The notes under the pieces: generated by a model | Seen by the model: the letters and a program-made list of their open reading frames with translations, nothing else | What the model was told of the DNA's origin: nothing | Databases searched by the model: none | In this document: one piece after another, positions 1 to 64,000 of the stretch | Layout of the letters: every line of letters starts with the position of its first letter | Numbering within the stretch: position 1 is the first letter of the stretch | Assembly (NCBI RefSeq): GCF_000785535.1 | Contig: NZ_CP007595.1 | Location: 868,001 to 932,000 of the forward strand | Source of the DNA: Arthrobacter sp. PAMC 25486 | GTDB lineage: Bacteria; Actinomycetota; Actinomycetes; Actinomycetales; Micrococcaceae | DNA length: 64,000 nt | Reading direction: 5' to 3' | Made by a program: the position numbers and the translations under genes

Positions 1-177
1 CAGCGCCATGACGCCGCCGAGGCAGAAGAAGATGAATGATGCGATCAGGTACATGTACCCGATTGTTTTGTGGTCCGTTGAGGTGATCCAGTTGACGACA
101 ATGCGTCCCTTGGAAACCGGAACGACCCTAGGAGCAGCCGAATTCACTTCGGTTGCCGAGTACTCGAGCGTAGACAC
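1..177 (-). CDS. ctaD: Cytochrome c oxidase subunit I, N-terminal fragment
   Basis: This is the first 59 codons of the haem-copper oxidase catalytic subunit; the rest lies beyond the left edge. The frame reads from a GTG at 175-177, preceded by a purine-rich AAGAGGAA ribosome site, into a cytoplasmic tail, then the sequence WITSTDHKTIG, which is highly conserved at the start of CtaD, and then the first membrane helix. It starts 14 bases after the ctaC stop on the same strand, as expected for a ctaC-ctaD operon of the aa3 terminal oxidase. The GTG start is inferred; no ATG lies nearby in frame. Confidence 0.9.
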   Translation of the reverse strand, partial: MSTLEYSATEVNSAAPRVVPVSKGRIVVNWITSTDHKTIGYMYLIASFIFFCLGGVMAL

Positions 178-191
178 TTTCCTCTTCCCCC

Positions 192-1073
192 CTACTTCTG
201 ATTCACAGAATTAATTGGACCGGGATTGCGGTCGTACTTCTCGGTCAGCTCGCCGGTCTGGCCCTTGGCCTTCAACTCGGCCATGCGTGCATCAAACTCG
301 TCCTGTGTGACAACGTGAACGTTGAACAGCATTTCCGAGTGGTACTCGCCGCAGAGTTCGGCACACTTGCCATCATATTCACCGAGCGCCGTGGGCGTCA
401 GGGTCATGTAGTTGGTCTTGCCGGGGAGCATGTCCTTCTTGTCCAGGAACGCAGGCACCCAGAAGGAGTGGATCACTTCACGGGAGTTCAGCTGAAGCTC
501 TACCGAGCGGTTCACGGGCAAGTACAGTGTGGGCAGCGTCGACTTGTCGAACGGCTTGCCGTCCAGCTCAGCCTGAACACCTACGGAGTACACGGACTCC
601 TGGACGTCGTTGCCAGCCAAGTAGTTGAAGTCAAAAGACCACTGCTTGGCGCGGACGTCAACAGTCACGTCCGGGTTGTCAACGCGTGCGTTGATGGACT
701 GCTGCTCCACATCGGTGAAGTGGAAGAAGACCAGCACCATGAACAACGGCACCAACACATAGAAAACCTCCAACGGGAGGTTGTAACTCGTCTGACGCGG
801 GAAACCAGTGGCACCCTTGCGACGACGGTAAGCGATGATGCACCAGATGATCAGGCCCCACGTGATCAAACCAATGATCAAGATTGTGATCCAGGTGTTA
901 ACCCACAGATCGATGATCCCAGCCGTGTGATTGGTGGTATCACGCTCGCCTGGCATCCAGCCATTCTTATTCTCTGCCGTACATCCAGACAAAGCTAACG
1001 CTCCGGCAATGGCCAAGCCCGTGATGGGGATGACTTTTGCGCGTCGGCTGCCGGTTCGGTCCTGCGAACTCAC
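192..1073 (-). CDS. ctaC: Cytochrome c oxidase subunit II (CuA-binding lipoprotein)
   Basis: This subunit accepts electrons from cytochrome c through the binuclear CuA centre and passes them to subunit I. The 293-residue protein has a positively charged N-terminus and a lipobox (LSGC, Cys about 31), then two membrane helices (about 56-82 and 101-119), then a periplasmic-side cupredoxin domain. The CuA ligands are visible: the His of VIHSFW, then C237-x3-C241-x3-H245-x2-M248. The start is GTG at 1071-1073, with GGAAGGG at proper spacing. It is followed at once by ctaD. The gene is complete and ordinary for actinobacteria. Confidence 0.96.
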   Translation of the reverse strand: MSSQDRTGSRRAKVIPITGLAIAGALALSGCTAENKNGWMPGERDTTNHTAGIIDLWVNTWITILIIGLITWGLIIWCIIAYRRRKGATGFPRQTSYNLPLEVFYVLVPLFMVLVFFHFTDVEQQSINARVDNPDVTVDVRAKQWSFDFNYLAGNDVQESVYSVGVQAELDGKPFDKSTLPTLYLPVNRSVELQLNSREVIHSFWVPAFLDKKDMLPGKTNYMTLTPTALGEYDGKCAELCGEYHSEMLFNVHVVTQDEFDARMAELKAKGQTGELTEKYDRNPGPINSVNQK

Positions 1074-1142
1074 AGACGGCCCTTCCTCTTGTTACTGTGC
1101 TCTGCAGCGGTTTTCAGTCCGCCGGAGCTAAATGGGTTTTAC

Positions 1143-1246
1143 TACTCGATGTAGAGCTTACCGCTATGGCGCACAAAAAGCGCACCAAACCCTCCGTGCG
1201 TCGGATGTCCACGAAGAAACTTTTTCCGAACACCCTACATCGAGTA
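1143..1246. repeat. Perfect 12-bp inverted repeat between erpA and ctaC
   Basis: TACTCGATGTAG at 1143-1154 is the exact reverse complement of CTACATCGAGTA at 1235-1246, with 80 bases between the arms. Both arms lie in the 184-base non-coding stretch between the erpA stop and the ctaC start (same strand). It could be paired operator half-sites or a long-range RNA stem in the ctaC leader. The function is unknown. Confidence 0.6.
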
Positions 1247-1257
1247 AAAGTCTTTAC

Positions 1258-1644
1258 TTAGTGGAAGGAATCGCCACAGGCACATGAGCCACCGGCATTG
1301 GGGTTGTCGATGGTGAACCCCTGCTTTGAGATGGTGTCTTCAAAGTCAATGCTCGCCCCGTCAAGGTACGGCACGCTCATCTTGTCAATGACAACTTCGA
1401 CGCCGTCAAAATTCCGGACTGCATCCCCGTCGAGCATGCGCTCATCGAAGTACAGCTGGTAGATCAAGCCTGAACAACCACCGGGCTGAACGGCTACGCG
1501 CAAGCGCAGGTCCGTGCGGCCTTCCTGTTCAAGCAGGCTGCGTACCTTGCCAGCGGCTACATCGCTGATGAGCACACCGTGGGTGGCCAATTCGGTTTCT
1601 GCGGCAACAACAGGTGAAGAATCTTCTTGGACATTTGCGGTCAT
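1258..1644 (-). CDS. erpA: A-type iron-sulfur cluster carrier/insertion protein
   Basis: HesB/IscA-family scaffold or carrier that delivers Fe-S clusters to apoproteins in the cytoplasm. The 128-residue protein shows the three invariant cysteines: C57 in GGCSG, and C121 and C123 in the C-terminal SCACGDSF motif. The first 20 residues are a variable extension. AAGGAA lies about 6 bases before the ATG. It stands upstream of ctaC on the same strand but is separated by a 184-base gap, so a separate transcript is likely. ErpA and other A-type carriers are hard to separate by sequence; actinobacterial annotation usually uses erpA. Confidence 0.92.
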   Translation of the reverse strand: MTANVQEDSSPVVAAETELATHGVLISDVAAGKVRSLLEQEGRTDLRLRVAVQPGGCSGLIYQLYFDERMLDGDAVRNFDGVEVVIDKMSVPYLDGASIDFEDTISKQGFTIDNPNAGGSCACGDSFH

Positions 1645-1721
1645 GGCTTTTCCTTACGTGAGGGTACTACTACATGCTACGTCGAGCCCGGCAGGGTCGC
1701 TAACTTGTATCAACAAGAAAG

Positions 1722-3164
1722 TCAGGCCCCGTGTTCCCCGAGCGCACCGGCGTTGATGGCGGCCAGCAGCAGTGCCTGCGAAACAATCGCCTTTTCAAAG
1801 TCACCCAGGTGCAGGGATTCGTTGGCACTGTGCGCCCTGGAATCGGGATCTTCGACGCCGGTCACGAGTATTTGGGCGTCCGGGAAGCTGACCTTGAGGT
1901 CGGCAATGAACGGTATGGAACCTCCCATTCCCGTCTCAACCGCCTTTACTCCCCACGACTCCCCCATGGCCCACAAGGCTGCCTGGGCTGCCGGGGCGTT
2001 CGTGTCAGTCGCGAACGGCTGGCCCGCCTCGCCGGGAAGGAAGGTGGCCTGGGCACCAAAGGGGGCATGGGCAGTCACATGCGCCTCAAGGGCGGCCATG
2101 GCTTCGGCCGGATCCTGGCCCGGCGCAATGCGAAGGCTGATCTTGGCCCGGGCGGCAGGCAAGAGTGTGTTGGAACTCATATCCACACTGGGAATGTCCA
2201 TGCCAATGACGGACAGAGCCGGCTGGGTCCACAAGCGTGAGGCGAGGCTGCCGGTGCCAGCCAGGGACACGCCGTCGAGCACGGCAGCATCAGAGCGGAA
2301 AAGCTCCTCAGGGTAGTCAAGGGCCGCGGTGTCGGAGCTCGCCAGCCCCTTGATGGCCACGGAACCCTTCTCGTCGTGGAAGGTGGCGATGAGGCGCGCC
2401 AGCAGGGTGGGGGCATCCAGCAGGGGGCCACCAAACATGCCCGAGTGGACGGCGTGCCCGGTGACCCGCACCTCCACGGTGCCGTCAACCAGGCCACGCA
2501 GGCTGGTGGTCAGGGCTGGGATGCCAATCTGCCAGTTGGCGGAGTCGGCGACCACGATCACGTCGCCGGAAAGTAGTTCCTGGTGTTCCTTCAGGAAGTC
2601 GGCGAAGGTGGGTGAGCCGGCTTCCTCCTCCCCTTCAATGAAGAAGGTAACGCCGACGCCGAACTCCTCACCGAGTGTTGCGGTGATGGCACGGAACGCA
2701 GCAATGTGGGCCATGATGCCCGCCTTGTCGTCGGCGGCGCCGCGGCCATAGAGCCGGCCGTTGCGTTCTTCGGCGGTGAAGGGAGTGCTGTCCCAGAGTG
2801 CTTCATCGCCGGGAGGCTGCACGTCATGGTGCGCGTAGAGCACGATGGTGGGCTGGCCGGGGGCTGCGGGTTTTCGGGCGACGACGGCCGGCCCACCGGG
2901 GGTGCCATCCTCTTTGGGGACACGCAGGATCTGCACGTCGGCAATGCCTGTGGTGCGGATCAGGGCGGCGACAGCTTCGGCGCTGCGTTCAAGTTGCGCC
3001 GCGTCGAAGGCGTCCCAGGCGATGCCGGGGATGGCCACCAGGTCGATGAGCTCGGAGACGGTTGCGGGGAAGCTGGCGGCAACACTGCTGCGCAGCTCGG
3101 CGATGGGCAGCGCGCCGGTCAATTCCGGTGAGAGCTGCGGGCCTGCTGGTTCATGAAGGGTCAT
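1722..3164 (-). CDS. M20-family dipeptidase (zinc metallopeptidase)
   Basis: Cytoplasmic di-zinc exopeptidase of the M20/M25/M40 family (carnosinase/PepV-like dipeptidases), predicted to cleave dipeptides or related small amide substrates. The 480-residue protein has the metal site signatures in order: YAHHDVQP (first zinc His and the Asp), GRGAADDKAG (bridging Asp), EGEEEAGS (catalytic Glu with a metal Glu), and a late His (AHSANE). A lid/dimerisation domain lies between. The substrate cannot be read from the sequence. It is divergent from the DUF3043 gene with only 70 bases between starts. Confidence 0.9.
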   Translation of the reverse strand: MTLHEPAGPQLSPELTGALPIAELRSSVAASFPATVSELIDLVAIPGIAWDAFDAAQLERSAEAVAALIRTTGIADVQILRVPKEDGTPGGPAVVARKPAAPGQPTIVLYAHHDVQPPGDEALWDSTPFTAEERNGRLYGRGAADDKAGIMAHIAAFRAITATLGEEFGVGVTFFIEGEEEAGSPTFADFLKEHQELLSGDVIVVADSANWQIGIPALTTSLRGLVDGTVEVRVTGHAVHSGMFGGPLLDAPTLLARLIATFHDEKGSVAIKGLASSDTAALDYPEELFRSDAAVLDGVSLAGTGSLASRLWTQPALSVIGMDIPSVDMSSNTLLPAARAKISLRIAPGQDPAEAMAALEAHVTAHAPFGAQATFLPGEAGQPFATDTNAPAAQAALWAMGESWGVKAVETGMGGSIPFIADLKVSFPDAQILVTGVEDPDSRAHSANESLHLGDFEKAIVSQALLLAAINAGALGEHGA

Positions 3165-3234
3165 GTTTGCCAGACTACCGCGCCACGAATTCCCGGCGGC
3201 AAAGCCGGGCCGCTGTTCGGGGTATCCTTTATGG

Positions 3235-3855
3235 GTGTTTGGACGTAAGAAAGATCAAGCCCCCGACCTGCAGGTAACGCCTGTTTCCGACGAGCAGTCT
3301 GCCCGGTTCAAGGACCCGCAGTCAGCCAAGGGCGTGCCCACCCCTTCCCGGAAGGCGCAGGAAGAGGCACGCAAGCGCCCCCTCGTGCCCAACGACCGGG
3401 CTGCCGCCAAGGTTGCCGCCCGCGACGCCCGCCGTGAAGAGCAGGCTCGCATGCGCCGTGCCCTCGACACCGGTGAGGAGCGTTTCCTGCCGGCCCGTGA
3501 CAAGGGTCCGCAAAAGCGTTACGCCCGCGATTACATCGATGCGCGCTTCAGCCTGGGCGAGTTTGTCATGTTCGCCGCCCTGGCCATCGTGTTGTTGACG
3601 GTGATCATCCCGGTGCGCAACGCCGACGGCACCTCCAACGATTCCCAGCTGATCATCTTCGGCCTGTTCTGGGTCATGGTCGCGTTTGTGGCAATCGACG
3701 TGTGGCTCATGTCCCGCAAGCTCAAGAAGGCATTGATCGCCAAGTTCCACACGATCGACTCCGGCGTTATCTGGTATGCGTGCATGCGATCCATGCAGTT
3801 CCGCCGCCTGCGCCTGCCCAAGCCCATGGTGCGCCGCGGGGAATGGCCCTCGTAG
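3235..3855 (+). CDS. DUF3043 membrane protein
   Basis: Actinobacteria-specific integral membrane protein of unknown function. From the GTG at 3235 the protein is 206 residues: a long basic, charged N-terminal cytoplasmic half (FGRKKDQAPD..., many Lys/Arg/Glu), the conserved stretch RDYIDARFSLGEFVMF, two hydrophobic helices (about 110-130 and 140-160), and a short basic tail. An upstream in-frame start at 3163 would overlap the divergent peptidase start and is unlikely. TATCCT sits about 8 bases before the GTG, which fits a -10 box with a leaderless mRNA. A strong terminator follows. Confidence 0.85.
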   Translation: MFGRKKDQAPDLQVTPVSDEQSARFKDPQSAKGVPTPSRKAQEEARKRPLVPNDRAAAKVAARDARREEQARMRRALDTGEERFLPARDKGPQKRYARDYIDARFSLGEFVMFAALAIVLLTVIIPVRNADGTSNDSQLIIFGLFWVMVAFVAIDVWLMSRKLKKALIAKFHTIDSGVIWYACMRSMQFRRLRLPKPMVRRGEWPS

Positions 3856-3888
3856 CCTCCCGTCAGTCAACGCACCCCCAGCACAACA

Positions 3889-3920
3889 CGCCGGCCGCTT
3901 CCAAACGGAAGTGGCCGGCG
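3889..3920 (+). terminator. Intrinsic terminator after the DUF3043 gene
   Basis: Stem of 14 pairs (one G-U) with arms CGCCGGCCGCTTCC (3889-3902) and GGAAGTGGCCGGCG (3907-3920), an AAAC loop, and a T-containing tail. Confidence 0.75.
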
Positions 3921-3948
3921 TCGCACTTTAACGGTGTTAACTAGAGCC

Positions 3949-4953
3949 ATGGAATATCGCTACCTTGGCCGTTCGGGCCTGAAAATCACTGAAATCACGT
4001 ACGGCAACTGGCTGACCCACGGCTCCCAGGTGGAGAACGACGTCGCAACGGCGTGCGTACGTGCCGCACTCGACGCCGGAATCACCACCTTTGACACGGC
4101 AGACGCCTACGCCAATGGTGCCGCTGAGGAAGTCCTCGGCGCCGCCCTGGCCACGGAACGCCGCGAATCACTGGAGGTTTTCACAAAGGTCTACTGGCCT
4201 GTGGGGCCCAAGGGGCCTAACGACACGGGCCTCTCCCGCAAGCACATCATGGAGGGCATCAACAACTCGCTGCGCCGCCTCAACATGGACTACGTTGACC
4301 TGTACCAGGCGCACCGCTATGACCATGAAACCCCTCTCGAAGAGACCATCACAGCCTTCGCCGACGTGGTCCGTGCGGGCAAGGCGCTCTACATCGGCGT
4401 CTCGGAATGGAATGCGCAGCAGCTGCGCGACGGCCAGCGCCTGGCCCGCGAGGCCGGATTCGCGCTTGTCTCCAACCAGCCGCAGTACTCGGCGCTGTGG
4501 CGGGTCATTGAACCCGAGGTTATCCCGGCCGCCAAGGAGCTGGGCATGTCCCAGGTAGTCTGGTCGCCCATGGCCCAGGGCGTGCTGTCCGGCAAATACC
4601 GCCCAGGAGCCCCCCTCCCGACAGGCTCCCGTGCCACGGACGAACACGGCGGAGCCAACACCATCAAGGCGTTCCTCGACGACGACATCCTCACGAACGT
4701 GCAGAAACTGCAGCCCATCGCCAACGAACTCGGCCTGAGCATGCCCCAACTGGCGATCGCCTGGGTGTTGCAAAACGAGAACGTCGCCACAGCCCTGGTC
4801 GGTGCCTCACGCCCGGAACAGGTCGCCGAAAACGTGAAGGCGTCCGGAGTGACGATCCCGGCCGAACTCATGGCCGCGATCGACACCGCCCTGGCCCCGT
4901 CCATCGTGAATGACCCCGCCAAGACGGTCAGCCCACCGACCCGCGTGGCGTAA
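3949..4953 (+). CDS. Aldo/keto reductase (potassium-channel beta-subunit-like)
   Basis: NADPH-dependent oxidoreductase with the (beta/alpha)8 fold that reduces aldehydes or ketones. The 334-residue protein opens YRYLGRSGLKI, typical of the AKR branch related to K+-channel beta subunits. The catalytic tetrad is visible as Asp and Tyr in FDTADAYANG, Lys in VFTKVYW, and His in YQAHRYD. A C-terminal cofactor segment (VGASRPEQVAENV) follows. ATG at 3949 is chosen over an in-frame GTG 15 bases upstream because family homology starts there. There is no clear Shine-Dalgarno. The gene is monocistronic between two terminators; the substrate is unknown. Confidence 0.9.
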   Translation: MEYRYLGRSGLKITEITYGNWLTHGSQVENDVATACVRAALDAGITTFDTADAYANGAAEEVLGAALATERRESLEVFTKVYWPVGPKGPNDTGLSRKHIMEGINNSLRRLNMDYVDLYQAHRYDHETPLEETITAFADVVRAGKALYIGVSEWNAQQLRDGQRLAREAGFALVSNQPQYSALWRVIEPEVIPAAKELGMSQVVWSPMAQGVLSGKYRPGAPLPTGSRATDEHGGANTIKAFLDDDILTNVQKLQPIANELGLSMPQLAIAWVLQNENVATALVGASRPEQVAENVKASGVTIPAELMAAIDTALAPSIVNDPAKTVSPPTRVA

Positions 4954-4960
4954 CGGACAC

Positions 4961-5070
4961 AAAACCGGCCCTGCAGTCGGGGTCCCGGAGCGAGGATGGA
5001 TTTTCAAGGTCGCTCAGCGACCGAGGAAATCTTACTGCTCGCGAGGGACCCCGACGGAAGGGCCGGTTTT
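4961..5070. terminator. Large composite inverted-repeat terminator between convergent genes
   Basis: The outer stem is AAAACCGGCCC (4961-4971) with GGGCCGGTTTT (5060-5070). The middle stem is GTCGGGGTCCC (4976-4986) with GGGACCCCGAC (5045-5055). A small inner hairpin, GGTCGCTCAGCGACC, lies at 5008-5022. The outer stem has T runs on both strands, so it can end transcription from the aldo/keto reductase (+) and from pyrD (-). The roughly 110-base composite is much larger than a plain terminator and may be a mobile palindromic element. Confidence 0.75.
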
Positions 5071-5080
5071 TTGTGTGTAG

Positions 5081-6148
5081 TTATTTGCGCAGGGCTGCCA
5101 ATTCCTTGTTGATGCGGGCCGCCCAGAACGGTCCCTCATAGAGGAAGCCCGTGTAACCCTGGACGAGGGTTGCCCCGGCGTCGAGGCGTTCCTGGACGTC
5201 GGCGCCGGTTTCCACGCCGCCCACCGAGATCAACGTCAGGTGCTCGCCCGTGATGGACTTAAGCTGGCGCAACACGGCCAGTGAGCGGGCCTTCAGCGGT
5301 GCACCAGAGAGCCCGCCGGCACCCTTTTCCTGAACCATGGCGGCAGGGCTGGCCAGTCCGTCACGGCTGATGGTGGTGTTCGTGCAAATGATCCCGTCGA
5401 GCTTCAGTTCAAGGGCGAGAGCAGCCACGTCGGCCACATCCTCGTCGGCAAGGTCGGGGGCGATCTTCACCAGCAGCGGCACGTGGCGGCCGGCGGCGGC
5501 ATCGGCGGCTTCACGGACCCCCGTCAGCAGTGGGCGCAGCGTGGCCACGTCCTGCAGGAGGCGCAGGCCGGGGGTGTTGGGGGAACTGACGTTGACCACC
5601 ATGTAGTCCGCGGACGGTGCCAGGGTGCGGGCGCTGATGAGGTAGTCATCGAGCGCGTCCTCCAGTTCCACCACCTTGGTCTTGCCAATGTTCACACCGA
5701 TGACGGGGCGCACACCCGGGTAGGTTTTACCCAGCCCGGCCAACGCCTGCTCGAGGCGCGGCGCAACGGCGGCTGCGCCGTCGTTATTGAAGCCCATGCG
5801 GTTGATGACGGCACGGTCCTCCACCAGGCGGAACAGTCGTGGTTGCGGGTTGCCGTCCTGCGGCTGGCCCGTGATGGTGCCGACCTCAACATGGCCAAAA
5901 CCCAGGTTCGCGAGGGCGTTGATGCCCTTGCCTTCCTTGTCGAACCCTGCGGCCAGGCCGAACGGGGTGGGAAAGGTCAGGCCAAGAGCCTGCGTCGCCA
6001 GTGACTCTGGCGGTGTGAACATGCGGCGCAAAACGGCGCCGGCACCCACAGCATGGATCGCCTTGATCATGGAGAAGCCGATCTTGTGTGCCTTTTCGGC
6101 GTCCATCCAGGAAAAACAGAGCCGGAAAACTGTGGGATAAATTCGCAT
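5081..6148 (-). CDS. pyrD: Dihydroorotate dehydrogenase (quinone), class 2
   Basis: FMN enzyme of de novo pyrimidine synthesis. It oxidises dihydroorotate to orotate and passes electrons to membrane quinone. The protein from ATG 6148 is 355 residues, the normal class 2 length. It begins with the amphipathic membrane-binding helices, then [34 protein letters not shown] (with the catalytic Ser of class 2), INTNTTIS-like [10 protein letters not shown], and the FMN phosphate motif SVGGVETG. A longer frame back to 6211 adds 21 residues with no family support and is not used. It converges on the aldo/keto reductase. Confidence 0.93.
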
Positions 6149-6243
6149 ACCCCTAGTTTTCCGGTTCTGCGGCACAACTGCAAAACGCCTGCCCCCGATC
6201 CGTGACACCACACACCTCCCGCCCGAGGCGTTAGCATGGCCTC

Positions 6244-7917
6244 ATGGACAGCAACGGAGCAGGGACATGGACGCAGGCCGACGTTGTTGTGGTGGGGGCC
6301 GGGCTCTCTGGGCTCGTGAGTGCGGCGGAGGCCTACAACGCCGGCCGGACGGTACTCATCCTTGACCAGGAGCCCGAGGCGTCCCTGGGCGGCCAGGCGC
6401 ACTGGTCCTTTGGCGGGCTGTTCCTGGTGGACTCTCCCGAGCAGCGCCGCCTGGGCGTGAAGGATTCCGCCGAGCTGGCCCTGGCAGACTGGCTGGGCTC
6501 TGCCGACTTTGACCGCCCCGAGGACGCCTGGCCCCGCGCGTGGGCCGAGGCCTATGTTAACTTTGCCGCGGGTGAGAAGCGCGCCTGGCTGCACTCCCTC
6601 GGCGTGCGGCTCTTCCCGCTCGTGCAGTGGGCCGAGCGCGGCGGCTACGATGCCCAGGGGCACGGCAATTCCGTCCCGCGCTTCCACGTCGTCTGGGGCA
6701 CCGGACCCGGCATTGTAGCCCCCTTCCTCGCCAAGGTGGAGGAAGGCGTGGCTGCCGGGAAGGTGCAGCTGGCCTTCCGCCACCGTGCCACAGAGTTGAT
6801 GTTCGACGGCGGAAACGTCACCGGGGTGCGTGGGCAGCTGCTGGAGGAATCCGGCGTCGGACGCGGTGTTGCCAGCAGCCGCACCGTCTCGGGCGACTTC
6901 AGTGTGAGTGCCGGAGCCGTGATTGTGACCACCGGCGGCATTGGCGGAAACCATCCCATGGTTCGGGACCAGTGGCCCAACGGCGACGGCCCGGGCTACA
7001 TGTTGACGGGTGTGCCGGCCTCCGTGGATGGCGAGTTTCAGCAGGCGGTGGCACGGGCGGGCGGCAACCTGATCAACACCGACCGCATGTGGCACTACCC
7101 CGAGGGCATCCACAACCCCGACCCCGTCTGGCCCAACCACGGCATCCGCATCCTCTCCGGCCCGTCGCCGCTCTGGCTCGACGCCACAGGGAAGCGGCTG
7201 CCAGTGCCGCTCTTTCCCGGCTTTGATTCCATCGGCACGCTGCGGCACCTGGAGACGACCGGGCACGACCATTCGTGGTTCATCTTGAACAAAACCATCA
7301 TAAGCAAGGAGTTTGCCCTCTCAGGCTCCGAGCAAAACCCCGATCTGACGGGCAAGGACGTGAAGCTGCTCGCCAAGCGGGCCCTGCCGGGCGCGCCGGG
7401 TCCCGTGCAGAATTTCATCGACCACGGCGTCGACTTCCTGCAGGCCGGCACGGCACCTGAACTGGCTGCGAAGATGAACGCCCTGGTGGGCAGCGAGCTC
7501 ATCGACCCGGCCGCCCTGCAGGAGACCTTGGTCGCCAGGGACAGCCAGGTGGAAAGCGGACTCGGCAAGGACACCCAACTCAATGCCATCCGTGAGGCCC
7601 GGCGCTTTGCCACGGACAAGTTGATGCGGGTGGTTCCTCCCCATCCCATGCTGGCACCCGAGCACGGCCCGCTCTTTGCGGTCCGCCTGACGACGCTGAC
7701 CCGGAAAAGTTTGGGCGGGTTGGCCACGGACCTGTCCTCCCGTGTGCTGGATGCGGACGGCACACCCATAAGCGGGCTCTATGCCGCTGGTGAGGCTGCA
7801 GGCTTTGGCGGCGGCGGCATGCACGGCTACAGGTCGCTGGAGGGAACGTTCCTGGGTGGCTGCCTGTTCTCCGGCAGGATTGCCGGGCGCCACGCCGCAG
7901 GCGCAACCGGGGCATGA
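6244..7917 (+). CDS. FAD-binding dehydrogenase (fumarate reductase/KstD-like flavoprotein)
   Basis: Flavoprotein of the FAD-binding-2 family. The 557-residue protein opens with the ADP-binding fold VVVVGAGLSGLVSA and an Asp-rich second strand (ILDQE). Then come GGQAHWSFGGLF, a central insertion, and a C-terminal flavin-closing motif GLYAAGEAAGFGGGGMHGYRSLEG. Relatives dehydrogenate steroid- or fumarate-like substrates; the substrate here is unknown. The stop overlaps the start of the hydrolase downstream (ATGA), so the two are translationally coupled and probably act on related compounds. Confidence 0.88.
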   Translation: MDSNGAGTWTQADVVVVGAGLSGLVSAAEAYNAGRTVLILDQEPEASLGGQAHWSFGGLFLVDSPEQRRLGVKDSAELALADWLGSADFDRPEDAWPRAWAEAYVNFAAGEKRAWLHSLGVRLFPLVQWAERGGYDAQGHGNSVPRFHVVWGTGPGIVAPFLAKVEEGVAAGKVQLAFRHRATELMFDGGNVTGVRGQLLEESGVGRGVASSRTVSGDFSVSAGAVIVTTGGIGGNHPMVRDQWPNGDGPGYMLTGVPASVDGEFQQAVARAGGNLINTDRMWHYPEGIHNPDPVWPNHGIRILSGPSPLWLDATGKRLPVPLFPGFDSIGTLRHLETTGHDHSWFILNKTIISKEFALSGSEQNPDLTGKDVKLLAKRALPGAPGPVQNFIDHGVDFLQAGTAPELAAKMNALVGSELIDPAALQETLVARDSQVESGLGKDTQLNAIREARRFATDKLMRVVPPHPMLAPEHGPLFAVRLTTLTRKSLGGLATDLSSRVLDADGTPISGLYAAGEAAGFGGGGMHGYRSLEGTFLGGCLFSGRIAGRHAAGATGA

Positions 7918-8969
7918 GCCGCCGCGAGCCGCGTTGGTCCCCGGACATCCTGGGCCCCGACTACCAAGCCACCTCATTGGTGGTGCCCATCAGGGAGCAG
8001 GGGGTTCAGGACGGCCACCCCAGCGGCAGCTACCGAGCCACGCTGGTCCGGCACCGGCCGGTACACCCGGCGCCACGGGAAGCCCCGGCTCCGCGGGCGC
8101 CCGTGCTGTTCATCCACGGCTGGAGCGACTACTTCTACAACACGAAGCTGGCCGAGTTCTTCACGGCCCGCGGCTACCCCTTTTATGCCCTTGACCTGCA
8201 CAACCACGGCCGCAGTCTGGCCTCCCCTGAACTGGGCGGCTACGTGGCGGACCTGGCCGACTACGACGCTGAAATTCTGGCGGCCCACGAGCTGATAGCC
8301 AGTGAACACCCGTGCCCGGCGGGCGACCCAGCGGCGGTGCCCGGCACTGCCCCGATCATCCTGATGGGCCATTCCACGGGCGGGCTGATAGCCACGCTTT
8401 GGGCCCACCACAACCCGGGATATGTCAGCCACCTCATCCTAAACAGCCCTTGGCTGGAAATCCAGGGCGGCGCTGCCATCCGGCGCGCAGCCACTCCCCT
8501 CGTGCAATTGGCTGACCTGCGCCCGCTGATGCGCATGCGAGTGCCCGAGCGGTCCTTCTACTGGCGCGGCATCAGCAACGACGCCTACGGCGAATGGCCG
8601 GTGGACAAGGCGCTGCGCCCGCCGCAGGCCTTTCCCGTCCGGGCCGGCTGGATGAAGGCGATCCTGGCCGCCCAGCAAGAGGTGGCCAGAGGACTGAAAC
8701 TGCCCATGCCGGTCCTCGTGCTGCTCTCTGCCAAGAGCATGCTGGGGCCTGTATGGAGCGATGCCATGCTGCGCGCGGACGTGGTCCTGGATGTCCGCTC
8801 GCTGGCCCTTCGGACACTCTCACTGGGCGACAGCGTGAGCCTAGAGCGGATCGAAGGCGCCCTGCACGAGGTGTTCCTGTCGAAGGAACCTGTGCGGGCC
8901 GAGGGCTACTCACGGCTGGCACGCTGGCTTCGCGGCTATGTTGAGTCGGCAGAACCAGTAATTTTATAA
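7914..8969 (+). CDS. Alpha/beta hydrolase (S33-like serine hydrolase)
   Basis: A 351-residue alpha/beta-hydrolase, probably an esterase or monoacylglycerol-lipase-like enzyme. It has an oxyanion-side motif VLFIHGWSD, the DLHNHGRS strand-helix typical of lysophospholipase-like members, and a nucleophile elbow GHSTGG. The late His is probably the one in ALHEVFLS. There is no signal peptide, so it should be cytoplasmic. It is coupled by a 4-base overlap to the flavoprotein upstream and converges on uppS. Confidence 0.87.
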   Translation: MSRREPRWSPDILGPDYQATSLVVPIREQGVQDGHPSGSYRATLVRHRPVHPAPREAPAPRAPVLFIHGWSDYFYNTKLAEFFTARGYPFYALDLHNHGRSLASPELGGYVADLADYDAEILAAHELIASEHPCPAGDPAAVPGTAPIILMGHSTGGLIATLWAHHNPGYVSHLILNSPWLEIQGGAAIRRAATPLVQLADLRPLMRMRVPERSFYWRGISNDAYGEWPVDKALRPPQAFPVRAGWMKAILAAQQEVARGLKLPMPVLVLLSAKSMLGPVWSDAMLRADVVLDVRSLALRTLSLGDSVSLERIEGALHEVFLSKEPVRAEGYSRLARWLRGYVESAEPVIL

Positions 8970-9028
8970 CACAACCGCATTAAGTACGCCCGTGCCACAT
9001 CCCACCGCGCCCGGGCTTACCGCTGTGT

Positions 9029-9844
9029 CTAGGCTTGCGCGGCCGCGTCCACGGCCCCGCCATAGCGCCTGTCCCGGCGCGCATACTCGTCGACGGCAGC
9101 CCAGAGCGTGCGACGGTCGACATCGGGCCACATGGTGTCCATGAAGATGAACTCCGCGTAGGCGGACTGCCACAGCATGAAGTTTGAAAGGCGCTGCTCT
9201 CCGCTGGAGCGCAGGAACAGATCAACATCGGGCGCCTCGGGCACGTACAGGTACTTCTGCACGGTCTTCTCGGTGACCGACTTCGGGTTCAGCCGTCCGG
9301 CCGCAACATCGGCGGCGAGGGCCGCAACGGCGTCGGCAATTTCGGCACGGCCGCCGTAATTAACACACATGGTCAAGGTAATAACGTCATTGTCCTTGGT
9401 GTGCTCCTGAGCTTCCTCCAGCTCCCTGATCACCGAGCCCCACAGCTTGGGTCGGCGCCCGGCCCATCGAATACGTACACCCCACGCGTCGAGTTGGTCA
9501 CGCTGGCGTCTTAATACATCCTTGTTAAATCCCATGAGGAAGCGCACCTCTTCGGGTGAACGCTTCCAGTTCTCGGTGGAGAAGGCGTAGACGCTGACGT
9601 ACTTGATGCCCATTTCAATGGCACCCGCCATGACGTCCAGCAGTGCCGGCTCACCGGCTTTGTGACCTTCCACCCGGGGCAGGCCACGCTGGTTGGCCCA
9701 CCGGCCGTTGCCGTCCATGACAATAGCAACATGGGCTGGCACAAGCTCGCTCTGAATGGCGGGAACTGTGACCCCTGAGGGGTGCGGCCAGGGCGCCACC
9801 ACCGGCGGTTTGGATTTACTGCGGCTGCTACGTTTGACGGCCAT
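9029..9844 (-). CDS. uppS: Isoprenyl transferase (undecaprenyl diphosphate synthase family)
   Basis: Cis-prenyltransferase that extends allylic diphosphates with isopentenyl diphosphate to make the lipid carrier for cell-wall synthesis. The 271-residue protein shows all family motifs: VMDGNGRWA (catalytic Asp), [16 protein letters not shown], the basic [22 protein letters not shown] block, and FMDTMWPD near the end. It sits six bases after recO on the same strand, an arrangement common in actinobacteria. Product chain length (decaprenyl or undecaprenyl) cannot be told. Confidence 0.95.
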
Positions 9845-9850
9845 TGTTGT

Positions 9851-10603
9851 TTACACACGCTCCACAAGTTTCAGGGAACGCACCGTGCGTTCCAAATGCC
9901 ATTGCACATATCCTGCCACCAAACCTGCAGCCTCACGCCGATGAATGGGCGCGGAGGAATCGGCGCCCGCCCAGTCACCGCTGAGCAGGCTGCCAAGCAA
10001 CATCATGGTTTCAGGCGCCGGTGCCGGCGATCCTGGCGGGCGGCAGTTGTGGCAGACTGCACCGCCCAGGGACGCATTGAACGCCCCGTGGGGGCCGGGC
10101 TCACCGCAGCGGGCGCACTCGGAAAAGCTTGGTGCCCAGCCCGCGATTGACACGGCCCGCAAAAGGTAGGAGTCCAGGATCAGTTCCGCTGCGTGCGCGC
10201 CCCGGCTCAGGGAGCCCAGAGCCCCCACCAGCAGCAGGTAATGCGAGGTTGAGGTCTCCCCGTCAACATCTGTCAGCCGTTCGGCCGTTTCCGCCATGGC
10301 GGCGGCCACCACGTAGCGGTCATAGTTGGCGGCGATGGCGTCCCCATAACTGGCCCTGGCCACGGCCTGTGTGACGATGTCCAGGGAGCGGCCCTTGACC
10401 AGTTGCAGGTCGGCCACCATGAAGGGTTCCAGCCGGGCGCCGAATTTGCTGCTCGTGCGGCGCACACCCTTGGCCACGGCGCGCAGCTGCCCGTGGTGGT
10501 GCGTCAGCAGCGTGATGATCCTGTCTGCCTCGCCCAGCTTGTGGGTGCGCAGCACCACAGCATCGTCCCTATAGGTGCGGGAGGCAAAAGATCGATTGGA
10601 CAC
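9851..10603 (-). CDS. recO: DNA repair protein RecO
   Basis: RecF-pathway mediator that binds single-stranded DNA and helps load RecA. The 250-residue protein has the N-terminal OB fold ([19 protein letters not shown]), a helical core, and a C-terminal four-cysteine zinc finger (CARCG ... CHNC). The start is GTG at 10601-10603, with GGAGGG directly abutting it, so initiation may be weak or leaderless. It is co-transcribed with uppS. Confidence 0.94.
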
Positions 10604-10674
10604 CCCTCCATTGTCCCATCATTGCCCCGCTTGCCGGCACTGGCACACCGGCCGTTTGCGGCTGGGACACAAAA

Positions 10675-10714
10675 CACCCCGGCAGCAAACCATGGTTGGT
10701 TCGCTGCCGGGGTG
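10675..10714 (-). terminator. Intrinsic terminator of leuA
   Basis: An 18-base arm at 10675-10692 pairs with 10697-10714 (one mismatch) around a TGGT loop. Read on the minus strand the hairpin is followed by GTTTTGTGT. It lies between leuA and recO. Confidence 0.75.
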
Positions 10715-10747
10715 CGGGTGTGCGGGTGTGCGGGTGTGCGGGTGTGT
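10712..10747. repeat. Short tandem repeat, GTGCGGGT x 4.5
   Basis: Four perfect copies of the octamer GTGCGGGT (10712-10743) are followed by GTGT. The array lies between the leuA stop and its terminator hairpin. It is a slippage-prone microsatellite; no coding or operator role is visible. Confidence 0.85.
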
Positions 10748-10773
10748 CAGGCTTTCAGCGTGCCCGGTCTGCG

Positions 10774-12612
<1,839 letters not shown>

Positions 12613-12622
12613 TCAACAGGTT

Positions 12623-12655
12623 CTAGGCCTCGCCGCGGCAGCTAAGGAGAAGCAT
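12623..12655 (-). promoter_or_regulatory. leuA leader peptide (attenuator)
   Basis: ATG at 12655 begins an 11-codon frame that reads M-L-L-L-S-C-R-G-E-A-stop, with three consecutive Leu codons (CTT CTC CTT). It ends 106 bases before the leuA start. TAGGGT about 20 bases upstream could be the -10 box. Leader-peptide control of leuA is established in actinobacteria. A clean terminator hairpin between the leader and leuA was not found by eye, so the mode (transcriptional or translational) is open. Confidence 0.65.
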
Positions 12656-12772
12656 TCCAGTGCGCACATTTTTACCCTAGCACGGCACGTAGGATGATGG
12701 TGAACGAACTCACGTTGCGGGTTTATGCCCGGTACGTAAAAACTGCTGACCCATGAAGGGGAACCGATTCTC

Positions 12773-14734
12773 TTGACCCATTCCGGTATCAACCTCGCCC
12801 ACATTGACCCAAACACCCGGCCTCAGGATGATTTGTTTGACCATGTCAACGGTGCCTGGCTGGAAGCGGAGGTGATTCCGGCGGACCGTGCCCTGACAGG
12901 TTCCTTCATCACCTTGCGCGATGACTCCGAGGCCGCTGTCAAGGCCATCATTGAACACGCCGGAGCAGAAGCGGACAGCGCAGGGGCGGCCAACCCCCTG
13001 GCTGCCAAGATCGGTGCACTCTACGCCGGGTTCATGGACGAGGCCGCCATCGACGCTGCCGGCGCGACCCCGCTGGCACAGAAGCTTGCCGCCATTGACG
13101 CGGCGGACTCCATCGACGCGCTGGCACGGCTCATGGGCGAGTTTGACCGCACGGGCGGCAGCACCTTGTTTGGCGCCTATGTAAATAACGACGCCGGAAA
13201 TCCGGACCGCGCGCTGCTGCACCTTTTCCAGGCCGGGCTGGGGCTCCCCGACGAGTCGTACTACCGCGAGGAAAAATTTGAGTCGGTGCGCACCGCGTAT
13301 GTGACACACGTGCAGACCATGCTGGAGCTTGCCGGCGTGTCCGATGCCGCCGCCAAGGCACCGCGTGTCATGGCGTTGGAGACCGAGATCGCGGCCACCC
13401 ACCTCGACAAGGTGTCATTGCGCGATCCGCAGAAGACCTACAACCTGATGGACCGTGCCGCAACGCTGGCGTTGCTGCCGGAGTTGGAACCCTGGCTGGA
13501 AGCCTTGGGCATCACTGCGGAGCAGAGCGCCGAGCTGGTTGTTGCAACACCCGGATTCTTCACCGGCCAGCAGGCACTGCTGGTGGCGGAGCGCTGCCCT
13601 GACTGGCAGGCCTGGCTGTCCATGCGCACCATCTCCAGCCTGGCTGGTTACCTGTCGCAGGACTTTGTTGACGCGAATTTCGCCTTCTACGGCACCACCC
13701 TGAGCGGCACCCCCGCCATCCGGGACCGCTGGAAGCGCGGGGTCGCCCTGGTCGAGGGTGTCCTGGGCGAGGCGGTGGGCGAACTCTACGTCGCGGAGCA
13801 CTTCCCCGAGTCCCACAAGGCGCACATGGAAAAGCTCGTCGCCAACCTGATCGAGGCCTACCGTTCCAGCATCAACGAGCTGGACTGGATGAGCAGCGGC
13901 ACCAAGGAAAAGGCACTTGAGAAGCTGGCTGCCTTCACACCCAAGATCGGTTACCCGGCCAAGTGGCGTGACTACTCCACCCTGGAGATTGTGGCCGGTG
14001 ACCTGCTGGGCAACATTGAGCGCAGCAACGCCTTTGAACTGGCCCGCCAGCTGGCCAAGATCGGCGCACCGATCGACAGGGAAGAGTGGCTCATGACACC
14101 CCAGACCGTCAACGCCTACTACAACCCCACCATGAACGAAGTGGTGTTCCCGGCCGCCATCCTGCAGCCTCCGTTCTTCGATGCCGAGGCCGACGACGCC
14201 GCCAACTATGGTGGCATCGGTGCCGTCATCGGTCACGAGATCGGGCACGGCTTTGACGACCAGGGCTCACAATTTGATGGCACGGGTGCCCTGCGCAACT
14301 GGTGGAGCGATGAGGACCGGGCAGCGTTTGAGAAGCTCACAGCAAAGCTCGTGGAGCAATACAACGACCTGTCACCCGCGGCCGCCCCCGGTGAGAAGGT
14401 CAACGGCGAGCTGACCTTGGGCGAGAACATTGGCGACCTTGGCGGCCTGGCCATCGGATTCAAGGCGTACCAACTGAGCCTGGACGGCGCGGAACCGGCA
14501 ATCATTGACGGGCTGACCGGGGCACAGCGCTTCTTTTATTCATGGGCTGAGTGCTGGCGCACCAAGATCCGCCCGGAAGAGGCACTGCGCCGGCTGACCA
14601 TTGACCCGCACTCCCCCGCCGAGCTGCGCTGCAATGCCGTGGTCAGCAATCTTGACGCCTTCCACGAGGCCTTCGAGACCACACCCAGCGACAAGATGTG
14701 GCGCGAACCTGCCGAACGCGTCAGCATCTGGTAG
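12773..14734 (+). CDS. M13-family zinc metallopeptidase (neprilysin/PepO-like)
   Basis: Zinc endopeptidase of the gluzincin M13 family. The 653-residue protein has the HEIGH zinc motif (His 488) in VIGHEIGHGFDDQG, the third ligand and catalytic Asp in GENIGDLGG (Glu 551), and the substrate motif NAYYNPTMNE. No signal peptide or membrane helix is seen, so it acts in the cytoplasm, as PepO does. The start is a TTG at 12773 preceded by AAGGGGAA; an ATG at 12753 is in another frame with an early stop. It is divergent from leuA and convergent with the LCP gene. Confidence 0.92.
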   Translation: MTHSGINLAHIDPNTRPQDDLFDHVNGAWLEAEVIPADRALTGSFITLRDDSEAAVKAIIEHAGAEADSAGAANPLAAKIGALYAGFMDEAAIDAAGATPLAQKLAAIDAADSIDALARLMGEFDRTGGSTLFGAYVNNDAGNPDRALLHLFQAGLGLPDESYYREEKFESVRTAYVTHVQTMLELAGVSDAAAKAPRVMALETEIAATHLDKVSLRDPQKTYNLMDRAATLALLPELEPWLEALGITAEQSAELVVATPGFFTGQQALLVAERCPDWQAWLSMRTISSLAGYLSQDFVDANFAFYGTTLSGTPAIRDRWKRGVALVEGVLGEAVGELYVAEHFPESHKAHMEKLVANLIEAYRSSINELDWMSSGTKEKALEKLAAFTPKIGYPAKWRDYSTLEIVAGDLLGNIERSNAFELARQLAKIGAPIDREEWLMTPQTVNAYYNPTMNEVVFPAAILQPPFFDAEADDAANYGGIGAVIGHEIGHGFDDQGSQFDGTGALRNWWSDEDRAAFEKLTAKLVEQYNDLSPAAAPGEKVNGELTLGENIGDLGGLAIGFKAYQLSLDGAEPAIIDGLTGAQRFFYSWAECWRTKIRPEEALRRLTIDPHSPAELRCNAVVSNLDAFHEAFETTPSDKMWREPAERVSIW

Positions 14735-14762
14735 CAGTGACGGTGGCGAACAACTAAAACAA

Positions 14763-14802
14763 ATGGCAATGGCGACCCGGATCCCCGGGCCGCCATTGCC
14801 AT
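14763..14802. terminator. Bidirectional terminator between M13 peptidase and LCP genes
   Basis: A perfect 12-bp stem, ATGGCAATGGCG (14763-14774) with CGCCATTGCCAT (14791-14802), encloses a second GC-rich stem, CCCGG/CCGGG. Both genes converge on it. Confidence 0.75.
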
Positions 14803-14820
14803 CACTGTCCAACCACAAGG

Positions 14821-16398
14821 TCAGCGCGGGTACATGTCCGGGTTGACGGTCAGGCACTGGCCGGGTTGATCGGCCGTACTGGAGACAATTTTCTCCGGGA
14901 CCACCGTGGTGCCGTATTCGGTGCCGGACACCCAGTCGCTGCCCACCAGCAGGCGCACGCCAACAATGGTCGGGTCGGAGACCACGGCCGTTTCGGGCAG
15001 CTTGAACAGGGCCGCAACATCGGCGGCAACATCGGCCATGTCGGCACCGTAAAGCACCCGGGTTTGCGCCTCCGCCGGCACGTCACCCACGCTGAAGGTG
15101 TTGGTGAAGCCGTCAGCGGCCAGCAGCTGGATGAGTTCCATGCTCCGGCCCACCAGGGATGAGGCGTTGGCGATGGATATCGGCTGGAGTGCCTTATCGT
15201 AGGCCGGGACTTCGGTGGCCGGGTCCGTGGCCGGATCAGTTTCTGCACCGGGCGTTTCCGTGCCGGGGGTTTCCTCCGGGGCCGCGGGCTCCGGCGTGAG
15301 CGAGGTGCCATTGCGCAGGGCGGCAAAGAATTGTGCGGCGTCTGGCTCCAAAAGCTGGACCTTGTTGTTGTCGCCCACGTACGCCGCAGTGGGAACTGTG
15401 ACAAACGCCACCTGGGCAAGATCAATCTTTGCCAGGCGCGTGGCAATGCCCACCATGGAGGGAATGTTGGCCAGGCCCTGGTCGATGGTCAGGTTCCTTG
15501 TGACCACGTCGGCCAGGTTATACAGTTTGGGCAGGTTGGTCAGGGTGCCTTCGCTCTTGACCTTGCGGATCATGGAGCCGAGGAAATACTGCTGGGCCTG
15601 GATGCGGGAAAGGTCACTGGCATCACCGAATGAATGGCGGGTGCGCAGGAACTGCAAGGCTTGTTCCCCCGAAATCCAACTGTTGCCTGCTGGCAGCACC
15701 AGCCCTGACCCTGGGTTGTCATTCAGAGCGTGGTCGATGCATACTTCCACGCCACCTAGGGCTGTTGAGAGTTCCTTCACGGCGGTGAAGTCGGCCAGCA
15801 TGAAGTGGTCGATGGTCAGCCCGGTGATGTCATTGATCGCCGCAACGGTGCATCCCGGCCCCGCCTGAAGGGAGGCGTTGAGCTGGCCCGCCAACGACCC
15901 TGCGATGACGCCGTTGCCGTCGGCACTCTTGCAGTCCGGGATGGGGACCATCAAATCGCGTGGAAAACTGGTGACGGAGACGCGGCTGTTGTCGGCTGAA
16001 ATGTCCATCAGCAGCATGACATCGGCGTTGCCCTCGCCGGTGGAGTCATCGGCCGTACCGTACTCGCTGTTGGCTCCGGCTCGGGTGTCGGTGCCCATGA
16101 TCAGGATCTGCAACGAGCCTGTCTGCTCGGCCTGCGGCTGGTTGGAGGACTTGTTGCCGATCCCCACGTTTAGTTCTGCCGTGGTCACGTTGGTCTGCAG
16201 CTTGTAAAACAGCAGGCCTGCGGTTCCCAGACCGAGCACCACGACGGCCGAGAGCGTCAGTGCCGTGATCCGCAGCCACAGTGAGGGCTTCTTCGCCGGC
16301 TTGAAGTGCCTGCCGACCGGCCCTGCTGAGCTGCGGGGTCCACTGCGTGGGGTGCTGGCAGCTTTCGCTTGCCCCGTTTCGGCACGGCGACGCCCCAT
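14821..16398 (-). CDS. LytR-CpsA-Psr (LCP) family cell-wall glycopolymer ligase
   Basis: Membrane-anchored phosphotransferase family that attaches glycopolymers from lipid carriers to peptidoglycan. From ATG 16398 (AAAGG 8 bases before) the protein has 525 residues: a basic N-terminus, one membrane helix (about 45-70), the extracellular LCP core (MGTDTRAG; VTSFPRDLMV; FLRTRHSFGDASDLSRIQAQQYFL with the catalytic Arg cluster), a Pro/Thr/Glu linker, and a C-terminal LytR_C domain. TTG/GTG starts 15-21 bases upstream are possible. The exact polymer is unknown. Confidence 0.92.
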   Translation of the reverse strand: MGRRRAETGQAKAASTPRSGPRSSAGPVGRHFKPAKKPSLWLRITALTLSAVVVLGLGTAGLLFYKLQTNVTTAELNVGIGNKSSNQPQAEQTGSLQILIMGTDTRAGANSEYGTADDSTGEGNADVMLLMDISADNSRVSVTSFPRDLMVPIPDCKSADGNGVIAGSLAGQLNASLQAGPGCTVAAINDITGLTIDHFMLADFTAVKELSTALGGVEVCIDHALNDNPGSGLVLPAGNSWISGEQALQFLRTRHSFGDASDLSRIQAQQYFLGSMIRKVKSEGTLTNLPKLYNLADVVTRNLTIDQGLANIPSMVGIATRLAKIDLAQVAFVTVPTAAYVGDNNKVQLLEPDAAQFFAALRNGTSLTPEPAAPEETPGTETPGAETDPATDPATEVPAYDKALQPISIANASSLVGRSMELIQLLAADGFTNTFSVGDVPAEAQTRVLYGADMADVAADVAALFKLPETAVVSDPTIVGVRLLVGSDWVSGTEYGTTVVPEKIVSSTADQPGQCLTVNPDMYPR

Positions 16399-16493
16399 GG
16401 ATGAACCTTTCACAGACAATAATGACTTTGACGAGTTTAGCGAGCAAAACTGGGAACATCCCCAACGCCGCGCGCTACCCCGACAGTTGTGGC

Positions 16494-17459
16494 TTAGAAG
16501 CCCAGCTTGACCAGCTGCTTGGGATCACGCTGCCAGTCCTTGGCGACCTTCACGTGCAGGTCCAGGTAAATCTTAGTGCCCAGCAGCGCCTCAATGCCCT
16601 TGCGTGCATTGGTGCCCACCTCGCGCAGCCTGGCGCCTCCCTTGCCGATGATGATGGCCTTCTGGGAAGGCCGTTCAACGTAAAGGTTCACCCGCACATC
16701 CAGCAGCGGATTGTCCTCGCTACGCCCCTCTCGGGGGATGATCTCCTCCACCACAACCGCCAGGGAGTGTGGCAGTTCATCCCGCACACCTTCCAGGGCT
16801 GCCTCACGGATCAGCTCCGCAACCATGACGGCTTCGGGCTCATCCGTGAGTTCGCCGTCGGGATAGAGCGCTGGTGACAGCGGCAGGTAGTCGGCAAATA
16901 CCTTCGCCAGCGTTTCAACCTGGAAATCCTCCACGGCGGAGACAGGCACGACGGCGGCAAATCCCCTTTCGCCGATGACCTCCCGGCCCAGCTTCTCAAC
17001 AGCTATGAGCTGGTCCGTCACCGCCTGCCGGTCGACCGTGTCAGTTTTGGTCACAATGGCAATGACCGGCTTGTTGCCCACGTTGCCCAGCTGTGCTGCG
17101 ATGTAGCGGTCACCGGGGCCGATCTTTTCGTTGGCGGGCAGGCAGAAGCCGATGACATCCACTTCCGACAGCGTGTCCGCAACGAGGTCGTTCAGGCGCT
17201 TACCCAGCAATGTCCGGGGCCTGTGCAGTCCGGGGGTGTCCACCAGGACCAGCTGGAAGTTGTCCCTGTGGACGATTCCGCGAATCGTGTGCCGGGTGGT
17301 TTGCGGCTTCGCGGAGGTGATGGCCACCTTCTGCCCCACGAGCGCATTGGTCAATGTTGACTTGCCCGCATTGGGGCGGCCTGCAAGAACGGCAAAACCT
17401 GCGCGGAAGTCATCGCCCTTGCTTTCAATCAGGCCGGACTTGCCCTTGTTCTTACTCAT
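16494..17459 (-). CDS. era: GTPase Era
   Basis: Essential GTPase in 30S assembly and 16S rRNA 3'-end maturation. The 321-residue protein carries G1 GRPNAGKST (27-35), G3 DTPGLH, G4 TKTD, and a C-terminal KH domain with the IIGKGGARL RNA-binding loop. The ATG overlaps the end of the upstream CBS-domain gene by 8 bases, so it is the last gene of the phoH-ybeY-corC-era line and is translationally coupled. A longer upstream frame to 17810 is an artefact inside the neighbouring gene. Confidence 0.97.
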   Translation of the reverse strand: MSKNKGKSGLIESKGDDFRAGFAVLAGRPNAGKSTLTNALVGQKVAITSAKPQTTRHTIRGIVHRDNFQLVLVDTPGLHRPRTLLGKRLNDLVADTLSEVDVIGFCLPANEKIGPGDRYIAAQLGNVGNKPVIAIVTKTDTVDRQAVTDQLIAVEKLGREVIGERGFAAVVPVSAVEDFQVETLAKVFADYLPLSPALYPDGELTDEPEAVMVAELIREAALEGVRDELPHSLAVVVEEIIPREGRSEDNPLLDVRVNLYVERPSQKAIIIGKGGARLREVGTNARKGIEALLGTKIYLDLHVKVAKDWQRDPKQLVKLGF

Positions 17460-18771
17460 GATCGCTCCTGTGTTGCTGCTCGGTGGGGGTCTTAATGGCC
17501 GTACTGTCATTCTCGGCTGGTTCAATGGCGCTGGCAATGAGGTGGCTGACCCGGTTGGGTGAACCTTCAATTCTCTGGGCCACCAGCAAGATGCCGTTGA
17601 CCTCCACACTGTTGCCGACGGAGGGAATCCTGCCCAGGTGTTTGGCGAGCAAGCCGCCTGCCGTGTCCACTTCGTCGTCGTCAATGTCTTTGCCGAAGAG
17701 TTCCCCCAGCTCATCGATGGCCATGCGGGCCTTGACGAGATATCTGCCGTCGGGCAGTTTTTGTACCTCTGGTGAAACCTGGTCGTACTCGTCGGCGATT
17801 TCGCCGACAATTTCCTCGATCAAATCTTCCAGTGTCACAAGCCCGGCGGTACCGCCGTACTCGTCCACAACGATGGCGAAATGGGTGGATTCGCGTTGCA
17901 GTTCCTTCAGGAGGTCGGCGACAGTTTTGGATTCCGGCACGTAGCGGACGCTTCTTGCCAGCTGCTCCACCTTGGGCGCTTCCTCGTGGTCCCCAAGCCT
18001 GTGCAGCGTGGCAACAACATCCTTCAGGTACAGCACGCCAAGAATATGGTCGGTGCTCTCGCCTATGACGGGGATGCGGGAGTACCCTGAGCGCAGGAAA
18101 ATTTCCAGTGCATCCTCAAGGGCGCCGCCCTGGTCAACGCTGATGATTTCCGTGCGCGGCACCATGACGGCGCGCACCATGGTTTCGCCCAGGTCAAAGA
18201 CACTGTGAATCAGTTCTGCTTCATCGTCTTCGATCATGTCCGCTTCACTGGCACGGTCAACGAATTCGCGGAATTCCTCTTCGCTGACAAAGGCGTCGTC
18301 ACTGCCCGTGGTGTCCTTGGCCAGCAACGAACCAAGCCGGATGAGCCATTCGGGGATGGGGCCCAGGATCCGCCGCAGCAGGTGCACCAACCAGGCGGAA
18401 CGCCCGATCAGTGCACTTGCATGCATCCTGCCCAGTCTGCGTGGGGAAACACCGACCAGCATGAATCCCAGGACAGCCATCACGACTGTGGCGATGAGAC
18501 CGGCAATCCATTCATTGCCCAACAAACCAACAAGGAAGATGGCAACAGCAACTGCGGCAGCCATTTCGGACCACACGCGCCAAAATCGCAGTGCGTTGAG
18601 GTGGACGGCGGGTTCTGCCAGCACTTTTTCCAGGGATGCGTGGCGGCCATGGGCAGCCACTGCCTCGGCATCATGGCGGGGAAAGAAACTCAAAGCTGAC
18701 TCGAGGGCGGCCATGAAGGCGGCGATGACAGTGAAGATCACTCCCATGACCGGTAAAGCAACAAGCGTCAC
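17452..18771 (-). CDS. Hemolysin/CorC-family protein (CNNM-CBS-CorC_HlyC)
   Basis: Membrane protein of the CNNM/MpfA type, linked in other bacteria to magnesium or cobalt efflux. The 439 residues hold an N-terminal DUF21/CNNM membrane domain with hydrophobic segments in the first about 140 residues, then a pair of CBS domains (MVPRTEIISVDQ ... SRIPVIGES ... LYLKDVV ... FAIVVDEYGGTAGLVTLEDLIEEIVGEI), then the CorC/HlyC transporter-associated domain. It starts 4 bases inside the ybeY stop and overlaps era at the end. The ion specificity is not known. Confidence 0.92.
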   Translation of the reverse strand: MTLVALPVMGVIFTVIAAFMAALESALSFFPRHDAEAVAAHGRHASLEKVLAEPAVHLNALRFWRVWSEMAAAVAVAIFLVGLLGNEWIAGLIATVVMAVLGFMLVGVSPRRLGRMHASALIGRSAWLVHLLRRILGPIPEWLIRLGSLLAKDTTGSDDAFVSEEEFREFVDRASEADMIEDDEAELIHSVFDLGETMVRAVMVPRTEIISVDQGGALEDALEIFLRSGYSRIPVIGESTDHILGVLYLKDVVATLHRLGDHEEAPKVEQLARSVRYVPESKTVADLLKELQRESTHFAIVVDEYGGTAGLVTLEDLIEEIVGEIADEYDQVSPEVQKLPDGRYLVKARMAIDELGELFGKDIDDDEVDTAGGLLAKHLGRIPSVGNSVEVNGILLVAQRIEGSPNRVSHLIASAIEPAENDSTAIKTPTEQQHRSDHE

Positions 18772-19241
18772 TTCATTGTCTCCCGCGGTGCTTCCTTGCC
18801 CAGGAAGCTGGAGAGCAGTTCACGCTGGAGGCCAAACATCTCTTCTTTTTCTTCCGGCTCGGCATGGTCGTAGCCCATAAGGTGCAGCATGCCGTGCGTG
18901 GTGAGGAGCAGGAGCTCCTCTTCCATGCTGTGGCCGGCCGCCTCGCCTTGTTCGGCGGCAACCACAGGGCACAGCACAATGTCGCCAAGCAGGCCGGGCG
19001 CTGTCGGGTTGGTTGCCGTTCCGGGGCGCAGCTCATCCATGGGGAAGGACAGCACGTCGGTGGGGCCCGGCTCGTCCATCCATTCGATGTGCAGTTTTTC
19101 CATGGTGGGCACGTCCGCGAGGATCACCGAAACTTCCGTTTGGGGGTGCACAAACATGGCGCCCAGGATGTGCTTGATCAGCCTGACGAGATCTTCCTGC
19201 GGCACCTCCACGCCGGATTCATTGTTAATTTCGATGCTCAT
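18768..19241 (-). CDS. ybeY: Endoribonuclease YbeY (rRNA maturation factor)
   Basis: Zinc-dependent endoribonuclease for 16S rRNA processing and ribosome quality control. The 157-residue protein has the signature HGMLHLMGYDH with the three zinc-binding histidines, and the preceding FPMDE and GDIVL strands. 4-base overlaps link it to phoH upstream and the CBS-domain gene downstream, a standard conserved operon. Confidence 0.96.
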   Translation of the reverse strand: MSIEINNESGVEVPQEDLVRLIKHILGAMFVHPQTEVSVILADVPTMEKLHIEWMDEPGPTDVLSFPMDELRPGTATNPTAPGLLGDIVLCPVVAAEQGEAAGHSMEEELLLLTTHGMLHLMGYDHAEPEEKEEMFGLQRELLSSFLGKEAPRETMK

Positions 19242-20311
19242 CGTGAGGTGCTGTCCTTAGGTGTCGTGGGGCTGGGATGTGCGTCGTCCCAGGAGTTGTA
19301 GGCGCTGACAATGGCCCCCACCAGGCGGTGGCGGACAACGTCGCTAGCGTCCAGGATTGAAAAATTGATGTCGTCGACGTCGTGCAGGATTTCCCTGACC
19401 ACCCGCAGCCCCGACTTGGTGCCGGAGGGCAGGTCGACCTGGGTGATGTCGCCGGTGACGACGATCTTGGAACCAAAGCCAAGACGTGTCAGGAACATTT
19501 TCATCTGTTCCGGCGTGGTGTTCTGTGCTTCATCCAAAATTATGAAGGCATCGTTGAGTGTCCGCCCGCGCATATACGCCAGTGGAGCAACTTCTATGGT
19601 GCCTGCCGCCATGAGCCTGGGGATGGTTTCGGGATCCATCATGTCGTGCAGGGCGTCGTACAGCGGGCGCAGATACGGGTCAATCTTGTCGTTGAGGGTT
19701 CCGGGCAGGAAGCCGAGGCGTTCCCCTGCCTCAACGGCCGGACGGGTCAGGATGATCCGGCTGACTTCCTTGTGCTGCAGCGCCTGGACGGCCTTGGCCA
19801 TGGCCAGGTACGTTTTTCCGGTGCCGGCCGGTCCTATGCCAAAAACCACGGTGTTGCGGTCGATGGCGTCAACATACTCTTTTTGGTTGGCCGTCTTGGG
19901 CCTGATGGTCCGTCCCCTGCTGGAGAGAATGTCATAGCTGAGTATGTCCACGGCAGGGGAATCCGGGCGGCTCTTGAGCATCGCCACCAATTGTTCCCAC
20001 ACGGCCGCATTCATGGTGTTGTTGCGGGCCACCATGCCGCGCGCTTCTTCCATAAGGTGCATGATGCGCGGAACCACGGAGGAAGGACCGGTCATGGTCA
20101 AGACATTGCCGCGTGCCAGAAAGCTGACATCGGGATAAAGGTTTTCAACAATCCGTAAACCTTCGTCTTCGGCACCAAGGGTAGCGACCATTTGCTCGGT
20201 GGAGAGAAAGTGCACCACTTCTGTACGCGTGCCGTCCACGGAATGCGGGAAGTGCCGCCCGGGCCCCTCATCGGGGTATGCATCAGGGCGGTGTGCTGTT
20301 GTCTCTGCCAT
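19238..20311 (-). CDS. PhoH-family ATPase (PhoH-like protein)
   Basis: Cytoplasmic P-loop ATPase of the PhoH family, usually found with YbeY and thought to work in RNA processing. It has the Walker A GPAGTGKT, the Walker B FIILDEAQN, and FLTRLGFGSKIVVTGD. ATG 20311 gives 357 residues; an in-frame GTG at 20353 would add 14 more and cannot be excluded. The AGGAGA at about 20341 is too far from the ATG to serve it. It is the first gene of the phoH-ybeY-corC-era run. A near-palindromic element lies just upstream. Confidence 0.93.
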   Translation of the reverse strand: MAETTAHRPDAYPDEGPGRHFPHSVDGTRTEVVHFLSTEQMVATLGAEDEGLRIVENLYPDVSFLARGNVLTMTGPSSVVPRIMHLMEEARGMVARNNTMNAAVWEQLVAMLKSRPDSPAVDILSYDILSSRGRTIRPKTANQKEYVDAIDRNTVVFGIGPAGTGKTYLAMAKAVQALQHKEVSRIILTRPAVEAGERLGFLPGTLNDKIDPYLRPLYDALHDMMDPETIPRLMAAGTIEVAPLAYMRGRTLNDAFIILDEAQNTTPEQMKMFLTRLGFGSKIVVTGDITQVDLPSGTKSGLRVVREILHDVDDINFSILDASDVVRHRLVGAIVSAYNSWDDAHPSPTTPKDSTSR

Positions 20312-20352
20312 AAGTTCGGCCTGGACCGGCCTGAAATCTCTCCTTGACGCCA

Positions 20353-20369
20353 CCGGAATATATTTCCGG
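20353..20369. promoter_or_regulatory. Palindromic element upstream of phoH
   Basis: CCGGAA and TTCCGG at 20353-20358 and 20364-20369 flank an AT-only centre. It is immediately followed by GAATTCC. The position before phoH fits an operator or the edge of the promoter; no regulator can be named. Confidence 0.35.
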
Positions 20370-20735
20370 AATTCCAGTAATGCTGTGTTCCATAAATTCT
20401 AGTGCACTCCTTCACCGGCGGGACCCATATACCGGTTAAGCCGTCAGCGCATCTTTGGCCCATCCTGTGACACAAGTGTTTCGATACGGTTTCAGTTCAT
20501 TGCCAACAGCACATTTTCGCAGCATTCGGGCCTGTGGCTGTGCCAAGCTAGAGGTGTTCGAAAGTCTTGTGGGGATACTGATGAACGCCACCTGACCATC
20601 GGCAAACGCAGAGAGCTGCGGCCGGCTGAACGAAGACCAGATGAGCGAGAGCCCCACCCCATGCCTGCTTTCTCCCCCGCACCGTCAAGACGGCACGCCG
20701 TCTGCGCTGATGTGAGCCGTCGGGAGCGCCGCACC
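20370..20735. other. Intergenic region between phoH and the GerMN lipoprotein gene
   Basis: About 370 bases between divergent genes. GATACT at 20574-20579 could be a -10 box for the rightward gene. No convincing frame, RNA gene or strong hairpin is seen. Confidence 0.5.
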
Positions 20736-21668
20736 GTGGAACGCCTGCGCATGGTTGACCGTTTCGCGATCCTTGGCCTTTCCCTGTCGCTGGCACTTGC
20801 CGGCTGCACCTCGGACGGCACAGGCGAGGGCGATGCGACCATGCCAGCCAGTTCCACCACATCCTCTTCTGCCTTGGTTACCGATGCCCCGCTCGAGACT
20901 GCCACCGCCTCACAGACGTTGCCCGTGTACTGGCTGGGACGCAGCAATGACGATGTGTTCCTGTACCGCGAATTTTTTCCGTCGAAGTCGACCGACGATC
21001 CCATGGTGGCTGCCCTGCGCACCATGATGAGCAGCAAGCCCAACGATCCTGACTACTTCTCATTGTGGAACAGCCCCTCACGCCTGGGTGCCTCAATTTC
21101 CGCCAAAAATGTGATCACGGTTGATGTTTCAGCGGACGCGTTCGGCCAGAAGGTGGATGAGGGTATTGCCAAGCGGTCCATCGCCCAACTGGTGTATACG
21201 GCGACGGCGGCAGCTGCCATGGCCGGTCTCGTCGACACCAGCTCCTCCATCCAGGTTTCGGTGCTGGTGGACGGGCACACAGGCTACGACGCCTTTGGCC
21301 ACGTATCCTTGGACAAGCCTTTGACCCGCGACGCTTCTCTCGTGGCCCCCGTGTGGATCATCGATCCCTCCAACGACGCCACATACAAAACTCTGCCGTT
21401 GAAGGTTGAGGGGCAGGGCATCTCCCCCACCGGAAATCTGAGCTGGTCGCTGGCCAAGGTCAGCAATGACACGGTCGGTGAGGAATACCTGAATGGAACT
21501 GTGGCCATTCCGGAGGGTCCCAATGAGTTGGGCAACTTTAGTTTTTCGCTGATCCCGCCGCCTGGTGCCTATCAGCTCTCGGTGTTCCTTGACGATCCCC
21601 AGGCACCCGGCAAGAGGTTGGGCGTGGACACCAAAATGGTCAGGATTGCCGGACAGAACGTTAAATAG
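20736..21668 (+). CDS. GerMN/Gmad2-domain lipoprotein
   Basis: Probable secreted lipoprotein. From the GTG at 20736 (GGGAG 9 bases before; an ATG at 20751 is the alternative) the protein is 310 residues, with a signal peptide ending in the lipobox LAGC, a Thr/Ser-rich linker, a GerMN domain (LPVYWLGRS ... VTVDVSADAF-type strands, QLVYTATA), and a C-terminal immunoglobulin-like Gmad2 domain (WIIDPSNDATYKTLPLKVEG ... SFSLIPPPGAYQLSVF). These domains were named from spore germination proteins, but are common in non-sporing actinobacteria as cell-envelope lipoproteins. It lies on the opposite strand inside an otherwise leftward gene line. Confidence 0.82.
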   Translation: MERLRMVDRFAILGLSLSLALAGCTSDGTGEGDATMPASSTTSSSALVTDAPLETATASQTLPVYWLGRSNDDVFLYREFFPSKSTDDPMVAALRTMMSSKPNDPDYFSLWNSPSRLGASISAKNVITVDVSADAFGQKVDEGIAKRSIAQLVYTATAAAAMAGLVDTSSSIQVSVLVDGHTGYDAFGHVSLDKPLTRDASLVAPVWIIDPSNDATYKTLPLKVEGQGISPTGNLSWSLAKVSNDTVGEEYLNGTVAIPEGPNELGNFSFSLIPPPGAYQLSVFLDDPQAPGKRLGVDTKMVRIAGQNVK

Positions 21669-21695
21669 TCCGGCTGCCGGGACTGTTTAACGTGC

Positions 21696-22466
21696 TTACC
21701 AGCGGCCCAGCTGTTGGCTGAGAAGTACGACGGCGGCCGGTCCGGCGGTCGATGAGCGCAGGACATGGTGGCCCAGCAGGGCGGTCTTGGCGCCGGCTGC
21801 CGTGAACGCGGCAACTTCCGCTGCGCTCATGCCGCCTTCCGGACCCACGATCAACAGCACCGTGCCGGGCGCAGCATCCGCCGCCCGGGAGTCCTGCCAG
21901 TGGCGTGCCACCTCGGCCACCGGGTCGGTGGCATCTTCATGCAAAATCAAGGCCAGCCCGGCTGCGGCTATCTGCTCGCACACCCCTGCCGTCCCCACGA
22001 GGGCCCCGACCGTGGGAACCGTTGCCCGGCGCGCCTGTTTGGCGGCGGCAGTCACCACCTGGCGCCACTTTTCGGGGCCCTTCACGGTCTTGTCCAGCTT
22101 CCAGCGCACAATGGAGCGTTCAGCCTGCCACGGCAGCACCGCGTCAATGCCCAGTTCGGTGGCTGTCTCAATGGCCAGCTCGTCCCTGTCCCCCTTGGCC
22201 AGTGCCTGGATCAAGGTGAAGGTGATGGCCGGTGCAGGCTCCTGGAGCACCGTCTGGACGGCCACCGTCAGCGAACCCTTTTCAGCGTGGCTGACGGTGC
22301 AGACCAAACGCAGCCCTCCGCCGTCGCACACGTCAACCGGCTCACCCGCGGCGAGCCGCTTGACGGTGGTGGCATGGCGCCCTTCGGCCCCGTCGAGGGT
22401 AAAGACGGCACCGGGGACGAGTCCGGCCAGCGCCGCGGAGCCGGCGTAAAAGACTGGGTTGCTCAT
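21696..22466 (-). CDS. rsmE: 16S rRNA (uracil-1498-N3)-methyltransferase
   Basis: SPOUT-family methyltransferase that methylates U1498 of 16S rRNA with S-adenosylmethionine. The 256-residue protein has an N-terminal PUA-like domain (HATTVKRL), the KGDRDELAIETATELG segment, and the C-terminal knot with IVGPEGGMSAAE and LGHHVLRSSTA. The last motif is usually LRTETA, so RSSTA is a slight variant. It follows dnaJ after 6 bases, as in many actinobacteria. Confidence 0.94.
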   Translation of the reverse strand: MSNPVFYAGSAALAGLVPGAVFTLDGAEGRHATTVKRLAAGEPVDVCDGGGLRLVCTVSHAEKGSLTVAVQTVLQEPAPAITFTLIQALAKGDRDELAIETATELGIDAVLPWQAERSIVRWKLDKTVKGPEKWRQVVTAAAKQARRATVPTVGALVGTAGVCEQIAAAGLALILHEDATDPVAEVARHWQDSRAADAAPGTVLLIVGPEGGMSAAEVAAFTAAGAKTALLGHHVLRSSTAGPAAVVLLSQQLGRW

Positions 22467-22472
22467 GCGGGC

Positions 22473-23618
22473 CTAGAAGTTGCCGAGCTTGTCACGGAGC
22501 TTGGCGAACATGCCGCCGCTGCTGACAAGTTTGCCTTCCGAGAAGGTTTCCCCACGCAGTGCGGCGAGCTGCTTGAGCAGTTCCTCCTGGGCGGCGTCGG
22601 GCTTGGTGGGCGTTTCCACGTGGATGTGCACCTTCATGTCGCCACGGCCGAATCCGCGCAGGTGCGTCACACCCAGGCCGCGCAGGTTGATGACCTCACC
22701 GGCCTGGGTGCCGGGCTTGATGCTGACGGGCTGTTCGCCGTCGAACGTTTCAAAGGTGAGTTCGGTGCCGAGTGCGGCCGCCGTCATGGGCACGCTCAGG
22801 GTGGCGTGCAGGTCGTCGCCCTCGCGCAGGAAGGCGGGGTCGTTGTTGACCTTCATCTCCACGTAGAGGTCACCGGAGGGGCCGCCGGCGGGACCCGCTT
22901 CGCCCTGCCCGGACAGTTGGATGCGGGTGCCTGTGCTCACGCCGGCCGGGACCTTGATGGTCAGTGTGCGGCGGTGGCGGATGCGCCCCTCGCCCATGCA
23001 TTCGTTGCAGGGGTCGATGATCATGGTGCCGAAGCCTTGGCAGGAGTTGCAGGTGGCCAGGGTCATGACGTTGCCCAGGATGGAGCGCATGGGGCGCTGG
23101 ATCTGGCCGCTGCCATGGCAAACGTCACACGTGGTGGGGTGCGTGCCGGGGCGGCAGCAGCTGCCGTCGCAGGTGGGGCACGTGATGGCCGTGTCGATTT
23201 CAAGCTTCTTGTTGACTCCGAACACGGCTTCACGCAATTCCACGCGAACCGTGATCAGTGCGTCCTGGCCGCGCCGGGTGCGTGAGGCCGGGCCGCGGCC
23301 GCCGCCCCCGCCACCGCCGCCACCCCCGCCGAAGAACGTCTCAAAGATGTCCTGGAACGCAAAGCCGTCGCCACCGAAGTTGCTGGCGCCGGCACCGTTG
23401 TCGTTGCCGTTTTCATTGCCGGTGGTGTCGTAGACGCGGCGCTTCTGCGGGTCGGATAGCACCTCATAGGCGTGTGTAACGGCCTTGAAGCGGTCCTGTG
23501 CGTCCGCGGCGTCGTTGACGTCCGGGTGCAGCTTCCGGGCAAGCTTGCGGTAAGCCTTCTTGATTTCCTCGGGAGTGGCGTCGCGTGAAACGCCCAGGGC
23601 GTCGTAATGGTTGCTCAA
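22473..23618 (-). CDS. dnaJ: Molecular chaperone DnaJ
   Basis: Hsp40 co-chaperone of DnaK. It has an N-terminal J domain (HPD in KLHPDVN), a G/F-rich linker with a run of eleven glycines, a zinc-binding domain and a C-terminal substrate-binding region. The start is a TTG at 23618 (GAGAG 8 bases before), giving 381 residues; no ATG or GTG fits. In the zinc domain, three of four CxxCxGxG repeats are standard, but the first reads CPTCDGSC, with Cys where Gly is expected. It lies 37 bases after hrcA in the same operon, so HrcA/CIRCE control is expected. Confidence 0.95.
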
Positions 23619-23655
23619 AATGTTGCTCTCTTGTAAATAGTGAAACGGCGGCCGT

Positions 23656-24669
23656 TTAGCCGGCCAAGATTCGTGATAGGTATTGTGCCACTGCGCGCAC
23701 GCTTGACATGGTGTTGGGGTAGTCCATACGGGTGGGTCCCACAATGCCCAGCTTGGCCCCCTCGCCGGGTCCGTAGCTGCTGGCCACGACCGATGCCTCG
23801 GCCAATGAATCGTGCGGATTCTCCCTGCCGATGACCACTGCCATACCCAGGGAATCCTGTGCCATGGCCTCCAGGAGGCGCAGCAGCACCACCTGCTCCT
23901 CCAGCGCGTCGAGGACGGGCCCGATGCTCAGCGGGAAATCGTTATTGGAGCGGGCAAGATTTGCGGTACCGGCCATGACGATGCGGTCTTCACGGGCGTT
24001 GCGGGCCAGCAGCGCCAAGCCTTGGGCGAGCCTCGCTGCCGGAGCCTGCTCGGCCGGCGGCACGGACGCTGGAATGCGGGCCACGGCGTCGGCCAGGCTG
24101 ACCACAGCCATGCCGTGAAGGGCGGAGAGGAAGACTTGGCGCAGTGTTGCCAGTTCGGCGTCGTCAAGGTTGACCCCGACGTCAATCACATTTTGTTCAA
24201 CCTTGCCGGAGGCAAGAATCAGCACCACAAGCACCTGTCGGGCTGCCAGGGAGACAAATTCTATGTGCCGCACCACGGCGTCGCCGGAGCGGGGGTATTG
24301 CACAACGGCCACCTGGTGGGTCAGTTGGGCCAAGGCGCGCACCGTGCGTTCCAGGACATCGTCCAAGTCCGTGGAGCCTTCCAGCAGCACCGAGATGGCA
24401 CGTCTCTCAGCGGCCGAGAGCGGCTTGACACTGGAGAGCTGGTCAACGAAGAGACGGTAGCCCTTGTCAGTGGGGATGCGCCCGGAACTGGTGTGCGGGG
24501 CGGTGATGAGCCCTTCTTCTTCCAGCGCGGCCATGTCGTTGCGGATCGTGGCGCTGGAGACGCCCAGGTGGTGCCGTTCCACCAGAGCTTTGGAGCCGAC
24601 AGGTTCACGCGTGTGGACGTAATCTTCAACTATGGCCCGAAGGACTTCCAATTTCCGTGGTTCACTCAT
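23656..24669 (-). CDS. hrcA: Heat-inducible transcription repressor HrcA
   Basis: Repressor of class I heat-shock genes that binds the CIRCE operator and is stabilised by GroEL. From ATG 24669 (AGGAGG 8 bases before) it has 337 residues: an N-terminal winged helix ([39 protein letters not shown]), a middle GAF-like fold, and the C-terminal signature [21 protein letters not shown]. It heads the hrcA-dnaJ-rsmE operon. A CIRCE-like element lies 35 bases upstream, indicating self-regulation. Confidence 0.96.
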
Positions 24670-24703
24670 GCCTGACACCTCCTATCAATGACGCAGCGCT
24701 ATA

Positions 24704-24730
24704 TTGGCACTCTACCCAATCAACTGCTAA
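24704..24730. promoter_or_regulatory. CIRCE-like HrcA operator
   Basis: On the minus strand the element reads TTAGCAGTT - 9 bases - GAGTGCCAA. It matches the CIRCE consensus TTAGCACTC-N9-GAGTGCTAA at 15 of 18 arm positions, with the exact 9-base spacer. TATAGC next to it may be the -10 box of hrcA. Confidence 0.8.
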
Positions 24731-24873
24731 GTCTAATACTTTTTGCGCCGACCCTCCTGAGCGGCCCATGGCGCGGGATGCACGGCCCGATGCCACTTCA
24801 CCGGTTAGCATGGATTTTCACCCTGCAGCGTTCGCCAAGAGCGTTGCGCCGACGAGCAAGAGTCAGGTTTTTA

Positions 24874-25722
24874 GTGCAATTCAACCAGTGGGGCCCCCAG
24901 GATCTCAGCGCACCGGCAGCCCGGGTGCTGCCCAAGGTGGAGGCGCGTGCCGGCCTCGTGGTGGAGGACGTCGCAACCGGGTGGGTTGGCGCCGTCGTGC
25001 GGCTGGAAAAAACCGGTGGCATGCACATAGTGGAGCTGGCGGACCGGCGGGAGAAAATCCGTGCCTTCCCGCTCGGCTTCGGCTTTCTGCTCGAGGGCGA
25101 GCCGGTGGAGCTGATTGCTCCGGTGAAGGTTGCCGCAGCGCAAACACTGCGCACCGCCTCCGGCTCGGTGAAAGTAGCCGACACCCGCGCCAAAGTGGCC
25201 AAGGCGAGCCGCATCTGGGTAGAGGGAAAGCACGACGCCGAGCTCGTGGAGAAGGTCTGGGGTGATGACCTGCGGGTGGAAGGGATCGTGGTGGAGCCGC
25301 TGCGCGGGATCGACGACCTGTCCGCCGCCGTGGCCGCGTTCTCCCCCGGACCCACACGGCGGCTGGGCATCCTGGTGGACCACCTGGTGCCGGGCTCCAA
25401 GGAATCACGCATTGTGAGCAAGCTCATGGCGACGCCCGGGTTGAGCCGGAATGTGCTGGTGGTGGGGCACCCCTATGTTGATGTGTGGCAGGCCATCAAG
25501 CCGTCCACCCTGGGCATCCCGGCCTGGCCCGTTATCCCGCGAACAATGGAGTGGAAGCTGGGAATCCTCAAGGCCTTCGGTTGGCCCCACACGACCCCCG
25601 AGGATGTGGGGCTCGGCTGGCAGCGGCTGTTGTCCCGGGTCGATTCCTATGCCGATCTGGAGCCGTCCCTGCTGGGGCGGGTTGAGGAAGTCATAGATTT
25701 CCTCACGGCACCAGTATCCTAG
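24874..25722 (+). CDS. DUF3097 family protein
   Basis: Actinobacterial protein of unknown function. GTG at 24874 gives 282 residues, the usual family length, starting near the conserved QWGPQDLSAP. A longer frame to 24688 would run through the CIRCE region and has no homology. Features seen: VVEDVATGWVGAVVR, a Toprim-like Glu motif WVEGKHDAELVEKVWG, a second acidic motif GILVDHLVPGSKES, and HPYVDVWQAIKP. The two acidic motifs suggest a Toprim-type metal-binding nuclease or primase fold; this is inference. It is divergent from hrcA. Confidence 0.85.
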   Translation: MQFNQWGPQDLSAPAARVLPKVEARAGLVVEDVATGWVGAVVRLEKTGGMHIVELADRREKIRAFPLGFGFLLEGEPVELIAPVKVAAAQTLRTASGSVKVADTRAKVAKASRIWVEGKHDAELVEKVWGDDLRVEGIVVEPLRGIDDLSAAVAAFSPGPTRRLGILVDHLVPGSKESRIVSKLMATPGLSRNVLVVGHPYVDVWQAIKPSTLGIPAWPVIPRTMEWKLGILKAFGWPHTTPEDVGLGWQRLLSRVDSYADLEPSLLGRVEEVIDFLTAPVS

Positions 25723-25788
25723 GGAGAGTGGCCGGAGCAATTTCGGGCCAATCTTTTTCTTGTGGAGCACGTTGAAAGGCCCATCATT

Positions 25789-26181
25789 GTGAGTCACCCG
25801 GCAACCCAGACCGATGGAGCGCCCCAACCGCCGCTCACCCCGTCAGAAGACAAGCAATGGGCATTCCTGTCCCACTGCGGCGGTATTCTGGGCTGCGTTC
25901 CGTCATACTTCATCCGTAAATATGTGGCACCGCGCGGCCGGTTTACCGCTCAGGAATCACTCGAGGCACTGAACTTCACCCTGCCACCCACGCTGCTGGC
26001 CGCGGCACTGAACGTGCTGGCACTGGTGTTCGTGTTCTTCAACCCGCAAATCGCCACTATTTTTTCGATGCTGGCCCTGCTGGTGTGGATCTTCCTGACA
26101 GTTTTCTCGGTCATCGGCGCCGTGCAGGTCAACAAGGGCCAGCCGTTTCGCTACGCCCTGAACCTGCGCTGGCTCAAGTAA
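25789..26181 (+). CDS. DUF4870 membrane protein
   Basis: Small integral membrane protein of unknown function. GTG at 25789 with GAAAGG 9 bases before gives 130 residues; an in-frame GTG at 25762 is an alternative. A Pro-rich start is followed by the DUF4870 pattern: SEDKQWAFLSHCGGILGCVPSYFIRKYV, then FTAQESLEALNF, then two hydrophobic helices and a VQVNKGQPFRYALNLRW end. It may share a transcript with DUF3097 66 bases upstream. A strong terminator follows. Confidence 0.85.
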   Translation: MSHPATQTDGAPQPPLTPSEDKQWAFLSHCGGILGCVPSYFIRKYVAPRGRFTAQESLEALNFTLPPTLLAAALNVLALVFVFFNPQIATIFSMLALLVWIFLTVFSVIGAVQVNKGQPFRYALNLRWLK

Positions 26182-26194
26182 CGCCCGCGCTCTA

Positions 26195-26272
26195 AACAAC
26201 TGACCCTCCCCGCCGGTGGGGTTCCCTGGCCGAGGTACGAGGTTAGGGTGCCGGCGGGGAGGGTCAGTTGTT
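26195..26272. terminator. Bidirectional terminator with perfect 22-bp arms
   Basis: The 22-base arm at 26195-26216 is exactly complementary to 26251-26272, with a 34-base loop. It lies between DUF4870 (+) and hemW (-), both of which end here. Confidence 0.75.
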
Positions 26273-26286
26273 CGTTCAGGTGAGGA

Positions 26287-27519
26287 TCAGTCCACCAGGA
26301 GGGCGCGGGTTACCGCGTCGCCCAGGAGCCGGCCCTTCAGGGTCAGCACCAAGGTGCCGGCAAAGGCCTTGACCGGGTCAACGAGTTCTTGGGCGATGAG
26401 CCCGGCAACGGCTTTTCGTGCCGCAGGTGACAGGGTGCTGGTCGCCAGGCCTTCTGAGAGTCGGGACGTGAGCATGATGCGTTCAAGTTCCCGCGTGTCG
26501 GCATCGAGGGTTTCGCGGCCCGCGGCAGGCGATTCGCCCTTGTCCAGTCGGTTGGCGTAGGCAGTTGGGTGCTTGACGTTCCACCAGCGCACGCCGCCCA
26601 TGTGCGAGTGTGCCCCGGGTCCGATCCCCCACCAATCGTCCCCGCGCCAGTACGCAAGGTTGTGCTGGCAGGCGTCCTCGGGGGTGCGTGCCCAGTTGCT
26701 GACCTCGTACCAGGACAGTCCCGCCGCTTGGAAGAGTGCGTCGGCGAGCTCGTATTTGGCGGCATGGTCGTCGTCGTCAATGTTGGGCACCTGCCCGCGA
26801 CGGATTTGCGCCGCCAGTTTGGTGCCCTCTTCAACAATCAGCGAGTATGCGGAAATGTGGTCGGGTTCGTAGCTCAGGGCCGTGCGCACCGATGTTTCCC
26901 AGTCGGCAAAGCTCTCCCCCGGCGTGCCGTAAATCAGATCGACGCTCACCTTCAGGCCGACCTCACGCGCCCAGGCAACCGCCTGCGGCACCTTTTCGGG
27001 GTTGTGGGTGCGGTCCAGCACCTTCAGGACGTGCGGCACGGCCGACTGCATGCCAAAGGACACACGGGTGAAACCGCCGTCGAACAGCTCCTGCAGCGAC
27101 TCCTTGGTGACGGAGTCGGGGTTGGCCTCTGTGGTGACTTCTGCGCCTGGTTCAAGGCCCCACTGTTCGACGGCGGATCCCAGGATGCGGGTGAGGTCAC
27201 TGGCAGGCAAAAGGGTTGGGGTGCCTCCGCCAAAGAACACTGTGCTCAGCTTGCGCTCCGGGAGTCCGGAGGCAACCATGGCGCGGGCGGCAAATTCCAC
27301 CTCTCGCACAGCCGTTTCGGCGTAGGCGGCCTGGGAGGCGCCGCCACCCAGTTCGGTGGCCGTGTAGGTGTTGAAGTCGCAGTAGCCGCAGCGCACGGCA
27401 CAAAACGGGATGTGCGCGTACAGGCTGAACTTGCGTTCGGCAGCGCCGACGGCGGCCTGCGCGGGCAGGACACCGTCGGCCGGAGCCGGGTCCCCGAGGG
27501 GCAAAACGCTGGGGGTCAC
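26287..27519 (-). CDS. hemW: Radical SAM haem chaperone HemW-type protein
   Basis: Radical SAM protein related to coproporphyrinogen III oxidase HemN; HemW acts as a haem-binding chaperone, not as the oxidase. The 410 residues include the cluster motif C40-x3-C44-x2-C47 ([15 protein letters not shown]), [34 protein letters not shown], and a HemN_C domain with GIGPGAHSH. The GTG start overlaps the lepA stop by 4 bases (GTGA), a tight operon pair. Confidence 0.92.
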
Positions 27520-29372
27520 TTCTTTGACTTGTCCTTTGCCGGCTCTTCAGAGGACAGTGCAGCGATGAAGGCTTCCTGGGGGACCTCCACGCGGCCCACC
27601 ATCTTCATACGCTTCTTGCCTTCCTTCTGCTTCTCCAGCAGCTTGCGCTTACGGGAGATGTCACCGCCGTAGCACTTGGCCAGGACGTCCTTGCGGATGG
27701 CACGGATGTTCTCGCGGGCGATGATCCGGGCACCAATGGCCGCCTGGATGGGCACCTCGAACTGCTGGCGCGGAATGAGCTCGCGCAGCTTGCCCGTCAT
27801 CATGACACCGTAGGCGTAGGCCTTGTCGCGGTGTGTGATGGCGCTGAACGCATCAACCTGCTCGCCCTGGAGCATGATGTCGACCTTGACAAGGTCGGCG
27901 ACCTGATCGCCGTCGGCCTTCCAATCGAGGGAGCCGTAGCCGCGGGTCTTGGACTTGAGGATGTCGAAGAAGTCGAACACGATCTCGGCCAAGGGCAGGC
28001 GGTAGCGGATCTCCACCCGGTCCTCTGAAAGGTAGTCCATGCCGCCAAGGATGCCGCGTCGGGTCTGGCACAGCTCCATGATGGCGCCGACAAACTCGGT
28101 GGGCGCAAGGATCGTGGCGGCAACCATGGGCTCGCGAACCTCGGCGATTTTGCCCGTGGGGTATTCGCTGGGGTTGGTGACGTGGACGACCTTTTTGTCT
28201 TCCAGCGTCACCTCGTATTCCACGTTGGGGGCTGTGGAGATCAGGTCAAGGTTGTGCTCGCGCTCGAGGCGTTCGCGGGTGATCTCCAGGTGCAGCAGGC
28301 CAAGGAAACCGACACGGAAACCAAAGCCCAAGGCGGCGGAGGTCTCGGGTTCGTAGACCAGTGCGGCGTCGTTGAGCATGAGCTTTTCCAGCGCATCACG
28401 CAGCACCGGGTAATCCGTGCCGTCCAGCGGATACAGGCCGGAGAAAACCATGGGTTTGGCTTCGTGGTAGCCGGCCAGCGCCTCGGCAGCCGGCTTGTGG
28501 AACGTGGTGACGGTGTCGCCCACCTTGGACAGGCGCACGTCCTTCACACCCGTGATCAGGTAGCCCACCTCACCAACGCCGAGGCCCTTGGACGGCTTGG
28601 GCTCCGGGGAGCTGACACCAATTTCCAGAAGCTCGTGCGTGGCGCGGGTGGACATCATCTGAATCTTCTCGCGCGGGCTCAGGCTGCCGTCGATGACACG
28701 GACGTAGGTGACCACGCCTCGGTAGGTGTCGTAGACGGAGTCAAAGATCATGGCGCGGGCAGGAGCGTTCGGGTCGCCCACGGGGGCCGGCAGATCGCGG
28801 ACGATCAAATCCAGCAGCTCTTCAACACCCACGCCTGTCTTGCCCGACACCATCAAGACGTCTTCGGGCCTGCCGCCAATGAGGTTGGCAAGTTCGGCAG
28901 CATACTTTTCCGGCTGCGCGGCCGGCAGGTCGATCTTGTTCAAGACCGGAATGATGGTGAGGTTGTTCTCCATGGCCAGGTACAGGTTGGCCAGGGTCTG
29001 CGCCTCGATGCCCTGTGCGGCGTCGACCAGCAGGATGGCACCCTCACAGGCCGCCAGGGAGCGGGAAACCTCGTAGGTGAAGTCAACGTGGCCCGGGGTG
29101 TCGATCATGTTCAGGCAGTATGAGGTGCCGTCCACCTCCCAGGGAATGCGCACGGCCTGGGACTTGATGGTGATGCCGCGTTCGCGCTCGATGTCCATGC
29201 GGTCAAGGTACTGCGCCTTCATGTCACGCTGCTGAACCACTCCGGTGAGCTGGAGCATCCTATCGGCCAAGGTGGATTTACCGTGGTCGATGTGCGCGAT
29301 GATGCAGAAGTTCCTGATGATCGCCGGATCGGTCTGGGCGGGCACCGGGGCAGTGCGGGCCATGGGTGACAC
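27516..29372 (-). CDS. lepA: Elongation factor 4 (back-translocase)
   Basis: Ribosomal GTPase EF4/LepA. The 618-residue protein has G1 [14 protein letters not shown]2 [13 protein letters not shown]3 DTPGHVDF, G4 NKIDLPAA, domain II, the EF-G-like domains, and the LepA-specific C-terminus ([31 protein letters not shown]). The start is GTG at 29372 with AAGGAA about 6 bases before; an ATG 9 bases further in is the alternative. It is divergent from the PemK-like gene. Confidence 0.97.
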
Positions 29373-29532
29373 TAGGGTTCCTTACTGTTGCATGGACGCA
29401 GGGATAGCGGTTGAGTCACCGAACCGTGCAGGGTTGTGGCCGCGCGTTGCACGCCGGACACTCATTGCCATCAAGTCTCCCACGAATAAGCGCCCGGTAG
29501 AGAACCGACAGGCATTGGATACGCTTGGAAAC

Positions 29533-30135
29533 ATGGCCTCAACATCCCAACGCATCTTCAAGCTTGTCCGCTCCATTGCCGGAGCCCTGTTTAACCCCGG
29601 AAAATCGACCGGAACAGCGACGGCTCCGCCCCAGCGCAGGCCCGCCACCCGTCCCGGTCCCAAGACCAGCGCAAGGGACCGGTCCCACCCGGCTCCGCGT
29701 CCGGTGTCGAACATTCCTGCCGAGGGCCTCAGCGCACCCTATCCCGGCGACTTCCACGGCCGCGCCACGGTCACCTACTCCCCGCAGCTCGACGGTGACG
29801 CGGACCCGGGTGAAGTGGTGTGGACGTGGGTGCCGTATGAGGAGGACTACAGCCAGGGCAAGGACCGTCCGGTCCTGGTGGTGGGCAAGGCAGGGAAATA
29901 CCTGTTGGCGTTGATGATGACCACCAAGGATCACAGCAGTGACCGCCGCGGCGACAATGACTACATCGACATTGGGCCGGGTTCGTGGGACAGCCAGGGG
30001 CGGGACAGCGAAGTGAAGCTGGACCGGATTCTACAGATCTCCCCCCACGACATGCGACGCGAAGGGGCCATCCTCGACAAGGCACGGTTTTCCTCCGTTG
30101 CTGCCGGCCTGCGGCAACGGCACGGCTGGAAGTAG
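29533..30135 (+). CDS. PemK/MazF-family protein with N-terminal extension
   Basis: The C-terminal about 125 residues match the PemK/MazF fold: GEVVWTWVPYEED, KDRPVLVVGK, LLALMMTTKDHS, and a KLDRILQIS strand near the end. The first about 70 residues are a basic Pro/Arg/Thr-rich extension. ATG 29533 gives 200 residues, longer than a classic MazF (about 110-120). No antitoxin frame is seen next to it: lepA is upstream and divergent, rpsT downstream. It may be a housekeeping relative rather than a toxin. Catalytic function is not proven. Confidence 0.8.
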   Translation: MASTSQRIFKLVRSIAGALFNPGKSTGTATAPPQRRPATRPGPKTSARDRSHPAPRPVSNIPAEGLSAPYPGDFHGRATVTYSPQLDGDADPGEVVWTWVPYEEDYSQGKDRPVLVVGKAGKYLLALMMTTKDHSSDRRGDNDYIDIGPGSWDSQGRDSEVKLDRILQISPHDMRREGAILDKARFSSVAAGLRQRHGWK

Positions 30136-30171
30136 CCAGGCGGCCGAGTCCCGCGCGGGGCGCAACTCTGA

Positions 30172-30322
30172 TAAACTTTGGGATTGTGTGTATCCGTGCA
30201 GGTCGGCGGATACAACAGCTTGACCTGACGTTCACCATAATTCGAGCATCCCCACGCCGCTGTCAACGGTCAAGCTACGCCCTCTACGACCGAATTTACG
30301 TATCAAAAGAGAGTTATACATC
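30172..30322 (+). promoter_or_regulatory. rpsT promoter and leader
   Basis: TAAACT (30172-30177) looks like a -10 box and would give a leader of about 135 bases. In the leader, TGTATCCG (30189-30196) pairs perfectly with CGGATACA (30207-30214). Leaders of this length before rpsT allow autoregulation in other bacteria; here that is inference. Confidence 0.45.
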
Positions 30323-30583
30323 GTGGCTAATATCAAGTCTCAGAAGAAGCGCATCCTTACGAACGAGAAGTCGCGCGTGCGCAACCTCGCCGTTCGTTCA
30401 GGCGTCAAGACCGCTATCCGTGCAGTAAACACGGCAGTGGCCGCGGGCGACAAGGATGCAGCTGCTGCCGCACTGGTGAATGCCGGCCGCAAGCTGGACA
30501 AGGCTGTCAGCAAGGGCGTCCTGCACGCCAACAACGCTGCCAACCGCAAGTCAGCCATCTCCAAGAAGGTTAACGCCCTCTAA
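30323..30583 (+). CDS. rpsT: 30S ribosomal protein bS20
   Basis: Primary 16S rRNA-binding protein of the small subunit. The 86-residue, Lys/Ala-rich helical protein begins [20 protein letters not shown] and ends [12 protein letters not shown], typical of S20. The start is GTG with AGAGAG about 9 bases before. A strong terminator follows. In related genomes the next gene, convergent, is holA; here 17 kb separates them. Confidence 0.97.
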
Positions 30584-30610
30584 GGGAAGCTGATCTGCTT
30601 CGCAACTCAA

Positions 30611-30646
30611 ATGTTGGACCCCCGCCTGATGGTGGGGGTCCAACAT
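30611..30646 (+). terminator. rpsT terminator
   Basis: A perfect 13-bp stem, ATGTTGGACCCCC (30611-30623) with GGGGGTCCAACAT (30634-30646), a 10-base loop, then GTTTAAG. Confidence 0.85.
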
Positions 30647-30828
30647 GTTTAAGCCGCCCTGTTGTAGCTGTCCTTGCCAAATAATCCTTGGATCAGGTCT
30701 GCCAAACAATCAATCTCAAGCGATTTAACGGATGGCTACATGGGGAAGACCACCTTGGCTCGGTTATCTCACGATGCCCGAGGTCCGGAAGCTGCCGGTG
30801 AGTCCGCCAGCGTCTCCGACCGTTCTGG

Positions 30829-31059
30829 CTATCCCTCTTCTTCAGTGCGCCAGATGACATGAACCCACCGCTGCCCCTCGCTGTCCCATGACTCTGTGTG
30901 GCCCAGCAGTGCGATGTCTTGGAATGAGACGTCGATTCCGCGCGCGTTCAAGGTGTGGTGGAGTTCTTCCGTGGCCTCCCGAACGGCGGCGGTTGCAGCT
31001 TCGGGGACATCGGACGCCACCGGCCGTGAGGACGTAAACAGTTCTGTCATGGACGCCAT
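30829..31059 (-). CDS. Small hypothetical protein
   Basis: A 76-residue frame with GAGGG 6 bases before the ATG. The acidic, soluble sequence has a helix-prone centre (AATAAVREATEELHHTLNARGIDV) and ends in two strands (WDSEGQRWVHVIWRTEEEG). No family is recognised. It is the first gene after the rpsT terminator and could be the left member of the accessory block. An ATG 9 bases further in is possible. Confidence 0.5.
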   Translation of the reverse strand: MASMTELFTSSRPVASDVPEAATAAVREATEELHHTLNARGIDVSFQDIALLGHTESWDSEGQRWVHVIWRTEEEG

Positions 31060-31322
31060 TGTGCACCCTCGGCGCGTTTAAGGGAACCACTTTGTGCCGT
31101 GGGGGCCCGTAGCAATGAGATCTTGCGGCCTGCCTTCGAGGCGGGTCCTGGTGTCCCACTGGGCGATTGGGGTTTCGTCCGCTCGCAGAAGGGCAGGTGT
31201 CCAATCGGCGTTGTCGTGAGCTTGGGGCCTGGTGTGGGCGGGCGCGACCATGGTACGCAAAGGGCCTCTGGCTCGCGTTAACTGTTGACCAAATGGCTCG
31301 TCGACCATGGTGGCACTAATCT
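31060..31322. other. Non-coding stretch before the GH15 promoter
   Basis: No supported gene. A leftward 88-codon frame crosses it but has no ribosome site and would start inside the operator array. Confidence 0.4.
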
Positions 31323-31378
31323 CGCAACAATTGCGTCTCCGCAAACTCTTGCGTTAACGCAATCATTGCGTCTAACGT
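31323..31378 (+). promoter_or_regulatory. GH15 promoter with six alternating MarR-type half-sites
   Basis: CGCAA and TTGCG alternate six times: starts at 31323, 31331, 31340, 31349, 31358 and 31366. The central pair forms a perfect 14-bp palindrome, TTGCGTTAACGCAA (31349-31362). TTGCGT at 31349 also serves as a -35 box, with an 18-bp spacer to TAACGT (31373-31378). The ATG follows 6 bases later, so the mRNA is probably leaderless. The same half-sites lie at the marR promoter. Confidence 0.7.
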
Positions 31379-31384
31379 CAAGTT

Positions 31385-33154
31385 ATGTCGGCTGTCATTC
31401 AGGTCCCTGAATCGCCTCACGTGTTGCGTGAGTACGCCATAATTGCCGACGGGGAACGTTCGGCCTTGATCGGACCCCGCGGGGATGTGGCGTGGATGTG
31501 TGTGCCGCGCTGGGACAGTGAGGCAGTCTTTTCCTCCCTGATTGGTGGTGGCGGTACTTTTGCGGTGACCCCCCTCAGCGACCGGTACGTCTGGGGTGGC
31601 AGCTACCAGGATGGGACACTGATCTGGACGAGCCGCTGGGTCACCAGCGGGGGAATCATCGAATGCCGGGAGGCGCTGGCGCAGCCGGCGGAGCCACATA
31701 CGGCAGTGCTGTTGCGCCGGTTGCGTGCAGTCGCCAGCCCTGCCGCCCTGCGTGTGGTTCTTAAAGCGGGCGCTGGCTTCGGCAAATATGGCATGAATCG
31801 GCTCAAATGTGCTGACGGTGTCTGGACAGGCCGCAGCGGTTCCCTGCACCTGCGCCTGTCCGGGGCCGAGAAGGCCACGGTGCACGATGGCGAACTGCAG
31901 CTGAGCCTGGAGGTTTCCACTGGCGGGGAGCATGACCTGGTCCTGGAACTTTCCGACCAGCCGTTCACCTCAGGCCCCGTGGCTGCGGCCGCGGCGTGGG
32001 CGGAAACGGAACACAGCTGGAAAGACGCCGTCCCGGCCCTGTTGGACACCATCGCCCCCGATGATGCCCGCCAGTCCTATGCCGTGTTGCGCGGCATGAC
32101 CGGTGGCGGTGGCGCCATGGTCGCCGCAGCAACACTGGGCCTGCCCGAGCGCGCCCAGGAAAAACGTAATTACGACTACCGCTATGCCTGGATCCGCGAC
32201 CAGTGCTATGCCGGTCAGGCCGTAGCAGCGTGCGGGGCGCACCCGTTGCTCGATGACGCTGTCAGGTTCGTGACCAGCAGGCTTTTGGCGGACGGGCCGG
32301 GCCTGAAACCCGCCTATACGGTAACGGGCGGACGGGTTCCGGACGAAACTGATCTTGGCCTGGCCGGGTACCCGGGCGGTTCCGCGAAAGTGGGGAACTG
32401 GGTCAATGAACAATTCCAACTGGATGCCTTCGGCGAGACGCTGCTGCTCTTCGCCGCTGCCGCCACCCATGATCGTTTGGACCTGGAAAACTGGCGGGCT
32501 GCGGAGACAGCGGTACAAGCCATCACGGAGCGCTGGCAGGAACCAGACGCCGGAATTTGGGAGCTCAACAACGACAGGTGGGCGCATTCACGGCTGACCT
32601 GCGCGGCCGGATTGCGCAGCATAGCCGTCCACGCCCCGGCTGCCCAAGGCGCGGGATGGACGTCGCTGGCTGACACAATAGTTGCCGACACGGCCAAGGA
32701 TTCTCTGCACCCCAGCGGCCGGTGGCAGCGCAGCCCCGGCGATGACCGGGTGGATGCAGCCTTGCTGCTGCCCATTTTGCGTGGCGCAGTCCCGGTGCAC
32801 GACCCGCGGAGTCTGGCAACCGTAGCGGCCATCCGGGCTGATCTGGGCCGCGAAGGGTATCTCTACCGTTTCCGCCAAGACACGCGCCCATTGGCGCAGG
32901 CGGAGGGGGCCTTCCTGCTGTGCGGCTTTGACATGGCCATGGCCCTTCACCAGCAAGGCCACAAGGTCGAGGCGATGCACTGGTTTGAACGCAACCGTGC
33001 CGCCTGCGCCACCACAGGTTTGTTCACCGAGGAATACGACGTCGAACAGCGCCAGCTGCGCGGTAATTTCCCGCAGGCATTCGTCCACGCCGCCATGCTC
33101 GAGGCCGGCAAACGCCTCGCCACGCCGCCGGCGCTTGAGCGAGATTACCCCTAG
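31385..33154 (+). CDS. Glycoside hydrolase family 15 protein (trehalase/glucoamylase-like)
   Basis: Predicted cytoplasmic (alpha/alpha)6 inverting glycosidase; bacterial relatives act on trehalose or malto-/isomalto-oligosaccharides. The 589-residue protein has an N-terminal beta-sandwich (ALIGPRGDVAWMCVPRWDS), then the barrel with NYDYRYAWIRDQCY, AGIWELNNDRWAHSRLTC (candidate general acid Glu), SPGDDRVDAALLLP, and TEEYDVEQRQLRGNFPQAFVHAAML (candidate general base Glu). No signal peptide is present. It is the first gene of a rightward operon with an SDR 9 bases after its stop, controlled by the half-site array. The substrate is not known. Confidence 0.9.
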   Translation: MSAVIQVPESPHVLREYAIIADGERSALIGPRGDVAWMCVPRWDSEAVFSSLIGGGGTFAVTPLSDRYVWGGSYQDGTLIWTSRWVTSGGIIECREALAQPAEPHTAVLLRRLRAVASPAALRVVLKAGAGFGKYGMNRLKCADGVWTGRSGSLHLRLSGAEKATVHDGELQLSLEVSTGGEHDLVLELSDQPFTSGPVAAAAAWAETEHSWKDAVPALLDTIAPDDARQSYAVLRGMTGGGGAMVAAATLGLPERAQEKRNYDYRYAWIRDQCYAGQAVAACGAHPLLDDAVRFVTSRLLADGPGLKPAYTVTGGRVPDETDLGLAGYPGGSAKVGNWVNEQFQLDAFGETLLLFAAAATHDRLDLENWRAAETAVQAITERWQEPDAGIWELNNDRWAHSRLTCAAGLRSIAVHAPAAQGAGWTSLADTIVADTAKDSLHPSGRWQRSPGDDRVDAALLLPILRGAVPVHDPRSLATVAAIRADLGREGYLYRFRQDTRPLAQAEGAFLLCGFDMAMALHQQGHKVEAMHWFERNRAACATTGLFTEEYDVEQRQLRGNFPQAFVHAAMLEAGKRLATPPALERDYP

Positions 33155-33163
33155 GGAGCAACG

Positions 33164-34186
33164 ATGAAAACAGTTCGCCAGGTCGTTGTAGTGACAGGAG
33201 CCAGCGGTGGGATTGGCCGGGCCACCGCCATCGCCTTCGGACGCCGCGGCGCCACGGTTGCTCTGTTGGCCCGGGGCCAGGCGGGGCTCGACGGCGCCGC
33301 CGCGGAAGTGGAGGCCGCCGGGGGCACGGCATTGATCGTACCGGTGGACACGTCAGATTCTGCTGCCGTCGACGCGGCTGCGGAGCGGGTTGAAAACGAA
33401 CTGGGCCCCATTGATATATGGGTCAACGTGGCCTTCACCTCCGTCTTCGCCCCTTTCTCCCAGATCAAACCGGAGGAGTTCGCCCGGGTCACCGCCGTGT
33501 CCTACCTGGGGTACGTCTATGGAACCATGGCCGCCTTGACCCGGATGCGCACCCGGAACCGGGGCACGATTGTCCAGGTCGGCTCTGCCTTGGCCTATCG
33601 CGGCATACCGCTCCAGAGCGCCTATTGCGGTGCCAAACATGCCATCCAGGGGTTCAATGAATCGTTGCGGTGTGAGCTGCTCCACGAACATAGCGGTATC
33701 CACAACACCATGGTGCAAATGCCTGCCGTGAACACCCCACAGTTCTCCTGGGTTCTTTCCCGGCTGCCCAAAAAAGCCCAGCCGGTACCACCCATTTATC
33801 AGCCCGAAGTGGCGGCCCGCGCCGTCGTCTATGCCGCTGACCATCCTCAGCGCCGCGAATATTGGGTCGGTGGCAGCACCGCCGCAACCCTGTTAGCCAA
33901 CGCCGTGGCCCCGGGACTGCTGGATGTCTATCTGGCCCGCACCGGTTTCGCCTCGCAGCAGACCAGCGAACAGCGGCCCGCGGACCAGCCGGTCAACTTG
34001 TGGGAACCAGCGGATGCCGATACCGACTTCGGCACGCATGGCGTCTTTGACCACCGCTCCACAGCACGGAGCCACCAAGTGTGGGCGTCTCAACATCACG
34101 GGATGTTGGCGGTGGGGGCAGCTGGCAGTGTGTTGGGACTGGCCGCAGTTGCAGGGGTCCTGCTCGGGCGCTGGGTGCGGCAATGA
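33164..34186 (+). CDS. SDR family oxidoreductase with C-terminal membrane helix
   Basis: NAD(P)-dependent short-chain dehydrogenase of 340 residues. It shows TGASGGIGRATA, the Asp/Asn-type strand VPVDTSD, IWVNVAF in place of the usual NNAG, and the catalytic Ser with YCGAK. The C-terminal about 100 residues exceed the core and end in a hydrophobic helix (LAVGAAGSVLGLAAVAGVLLG), so the enzyme may be membrane-tethered. GGAG precedes the ATG by 6 bases. It overlaps the next gene by 4 bases. Confidence 0.9.
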   Translation: MKTVRQVVVVTGASGGIGRATAIAFGRRGATVALLARGQAGLDGAAAEVEAAGGTALIVPVDTSDSAAVDAAAERVENELGPIDIWVNVAFTSVFAPFSQIKPEEFARVTAVSYLGYVYGTMAALTRMRTRNRGTIVQVGSALAYRGIPLQSAYCGAKHAIQGFNESLRCELLHEHSGIHNTMVQMPAVNTPQFSWVLSRLPKKAQPVPPIYQPEVAARAVVYAADHPQRREYWVGGSTAATLLANAVAPGLLDVYLARTGFASQQTSEQRPADQPVNLWEPADADTDFGTHGVFDHRSTARSHQVWASQHHGMLAVGAAGSVLGLAAVAGVLLGRWVRQ

Positions 34187-34518
34187 AGACGCTTGAGTTC
34201 TGCCGGGGCTTGCTGGGACTGTGCCAACTGATCAGGCCCCAGCTGCTGTACCGAGCCGCCACCGGCACCGCCCCGTCCCCCGGCGCGGCAGTGGTCGTGC
34301 GGGTTCTCGGTGCCCGGCACGTAGTCCAGGCGCTGTTGCTGACGCGGGCCGGATCGACGGCGCAGGGTGGGAAGACCTGGCATCGTTGCGGTGCGCTCGT
34401 CGACCTTGCCCATGCGGCAACGATGGTCGCCTTGGCCTGTGGAAATGGGCGTTGGCGCAAACCAGCCGGCATTGATGCGGCCCTGGCCTCGACCTTCGCC
34501 GTGCTGGAGTCACGATGA
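34183..34518 (+). CDS. Hypothetical protein coupled to the SDR
   Basis: A 111-residue frame whose ATG overlaps the SDR stop (ATGA). Alternating hydrophobic stretches (AAVVVRVLGARHVVQALLL, ALVDLAHAATMVALACG) suggest a small membrane-associated protein. No family is recognised. It is the third gene of the GH15-SDR operon and ends one base before the convergent marR stop. Confidence 0.65.
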   Translation: MKTLEFCRGLLGLCQLIRPQLLYRAATGTAPSPGAAVVVRVLGARHVVQALLLTRAGSTAQGGKTWHRCGALVDLAHAATMVALACGNGRWRKPAGIDAALASTFAVLESR

Positions 34519-34519
34519 A

Positions 34520-35077
34520 TCAGCTACCAGTCCCCGGCCGGTCACGGTGTGGCCCATCCTTCAAGGTCAGGGCGAAGCGTTCATCGTCACGGATTTCCCC
34601 AGCCGCCTGTGCGAAGGCCTCCAACGCCGGCCCCAAGGTTGCGCGTAGTGTGGCGGGCATCCGGTTCATGACGGCCGCGATGGCCGTACGGCGGTGTTCC
34701 ATCACCGTATCCACCAGTTCCTTGCCGTGTGCACTGAGGGCAAGGAGTAGATACCGCCGGTCCGCCGGGTTGTCCCTGCGATCCAGCAGGCCCGCCGCGA
34801 CCAGCCGGTCGCAGGTCCTGGTGGCATTGGAGGGATGCACGCCCAGATCAGCGGCCACCGCGCCGAGATTTTGCGGGCCATGCGTAGCTATGAGGACCAG
34901 TACGCGCAGCTGCGGGGAGGTGACGCGATACTCAACCTCTGCCACCGATTGGGCGATGACGGCCAAGAACACGCGTGCGGCACGCATGGCCGCATCAATG
35001 TCATCGACCCCGTCAGCCGAGCTTTCGGCGGCCTTCGGGTCGTCACCTGCAAGGCCGTGGGTAATTAAGGTGTTCAC
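34520..35077 (-). CDS. MarR-family transcriptional regulator
   Basis: Winged-helix dimeric regulator. GTG at 35077 gives 185 residues: an N-terminal dimerisation helix (AMRAARVFLAVIAQSVAEV), TSPQLRVLVLIATHGPQNLGAVAADLGVHPSNATRTCDRLVAAGLL as the DNA-binding helices, and the wing DRRDNPADRRYLLLALS. ATG at 35131 would place the operator and promoter inside the coding region, so the GTG is preferred; it sits 7 bases after a -10 box (GATACT), implying a leaderless mRNA. It lies in the middle of the metabolic cluster with the same half-sites at its own promoter and at GH15, so it is the likely regulator of both. The ligand is unknown. Confidence 0.88.
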   Translation of the reverse strand: MNTLITHGLAGDDPKAAESSADGVDDIDAAMRAARVFLAVIAQSVAEVEYRVTSPQLRVLVLIATHGPQNLGAVAADLGVHPSNATRTCDRLVAAGLLDRRDNPADRRYLLLALSAHGKELVDTVMEHRRTAIAAVMNRMPATLRATLGPALEAFAQAAGEIRDDERFALTLKDGPHRDRPGTGS

Positions 35078-35084
35078 GCCTACG

Positions 35085-35122
35085 AGTATCCATCTTTTAG
35101 TTGCGAACACGCAATCTTTGCG
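35085..35122 (-). promoter_or_regulatory. marR promoter with operator half-sites
   Basis: Read leftward: CGCAA - 3 bases - TTGCG - 4 bases - CGCAA (35122 to 35101). TTGCGT (35114-35109) is the -35 box, an 18-bp spacer follows, and GATACT (35090-35085) is the -10 box. The layout copies that of the GH15 promoter, including the spacer. The sites also face the rightward operon that starts at 35222. Confidence 0.7.
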
Positions 35123-35221
35123 TGCATTCATCTATTGGCCGAGCCAGGACCATCTGAGCATGGACCGCCCTATGATCCCTACACGGAAAGCTCAGGCCCT
35201 CGGGCGAGGGAAGGACCGAAC

Positions 35222-35707
35222 ATGAAGAATCCGTTCCATCAACATATCCGGGCGCAGGGAGTCGAGCCTGGCGACGTCGTGCACGGCATCGACAGGATGG
35301 TGCGCAACATTGAAACAGGCCGCTTTGAGCGTTCACTCGCAGCGCTCACGGCCGCCGGAGCGCTGGTCACCGCGGCGGAAATCTACTTTGAACACGACAA
35401 GGCCAGCTTCGGAAACAAATGGATGTGGGTGCCGGTAATCCTGGGACCCCTCGGGGCCGTGGCGGGGGTGGCAGGGGTTTGCAGCAAACGTATGGCAAAA
35501 ACAGCGCTCCCGCTGGCCTCGGCCGTCATTGTCGCCAACGGCCTCCAGGGAACGTACTTCCATGCGCGCGGTATTGCCCAGAAGCCCGGCGGCTTCAAAA
35601 ACCTGCGCTACAACATGGAAATGGGTCCTCCCCTGTTGGCCCCGCTGCTGGTGACCATGGTCGGTGGCATGGGCCTGCTCGCGGCTGTGCTGAGGCGGGA
35701 AAAATGA
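35222..35707 (+). CDS. Four-helix membrane protein of the GMC cluster
   Basis: A 161-residue protein with about four membrane helices (roughly 40-60, 68-88, 93-113, 136-156). Two helix ends carry a similar YF-x0/1-H arrangement (EIYFEHDK and GTYFHARG). No family is recognised. GGGAAGGA precedes the ATG, and TATGAT at 35171 is a good -10 candidate. The stop overlaps the gluconate dehydrogenase subunit 3 gene by 4 bases, so it is likely a membrane partner of that complex. Confidence 0.75.
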   Translation: MKNPFHQHIRAQGVEPGDVVHGIDRMVRNIETGRFERSLAALTAAGALVTAAEIYFEHDKASFGNKWMWVPVILGPLGAVAGVAGVCSKRMAKTALPLASAVIVANGLQGTYFHARGIAQKPGGFKNLRYNMEMGPPLLAPLLVTMVGGMGLLAAVLRREK

Positions 35708-36351
35708 GCACGCTGCCTCTTCCCACCAGCGATGGCGGCGCCCGGTTTCCGGGTTTTAGCGCCGCCAGCCAGGTCAAACATTGGGATACCGCAACGGCGT
35801 CCGTCGTCATGGGCCGGCTGGGCCGGCCACCGGATATCCACTTTTTCACCCCGGACGAAGAAGCCGCCGCAGGCGCCCTGTTCAACCAGCTCCTGGACCA
35901 ACGCGAGGAGCCGCGCGTGCCCGTCGTGGCCATGGTGGATGCCCGGTTGGCTGCCCAGGAAACGGACGGCTGGCACTACGAGGACATGCCCACGGATGCA
36001 CAAGCATGGCGGGGGACGTTGGCCGGCCTGGATGATGATGCCCGGCTTCGCTGCAGCACACGGTTTGCCACAGCCACGTGGAACGAGCAGACACGGCTGT
36101 TGCAGAGCATCCAAAACCTTGGCACGGCATTGTGGCACGGCTTCCCCGCGCAACAAGTCTGGAGTCTGTGGACCCGCTACGCGTGCACAGCGTTTTACGC
36201 CCATCCGTGGGCGTGGGATGAAATCGGTTTCGCGGGGCCGGCCTACCCGCGAGGCTACAAAAACATGGGTGTGGACGCTTTGGAGCCCTTTGAGGTTCGT
36301 GATGTCCGTCCAGCCGCGGACCCGACACGGCCAAAGTTGGCATCCCCATGA
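35704..36351 (+). CDS. Gluconate 2-dehydrogenase subunit 3 family protein
   Basis: Small subunit that accompanies membrane GMC dehydrogenases. The 215-residue protein contains FFTPDEEAAAGALFNQLL near the start and the family end motif WAWDEIGFAGPAYPRGYKNMG. No Tat or Sec signal is apparent, although many family members carry one. ATGA overlaps link it to the membrane protein upstream and to the GMC subunit downstream, indicating a complex. Confidence 0.85.
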   Translation: MSTLPLPTSDGGARFPGFSAASQVKHWDTATASVVMGRLGRPPDIHFFTPDEEAAAGALFNQLLDQREEPRVPVVAMVDARLAAQETDGWHYEDMPTDAQAWRGTLAGLDDDARLRCSTRFATATWNEQTRLLQSIQNLGTALWHGFPAQQVWSLWTRYACTAFYAHPWAWDEIGFAGPAYPRGYKNMGVDALEPFEVRDVRPAADPTRPKLASP

Positions 36352-37982
36352 GCACTGTGCGCCAGCGCAACGAATCGGCGTGGCTGCTCCCTGCCGGGCC
36401 GGGCACCAACCACGGCCTGCGTGAGCAGATGCGCCACTTCGCGGACGGGGACGAGGTCGATATCGTCATCGTCGGTTGCGGTGCCGGCGGGTCCACCCTG
36501 CTTCAGCGCCTGGCGCGGGCGGGCTGGCGGGCGGTGGCCATGGACGCCGGCCCGTTCTGGGATCCGGAACGCGACTGGGTCAGTGACGAGGCCGGTTCAC
36601 ACCACCTTTACTGGACCGAACCCCGGGTCATCGCAGGGAACGATCCGGTGCCCCTGGGCTCGAACAACTCGGGCCGGGGCGTGGGCGGGTCGATGGTCCA
36701 CTACGCCGGGTACGTGCCCAGGTTCCATCCCAGCGACTTCCGCACCCGGACCCTGGACGGGGTGGGTGCCGACTGGCCCCTGCAATACCAGGATCTCAGG
36801 CACTACTACCAGGACATTGAGGAGGAACTGCCGGTGGCCGGGGAACACTGGCCCTGGGGTGACCCGCACGGCTACCCCCACAGCCCCCATCCCGTCTCCG
36901 GCAACGGCGAAATCTTTCAGCGCGGCGCCCTGGCCTGTGGCATTACCGCGAAAGTGGGTCCGGTGGCGATCACCAACGGCCGCTTCGGCAACCGGCCCCA
37001 CTGCATCTACCGCGGCTTCTGCCTGCAAGGGTGCAAGGTCAACGCGAAAGCCTCACCGCTGATCACCCATATTCCCGATGCCCTGGCCCACGGCGCCGAG
37101 GTGCGCCCCGATTCCATGGTGACCCGTGTCGACGTCGATGCTCGAACCGGACTGGCCACGGGCGTGCACTACATGCGCGGGGGCGTGGCCCGTTTTCAGC
37201 GTGCCCGCATGGTCGCCGTTGCCGGCTACTCGATCGAGACCCCCCGCCTGTTGCTCAACTCCGCCTCCCCACGGTTTCCCGACGGGCTGTGCAACGACTT
37301 CGACCAGGTGGGCCGCTACCTCATGGTCCAGGGCGCGCCCCAGACCGCCGGTCGCTTCGACGCCGAGGTGCGGATGTGGAAGGGTCCGCCACCAGAAGTC
37401 AGCAGCGAGGAATTCTACGAAACTGACCCGACGAAACCCTATAAGCGCGGCTTCTCCATCCAAACCGTCTCGCCGCTGCCGATCACCTGGGCCGAACATG
37501 TCATGGCCCAAGGCCACTGGGGCCCCGCGCTGCGCAACTACATGAGCGACTACGTCCACTGGGCGTGTCTGGGAGCTTTGTGTGAATTCCTCCCCCAGGC
37601 CGGGAACCGGGTTACCCTCGCGAATGAGAGGGACCGGCATGGGCTGCCCGTGGCCCGTTTCAGCTATTCCCAAGGTGAAAACGACCGTGCCTTGATGACA
37701 GCAGCCCAGGAAAAGATGGAACTCATCCTCACCGCGGCCGGCGCCGATGACGTCATCACCATCAACCGCTACGCCCACCTGGTGGGTGGGGCCCGCATGG
37801 CCGGAACGCAGGAGGACGGCGTGGTCGACGCGGACTGCCGCAGCTTCGCCGTGGCGAACCTGCTCATCACCGATGGCAGTGTCCTGCCCACTCAGGGCAG
37901 CGCCAACCCGGCCCTGACCATCATGGCCGTCGCGGCCCGGGCCGCCGACCGGCTGCTCCTCAACGGGGGCCGGCGCCACTAA
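36348..37982 (+). CDS. GMC family FAD oxidoreductase (gluconate dehydrogenase-like large subunit)
   Basis: FAD-dependent alcohol/sugar-acid dehydrogenase of 544 residues. The dinucleotide fold GCGAGGS lies at 43-49. Further motifs are SNNSGRGVGGSMVHYAGYVPRF (FAD/active-site loop), CIYRGFCLQGCKVNAKAS (a Cys-rich stretch usual in gluconate 2-dehydrogenase-like members), YAHLVGGARM (active-site His), and ITDGSVLPTQGSANPALTIMA (flavin closing). The cytochrome c subunit usual in three-subunit gluconate dehydrogenases is not found in the cluster. It is coupled to subunit 3 by a 4-base overlap. Confidence 0.9.
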   Translation: MSTVRQRNESAWLLPAGPGTNHGLREQMRHFADGDEVDIVIVGCGAGGSTLLQRLARAGWRAVAMDAGPFWDPERDWVSDEAGSHHLYWTEPRVIAGNDPVPLGSNNSGRGVGGSMVHYAGYVPRFHPSDFRTRTLDGVGADWPLQYQDLRHYYQDIEEELPVAGEHWPWGDPHGYPHSPHPVSGNGEIFQRGALACGITAKVGPVAITNGRFGNRPHCIYRGFCLQGCKVNAKASPLITHIPDALAHGAEVRPDSMVTRVDVDARTGLATGVHYMRGGVARFQRARMVAVAGYSIETPRLLLNSASPRFPDGLCNDFDQVGRYLMVQGAPQTAGRFDAEVRMWKGPPPEVSSEEFYETDPTKPYKRGFSIQTVSPLPITWAEHVMAQGHWGPALRNYMSDYVHWACLGALCEFLPQAGNRVTLANERDRHGLPVARFSYSQGENDRALMTAAQEKMELILTAAGADDVITINRYAHLVGGARMAGTQEDGVVDADCRSFAVANLLITDGSVLPTQGSANPALTIMAVAARAADRLLLNGGRRH

Positions 37983-38058
37983 AACATCAAAACATCAAAC
38001 CACAGCACCGCAGCCGCGACCGCAGCTCGTGAACACATCCACCTTGGAGGACGGAAAC

Positions 38059-39852
38059 ATGGCAAAGGACAAAGTTTCAGACTATCTGCTGGCACGGCTG
38101 CGTGAGTGGGGTGTCGATCACGTCTTCGCATTCCCCGGCGACGGGATCAACGGCATCCTGACAGCGTTCGGGCGTGCGGACAACCACCCGAAATTCATCC
38201 AATCACGGCACGAGGAAATGTCCGCGTTCGAGGCCGTGGGCTACGCCAAATTCTCCGGGCGACTCGGTGTCTGCATGGCAACCTCGGGACCGGGGGCCAT
38301 CCACCTCCTCAACGGCCTCTATGATGCGAAACTTGACCATGTCCCGGTGGTGGCCATCGTTGGACAGACCGCCCAATCAGCCATCGGCGGGGCTTACCAG
38401 CAAGAAGTGGACCTGGTGACATTGTTCAAGGATGTCGCCGGCGACTACGTACAACTGGTGACGGTCCCCGAACAACTCCCCAACGTTTTGGACCGGGCCA
38501 TCCGCATCGCCTTGGCCGAACGGGCGCCCACCGCCATCATCATCCCCTCGGACGTGCAGGACCTGGAATACTCCCCACCCACCCACGCCTTCAAAATGGT
38601 GCCCTCCAGCCTCGGCGTGCACTGGCCCACCACCACCCCCGGCATGGAAGGGATCCGCGCAGCGGCGGCCCTGCTCAACGCCGGCACCAAGGTGGCCATG
38701 CTCATCGGCTCCGGGGCACGGGACGCCCGCGAAGAAGTGCAGCAGGTCGCCGAGATCCTCGGCGCCGGGGTGGCCAAGGCGCTGCTGGGCAAGGATGTCC
38801 TCTCCGACGAGCTGCCCTACGTGACAGGCTCCATCGGATTGCTGGGCACCCGTCCCAGCTACGAACTCATGATGGATTGCGACACACTGCTCACCGTCGG
38901 CTCAAGCTTCCCGTACACCCAGTTCATGCCCGAACCCGGCCAGGCCCGCGGCGTCCAGATCGACATCGACGCCAAAATGATCGGCATGCGCTACGCGTAC
39001 GAGACCAACATCGTTGGCGACGCAAAAACCACGCTCAAGGCACTGATCCCCCTGCTGGAACGCAAGGAAGAGCGGTCCTGGCGGGAAACCATCGAAGCGA
39101 ACGTCGCCCGGTGGTGGGAGACCATGGAGATGGAAGCCGCAGTGGAAGCCAACCCCATCAACCCCATGCGCCTGTTCTCTGAACTTTCACGTCGGCTGCC
39201 GGAAAACGCCATCATCACAGCAGATTCCGGGTCATCGGCCAACTGGTATGCCCGGCAGCTGAAATTCCGTGGCAGCATGCGCGGCTCCCTCTCGGGCAAC
39301 CTTGCCACGATGGGTCCCGGCGTGCCCTACGGCATTGGTGCCAAGTTCGGCTGCCCGGATAAGCCGGTGATTGTTTTTGCCGGCGACGGCGCCATGCAAA
39401 TGAACGGCCTGGCGGAACTGATCACCATCAAGCACTACTGGCAGGAATGGGCCGACCCCCGGCTGATCATCGCCGTCCTGCACAATAACGACCTGAACCA
39501 GGTCACCTGGGAGATGCGTGCCATGGAAGGGGCACCGTCCTTTACCCAGTCGCAAACACTCCCGGACGTCCCCTACGCTGCGTTCGCGGAACTTCTGGGC
39601 CTGCAGGGATTTGCCGTGGAGAACCCGGATGAGCTCGGCCCGGTGTGGGAACGGGCGCTGGCAGCGGACCGCCCCACCGTCCTGGACGTCCGGGTCGACC
39701 CCGATGTTCCGCCGATCCCCCCGCACGCGACCTTCGAACAGGCCCTCGACAGTGCCAAGGCCGTGCTCAAGGGCGATCAGAACGCGTGGGGTTTCATCAG
39801 GGAAGGCGTCAAGACCAAACTCCAAGAATTCCTGCCCCACAAGGACAGCTAG
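38059..39852 (+). CDS. Thiamine-diphosphate enzyme (pyruvate oxidase/dehydrogenase-like)
   Basis: ThDP-dependent enzyme of the acetolactate synthase/pyruvate oxidase superfamily. ATG 38059 has GGAGG 8 bases before and gives 597 residues. Visible: the catalytic Glu region SRHEEMSAFEAVGYAKFSG, a central FAD/nucleotide-type domain, and the ThDP motif GDGAM (about 442) to HNNDLNQ (about 476). It most resembles the PoxB-like group often labelled thiamine pyrophosphate-requiring protein. It lacks a clear C-terminal membrane-binding helix. It follows the GMC gene after 76 bases, probably in one operon; the substrate (pyruvate or another 2-oxo acid) is unknown. Confidence 0.88.
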   Translation: MAKDKVSDYLLARLREWGVDHVFAFPGDGINGILTAFGRADNHPKFIQSRHEEMSAFEAVGYAKFSGRLGVCMATSGPGAIHLLNGLYDAKLDHVPVVAIVGQTAQSAIGGAYQQEVDLVTLFKDVAGDYVQLVTVPEQLPNVLDRAIRIALAERAPTAIIIPSDVQDLEYSPPTHAFKMVPSSLGVHWPTTTPGMEGIRAAAALLNAGTKVAMLIGSGARDAREEVQQVAEILGAGVAKALLGKDVLSDELPYVTGSIGLLGTRPSYELMMDCDTLLTVGSSFPYTQFMPEPGQARGVQIDIDAKMIGMRYAYETNIVGDAKTTLKALIPLLERKEERSWRETIEANVARWWETMEMEAAVEANPINPMRLFSELSRRLPENAIITADSGSSANWYARQLKFRGSMRGSLSGNLATMGPGVPYGIGAKFGCPDKPVIVFAGDGAMQMNGLAELITIKHYWQEWADPRLIIAVLHNNDLNQVTWEMRAMEGAPSFTQSQTLPDVPYAAFAELLGLQGFAVENPDELGPVWERALAADRPTVLDVRVDPDVPPIPPHATFEQALDSAKAVLKGDQNAWGFIREGVKTKLQEFLPHKDS

Positions 39853-39854
39853 CC

Positions 39855-40958
39855 ATGGACTCCGACCCGACCATCGAACGGCTGGAGGTATCGGTGTACC
39901 GGGTACCCACGGACGCACCTGAAGCAGATGGCACCTGCGCGTGGGACTCCACCACCATGGTCCTGGTCCAGGCCCACGCCGGCGGTGCCACCGGACTGGG
40001 CTGGAGCTACGCACCCGCTGCCTGCGCATCTCTGATCACCGAGCTTCTGCAACCCGCCGTTATCGGCCTGCCCGTACTCGACGTCGGACGGGCTTCCGCC
40101 TCGATGCTCCAGGCCGTGCGCAATGCCAGCCGCCCGGGCACTGTCGGCTACGCCATCTCCGCCGTCGATTGCGCCCTCTGGGACCTCAAGGCCAGGCTGC
40201 TGGAGCTGCCCCTGCACCGACTTCTGGGCACCATCCTGGACAAGGTGCCCGTCTATGGCAGCGGCGGATTCACCAGCTATGACGACCGACAGCTGACCGA
40301 TCAACTCACCGGCTGGGCGCTGGAGCAGGGAATACCGCGGGTGAAGATCAAGATCGGCGAATCCGCCGGCACCCGAACGGCCAGGGACCTGGCACGAATG
40401 CGGCAGGCACGGACGGTGATCGGGCCCGACGTCGAACTCTTCGTCGACGCCAACGGCGGCTACACTGCCAAACAAGCCATCCGAGTCATGACCGAGGCAC
40501 GGGACCTGAACATCCACTGGCTGGAAGAACCCGTCTCCTCGGACAACCTCACGGGGCTGCGGGAGGTCCGCGACCGGGTCGATGCGGACGTTGCCGCCGG
40601 CGAATACGGGACCGACCTTCTCTACTACCAGAGACTGTGCGCAGCCAACGCCCTCGATTGCGTGCAGACGGACGTTTCACGGTGCGGCGGCATCACCCAA
40701 TGGCTGCGCATAGCATCCCTGGCCGAGGCGTACGGGCTGGAGATCTCCGGACACTGCGCCCCGCACCTGAGCGTCCATGTCGCCGCAGCCACCCCGAACT
40801 TCCGGCACCTGGAATGGTTCCACGACCACGTCCGCATCGAAACCAATTTCTTCGACGGCTGCCTAGACCCAGCTGGCGGAACTCTCACACCCTCTACAGC
40901 ACCCGGCAACGGACTCAGCCTGCGCAGCGCAGACATGGCCCCCTATCGGATCGGATAA
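39855..40958 (+). CDS. Enolase-superfamily dehydratase/racemase (mandelate racemase-like)
   Basis: Mg-dependent enzyme of the mandelate racemase/muconate lactonising group. The 367 residues show the catalytic Lys pair (VKIKIGE), the metal ligands Asp (VDANGG), Glu (LEEPVS) and Glu (AAGEYG), and the late His (GHCAPH). This K-x-K and His pattern fits a sugar-acid dehydratase (for example gluconate or galactonate type) or a lactone isomerase; which one is not resolved. It starts two bases after the ThDP-enzyme stop, so the two are surely co-expressed. Confidence 0.87.
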   Translation: MDSDPTIERLEVSVYRVPTDAPEADGTCAWDSTTMVLVQAHAGGATGLGWSYAPAACASLITELLQPAVIGLPVLDVGRASASMLQAVRNASRPGTVGYAISAVDCALWDLKARLLELPLHRLLGTILDKVPVYGSGGFTSYDDRQLTDQLTGWALEQGIPRVKIKIGESAGTRTARDLARMRQARTVIGPDVELFVDANGGYTAKQAIRVMTEARDLNIHWLEEPVSSDNLTGLREVRDRVDADVAAGEYGTDLLYYQRLCAANALDCVQTDVSRCGGITQWLRIASLAEAYGLEISGHCAPHLSVHVAAATPNFRHLEWFHDHVRIETNFFDGCLDPAGGTLTPSTAPGNGLSLRSADMAPYRIG

Positions 40959-41034
40959 GAAAAACGACACACCATCCCACCACCCACACAATGCAGAACG
41001 GCCCGTCCCAGGCCACGCACCAAGGAGTCATCTC

Positions 41035-41481
41035 ATGGTCCCTCAAACTAAAGAACCCCCACCAGAGTTACACCCGGTGGGCGACGACGACCGCCCCTGG
41101 TGTTGCCGCTGCGGAACCAATGAATATCTGTGTTTTGAATCCATTACTGCTGTCCCACACACATTCGATGTGGTGGACGTCGACTATGTCTGCACGAAGT
41201 GTGAGAGCTTTTATGGTCACCTGGTTCCCAAGACAAAAATGGACAAGAGCATTTTGAGGGAGTGCGGCATCCCCTACATGATCACCACGGCGGAGGGTTA
41301 CCTCCACTGTGGCCACGTCATGACCCCCACCGGGGAGCGCATGCCGATGCTCCATGCGCGACTGGGCCCCCACCATGACTCGTGGCGACCTCCTGATCAT
41401 TCCCCGATGCAGGCAGTGCGCTGCCGGTGCGGCTTTCAAATGATGGTCCCCCTCGAGCGCGGAGCCAAATACTCCCGGTAA
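41035..41481 (+). CDS. Zinc-ribbon hypothetical protein
   Basis: A 148-residue protein with AAGGAG 7 bases before the ATG. It has two Cys clusters: CCRCG with CTKC about 32 residues later, and a C-terminal pair formed by LHCGH and CRCG. This pattern suggests one or two zinc ribbons. No family is recognised. It is the last or next-to-last gene of the rightward metabolic operon. Confidence 0.7.
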   Translation: MVPQTKEPPPELHPVGDDDRPWCCRCGTNEYLCFESITAVPHTFDVVDVDYVCTKCESFYGHLVPKTKMDKSILRECGIPYMITTAEGYLHCGHVMTPTGERMPMLHARLGPHHDSWRPPDHSPMQAVRCRCGFQMMVPLERGAKYSR

Positions 41482-41526
41482 GTTTGGACATACCCACCAC
41501 CCGTTGACCACTCTCCCAGGACCACC

Positions 41527-41790
41527 ATGAGAAACTATTCAGCCATCGAGAGCTCCTCCAGCAAGCACCCTGCCGATTGGGGCAGGGCCATGGCGATGGC
41601 TTTGACCCGCGTCGTTGCCCAGGCCCGGGCGGACGGCCACGATATTGAACACGACAACCTCTACGGGACTGATCTGCACCTGACAATTACAGAAGCCGAC
41701 CCGGGGGTCCAAGTTACGCTCCGCTGGAGCCCTGACGAATCAGAGGCCACGGGGCGAACAAAGCCCCTAGTCGATGATCAGGGCACCTGA
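41527..41790 (+). CDS. Small hypothetical protein
   Basis: An 87-residue frame with CAGGA about 6 bases before the ATG, 45 bases after the zinc-ribbon gene. An N-terminal helix (DWGRAMAMALTRVVAQARADGH) is followed by two or three strands. It may be an effector-type dsRBD-like or small adaptor fold; no family is recognised. Probably the end of the operon. Confidence 0.6.
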   Translation: MRNYSAIESSSSKHPADWGRAMAMALTRVVAQARADGHDIEHDNLYGTDLHLTITEADPGVQVTLRWSPDESEATGRTKPLVDDQGT

Positions 41791-41892
41791 CGCGCGGGTC
41801 AGTCCTGTGAGGTAGGTCTGCAGTTGGTGTATCAGTGCAGGCTCCTAAGAATATTGCAGGTGATTCCGAGGACGTTCATGTCAGAATGAGCC

Positions 41893-42543
41893 ATGAGCAA
41901 TCCACGCTTTGGCACACGTGTCCACCGTTCACGATTTCGGCTGGCCGTCATGGTCGCTGTTGGCATCCTCACCGCCTTATTGGTGGGATTTTCCGGCTCC
42001 TGGGACTATGCCCCTGCCGTCGGATGGGGTGCAGCGTCCATAACATTCCTGTGGTGGGTCTGGGCGATTATCGGCCGGCTTGATCCTGCCGAAACCGCCG
42101 TCCACGCCAGCCGTGAAGACCCCGGCCAGGCCAGCTCCGATGTACTCGTCTTGGCCGCCACGTTGGCCAGTTTCGGTGGGGTCGTCCTCATTTTGATGAC
42201 CGCAGGTTCCGCCCAAGGGGGAATGAAAGCCGCAATCCTCGGTCTGGCCCTAGGCAGCGTTGCCCTGTCCTGGTTTCTCGTCCACACCTTATTCACGCTC
42301 CGCTACGCCCGGCTCTTCTACCGCGACCGGAAAGGGGTCGACTTCAATGAAGACACCCTGCCTCACTACCGTGACTTTGCCTACCTGGCGTTCACCGTGG
42401 GCATGACGTTTCAGGTCTCCGATACCGACCTGACAACCGATGCCATCCGTTCAACTGCCTTGCGCCACGCCTTGCTCTCCTACCTGTTGGGAGCCATCAT
42501 ATTGGCCACCACCATCAATCTCGTCGCCGGCCTCATCCACTAA
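41893..42543 (+). CDS. DUF1345 membrane protein
   Basis: Integral membrane protein of unknown function, 216 residues, with five to six hydrophobic helices. Family marks are SSDVLVLAATLASFGGVVLIL, SWFLVHTLFTLRYARLFYRD, and DFAYLAFTVGMTFQVSDTDLT, all characteristic of DUF1345. The start is ATG 41893. It stands about 100 bases after the small hypothetical gene and may have its own promoter. Confidence 0.88.
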   Translation: MSNPRFGTRVHRSRFRLAVMVAVGILTALLVGFSGSWDYAPAVGWGAASITFLWWVWAIIGRLDPAETAVHASREDPGQASSDVLVLAATLASFGGVVLILMTAGSAQGGMKAAILGLALGSVALSWFLVHTLFTLRYARLFYRDRKGVDFNEDTLPHYRDFAYLAFTVGMTFQVSDTDLTTDAIRSTALRHALLSYLLGAIILATTINLVAGLIH

Positions 42544-42828
42544 TGAGCCGCGCCCCGACGCGGGAGCACAGCCCACCCCCACCATGCCACGGTGGACAAC
42601 GTTTGTCCTCGCCAGGACATAGTTTCTACACTCCATTGGCAACACTGCCGTGGCGCTCGGCATGGACTTTGGAGCCGAACGGGCCAGCTCGACGGGTGGC
42701 TGCAGCGCGGCACCCGGGAATCGTGTCACATTTGAGTTCTGGCCACTATCTGAGCACAACCCCACCCTGACAGCAGCTCATGAAATCTCAGCTGCTGCCA
42801 AGAGGGCTTCCATGGCCGATTCAAGGTA

Positions 42829-42987
42829 TTACTTGTTCACTGCCTTGCGTCGAATCCAGCCAAGGACCCCTGTCACCACAAAAAGCACTATCGCAATGAC
42901 TGCAAGCCAAAGCAATCCTTTAAAAGCGAACCCGACGACGGCGAGAATTATCCAGATCAGAAGAAGAACTACTATGAGAGAAATCAT
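42829..42987 (-). CDS. Small hydrophobic membrane protein
   Basis: ATG at 42987 gives 52 residues: two hydrophobic segments (ISLIVVLLLIWIILAVVGFAF and LLWLAVIAIVLFVVTGVLGWI) and a basic tail (RRKAVNK). This is the layout of small stress-linked membrane proteins found in many actinobacteria. An upstream frame would add 14 residues without a better ribosome site. Confidence 0.6.
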   Translation of the reverse strand: MISLIVVLLLIWIILAVVGFAFKGLLWLAVIAIVLFVVTGVLGWIRRKAVNK

Positions 42988-43393
42988 GTTTTCAGGGTAA
43001 GCCTCTCTCGGCGGGAACAACAGTGACAATTTCGCCCGCCACCTTGATTACGGAAAGTCGCAAAAGAGTCACCTTTCGCCGCCGGGCAAGAGATCATTGA
43101 CGCCTTTAGTGACGCCAAGAGTCCATCCACCCGTCATTGCCACTCTGGGATGTTGCCCTGCCAGTACGGCCCCACCCTATTACGAGGACATCGGCGCACC
43201 CGGAGGTCCATGACAGCCTGATTTTTCAATACGAAACCTTGCCAACCGAAGCCTCAAAGCCTTGGCAACGACACCTGCCCAGCCGACTGTCAGTTCTAAG
43301 TTGCAGTTGAGAGTCGACGCCGGCACTGCGTCAGCTGGGGCTGTGACAAGCACTGCCGTGTGCAGGCGACGACACGGGTATACGAACGGCATG
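42988..43393. other. Intergenic region with no gene seen
   Basis: About 400 bases of mixed composition. A leftward 164-codon frame crosses it but overlaps the neighbouring gene in another frame and lacks a ribosome site. Confidence 0.5.
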
Positions 43394-43822
43394 TCATCGT
43401 TCGGAATCGCCGCGTCCCTCGACCCATGTTGTCCCGACTTCATCGGTGTACATGATGATTTTTTCGTCGGCCAGCCCTCGAGTCGATTGTTGTGTAGATC
43501 CGTCTCCGGAGGGTTCATTGACAAGCGGGCTTCCAACATGGCCAAGCGGAATCCCATCCAGCCCATGTGAACCCTCGGGCCCGGGCAGACCTGCATCTTC
43601 AATAATCTCAGGGACAATACTGCGCCTGTCCCAGCTGACACTGACCTTGATGGATCCATTGCCGCCCCTATCAAGGGTCGTTACGAGGATATCTGCTCCG
43701 GCGCCCATGTCAATGAGTCTGTCTCGATAGGACTGGATCCTTTGCGGCAAGGTCTCCTCGGTCCACTCACCAGGGCCAAGAACAGTGGAAATTTCCACCG
43801 GTTCTGATTCCATCTCCGTCAT
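43394..43822 (-). CDS. Hypothetical protein
   Basis: ATG at 43822 has GGGAG 7 bases before and gives 142 residues. The acidic N-terminal half (VLGPGEWTEETLPQRIQSYRDRLIDMGAGADILVTTL) looks like a folded small domain; the C-terminal half is Gly/Ser/Glu-rich. No family is recognised. It lies in the gene-poor part of the accessory block. Confidence 0.55.
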   Translation of the reverse strand: MTEMESEPVEISTVLGPGEWTEETLPQRIQSYRDRLIDMGAGADILVTTLDRGGNGSIKVSVSWDRRSIVPEIIEDAGLPGPEGSHGLDGIPLGHVGSPLVNEPSGDGSTQQSTRGLADEKIIMYTDEVGTTWVEGRGDSER

Positions 43823-44039
43823 CGCTGTCTCCCTGCCCACGTCTTACCTCAATTTGCTCTTGTTCTAGTTCTACTCCTCGGACCCTGAAAGGTGAACAAG
43901 GCAAGCAAAACGGCAGCCACTATTCCCGGTGGTTGCTACACGGCGGCAGCCTGACGGGTCCTTCAGTAACTATCGTGGATATCTGGGCATAACGGCGACC
44001 CTCTGCGGGCGTTTTCACTTGTCAGCCAATGCAGGGCAT

Positions 44040-44553
44040 TTTACTGACCGGTCCGAAATCCCCTGTTGCGTGAACGCTGGGCCGGCCGGGTGTGCGCCGT
44101 CGTCGACCACGCCGGCGGAAACCACCGCCGCGCAGGTACAACCCACAGGCACCGCGACGGGTACTGCCGCGGAGGCGCTGTTCACGGCGGCGCGGCCAGC
44201 CGAATCTACCGCAGGGTGATCGTGCGGAACACGTCCGCGACGACCTGCATCCTGGACGGTTACGCGGGCGTGTCCATGGTCCTGGGTCCCACCGGCGACC
44301 GGCTTCGCGCCCCGGCGGACCGGGTTGCGAACCTGCCGTCCTGGGGAGACCCATCATGCTGGCCCGGGAAGGCGCCGCGGAAGCCCGGCTGTGCTACACC
44401 CAGGCCGGGACCCACCCGGACTGCACAGGTGACGGCCACGGGTTCCGCGTCTACCCGCCCAGCGCCGCTGATTCGCCATGCATCCACCGGCCGACCACGG
44501 CGTGCAGCAACACGGACACCAAACTGCTAACCATCGGCGCGTTCCATCCCTAA
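44040..44553 (+). pseudogene. DUF4232 lipoprotein pseudogene
   Basis: Pieces of one DUF4232 protein occur in three frames. The first has a GPAGC lipobox-like end and a Thr/Ala linker (to about 44218). The second reads YRRVIVRNTSATTCILDGYAGVS (about 44200-44350). The third reads EGAAEARLCYTQAG and continues to GHGFRVYPP and LLTIGAFHP (about 44355-44553). At least two frameshifts break it. The start is not clear. Sequencing error at both sites is possible but less likely in a region that also holds another pseudogene. Confidence 0.65.
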
Positions 44554-44956
44554 CGGCGCCTAACGCCAAGCAGGCGCCCTGAGGCATCGACTTCCCAGAA
44601 ACGACCCACGAACGCCGGATAGGCGCCCCGGCCCTGGTGGCGGCCGTGCTTGCGCGCCGGCAGTCGATTCGAGGTGACCGCGAGGGCCGCCGTCGTGAGC
44701 AAAGGCAGGGCCCCACCAACTCGTCGGAGGACCAGACCGAACCGACTGCTGGTAGACAGGCTTCACTCCTCCCAGTCCAGCCTGGACCTGGGTCAATCGC
44801 TAGTTCCCTGGCGGCTGCCGCATCCGGCTTGAAGAACTACGGCATCTAAACGGAAATCCCAATTTAGGTGAATGCTGGGCCGACCAGATCTCCAGCCCCT
44901 CTATCTCTGGGCGATACCCGGTGGCAAAATAGTGATGAAACCACGTCCAACTGTGC
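44554..44956. other. Intergenic region with no gene seen
   Basis: About 400 bases downstream of the DUF4232 remnant. Short frames only; no family trace, repeat or strong hairpin recognised. Confidence 0.5.
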
Positions 44957-45805
44957 GTGGCTCAACGGTGTTCGAAGGGCAAGACCATCAAAAAGGAATT
45001 GAAAGACGCCGCGGCTGCGGCCGAGGACGCGTCGAATTCACGGGTCTTTGTCATTGCCGCCCGCACCGGTTTCGCCGTCAGCGGCCTACTGCACATACTC
45101 ATCGGTGCCATCGCCATCCAGCTGGCGTTCGGTAGGGGCGGACAGGCCGACCAGGGCGGTGCCATGGCCCAACTGGCAAGACAACCGGCGGGAGCACTCC
45201 TGCTGTGGATTGCTGTCACGGCGTGTGGGGCGCTGGCCCTGTGGCAGCTCAGTGAGGCCATTTTCGGATATAGCCAGTTGGAATCCAAAGCGAAGTTTGG
45301 GAAGAAAATTTCCGCAGCTGGACAGGCTGTTGTGTTTCTGGTTATTGCTGCCGCCTTCGCCTCATTCGCGCTCGGAAGCGGAAAGAACAGCGGACAATCC
45401 ACCAGCGACGCGACCGCACAGATCATCAAAGCACCAGCGGGTCCGCTGTTGCTGATCGCCATTGGAGTTGCCTTCGCCATAGTCGGAATAGTCTTTGGCG
45501 TACGAGGGATCAATAGATCCTTCAAGAAGCAGCTGCTGTTGCCGGCCTCGGGAACGGCCCGGTCCATAGTCACTTTTTTGGGGGTGGTCGGCTACCTCGC
45601 GAAGGGTATTGTGCTGCTCCTGGTTGGACTGTTGTTTGTCATTGCCACCGTCGAATCCCGACCCAAGGAATCTACAGGACTCGATGGTGCACTCAAGGCG
45701 GTGCGCGAGCAGCCCTTTGGCATCTACTTGCTGATCCTCATCGGCGTGGGGCTGGTTTGCTATGGCCTGTACCAAATAACCAAGGCCAGATTCGCCCGCA
45801 TGTAG
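44957..45805 (+). CDS. DUF1206 membrane protein
   Basis: Integral membrane protein of unknown function, 282 residues, with about six helices in three repeated pairs, each pair starting at an ARxGF-like motif: AARTGFAVSGLLHILIGAIAI, KISAAGQAVVFLVIAAAFA, FLGVVGYLAKGIVLLLVGLLF. This three-repeat layout is DUF1206. The start is GTG 44957; the true start may be up to 14 codons later, since the Shine-Dalgarno-like GAAGGG lies inside this frame. Confidence 0.85.
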   Translation: MAQRCSKGKTIKKELKDAAAAAEDASNSRVFVIAARTGFAVSGLLHILIGAIAIQLAFGRGGQADQGGAMAQLARQPAGALLLWIAVTACGALALWQLSEAIFGYSQLESKAKFGKKISAAGQAVVFLVIAAAFASFALGSGKNSGQSTSDATAQIIKAPAGPLLLIAIGVAFAIVGIVFGVRGINRSFKKQLLLPASGTARSIVTFLGVVGYLAKGIVLLLVGLLFVIATVESRPKESTGLDGALKAVREQPFGIYLLILIGVGLVCYGLYQITKARFARM

Positions 45806-45889
45806 CAGGCAGTGCGTGCACAAGGGGCTGTCGGGTCGCGCTGTCGAACTGGTACTCAGCGGCGGTCTTCTGCCCCATCATGCAGGGCG

Positions 45890-46078
45890 GCAGTTTTCAG
45901 CCTGCGGTTCCTGCAGCCTTGGACAATGTCAAACTGGACTTTATGGAACCACTTCCAGGGCTCGGTATCCTCTGCTGCTGGCCGTGTAGTTGGCAAAAAC
46001 GTCCGCCAACACCTCGTTAGGAGCGATTAGGCCGGACCCCTTTTCGGCGTTGGAGCACTTGACCGTACCTGTGGCCAT
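45890..46078 (-). pseudogene. Cold-shock protein (CspA-type) pseudogene
   Basis: From ATG 46078 (AGGAGA 5 bases before) the frame reads MATGTVKCSNAEKGSGLIAP, clearly a CspA-family start, then ADVFANYTA and GYRALE, and stops at codon 46. The rest of the gene continues in other frames: KVQFDIVQG and then EPQAEN. Key RNA-binding residues are lost: Trp and Phe of KWFN read KCSN, and RNP1 GFGFI reads GSGLI. At least two frameshifts and a premature stop make it a decayed copy. Confidence 0.85.
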
Positions 46079-46984
46079 TGGTATCTCCTGGGTATCCTGC
46101 GTGGGCTTTGGGAATTCGTCCTTCTACGAGCCGATCATCACGTGTTAGGTGGTTCGGGTGCCATTTGTGGGAACAACGTCGCGGATGGTGAAATCACCGG
46201 TCTGCATGCCGCCCCGACACTTGTGGCGACGAGCCAGAAAAGTGCTCAGTTTTCCACCACGTCAATACCGATTTGCTACGGGCTGCTTGCGGCGCAAGAA
46301 TCCACGCGGTGGGCCTGCTCATTTTCGGCGTCGAACGTCGCAGGCAGCACCGAACACGTCCAGCGAGCCGCAGACAGCCAGCAGACTTGCTGCTTTCGTG
46401 TGGGGAACTGCCGGTCTTCCCCAGATCTGAGGGATTCTCGGTGTCATGGGTACGACCGGATCGGGCGCCATGTTTCACGCGCCGCGTTCGAAACATTGGG
46501 CTGCTGCCTGAAATCCTCACAGCAGCCCAATCACCGTATCCGGCAGCTGGTCTTCAGGGCGGTCAACCGGATGGGTCACAGCCGTTTCAAGGCGATCTGT
46601 TTGCACCCGATGCCGCCTCCTTGGATTGCTATTTTCACCCAATGTTTTAGCGGAGCGGGGGATCTGGCGGCATGAATGGATCGGGCGGGTAGGGCGCCGG
46701 TGGCATGGGTTCTGTCGGGTCAGGAGGCTGGTTTGGATTCCGTGTGGCGGTCAGGCGGCGGTTCCTGCTGTATCGGCGTCAATGTGGGCGGATTGAAGCC
46801 CCCGGAGCTCTTGCCTGTCCGATGGCCACCCCGCACGCCATGATCATGTTGAATAACTTTGCCCGGCTGCCCGCTCCCCGGGCGCGGAGCCGTCCTGCGA
46901 CCATATTTCTGCACAAGCGTAGCGGGACAGCGTCCACGGCGGTGGTGCCAGGTCTGATGGTCAGCGCTGAACCCTGACTTCACA
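46079..46984. other. Gene-poor region
   Basis: About 900 bases upstream of the csp pseudogene. Open frames of 90-180 codons occur on both strands but lack ribosome sites, family motifs and third-position GC bias. Probably eroded sequence. Confidence 0.5.
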
Positions 46985-47161
46985 TCAATGCTTCTTGAAG
47001 GTGTCCTTGATCTTGTCCGCGGCCTGCTTCAGTTCAGCCTTGACCTGATCTGTTTTGCCTTCAGCTTTCAACCGGTCATTGTCGGTCGCTTCTCCTGCGG
47101 CTTCCTTGCCCTTGCCGGCGGCCTTCTCCGCGGAGTGCTTGAACTTGTCACCCAAACCCAT
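46985..47161 (-). CDS. CsbD-family stress-response protein
   Basis: A 58-residue Lys/Glu/Ala-rich helical protein: MGLGDKFKHSAEKAAGKGKE, then AEGKTDQVKAELKQAADKIKD. This is the CsbD pattern of small general-stress proteins of unknown mechanism. GAAGAGGG precedes ATG 47161. An in-frame extension upstream adds 20 unrelated residues. Confidence 0.9.
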   Translation of the reverse strand: MGLGDKFKHSAEKAAGKGKEAAGEATDNDRLKAEGKTDQVKAELKQAADKIKDTFKKH

Positions 47162-47906
47162 GACGCTGCCCTCTTCCCATGCTAGATCTGCCGGTCCTTG
47201 TCGGCAGGATACCTTCAGCATAGACCCGCAGTCACCGGGCCAACAGGGACAGCTTCCCGAAGGTATTGCTACGAGGCAATCAAGGGATGCGAACGGCCAA
47301 CGCGGCGAAGCCTGAAAGCGTATTCCTCCCCGCCCCGGACGAACTACCGCGTGGTTTCACATTCCGGTGGCAAGACGATGATCCTCAGTCAAGGATTCTT
47401 GGAGCGGCCGGGGCGGGCAGATCTTGGAGTACCCCACAGCTGTGCTGGATGCCGCCATAAAGTGGGTTCGTCCGCGTTTGGATGAAAGCAATAGGCCCCC
47501 AGGTGGCGACGGGGATCATCGACACGGTGACGCGCAAAACGACGATTCAGCGACGGGACCGGAAACGGATCGCAAAAGTACCAATGTATGCAGCGCGCGA
47601 GCTGCCCGATGATTCGCCAGCCGGCAACAGGTACAAAAAGATTTGTCGGCCGCCGGGCTTCAACCGCGTACGCAAGAACGCGCCGAAAGTTGGAAGGCTC
47701 TCGGCACAACACTCGAGCCGGCGATCAACGTACGCCAGGAGAAACTCAGGAAGGAGAAAATCAAGCCTGAAAGGCTCACGCGCTGGCGAGCCGATCTGAA
47801 AGCATAATCTGGATTTTCCCCCGTGGTTCCATGGCGCCCCCGCCCAAGTTCACAACACCCCTGAATACTCCAAAGAAGCGTGGTATGGGTCGGGGCGGGA
47901 GCGGAG
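47162..47906. other. Region between csbD and holA, no gene supported
   Basis: About 745 bases. Rightward frames at 47266-47460 and 47482-47799 are possible (the second is rich in Arg/Lys), but neither has a clear ribosome site or a recognised family. This stretch marks the right end of the accessory block. Confidence 0.45.
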
Positions 47907-48932
47907 CTAGCGGCGAGCTGCCGTGGCGATGACCGTTACGGCACGCTCAACCGCATAGACGGGGTCCTTGGCTGCGCCCTTGACCTGGGCGTCGGCTTCC
48001 GCCAGAACCTTGATGGCCGTAACCAGGGCAGGTCCGTTCCAGTGTCCGGCATCGCGCCGCGCAATATCGACCTGCCACGGGGCCATGCCCAGATCACGGG
48101 CCAACTGCGCCGAGCTGCCCCGGACCCCGAACACCTTGGCCAGCTGGCGAACCTTCATGGCCAGGGCCGCAACCAGCGGCACAGGATCAACACCGGTGGC
48201 CAGGGCGTGCCGCAGGGTCGATAAGGCCACCGGTGCGTTGCCTGCCAGCGCGGCATCGGCCACACGGAATGCTGTGGCTTCCACCCGGCCGCCGTAGTAC
48301 TTGTCAACGTCGTCGGCGCTCACCATGCCCGTGGTGTCGGCCACCAGCTGTGAGCAGGCAGCTGCCAGCTCCGACAAGTTTGCGCCGACTGCGGCGACCA
48401 GCGCCCGCACGGCCGGGGCATCAATGCGGCGCTTGGCAAGTGAGAATTCGGCACTGACGAACTGTGCCTTCTCCGGATCCTTCTTCAACGGCTGGCATTC
48501 AATGCGCGGCGCCCCCAAAGCCTTCAGGGCATCGAGGAGTTTCTTGCCGCGCACACCGCCGCCATGAATCAATATGAGGCTCACATCGGGTGCGGGATCC
48601 TTGATGTATGCGAGGGCATCCTGCAGGAAATCATCGTTCATGGCGGCCAGGCCAGCCACTTCAATCAGCTTGGGCTCGCTGAACAGGGACGGGCTCGCAA
48701 CCAGGCCCAACTGGCCGGGGCTATAGTGCCCGGCATCCAGTGAGGTCAGCTCCAGCTCGGCGTTCTGTGCCCGCAGTTTCCTGCGCACATCGTCAACGGC
48801 TCGGCTGGCAATGAAGTCTTCCGGGCCAAACAACAGCACGACGGGGGCCAGCGGCACATCCCGCCAATCAGCACCCGCAGCAGACCGGGCCGGTGTCCTG
48901 GCAGCCGGGCTCACAGCTGTTTTCCTGTCCAT
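47907..48932 (-). CDS. holA: DNA polymerase III subunit delta
   Basis: Clamp-loader subunit that opens the beta clamp. The 341-residue protein has the delta pattern: VVLLFGPEDFIASRAVDDVRR, then SLFSEPKLIEVAGL (clamp-binding Leu/Phe region), LILIHGGGVRGKKLLDAL, NLSELAAACSQLV, and a helical C-terminal domain with FRVADAALAGNAPVALSTLRHAL. It follows comEC after 68 bases on the same strand. Confidence 0.94.
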   Translation of the reverse strand: MDRKTAVSPAARTPARSAAGADWRDVPLAPVVLLFGPEDFIASRAVDDVRRKLRAQNAELELTSLDAGHYSPGQLGLVASPSLFSEPKLIEVAGLAAMNDDFLQDALAYIKDPAPDVSLILIHGGGVRGKKLLDALKALGAPRIECQPLKKDPEKAQFVSAEFSLAKRRIDAPAVRALVAAVGANLSELAAACSQLVADTTGMVSADDVDKYYGGRVEATAFRVADAALAGNAPVALSTLRHALATGVDPVPLVAALAMKVRQLAKVFGVRGSSAQLARDLGMAPWQVDIARRDAGHWNGPALVTAIKVLAEADAQVKGAAKDPVYAVERAVTVIATAARR

Positions 48933-49000
48933 GCATTATTCACAGCATCTACTGTGCCACCCAGATCGACTATTCCCAACCCGGTCCCCTCCCCTGGCCG

Positions 49001-50869
49001 CTAAACACGTACGACGGCGGCCACCCACCACAGTGCCAACAGTGCGGCCAGAGCAACTACTGAGGCAAAGCCAAAGCGTTCGCGCCACCACACGGGCAGA
49101 TGCGCCATGATGCCGGCAATGGCGGCGCGCAACCGCTGCTTTTCCACTAAGACAATCAAGCTCAGAAGCACCCCGGCATTCAAGACAGCCATAAGCAACA
49201 CACCCTCGGGACCACCGGGCCACGGCAGGCTGGCGGCGGGAAGGGCGGCCATCCAGCGTGCCACCGCGGCAACCCACCACGCGCCCACCCCGCTGATGGC
49301 GGCGCAGAGTCCTGCCAAGGGAGGCAGCAGGAGCGCACACGCCATGCCCAATGTGCCCACAGTTGTCACGAGGGCAATGACGGGTGCCGCCAGCATGTTC
49401 GCCGGCACCGTATAGGGTGTCAGGCGCGCCTGCAGCAACACGATGACGGGGGCGCAGAAAAGCTGGGCCGCCAGCGGAATTGCAATCGTCTGGGCCAGCC
49501 ACAAGGGCATCAGCACCGACAGCCACCTCACACAGCGCTGCCCGACCAGGAACAGCCCCAGGGTCGCCAAAACCGACAGGATAAACGCGTAGTCACCGGC
49601 AAGCCACGGATCAGCCAGCAGAAGCAACACAATGCTCAACGCCAACAGCGCACCGACCCTTTTGGGCCGCCCGCTCAGCAGCGCCATGAGACCGAGGGCA
49701 CCCATGACGGCGGCACGCAGGACACTGGGATCTGGACCCACCACAAGGACAAACCCCAGCAGTGCTGCCAGTGAGAACCCGAAGGCGGCCCGGCGGGGTG
49801 TGTGCAGGGAACGCAGCCCGATCATGAGCGAGGCCAGTATCAGCGTGCAGTTGGCCCCGCTGACTGCCGTCAAATGTGTGAGGCCAGCAGTTTTCATGGA
49901 CTCATTCAAGGCACTGTCCATGGCACTGCGGTCACCCATCACCATGCCCGGCAACAGGGCAGCGGCTTCTGGTGAACGCTTCGCCCACGTCCCCTGCACT
50001 GCGGCAATCCAACCACGACGGATGGCGGTCACCAATGACTCCTTGCCGGCAGCCGCTCCGGGAACGGCAAGGGGAACCGTTGCGGGGCGCAGAATCCCTG
50101 CCCGCCCCACACCGGCGACCCCTGCCGTGCCTGGACCGCCATCGACCTTGCCGGCGGTGCCAACTTTCTGTCCCTGCCGAACCGCTTCCCACGCGGGGCC
50201 GGCAATGACCTGCACAGGCAGCCTCCCTGAGGACGATCGACCACCTGCGCTCGCCTGGACAATGACCGCGTCAAGGATGAATCGTGGCGGACCGTTCCCG
50301 CTGTCGAGCCTTCGCGGAGTGGCTCCCACTTCCAAGGTCAGCATCAGCTCCTCGCCCTGCGCCACGGTTTGCGCCAGCGGTGATGATGCCCCGGCCTGCA
50401 CTTTCACACCGACCACCGCAACTACTGCCAGTGCGCAGGCTGCTGCCAGCACAAAGGTGGCACCCCGGACACCTCCCCGCCGGGCTCTTCGCCGTTCACT
50501 GCTGCCACGGCGCTGGGCCGGACGCAACAACGCCAGCAGCAGACCCGGCAGCAGCCCGAGTAAAAGCACCAGAACAAGTGCCATGGCCAGCCGGGGAATC
50601 ATGGTTGGGGGCATGGCGGTGGCCAGCCCCGCCGTGGCCCACACTGCAATGACTGTGGGCAGAATGCGGATGTCTGGTCGCCGCAGCTCCTGCGCATCAG
50701 CCTGTTCCTGGTGGGCTGCCGCAAGTCGCCGATGGAGGTCCGCAGCCTGCCGCCGCAACTTCGCCCTCCGTGGCTCAGGGGGGCCCGGGTTGGGATCACC
50801 CACCGCAGCCTTGACGTAGCGGGACCACCGCGGTTCATGAAGTCTCACGTTCGCCACGTCATGAGACAC
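49001..50869 (-). CDS. comEC: ComEC/Rec2-family DNA-uptake channel protein
   Basis: Membrane channel for single-stranded DNA in natural transformation. The 622-residue protein has a DUF4131-like N-terminal domain, and the Competence domain with many helices and the signature HLTAVSGANC. The metallo-beta-lactamase domain found at the C-terminus of longer ComEC proteins is absent, as in a number of actinobacteria. The GTG start overlaps comEA by 11 bases. Pilus genes were not seen in the window. Confidence 0.92.
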   Translation of the reverse strand: MSHDVANVRLHEPRWSRYVKAAVGDPNPGPPEPRRAKLRRQAADLHRRLAAAHQEQADAQELRRPDIRILPTVIAVWATAGLATAMPPTMIPRLAMALVLVLLLGLLPGLLLALLRPAQRRGSSERRRARRGGVRGATFVLAAACALAVVAVVGVKVQAGASSPLAQTVAQGEELMLTLEVGATPRRLDSGNGPPRFILDAVIVQASAGGRSSSGRLPVQVIAGPAWEAVRQGQKVGTAGKVDGGPGTAGVAGVGRAGILRPATVPLAVPGAAAGKESLVTAIRRGWIAAVQGTWAKRSPEAAALLPGMVMGDRSAMDSALNESMKTAGLTHLTAVSGANCTLILASLMIGLRSLHTPRRAAFGFSLAALLGFVLVVGPDPSVLRAAVMGALGLMALLSGRPKRVGALLALSIVLLLLADPWLAGDYAFILSVLATLGLFLVGQRCVRWLSVLMPLWLAQTIAIPLAAQLFCAPVIVLLQARLTPYTVPANMLAAPVIALVTTVGTLGMACALLLPPLAGLCAAISGVGAWWVAAVARWMAALPAASLPWPGGPEGVLLMAVLNAGVLLSLIVLVEKQRLRAAIAGIMAHLPVWWRERFGFASVVALAALLALWWVAAVVRV

Positions 50870-51707
50870 TCACCAAGCTTCGAATATTTTCCAATAGCTT
50901 GGCGCCAATCCCGGAAACGGCGTCCAAGGCGTCAACGGACGGGAAAGGTCCGTGATCCGTTCGCCACGCCACAATCCGCTCGGCCAGCACCGGGCCAATT
51001 CCCGGCAAGGCATCAAGGTCGGCGGCAGTGGCGGCATTGACGTTGATGGGTCCCGCCGGCGCCTTCTGGGCAGCCGCTCCATTGGCTGGTGCACCCACAC
51101 CCGGAACGTCTTGCGGCGAGGCAGCCTGTTCCTGGGTGAGAACCACTATTTGCATTCCGTCACTGACTGGCGCGGCCAGGTTCAGAGCTGCCAGCTGTGC
51201 CGTCGGCAACGCTCCCCCGGCGGCTTCCACCGCTTGATAGATGCGGCTGCCCTCCCCCAAGACGAACACGCCGGGGTTGTTGACCGCCCCCACCACGTGA
51301 ACCAGCATGCCCACAGTTCCAGATTTTCCGGCACCCGGGCCGGCGGCGCCACCGGTGGCACCATCGGTGCCGCCCTCCCCCTCGGCCCCTGCGACCACGG
51401 GTGCGGCCGGCACACCCGGGGCTGCAGCATCCTCCGCCAGCGGAGGCACCGTGACATGGCCGCCGGACTTGTTGGACAAGTCCGCCGACACCCCTTGAAC
51501 ACTTGCCGCCTCAAGCCACAGCATCCCCAAGGCTGCCGCAAGCATGGCCAGCACCACGACGAGAGCCCGGATGGAGACTATCCAGCGCGGTCCCTGCAGC
51601 CGCTGGCCAAAGCCACGCTGAGCAAAACCAGGCGGCCCCACGCCACGGCGCTGGGTCGTTTCCACCCCGGGCGGCGGCCACGTAAACTCTTCATCTGCAC
51701 CAGTCAT
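50859..51707 (-). CDS. comEA: ComEA-family helix-hairpin-helix DNA-binding protein
   Basis: Membrane-anchored DNA receptor for uptake. ATG 51707 gives 282 residues: a basic start, one membrane helix (about 45-65), a Gly/Ala/Pro linker, an SLBB-like domain (VHVVGAVNNPGVFVLGEGSRI), and a C-terminal HhH pair (INVNAATAADLDALPGIGPVLAERIVAWR ... AVSGIGAKLLENI). Upstream GTG at 51740 lacks a ribosome site. It is coupled to comEC. Confidence 0.93.
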   Translation of the reverse strand: MTGADEEFTWPPPGVETTQRRGVGPPGFAQRGFGQRLQGPRWIVSIRALVVVLAMLAAALGMLWLEAASVQGVSADLSNKSGGHVTVPPLAEDAAAPGVPAAPVVAGAEGEGGTDGATGGAAGPGAGKSGTVGMLVHVVGAVNNPGVFVLGEGSRIYQAVEAAGGALPTAQLAALNLAAPVSDGMQIVVLTQEQAASPQDVPGVGAPANGAAAQKAPAGPINVNAATAADLDALPGIGPVLAERIVAWRTDHGPFPSVDALDAVSGIGAKLLENIRSLVSVS

Positions 51708-51764
51708 GGAGCCACAGTAGGCGCGGAGGATGCCACCCACCAGAGGTGCGCTGCCGAATGGGGA

Positions 51765-52769
51765 TTACTGAACGCCCAACATCCCCTGTGGGGGAACGAG
51801 TGCGTCGGCAACCACCACAACCAACACGCCCAGCCCCGCATGGGCGGCCAGCACAGCCGGCAAACGGGTCAGGGTTGCGGCAGCAAGGCCGGGCGCGGCA
51901 GCCTCCAGCGACTCGCCGAATGCGCGGGCCTGTTCCTCATTGCCGAAGTGGTGGACACTAATCTGGGTGGCGGCCGGTCCCCGGGTATTGATGTCGACCA
52001 CGGCCAGCGCCTGCAGCCGGGCGATGGCCCTGGCGGCAGAACGCACCTTTTCCAGCGGCACAACGGCCCCGTCCCTGATGCCCAGCAGCGGCTTGATGTC
52101 CAAGACCGTGCCCAGCCACGATGAGGCCAGGCTGATGCGCCCGCCACGGCGCAGTTGTTCAAGGCTGGGCACATAGAAATAGATGGCTGTCGCTTCCAGC
52201 GCCCGGTTCCCTGCAGCCACGACGGTCTGCGCATCATGTCCCTGCAGGGATGCTGCAACGGCCGCCTGAACTCCGCTGCCCAGCCCCATGCCGACCGTGC
52301 CCGAGTTCAGCACGTGAACAGGTATGGGTGAGCGTTCCGCTGCCAGCGTGGCAGCCTCGAAGGTGCCGGAAAGTTTTGTTGAAATGTGCAAGGACACGAT
52401 TTCGGCAAATCCGGCTTCCGCCGCCTGTTTGTAGGCGCGTTCAAATTGCCCAGGTGAAGGACGTGAGGTTTTGACGGATTTTCCCGTGGCCAAGGCCAGC
52501 GAAATGTGGGTTTCCAATTCGGCGTCGTCATCCGAATAGACGTTGTCGCCAATGATCACCGGCATGGGCACCACAGTCAGCATTCCACGACAGGAAATAT
52601 CTGCTACCCATTCCGGCGGCAGTGCCGCAGCGGAATCGGTCACGACGGCGATCGTGGGCCTGGGCGGGCCGCTGTCCTCCGGAACCTCCGGCGCCGACGG
52701 CCCGGCCTTGGGCCGCAACCGCCCCACGTGGTGGCGCAGCCAGATGCGTGCAGCTGATGTTTCGCTCAC
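51765..52769 (-). CDS. DegV-family fatty-acid-binding protein
   Basis: FakB-like protein; the family binds a fatty acid and presents it to a kinase. GTG 52769 with GAAGGGGAG before it gives 334 residues: an unusual N-terminal extension of about 45 residues, then TIAVVTDSAAALP, VVPMPVIIGDNVY, KTSRPSPGQFERAY, HISTKLSGTFEAA, and GRISLASSWLGTVLDIKPLL. A frame back to 52916 crosses the leuS terminator and is rejected. No FakA is visible nearby. Confidence 0.92.
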   Translation of the reverse strand: MSETSAARIWLRHHVGRLRPKAGPSAPEVPEDSGPPRPTIAVVTDSAAALPPEWVADISCRGMLTVVPMPVIIGDNVYSDDDAELETHISLALATGKSVKTSRPSPGQFERAYKQAAEAGFAEIVSLHISTKLSGTFEAATLAAERSPIPVHVLNSGTVGMGLGSGVQAAVAASLQGHDAQTVVAAGNRALEATAIYFYVPSLEQLRRGGRISLASSWLGTVLDIKPLLGIRDGAVVPLEKVRSAARAIARLQALAVVDINTRGPAATQISVHHFGNEEQARAFGESLEAAAPGLAAATLTRLPAVLAAHAGLGVLVVVVADALVPPQGMLGVQ

Positions 52770-52822
52770 AGCATTCTCCCCTTCGAAGAAGTCACGCTTG
52801 CCGGCCACAACGCAGCCACAAC

Positions 52823-52863
52823 ACAAAAGTGCCCCGGCCCGGTGCGGGCGAGGACACTTTTGT
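52823..52863 (-). terminator. Intrinsic terminator after leuS
   Basis: ACAAAAGTG and CACTTTTGT form the outer stem (52823-52831, 52855-52863) with a GC-rich inner part. Read leftward, the 3' arm ends in CACTTTTGTGTTG. Confidence 0.65.
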
Positions 52864-52881
52864 AAGGTGGCTCTTCGCTGA

Positions 52882-55410
52882 CTAGGCAGGAACGATATTG
52901 ACCAGCTTAGGCGCACGCACGATCACCGTGCGGATGCCACGGCCATCGAGCGCCTTTTGGACAACGGCGGAGGCCAGGGCCAATTCACGCAGCTCATCCT
53001 CGGAGATGTCCGGGGACACCTCCAAACGGTCACGTACCTTGCCTTGGATCTGCACAATGGCGGTGACGCTAGCCTCCACCAGCAGGGCCTCGTCAACGGC
53101 GGGGAAACCTGCGTTGGCAACCGAGGCAGGGTGGCCCAAGGTGTTCCACATGTCCTCCGCGGTGTAGGGGGCAAACAGGCTCAGCACGATGGCAACGGCT
53201 TCGGCTGCCTCACGCACGGCCGGATCGGCTGCGCCGGCACCGGAATCAATGACCTTGCGGGTGGCGTTGACCAGTTCCATCAGCTTGGCAACTACCACAT
53301 TGAACTTGTGGCCTTCCAACAAAGCCTTGGCCTCATGCACAGTGCGGTGGGTCAGTGAGCGCAGCGCAGCGTCGCCGCCAACCGCAGGGGTGCCGGGCGC
53401 ACTGTCCACATCGCGGGCCAGGCGCCAGGCCCGGGCCAGGAATTTGGCGGAGCCAGACGGGGAAACATCCGCCCAGTCGACGTCGTCCTCGGGAGGGCCG
53501 GCGAAGACCATGGTGAGGCGGACGGCGTCCACCCCGTACTTGTCCAGCTGCTCACCCAGGTCAACACCGTTGCCCAGGGACTTGCTCATGGCCTTGCCGC
53601 CGTTAAGTACCTGGCCCTGGTTCAGCAGCGCGCTGAAGGGTTCGGTGGCTTCCAGCAGGCCAAGGTCATGGATGACCTTGGTGAAGAAGCGGGCATACAG
53701 CAGGTGCAGGATGGCGTGCTCAACGCCGCCCACGTACTGGCCCACGGGCATCCAGTCGTTGACCTTGGCCGGATCGAAGGGGCCCTCGGTGTACTGGGGT
53801 GAGACAAAGCGCAGGAAGTACCAGGAGGAGTCCACGAAGGTGTCCATGGTGTCGGTGTCGCGCTTGGCCGCGCCGCCGCACGCCGGACAGGGGACGTTGA
53901 CCCAGTCCGCGGCCGCAGCCAGCGGTGAGGTTCCCTTGGGCGAGAGGTCCTCGCCGCGCAGGTTCTCCGGCAGGCGCACGGGCAGCTGATCATCCGGCAC
54001 GGGCACCTCGCCGCAGTCGGCACAGTGGATGATCGGGATGGGCGTTCCCCAGAAACGCTGGCGGGACAGCAGCCAGTCGCGCAGGCGGAAGTTGACGAAC
54101 TTCTCTCCCGTGCCCAGCTTTTCCAGGATCTCGATCGCGGCCGGGATGCCCTCGGCCTTGGAGAGGCCGTTCAGCTCGCCGGAGTTGATCAGGGTGCCCT
54201 CGCCGGTGCTGGCGATCCAGGTTTCAGCGGGGTCTTCGGCGCCGGTGTCCAGGACGGCGCGGACGGGCAGGTCGAACGCCTTGGCGAAGTCGAGGTCGCG
54301 CTGGTCGTGGGCGGGGACGGCCATGATGGCGCCGGTGCCATAGTCGGCCAGAACGTAGTCGGCAGCCCAGACGGGCAGCTTTTCGCCCGTGAGCGGGTTG
54401 ATGGCGTAGCGGCCCGTGAACACGCCGGACTTGGGGCGTTCGGTGGACTGGCGCTCAATGTCGCTGAGCGCCTTGACCTGCTCGCGGTAGTCGCTCAGCG
54501 CCTCGGCATGCTCGGACGTAACCAGATCCAGGGCCAGCGGCGCGTCGGCGGCCACAACGAAGAACGTCGCCCCGTACAGGGTGTCCGGGCGGGTGGTGAA
54601 GACTGTCAGCTCCTGCTGGGGCAATTCTTCGCCGGCAGCCTCGATGACGAACGTGACGTGGGCACCTTCGGAGCGGCCGATCCAGTTCTTCTGCATGGCC
54701 AGCACGCGGTCCGGCCAGTGGCCCTTCAGCGCATCCATGTCATCGAGCAGGCGGTCTGCGTAGTCGGTGATCTTGAAGTACCACTGGTTCAGGGACTTCT
54801 TGGTGACCACGGTGCCGCAGCGTTCACAGGCGCCGTTGACGACCTGCTCGTTGGCGAGCACCGTCTGGTCCTTGGGGCACCAGTTGACGGGTGAATTCTT
54901 GCGGTAGGCCAGGCCCCGCTCATAAAAACGCTTGAACAGCCACTGCGTCCACCGGTAGTACTCGGGGTCGGAGGTCTGCAGGCGGCGGGACCAGTCAACG
55001 GAGATGGCGTAGCGCTTGAACGACTCCGCCTGGGTGTCGATATTGGCGTAGGTCCACTCACTCGGGTGGGCGTTGCGCTTGATGGCGGCATTCTCGGCGG
55101 GCAGGCCGAAGGAGTCCCAGCCGATCGGGTGCAGCACGTCGTAGCCCAGCTGGCGCCAGTAGCGCGAGACGACATCGCCCATGGCAAACGCCTCGGCGTG
55201 GCCCATGTGAAGGTCGCCCGAGGGGTACGGGAACATGTCAAGGACGTAGCGGCGTTCCTTGGATCCGTCGTCAAGCGGGGCAAACACGTTTAGCTCATCC
55301 CAGACGGCAGGCCATTTGGCTTCCATCGAGGCGAAACTGTAGACGCCCTCTTCGCTGTTCTCTTCAGTCTGGGACTGCACGCTCACGTACCCTGCCTTTT
55401 CATTCATCAT
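52882..55410 (-). CDS. leuS: Leucyl-tRNA synthetase
   Basis: Class I synthetase that charges tRNA-Leu. The 842-residue protein has the HIGH-type motif [12 protein letters not shown], the CP1 editing domain ([28 protein letters not shown]), two Cys pairs of a zinc site (CERC and CADC/CPAC regions), WNxxx tRNA-binding pieces, and the KMSKS-type loop AMSKSLGN. The C-terminal domain ends [16 protein letters not shown] 55410 follows AAGGAA; an alternative GTG about 25 bases in gives a start closer to some relatives. A leader with a Leu-rich peptide and terminator controls it. Confidence 0.96.
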
Positions 55411-55444
55411 TGGCTTCTTGTTCCTTCTGGCCCGTTACACACAA

Positions 55445-55489
55445 AAGCCCCTCGACACAGCAAGGGGCTTACCGCGGTGTTGCTCGCGG
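55445..55489 (-). promoter_or_regulatory. leuS attenuator: hairpin plus intrinsic terminator
   Basis: Leftward order: CCGCG-8-base loop-CGCGG (55489-55472), then a terminator stem AAGCCCCT with AGGGGCTT (55470-55445) followed by TTGTGTG. The first hairpin abuts the stop codon of the leader peptide. Its loop carries AGCAA, complementary to TTGCT in the terminator loop, giving a possible alternative pairing. Confidence 0.65.
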
Positions 55490-55516
55490 CTAGCTAAGAA
55501 GGAGAAATGTATGCAC
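55490..55516 (-). promoter_or_regulatory. leuS leader peptide
   Basis: GTG at 55516 reads M-H-T-F-L-L-L-S-stop (Leu codons CTC CTT CTT). TAAAGT ends 6 bases upstream and could be the -10 box of a leaderless transcript; AGGAGG directly abuts the GTG. The Leu-Leu-Leu-Ser core and the following GC-rich bases resemble the leuA leader. Confidence 0.6.
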
Positions 55517-55541
55517 CCTCCTACTTTAGCGCACTTAAAGT

Positions 55542-55590
55542 ACGACGGCGGGAGCCCGCCTTTTGCGAAAAGGGGGGCTCCCGCCGTCGT
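55542..55590 (-). terminator. glpK terminator
   Basis: A perfect 16-bp stem (55542-55557 with 55575-55590) is topped by an inner CCTTTT/AAAAGG stem. It separates glpK from the leuS leader. Confidence 0.85.
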
Positions 55591-55612
55591 GCAACAGGAG
55601 ACGCTGGCGCAG

Positions 55613-57127
55613 TTACCTTACGTCCTCGTCAACCCAGTCCATGGACTTGGTGACGGCCTTCTTCCACAGGCGCATCTGGCGGTCACGCTCGGCCGGGTCC
55701 ATGTTGGGCTCCCAGCGCTTGTCCTCGGACCAGTTGCTGGACAGCTCGCCCAGGTCCTTCCAGAAGCCGACGGCCAGGCCTGCGGCATAGGCTGCGCCAA
55801 GGGCCGTGGTTTCGGTGACCTTGGGACGGATCACCGGGACCCCGAGGATGTCGGCCTGGAACTGCATGAGGGCGTCATTGGCGACCATCCCGCCGTCGAC
55901 CTTCAGCTCGGTCAGGTCAACACCGGAGTCGGCGTTGACGGCGTCGAGTACTTCGCGGGTCTGGAAGGCGGTGGCCTCCAGTGCGGCCCGGGCAATATGG
56001 TTCTTGTTCACAAAGCGGGTCAGGCCCACGATGGCGCCGCGGGCGTCGGGACGCCAGTACGGGGCGAACAAGCCCGAGAACGCCGGGACGATGTAGACGC
56101 CGCCGTTGTCCTCGACCGCTGCAGCCAGCTCCTCCACCTCGGGGGCGGAGCTGATCATGCCGATGTTATCGCGCAACCACTGGATCAGGGATCCGGTGAC
56201 GGCGATGGAGCCTTCCAAGGCGTAGCGCGGTGCGGCGTCGCCGAGCTTGTAGCCCAGCGTGGTGAGCAGCCCGTTCTTCGAGTGGACAATCTCCTCGCCC
56301 GTGTTGAAGATCAGGAAGCAGCCGGTGCCGTACGTGTTCTTCGCCTCGCCGGTCTTGAACGCGGCCTGCCCGAAGGTGGCTGCCTGCTGGTCGCCCAGAA
56401 TGCCGGCGACGGGGACTTCGCGCAGCAGCTGGCTGCCGTGCACGTGGCCGTAGACCTCGGAGGAGGACTTGATGGCGGGCATCATGGACTTCGGCACACC
56501 AAAGGCGGCCAAAATCTCGTCATCCCACGCCAGGGTTTCCAGGTCCATGAACATGGTGCGGGAGGCGTTGGTGACATCGGTGATGTGCACGCCGCCGTCG
56601 GCGCCTCCTGTCAGGTTCCAGGTGACCCAGCTGTCGGTGTTGCCGAACAGCAGGTCCCCGGCCTCCGCCTTGGCGCGTGCACCCTCGACGTTGTCAAGGA
56701 TCCACTTGATTTTGGTGCCGGAGAAGTAGGTGGCCAGCGGCAGGCCGACCTTGGCCTTGAAACGCTCCACCCCGCCGTCGGCTGCGAGCTCGTCAACAAT
56801 GCCCTGCGTGCGGGTGTCCTGCCACACGATGGCGTTATAGACGGGGACGCCGGTGTTCTTGTCCCAGACGACGGCCGTCTCGCGCTGGTTGGTGATGCCC
56901 ACGCCGACAATGTCATGCCGTGTCAGGTTTGCCTGCGCCAGCGCTGTGCCGATGACCTCGCGGGTGTTATTCCAAATTTCTGCAGCGTTGTGCTCCACCC
57001 AGCCGGGCTTGGGAAAAATCTGCTCGTGCTCGAGCTGGCCGGAGGAGACGATGTTGCCGTCGTGGTCAAACACGATGGCGCGGCTGCTGGTGGTTCCTTG
57101 ATCGATGGCAATTACATACTGAGACAT
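55613..57127 (-). CDS. glpK: Glycerol kinase
   Basis: Phosphorylates glycerol to glycerol 3-phosphate with ATP. The 504-residue FGGY-family protein has the N-terminal [13 protein letters not shown], the GHEQIFP-like [14 protein letters not shown] region, [10 protein letters not shown], and the C-terminal [19 protein letters not shown] signature. Standard length. It is the last gene of the glpD-glpF-glpK operon, 50 bases after glpF. Confidence 0.97.
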
Positions 57128-57177
57128 CTTTGTTTCCTTTGCTCGTGATTCACATTAAGAACAAATTGTTGGCTAAA

Positions 57178-57918
57178 TCAAGCCACTACCAGCGGCAGCC
57201 ACTGGGCTGCCAGGCCGGCCAGGGTGCCACCAACCATGGGGCCCACGATGGGGACCCAAGCGTAGCTCCAGTCGCTTGACCCCTTACCCTTGATGGGCAG
57301 CAGTGCGTGGGCAATGCGCGGACCCAGGTCACGGGCGGGGTTGATGGCGTAACCCGTGGGTCCACCCAGTGAGGCACCAATGGCCACAACCAACAAGGCC
57401 ACAGGCAGCGGCCCGAGCCCTGTTACGCCGCCACCGAAGTGCAGGATGACGAAGACAAGAACAAAGGTGCCGATGATTTCCGTGACAACATTCCAGCCGT
57501 AGCTGCGGATTGCCGGTCCGGTGGAGAAGACGCCCAGTTTCGTGGCGGCATCGGGCTCTCCGTCAAAGTGCTGCTTGTACGCAAGCCAGCAGACAACGGC
57601 ACCAATGAAGGCGCCAAGCATTTCTGCACCAAAGTAGGTCATTGTCGAGGCGAAGGTGACGGCCACATCCGGCGCGTACTCTGCCTTGCCGTTGGCCAGC
57701 AGGCCAATGGTTACGGCGGGGTTGAGGTGTGCACCCGACTTGGCGGCTACAAATACACCGGACATGACTGCCAGGCCCCAGCCCCAGTTGACGAGCAGGA
57801 ACCCGCCGGAGTTACCCTTGGTTCCCTTCAAGGCAACGTTGGCCACGACACCACAACCCAGCAGGGTGAGCATCATTGTTCCCATCACTTCGGATGCGAA
57901 CACTATTCCAAGAGACAT
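57178..57918 (-). CDS. glpF: Glycerol uptake facilitator (aquaglyceroporin)
   Basis: MIP-family channel for glycerol. The 246-residue protein has six helices and the two pore loops: HLNPAVTIG (first NPA) and AINPARDLGPR (second NPA followed by RD, the aquaglyceroporin mark). It lies between glpD and glpK. Confidence 0.95.
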   Translation of the reverse strand: MSLGIVFASEVMGTMMLTLLGCGVVANVALKGTKGNSGGFLLVNWGWGLAVMSGVFVAAKSGAHLNPAVTIGLLANGKAEYAPDVAVTFASTMTYFGAEMLGAFIGAVVCWLAYKQHFDGEPDAATKLGVFSTGPAIRSYGWNVVTEIIGTFVLVFVILHFGGGVTGLGPLPVALLVVAIGASLGGPTGYAINPARDLGPRIAHALLPIKGKGSSDWSYAWVPIVGPMVGGTLAGLAAQWLPLVVA

Positions 57919-57950
57919 CTTTGACTCCGATTAGTTGGTTATTACATGAA

Positions 57951-57976
57951 AGGGCCGGCCCTTGTTGGCCGGCCCT
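57951..57976. terminator. Hairpin between glpD and glpF
   Basis: AGGGCCGGCC (57951-57960) pairs perfectly with GGCCGGCCCT (57967-57976). The T-tract is weak, so it may attenuate or stabilise rather than fully terminate the glp transcript. Confidence 0.55.
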
Positions 57977-58002
57977 CTTGAGCCCCCTTTGCCCCCAGGG
58001 GC

Positions 58003-59829
58003 TTAGGCAATCAAGCTTTGTACCTGAACACCGTGGAAACGGGCCAGAATGTCAACGGCGTGGCCGATTTCCTCGGCCACCTTCTCCTGGTTCCAACCGA
58101 GCGGACCGGCCAGCGCTGCGGCTGTCTCGGCCAGCAGTTCGCTGGTGACAAGGCCCCGGAAGGCCAGGGAGGTGCGGCGGATCATGACGTCGATGAGGTG
58201 ACCAATTTGCTCGTTCTCCACCATGAAGGCAACTTCACGGTCGCTGAGCTCGTTGGTGGAGTTGAAGACGGTGTCCTTGCCCTGCGCCAGGAACGCAATG
58301 ACGTCGGTGGCACGGGTGCCGTACCGGGTCAGCAGCACCCCGGCCCGTGCAGCATCCACTGATTCACTGGTGTGTGAGGATATCCATGCCTCCACTGCCG
58401 CGTTAGTGGCGGGGAAGTTCACGCCGCCACCGATGGGCAGCTTGGCGGTGGAGGTCTTGCGGGTGCCGCCCACGATGGCCAAGACGTCGTTGCTCATGTG
58501 TTCGGCCAGGGCCCTGAACGTTGTCCATTTTCCGCCCACCAGGCTGAGCACGGGAATGGAGGCGCCGGCGATGGTGCGGTCGGCGCGTTCGATCCGGTAG
58601 TCGCGGGAGACGAAGCCGGGAGCGGTTTCGTCATGGCGTGGCAGCGGGCGCACGCCTGAGAAGCTGTACACAATCTCGTCGCGGGTCACCAGGATGTTCG
58701 GGAAGACGTGGCCCACGAGATCAAAGAAGTAGTCGATCTCGGCGTCGGTGCAGACCGCGTCCTGGGTCATGTCGGCGTCGATATCGGTGGTGCCCACCAG
58801 GACCCGATCCCCCATGGGGTAGATCAGTACGATGCGCCCGTCGGTGTGCTCGAAGAAGATCTCCCGGCCCTTGCAGGCGGCGAGCAGCTCGGGGTGGTCA
58901 AGGACAATGTGTGAGCCCTTGGTGCCGCCCATGAAGCGGGTTGCCGCACCCATGTCGGCATTGGTCATATCCACCCAGGCGCCTGTCGTGTTGACGATGA
59001 CGTCGGCGGTGAACGTGAACGATTCGCCCGTGAGCTGGTCCGTGAGCTGGACGCCGTCGTCCGTTACTGCGGTGAGGGCAACATAGTTGGTGGCACGCGC
59101 CTGCTCGATGCCGGGGGTGGCTGCGCCGGCCTTTTCACCGTCCTGGAGCACGTCGAGGGTGAGGCGCTCGGGGTTGTGCACGGAAGCGTCGTAGTAGGTG
59201 GCGGCGTACTTGATCCCGGGGTGTAGCTGGGGCATCTCGGCCAGGGCCTTGTTGCGGCCCTTGAAGTCGTGTCGGGGCACCGTGCCGCCGTCGCGGGAGA
59301 AGAAGTCGTACATGGTCAGGCCGGCCTTGATCAGGAACGCGCCACGCTCCTGCGGCTTGCCCTGCTTGTGCGACAGGAAGCGCACCGGTGCGCTGAGAAT
59401 GCCGGAGAAGGTGCTGAAGATGGGGATGGTGGTCTGCAGCGGCTTGACATAGTGGGGCGCGATTTTCAACAGGCCGTTGCGCTCAACCACTGATTCCTTG
59501 ACAAGGCGGAACTCACCGTTTTCCAGGTAGCGGATGCCACCGTGGATCATGTGCGAGGATGCGCCGGAGGCCCCCTGGCAGTAGTCACCGCGCTCCACCA
59601 GGGCCACGTCGATGCCCTGCAGGGCGAGGTCGCGGAACGTTCCAACGCCGTTAATGCCGCCGCCGATGATTAAAACCTTGGCGTGGGGACGAGCCTTAAG
59701 CGCCTCGACCTGGGGGCGTACAAGCGTCTGCACACCCGTTGCGTCCTGGTTTTTGTCAGCTTTGCCTAAGATACCCACATCTGCCTCTTTTGCGTCACGT
59801 TCCGTAGCGCCTTGTGCGCCTCTTCCCAT
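58003..59829 (-). CDS. glpD: Glycerol-3-phosphate dehydrogenase (respiratory)
   Basis: FAD enzyme that oxidises glycerol 3-phosphate to dihydroxyacetone phosphate and feeds quinone. The 608 residues have a variable first 45, then the FAD fold VLIIGGGINGVGTFRDLALQG, the GASSHMIHGGIRYLE signature, and a C-terminal DAO domain. The start is ATG 59829 with no strong ribosome site; TATATT at about 59850 on the leftward strand could be the -10 box. It leads the glp operon. Confidence 0.95.
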   Translation of the reverse strand: MGRGAQGATERDAKEADVGILGKADKNQDATGVQTLVRPQVEALKARPHAKVLIIGGGINGVGTFRDLALQGIDVALVERGDYCQGASGASSHMIHGGIRYLENGEFRLVKESVVERNGLLKIAPHYVKPLQTTIPIFSTFSGILSAPVRFLSHKQGKPQERGAFLIKAGLTMYDFFSRDGGTVPRHDFKGRNKALAEMPQLHPGIKYAATYYDASVHNPERLTLDVLQDGEKAGAATPGIEQARATNYVALTAVTDDGVQLTDQLTGESFTFTADVIVNTTGAWVDMTNADMGAATRFMGGTKGSHIVLDHPELLAACKGREIFFEHTDGRIVLIYPMGDRVLVGTTDIDADMTQDAVCTDAEIDYFFDLVGHVFPNILVTRDEIVYSFSGVRPLPRHDETAPGFVSRDYRIERADRTIAGASIPVLSLVGGKWTTFRALAEHMSNDVLAIVGGTRKTSTAKLPIGGGVNFPATNAAVEAWISSHTSESVDAARAGVLLTRYGTRATDVIAFLAQGKDTVFNSTNELSDREVAFMVENEQIGHLIDVMIRRTSLAFRGLVTSELLAETAAALAGPLGWNQEKVAEEIGHAVDILARFHGVQVQSLIA

Positions 59830-59866
59830 TATTGTTTGAATAGACGGAAAATATAGTCAACCGGAT

Positions 59867-59880
59867 TGCACAAACGTGCA
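59867..59880. promoter_or_regulatory. Palindromic operator between glpD and its regulator
   Basis: TGCAC - AAAC - GTGCA, a perfect interrupted palindrome in the 68-base divergent region. It overlaps the upstream promoter part of glpD and lies just before the regulator start. Likely the binding site of the SorC-type protein. Confidence 0.6.
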
Positions 59881-59897
59881 GAAAGGCTTGGGTTCTC

Positions 59898-60908
59898 ATG
59901 CCATCCAAACGGATTAAACAGCAGGATGCGCTGCGTGCTGCACAAATGTACTACTTGCAGGATCAGACAATGGACGCCATTGCTCGTGAGTTGCGCACGT
60001 CCCGTTCCACGGTGTCACGGCTGCTTTCAACGGCTCGGGAGACCGGCCTTGTCCAGATCCAGATCAAGACCCCGGCCGACAGGGCGCCTGAACTGGAACG
60101 GGTCATCCGCAAGCGCTACAAGGTCGATGTCCACGTGGTTCCGGTCTCCGACATGCTCAATGAGGTGGAGGTGCTGGAGCGGGTCAGCATGCAGGCTGCA
60201 CGCACCATCGGACCGCTCGTGGACTCAAACGCCGTGGTGGGTGTCGCCTGGGGTTCAACCCTGAGCACCGTCAGCCGGCACCTGACCCGCAAAACCACCC
60301 ACGGCACCACCATCGTCCAACTCAACGGCGCAGGCAACACGCAAACCTCCGGCATCACCTACGCCTCTGAAATCATCAGGCGCTTCGGCACCGCCTACGG
60401 GGCAAAGGTCGAACAGTTTCCCGTGCCGGCGTTCTTTGACCGGGCGGAGACAAAGTCCATGATGTGGCAGGAACGCAGTGTTCGCCGCATCCTTGACCTG
60501 CAGGAACGCATGACCATTGCCATCTTCGGCGTCGGCTCCATGGACGCCGAAATCACCAGCCATGTCTACTCCGGCGGCTATCTGGATTCCACCGACCTGG
60601 ACTCCCTGGAGGCCAGCGGCGTGGCAGGGGATGTGGCCACGGTGTTCTTCCGCTCGGACGGCAGCGACGACGGCATTGTGCTCAACGAACGCTCCAGCGG
60701 ACCGAGCCTGGAGAGCCTGCGCCAGGTCCGCCGTCGCATCTGCGTGGTCTCGGGACGCAAGAAAATCACGGGCCTGCGCGGGGCCCTGGCCGCCGGGTTG
60801 GCCACCGACCTGATCCTGGACGAGACCACGGCACGCGAACTCGTGGAGCAGGTCAGTGCCGCCAGCGACCCGATCTTCGGCTTCCTGGACGGCCTGGACG
60901 GCGTCTAA
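59898..60908 (+). CDS. SorC/DeoR-type sugar-binding transcriptional regulator
   Basis: The 336-residue protein has an N-terminal helix-turn-helix (MYYLQDQTMDAIARELRTSRSTVSRLLSTAR), then a C-terminal SorC sugar-binding fold with VGVAWGSTLSTVSRHL, IFGVGSMDAEI, and the GRKKITGLRGALAAGLATDLILDE end. Members bind phosphosugars. Divergence from glpD and the shared palindrome make it the likely glycerol regulator, probably sensing glycerol 3-phosphate; the ligand is inference. It is followed by the next gene with TAATG overlap. Confidence 0.9.
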   Translation: MPSKRIKQQDALRAAQMYYLQDQTMDAIARELRTSRSTVSRLLSTARETGLVQIQIKTPADRAPELERVIRKRYKVDVHVVPVSDMLNEVEVLERVSMQAARTIGPLVDSNAVVGVAWGSTLSTVSRHLTRKTTHGTTIVQLNGAGNTQTSGITYASEIIRRFGTAYGAKVEQFPVPAFFDRAETKSMMWQERSVRRILDLQERMTIAIFGVGSMDAEITSHVYSGGYLDSTDLDSLEASGVAGDVATVFFRSDGSDDGIVLNERSSGPSLESLRQVRRRICVVSGRKKITGLRGALAAGLATDLILDETTARELVEQVSAASDPIFGFLDGLDGV

Positions 60909-61759
60909 TGGGTAAAGTCAAGGGTATGCAACGCTCCCCGAAATACATTTTGAACAACGGTGTGGCCATCGACGCCCTAGGCTACGGTGTCTACAAGGTC
61001 CCGGCCGACGAATGTTCCGCGCTCGTTTCCACGGCCCTGGACAGCGGATATCGCACGGTGGACACAGCCGCCCTCTACGCAAATGAGGAGGGCGTGGGCG
61101 AGGCCGTCCGCGGTGCGGTTGCCGCCGGACTGCCCCGCGAGGAGCTGTTTGTCACCTCAAAGGTGTGGAACACGGACCAGGGTTACGACGCCACTCTCTC
61201 CGCCTTTGACGCCAGCATGGCCCGGCTGGGGCTCGACTACCTCGACTTGTATCTCATCCACTGGCCCTGCCCCGACCGGGAACTGTTCATCCCCACCTAC
61301 AAGGCCCTGGAATCGCTCTACCATGCCGGCCGGGTGCGTGCCATCGGCGTGAGCAACTTTGAGCCGGCACACCTGCACCAGCTACTGGACGCCACGGACG
61401 TGGTTCCGGCGGTCAACCAGATCGAGCTGCACCCGTGGCTTGCCCAGGCTGAGTTGCGAAAACTGCACGCGTCGCTGGGCATTGCCACGCAGGCCTGGAG
61501 TCCGCTGGCTCGCGGCGCCGTTTTGACCGACCCCGTACTGGCGTCCCTCGCCGCCGAGCTGGACCGTTCCGTGGCGCAGATCGTGCTGCGCTGGCACGTC
61601 CAGTCCGGCCACCTGGTGATTCCCAAGGCCAGCTCGGCCCGCCGCATCGCAGAGAACCTGGCCGTGTTTGATTTCACACTCAGCGCCGCTCACATGGCCG
61701 CCATCGACGGCCTGGACCGGGGCCAGCGCTCCGGCTCACACCCCAACGAGGTCAACTAG
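60908..61759 (+). CDS. Aldo/keto reductase (2,5-diketo-gluconate reductase-like)
   Basis: NADPH-dependent reductase of the AKR5-like branch, 283 residues. The tetrad is visible: Asp/Tyr in RTVDTAALYANEEGVG, Lys in FVTSKVWN, and His in LIHWPCP. The cofactor part IPKASSARRIAENLAVFDF is near the end. The ATG shares its A with the regulator stop (TAATG); a second ATG 18 bases on is an alternative. The substrate is unknown. Confidence 0.9.
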   Translation: MGKVKGMQRSPKYILNNGVAIDALGYGVYKVPADECSALVSTALDSGYRTVDTAALYANEEGVGEAVRGAVAAGLPREELFVTSKVWNTDQGYDATLSAFDASMARLGLDYLDLYLIHWPCPDRELFIPTYKALESLYHAGRVRAIGVSNFEPAHLHQLLDATDVVPAVNQIELHPWLAQAELRKLHASLGIATQAWSPLARGAVLTDPVLASLAAELDRSVAQIVLRWHVQSGHLVIPKASSARRIAENLAVFDFTLSAAHMAAIDGLDRGQRSGSHPNEVN

Positions 61760-61761
61760 CC

Positions 61762-62706
61762 TTGGTCCTGAAATTCCTGTCCCCTAAAAGAAGCACGACG
61801 GCGCCCGGCTCACCCCTTGTTGTTGACCTGGCCAACCGGGAACATGCCCATATCGTTGACGTTGCCGGCAATGACGTCCACTACTGGGAATACGCCGCCG
61901 TAGGCGGTTCCCCAACCGCCCGGACCATCGTGATGGTGCACGGCTTCCGCGGCGACCACCACGGCCTCGAGAGGGTGGTGGAGCTGCTGCCGGGGCACCG
62001 CATCATCATGGCCGACCTGCCGGGGTTTGGGGCCTCCCCCGCTTTCGTGCACGGCAGGCACGACGTTCCCGGATACGGCGACTTTCTGGGTGACTTCCTG
62101 GACGCCTTGGACCTGGGCCAGGACACCGTACTGCTGGGCCACTCCTTTGGTTCGATCGTTGTCAGCCATTTTGTTGCCGCCAATCCCGGGCGGGTTTATC
62201 CGCTAATCCTCGTCAACCCGATCGCCTCCCCCGCATTGGAGGGGCCCAAGGGCATCATGACGAAGCTTGCGGTGTTTTACTACTGGGCCTCCGCCAGGCT
62301 GCCCGCGGCACTGGGCAACGCCTTGTTGCGCAGCAGGCTCATTGTGCACGTCATGAGCGTGACCATGGCCAAAACCCGCGACAAATCCCTGCTCGCCTTC
62401 ATTCACGGCCAGCACCATGCGTACTTCAGCGGCTTCGCCGACCGGGACATGCTCCTGGAATCCTTCCAGGCATCGGTCAGCGGCACGGTGCGAGAGGTGG
62501 CGGCCCAACTTTCGCTGCCGACCCTGCTGATCGCCGGTGCGGAAGACGAGATCGCCACGCTGCCCAGGCAGCATGACCTGCTTGAGCTCCTGCCTAATGG
62601 CGAACTGCTGGTCATCGACAAGGTGGGCCACCTGATCCACTACGAAACACCCGAACCCGCGGCCGCAGCCATCACCGACTTCCTCGAAAGGCACCCCGCC
62701 CAGTGA
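61762..62706 (+). CDS. Alpha/beta-fold hydrolase
   Basis: A 314-residue hydrolase with MVHGFRGDHHG, LPGFGAS, the nucleophile GHSFGS, the acid AGAEDEIA, and the catalytic His in GHLIHYETPE. It starts from a TTG two bases after the aldo/keto reductase stop, with GAGG about 10 bases before, and overlaps the next gene by 4 bases. The substrate is unknown. Confidence 0.88.
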   Translation: MVLKFLSPKRSTTAPGSPLVVDLANREHAHIVDVAGNDVHYWEYAAVGGSPTARTIVMVHGFRGDHHGLERVVELLPGHRIIMADLPGFGASPAFVHGRHDVPGYGDFLGDFLDALDLGQDTVLLGHSFGSIVVSHFVAANPGRVYPLILVNPIASPALEGPKGIMTKLAVFYYWASARLPAALGNALLRSRLIVHVMSVTMAKTRDKSLLAFIHGQHHAYFSGFADRDMLLESFQASVSGTVREVAAQLSLPTLLIAGAEDEIATLPRQHDLLELLPNGELLVIDKVGHLIHYETPEPAAAAITDFLERHPAQ

Positions 62707-63830
62707 GCCACGCCGTCCCCCCGCCTGCAAACTCCGGCCACCCCGTTAGCCCCGAAAAACCAAAGATCGTCATGGATGCCCGGTTCACCCGCATGGACCA
62801 CCACGACGGCATCAGCCGTTACGGCGCAAGTCTGATGACCGCCGTCGCACCTTATGCCGATGTGACCATGCTGATTCATGATGAGTGCCAGCTCGCCCTG
62901 CTGCCGGAGCTGCCGTGGGTGAAGATCAACTCACCGCTGTCGCCGATGGAACTGTTGGTGGCACGGCACGTGAATAAGCTGGGCGCCGACCTCGTGTTTT
63001 GCCCCATGCAGACCATGGGCAGCTGGGGGCGGAAATATCCGCTGGTGCTGACGCTGCACGACCTCATTTACTACGAGCACCCCGCCCCGCCCGGCTTCCT
63101 GCCGGCGCCGGTGCGCGTGCTGTGGCGGCTGTACCACAAGGCGTTTTGGCCGCAGCGGGTGTTGCTGAACCGCGCCAATGTGGTGGCCACCATCAGCCAT
63201 ACGACGCTCGCGCTGATGCGGCGCCACAAGCTCACGAAGCGGCCCGTGCGAATCATTGGCAACGCCCCTCAAGGCGACCGGACGCCGAGGGATCCTGCCG
63301 TTGCGCCGGAGAAGTCGCTGGCGTACATGGGCTCGTTCATGCCCTACAAGAATGTTGAGACGTTGATTCTCGGCATGGGCGAGCTGCCCGATTTTACGCT
63401 CAACCTGCTCAGCCGCATCACCCCTGCTCGCCGCGCCGAACTGGAGGCGCTGGTGCCTGCCGGGGCATCCGTCATGTTCCACAACGGCGTCAGCGATGCC
63501 GAATACGATGATCTGCTGCTGCGCACCACCGCACTGGTCACCTTGTCGAAGGCCGAGGGATACGGCCTGCCGCTGGTCGAGGCCATGGCGCTCGGGACCC
63601 CGGTTGTGGTGGCAGACACCGAGATCTTCCGGGAAGTTGGGGGCACGGCAGCGCACTATGTGCCGGCCGATTCGCCGTCGGACTTTGCCGCCGCAGTGCG
63701 CGCCTTGGCCACACCCGGCGCGTGGGCGCAAAGCTCGACGGCGTCCGTCGCCCAGGCGGGCACGTTCAGTTGGGATGCTTCGGCGCGGGAGTTGCTGGCC
63801 ATTGCAGAGGAGCTGCGCGGCCAGCCATGA
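62703..63830 (+). CDS. Glycosyltransferase family 4-like protein
   Basis: GT-B retaining glycosyltransferase, 375 residues. Seen: MDARFTRMDHHDGISRYG near the N-terminus, HDLIYYEHPAP, VATISHTT, YMGSFMPYKNVETLI, and the donor-site motif SKAEGYGLPLVEAMALGTPVVVAD (the E-x7-E pattern of GT4). The GTG overlaps the hydrolase stop (GTGA), and the stop overlaps the next ATG. Probably acts in envelope glycan or glycolipid synthesis. Confidence 0.9.
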   Translation: MSHAVPPPANSGHPVSPEKPKIVMDARFTRMDHHDGISRYGASLMTAVAPYADVTMLIHDECQLALLPELPWVKINSPLSPMELLVARHVNKLGADLVFCPMQTMGSWGRKYPLVLTLHDLIYYEHPAPPGFLPAPVRVLWRLYHKAFWPQRVLLNRANVVATISHTTLALMRRHKLTKRPVRIIGNAPQGDRTPRDPAVAPEKSLAYMGSFMPYKNVETLILGMGELPDFTLNLLSRITPARRAELEALVPAGASVMFHNGVSDAEYDDLLLRTTALVTLSKAEGYGLPLVEAMALGTPVVVADTEIFREVGGTAAHYVPADSPSDFAAAVRALATPGAWAQSSTASVAQAGTFSWDASARELLAIAEELRGQP

Positions 63831-64000
63831 CCCTGCCATTGATTCGCGCCCGCAAGAAACCACACTTCGGGCTGCCGTGGCTCGCCATGCTGTTGGGATT
63901 GAGCACCCTGATCTTCGCTTTTCAGGGCGTCAAGGCGGTGACCGCCTCGCCGGAGGCGCAGCTTGAGGTTGTTGTGGAGGGCCGGCATTCGCTGAACATC
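63827..64000 (+). CDS. Membrane protein, N-terminal fragment
   Basis: The first 58 codons of a gene cut by the right edge. A basic start (LIRARKKPHFG) is followed by one hydrophobic helix (LPWLAMLLGLSTLIFAF) and an extracytoplasmic part. It overlaps the glycosyltransferase stop by 4 bases, so it belongs to the same operon. The family cannot be judged from this fragment. Confidence 0.7.
   Translation, partial: MTLPLIRARKKPHFGLPWLAMLLGLSTLIFAFQGVKAVTASPEAQLEVVVEGRHSLNI

Follow-up and report, generated by a model that had tools for sequence, protein, structure and literature searches.

The closest described counterparts of the putative membrane-bound dehydrogenase considered here are the FAD glucose dehydrogenase of Burkholderia cepacia (BcGDH) and the fructose dehydrogenase complexes. 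According to the accessible part of one report, complexes of this kind oxidise glucose, fructose and 2-ketogluconate (PMC9727119), and the available text of a second gives Cys212, Cys218 and Cys222 as the 3Fe-4S ligands of BcGDH (PMC6719666). Counterparts also exist for the other enzymes, namely the pyruvate:quinone oxidoreductase PoxB, the acid-sugar dehydratases of the enolase superfamily acting on talarate/galactarate and galactonate, and the GH15 trehalases TreH1 and TreH2. In the soil bacterium Arthrobacter sp. PAMC 25486, genes for all these kinds of protein were identified side by side in the window, the 64,000-nucleotide stretch of contig NZ_CP007595.1 that was analysed. The encoded enzyme kinds are already known, and their combination is a variant on these. 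The initial annotation regarded the unit as undescribed, and a search of the literature turned up no account of the whole unit.

All genes listed in the initial annotation, from the GH15 enzyme to a cysteine-rich protein, were found in the window (Table 1). A nine-gene set spanning 31385-40958 was found again elsewhere as a set, often in another order. The set is best read as a MarR-repressed intracellular module for sugar oxidation with its own respiratory dehydrogenase, to which we assign a probability of roughly 0.5. A sugar is probably released in the cell and oxidised by a membrane-anchored enzyme of unusual make-up, and the product is then degraded.

Table 1. Genes and operator arrays of the locus, with positions in the window
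Feature	Position	Strand	Evidence or remark
Operator array A	31323..31370		six alternating CGCAA/TTGCG half-sites immediately 5' of GH15
GH15 family glycosidase (glucoamylase/trehalase-like)	31385..33154	+	PF00723 E 3.6e-43; TREH_N PF19291
Short-chain dehydrogenase (SDR), PRK07109/NF005495 type	33164..34186	+	476.6 bits, cut-off 264
Small hydrophobic ORF, 111 aa	34183..34518	+	ATGA overlap with SDR; kept in 20/55 related loci
MarR-family regulator	34520..35131	-	PF01047 E 1.3e-14
Operator array B	35101..35122		TTGCG-N4-CGCAA-N3-TTGCG between marR and membrane-protein gene
Four-helix membrane protein (MP), proposed anchor/quinone-side subunit	35222..35707	+	AlphaFold model mean pLDDT 78
Gluconate_2-dh3 (gamma/hitchhiker-type) subunit (GDH3)	35704..36351	+	PF13618 E 4.8e-16
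GMC flavoprotein, catalytic subunit	36348..37982	+	best PDB match 6a2u_B E 1.1e-51
PoxB-like ThDP enzyme, PRK08273/NF006129	38059..39852	+	1004.9 bits, cut-off 724; best PDB match 3ey9 E 2.5e-85
Enolase-superfamily dehydratase-type enzyme (mandelate racemase subgroup)	39855..40958	+	PF13378 E 2e-60, PF02746; best PDB match 3cyj E 4.1e-100
Cysteine-rich zinc-ribbon-like protein	41035..41481	+	outside conserved unit

ATGA overlaps, which had been described as joining most of the genes, are present at three of the seven same-strand junctions (34183, 35704 and 36348), so that "most" was an overstatement. The gaps are 2 nt between the ThDP and enolase genes, 9 nt between GH15 and SDR, and 76 nt each between GMC and ThDP and between the enolase gene and the one starting at 41035. 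The marR gene is convergent with the preceding small ORF, which lies between SDR and marR, was absent from the original gene list and gave no match in a Pfam search. The zinc-ribbon-like gene had been counted as a member of the unit and is removed from it here, being found in 4 of the 55 related loci at 31-40% identity, with a coverage of at least 60% in one; Pfam gave no match above cut-off for its product.

Relatives of GDH3 occur in all 55 related loci, and MP, GDH3 and GMC are encoded together on one strand in 54 of these. For locus L036, a truncation of GMC by the contig end was considered and rejected; this locus is a decayed copy. Relatives of GDH3 and GMC also adjoin all 12 further MP relatives, some of them very distant. 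On a Deinococcus plasmid, GDH3 and GMC are fused to one protein of 865 residues, and the surrounding cluster also carries genes for ThDP, enolase, SDR, GH15, Rieske/cytochrome b and cytochrome oxidase proteins. MP and close GMC were identified in the identical 13 of 58 genomes, own genome included. Within the genus, MP is present in 11 of 23 genomes (own included), and the MP genomes make up 13 of 296 in the phylum sample, a patchy distribution. Judged from these comparisons of sequence, the invariant core of the system is the triad of MP, GDH3 and GMC, and the remainder is modular. As a point against the proposed module, members of the same family and order also carry GMC paralogues that stand without MP (L096-L099); the small neighbours of these paralogues were considered as GDH3-like proteins, which Pfam supported in none of the four cases, no Pfam family being matched.

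The expectation that the gene set is kept in other genomes was borne out. A conserved gene order holds for three of the 55 loci (L017, L019 and L033), which have the exact order of the window, and the rest are reshuffled; L031 differs from the window order in its inverted GH15 gene. All four sugar genes lie near the triad in 21 loci and two or more of them in 48, their order varying between loci; at strong thresholds, three of the 55 loci have none of the four nearby and four have only one. In one genome (G051, locus L100), marR, the operator, SDR, the small ORF, ThDP, enolase and GH15 are present and the triad is absent, which indicates that the two halves are separable. Among further neighbour clusters, aldose 1-epimerase was identified in 14 loci and a cytochrome b561-molybdopterin protein in 13, and several of these genes are preceded by the same operator; these counts are approximate, as each cluster was typed by one Pfam-scanned member and neighbour ORFs were called roughly, by length and codon-position GC.

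The GH15 enzyme shares the TREH_N and GH15 domains with TreH1 and TreH2, and TreH1 was aligned over residues 17-574 of 589. However, the window protein scores 203 bits against the TreH1 cut-off of 820. A signal peptide was not apparent from its translation. The SDR translation ends in a hydrophobic C-terminal tail. The ThDP enzyme resembles PoxB in its three ThDP domains, in the catalytic Glu and in a Gln and a Glu beside the changed sites. It differs from PoxB at F112 and F465, which we take to be active-site phenylalanines. The window enzyme has Q114 and Q481 at these positions, and Gln replaces F112 in 39 of 39 and F465 in 42 of 42 covering sequences (42 were aligned, three being gapped at the first site). 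A literature search on the roles of F112 and F465 found nothing. In addition, the enzyme belongs to NF006129, a family named only "thiamine pyrophosphate-requiring protein". The enolase-type enzyme has the KxK motif, three carboxylate metal ligands and the His of the acid-sugar dehydratases, and its KxK, DANG, EEP, AGE and His motifs are at least 93% conserved in the alignment of 42 loci and the window; in contrast to these dehydratases, it scores far under each NCBIfam equivalog cut-off listed, and its closest solved relative, 3cyj, is generically named. No lactonase was identified among the cluster genes by Pfam, which counts against the proposed module. Two genes of the KDPG-aldolase family are present in the genome.

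The GH15 enzyme, the mutarotase neighbours, the acid-sugar-type dehydratase and the PoxB-like enzyme with its two Phe-to-Gln exchanges together fit a sequence from sugar to acid, 2-oxo acid and decarboxylation. The same triad might act on a substrate other than glucose, such as a sugar acid, polyol or cyclitol, with GH15 serving a parallel trehalose turnover. The range of substrates of the related complexes points in this direction (PMC9727119, as far as its accessible part goes), as do the only distant relationship of GMC to BcGDH (E 1.1e-51), the position of the enolase-type enzyme below all NCBIfam dehydratase cut-offs and the generic name of its closest solved relative. Against this, a close-type GH15 (at least 53% identity) was found in 13 of 13 MP genomes and in 1 of 45 others, and a mutarotase gene is present in 14 of the 55 loci. 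A non-glucose substrate is possible but seems less likely.

For the dehydrogenase itself, the comparison with BcGDH and the fructose dehydrogenase complexes revealed both shared and distinct features. GMC has the FAD fold, three 3Fe-4S cysteines and the aligned catalytic His and Asn, and a Gluconate_2-dh3-type small subunit is common to all. The cysteines C219, C225 and C229 align with the three BcGDH ligands given in the available text of PMC6719666, and across 55 sequences these residues, along with H477 and N520, show a conservation of at least 96%. Cys213 of BcGDH, which takes part in a disulfide, is replaced by I220. Unlike the described complexes, the triad lacks a Tat signal and a nearby multihaem cytochrome c gene. 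A simple Tat pattern was found at the N-termini of 0 of 55 GMC and 1 of 56 GDH3 proteins (L068, without a signal-like hydrophobic stretch), and no N-terminal signal was seen in the window GDH3. A six-frame scan of the 55 loci and the window gave no frame of at least 80 aa with at least two CXXCH motifs within 6 kb of MP. Single CXXCH motifs occur in 22 frames in 19 of these 56 loci, within the same distance.

The triad further differs from these complexes by its extra four-helix membrane protein. MP has 5695 homologues at E <= 0.001; among the 120 matches listed, one is named DoxX and the remaining ones "hypothetical protein" or "uncharacterized". Pfam gave no family above cut-off for the window protein, and DoxX is missing from the 13 weak Pfam families matched by 51 MP sequences. 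In these 51 sequences E53, E57, H58, D59, H114, K121 and P122 are invariant. It is doubtful that MP is a mere membrane anchor or chaperone, with the electrons of GMC passing to a soluble carrier. Such a role would agree with the lack of an identified redox cofactor motif in MP, for which the fold match is uninformative. However, MP and GMC are paired in nearly all loci and in the same genomes, the invariant Glu, His and Asp residues lie within or beside helices, and the 3Fe-4S ligands, aligned with those of BcGDH, imply that electrons leave the enzyme one at a time.

The same half-sites had been proposed for the GH15 and marR promoters, and they form arrays A and B. The pattern CGCAAN{3,4}TTGCG occurs four times in the window (31323, 31340, 31358 and 35110), compared to 0.26 expected from shuffles, and is interleaved with TTGCGN4CGCAA sites at 31331, 31349 and 35101, giving the two arrays. 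Genome-wide, such sites number 11 and 13, which is about as many as the 10 and 11 of a reversed control pattern; overlapping arrays are present only at these two promoters. A GTG at 35077 is the more probable start of marR, since the ATG at 35131 would place the operator within the gene. MarR relatives of at least 45% identity are encoded near 16 of the 55 triad loci; at the other 39, regulation would differ. Operator sites were found in all 16 marR loci and in 4 of the 39 others, and the genomes of these four hold a marR relative. Strict sites number 48 in the marR loci, compared to one for the reversed control, and 12 compared to three in the other loci. Where marR and MP are adjacent and divergent in related loci, 12 of the 13 intervals between them contain a site with no more than one mismatch, so that the palindromic putative operator between marR and a divergent gene, as in array B of the window, is the arrangement of a local MarR regulator. 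Conservation of the candidate operator extends across genera, and its presence follows that of marR, which supports the proposal of a single regulated unit with a common operator.

An improbable reading takes the locus for an island of stress response or storage mobilisation, whose genes are co-regulated for desiccation or osmotic stress and make up no single linear pathway. This reading agrees with the modular order and separable halves, the patchy distribution (13 of 296 genomes) and a PRK-type SDR of no known substrate, but it sits poorly with the confinement of overlapping arrays to two promoters and with encoded families whose chemistry forms a plausible chain.

For the sugar-oxidation module, the order of release, oxidation, dehydration and decarboxylation given in the initial annotation is retained as the most likely one, and as a predicted order. 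A cytoplasmic GH15 enzyme would act on trehalose or an alpha-glucan and free an aldose, glucose being the most likely one. GMC, held by the Gluconate_2-dh3 subunit, would oxidise this aldose, with electrons passing from FAD to the 3Fe-4S cluster, to MP and to quinone. MP may anchor the complex on the cytoplasmic face, standing in for the usual cytochrome c subunit. The enolase-type enzyme is predicted to dehydrate the acid, giving a 2-oxo-3-deoxy acid that might be decarboxylated by the PoxB-like enzyme; the KDPG-type aldolases encoded elsewhere would offer an alternative exit. MarR is predicted to bind both arrays, the one before GH15 and the one in its own divergent promoter region, until it is released by a ligand, perhaps an acid of the pathway. 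A more far-reaching proposal is made tentatively: the triad would represent a kind of respiratory sugar dehydrogenase that has so far gone unrecognised, present in Actinomycetota and on plasmids of Deinococcota and Acidobacteriota, in which an MP of about 150 residues replaces cytochrome c and reduces quinone cytoplasmically, and the PRK08273 enzyme would decarboxylate a sugar-derived 2-oxo-3-deoxy acid in an undescribed reaction, either oxidative or simple, resulting in a glucose route that bypasses phosphorylation.

If true, this would give a function to the large MP family and to the NF006129 ThDP enzymes. It would also illustrate how electrons from a flavo-iron-sulfur sugar dehydrogenase can enter the respiratory chain when cytochrome c is absent, and would provide relatives of the enzymes with direct electron transfer on which glucose sensors rely. 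With the operator conserved, the regulon can be predicted and tested in several genera of actinobacteria.

The enzymes of the unit belong to known families. The window covers bases 868001-932000 of a 4.59-Mb single-contig genome, which its nearest named matches relate to Arthrobacter. In this window, a GH15 hydrolase, an SDR and a small ORF missed by the initial annotation converge on marR, which is followed by the genes for a four-helix membrane protein (MP), a Gluconate_2-dh3 subunit (GDH3), a GMC flavoprotein, a ThDP enzyme and an enolase-type enzyme. The sugar/redox unit that had been proposed to be under MarR control does exist, and its genes are conserved as a group and regulated together. 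However, the zinc-ribbon gene assigned to it, starting 76 nt past the enolase-type gene, has relatives near just four of the 55 related triads (MP, GDH3 and GMC) and drops out of the unit. Genes for DUF1345 and DUF1206 membrane proteins lie downstream of the cluster, the former also in L017, one of the related loci. Another ORF ends in a PemK/MazF-type toxin domain (PF02452, E 2.3e-10), and its start, as called, overlaps an opposite-strand LepA-like gene (named from our reading of the translation).

Features of the gene block and of related loci (positions in the window unless a locus is given)
Feature	Position	Strand
PemK/MazF-domain ORF	29245-30135	
Half-site array	31323-31370	
GH15	31385-33154	
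SDR	33164-34186	
Small ORF	34183-34518	
marR	34520-35131	-
Half-site array	35101-35122	
MP	35222-35707	
GDH3	35704-36351	
GMC	36348-37982	
ThDP	38059-39852	
Enolase-type	39855-40958	
Zinc-ribbon (start)	41035	
DUF1345	41893-42543	
DUF1206	44957-45805	
Bacteriorhodopsin	L082:290-1165	
Sensory rhodopsin transducer	L083:12082-12468	
Sensory rhodopsin transducer	L085:12133-12519	
Tandem MP ORF	L084:8938-9885	
Lone CGCAATTGTTGCG	L102:1548-1560	

Scanning the genome_contigs collection (84,980 species) with an MP pattern, a method limited to close relatives, identified 55 loci, mainly from Actinomycetota (Arthrobacter, Leifsonia, Nocardioides, Terrabacter, Humibacillus, Antrihabitans, Actinoplanes, Streptomyces and others). 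Two MAGs among the sources carry the labels Dehalococcoidia and Acidobacteria. In 54 of the loci, MP, GDH3 and GMC follow each other in this order on the same strand; the exception, L036, has decayed, its GDH3 being broken and its GMC missing. By identity thresholds in the fetched DNA (up to 10 kb per side), ThDP was found near 46 of the 55, the enolase-type gene near 43, SDR near 34, GH15 near 30, the small ORF near 20 and MarR near 16. The gene set recurs: the triad, ThDP, enolase, SDR and GH15 are all present in 21 loci, ten of which additionally contain the small ORF and MarR. The exact gene order of the window was found again in L017, L019 and L033, and in L031 with GH15 inverted, but the remaining complete loci are reshuffled. 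Retention of the set despite reshuffling argues for function, not mere shared descent.

Among 58 genomes, MP and a close GMC (at least 76%) occur in the identical 13, the window's own included, and a close GH15 in the same 13 plus G051. In the phylum sample, MP is present in 13 of 296 genomes, and GDH3 and GMC relatives adjoin it in all 12 loci besides that of the window, even where MP identity falls to 29%; the MPs of two loci (L076, L081) were detected by profile only. G051 contains marR with an operator, SDR, the small ORF, ThDP, enolase and GH15 in one cluster (L100, G051:C4), from which MP, GDH3 and GMC are absent.

MP relatives were also identified in four of 72,556 plasmid records, from Frondihabitans (L082), Deinococcus (L083, L085) and Granulicella (L084). 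In L083, GDH3 and GMC are fused into one 865-residue protein, and the cluster is preceded by cytochrome oxidase, Rieske and cytochrome b genes. Both Deinococcus plasmids carry a sensory rhodopsin transducer gene between GMC and GH15, and in the Frondihabitans plasmid MP is preceded, at a distance of about 7 kb, by a bacteriorhodopsin gene. The Granulicella plasmid encodes two tandem MP copies in a single ORF, each 42-43% to the window's MP, which may mean that the protein functions as a dimer.

The palindromic CGCAA/TTGCG sites proposed as MarR operators occur four times in the window versus 0.26 expected, and the two overlapping arrays are the only ones in the genome. In the related loci, sites are present in 16/16 loci with a MarR of at least 45% identity versus 4/39 without (Fisher p 1.6e-10 over 55 loci, related genomes not being independent). 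For all four site-bearing loci lacking marR, a MarR relative was found in the genome, with 63-65% identity for L014, L015 and L043 and 48-54% for L029; for L014 and L015, this relative shares the contig with the fetched locus, roughly 2 and 3 kb beyond it. Six of the 35 site-less loci have a MarR of at least 45% elsewhere in the genome (L021 75%, L038 55%, L044 52%, L032 49%, L046 and L063 45%). The one in the L021 genome adjoins a second copy, GH15-SDR-ORF-marR with an operator (L101, G352:C34), where the ThDP match past marR is fragmented. The 16 marR loci contain 48 sites versus one reversed-control match, and the other loci 12 versus three, with seven of the 12 in L029. Many sites precede GH15, SDR, the marR-MP divergence, ThDP, or cytochrome b561-molybdopterin/aldose-epimerase genes, and some lie elsewhere; the marR-MP interval of L033 has no site. 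A lone CGCAATTGTTGCG outside the cluster is flanked in L102 by glycerate-kinase-like and substrate-binding-protein genes (named from their translations). MarR would act on the co-regulated unit as a repressor.

The ThDP enzyme belongs to NF006129 (1004.9 bits), a family named merely thiamine pyrophosphate-requiring protein. Like PoxB, it retains the catalytic Glu, but PoxB F112 and F465, which we take to line the pyruvate site, are replaced by Gln in 39/39 and 42/42 covering sequences (alignment of the window's enzyme with those at 60% coverage, from 41 of the 46 matching loci). The Gln residues suggest that the substrate is more polar. In the enolase-type enzyme, closest to 3cyj, the KxK, carboxylate and His motifs typical of mandelate-racemase-type dehydratases are present. 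Two KDPG-aldolase-family genes are located elsewhere in the genome. That 14 triads have an aldose 1-epimerase gene nearby is a sign of a free aldose.

The closest solved relatives of GMC are the Burkholderia cepacia FAD glucose dehydrogenase (BcGDH; 6a2u, E 1.1e-51) and fructose dehydrogenase. The 3Fe-4S ligands Cys212, Cys218 and Cys222 given for BcGDH in PMC6719666 align with C219, C225 and C229, which show conservation of 96% or more across 55 sequences, whereas Cys213, which forms the disulfide to the gamma subunit, corresponds to I220. As published, the BcGDH gamma subunit carries a Tat signal and the electron-transfer subunit three haems; in contrast, no N-terminal signal was seen on GDH3 or GMC, and no frame with at least two CXXCH motifs was found within 6 kb of MP in 56 sources (22 single-CXXCH frames in 19 of these). 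MP-less GMC paralogues (L096-L099) have 34-36% identity (37-38% in a second comparison), and the small protein adjoining each matched no Pfam family.

MP is predicted to form four long helices (34-61, 66-87, 89-120, 139-158) and shorter ones, with a mean pLDDT of 78. The invariant residues E53, E57, H58, D59, H114, K121, P122 and G123 are placed late in helices 1 and 3 and would share one face of the bundle, with R34, R37, K89, R90, K93, R158 and R159 probably on the opposite side, which by the positive-inside rule would face the cytoplasm. Both the substrate and the electron acceptor of the dehydrogenase module are inferred. MP would dock the dehydrogenase complex and accept electrons for quinone. 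As far as our literature search shows, an MP-bearing dehydrogenase and this combination of genes have not been described before.
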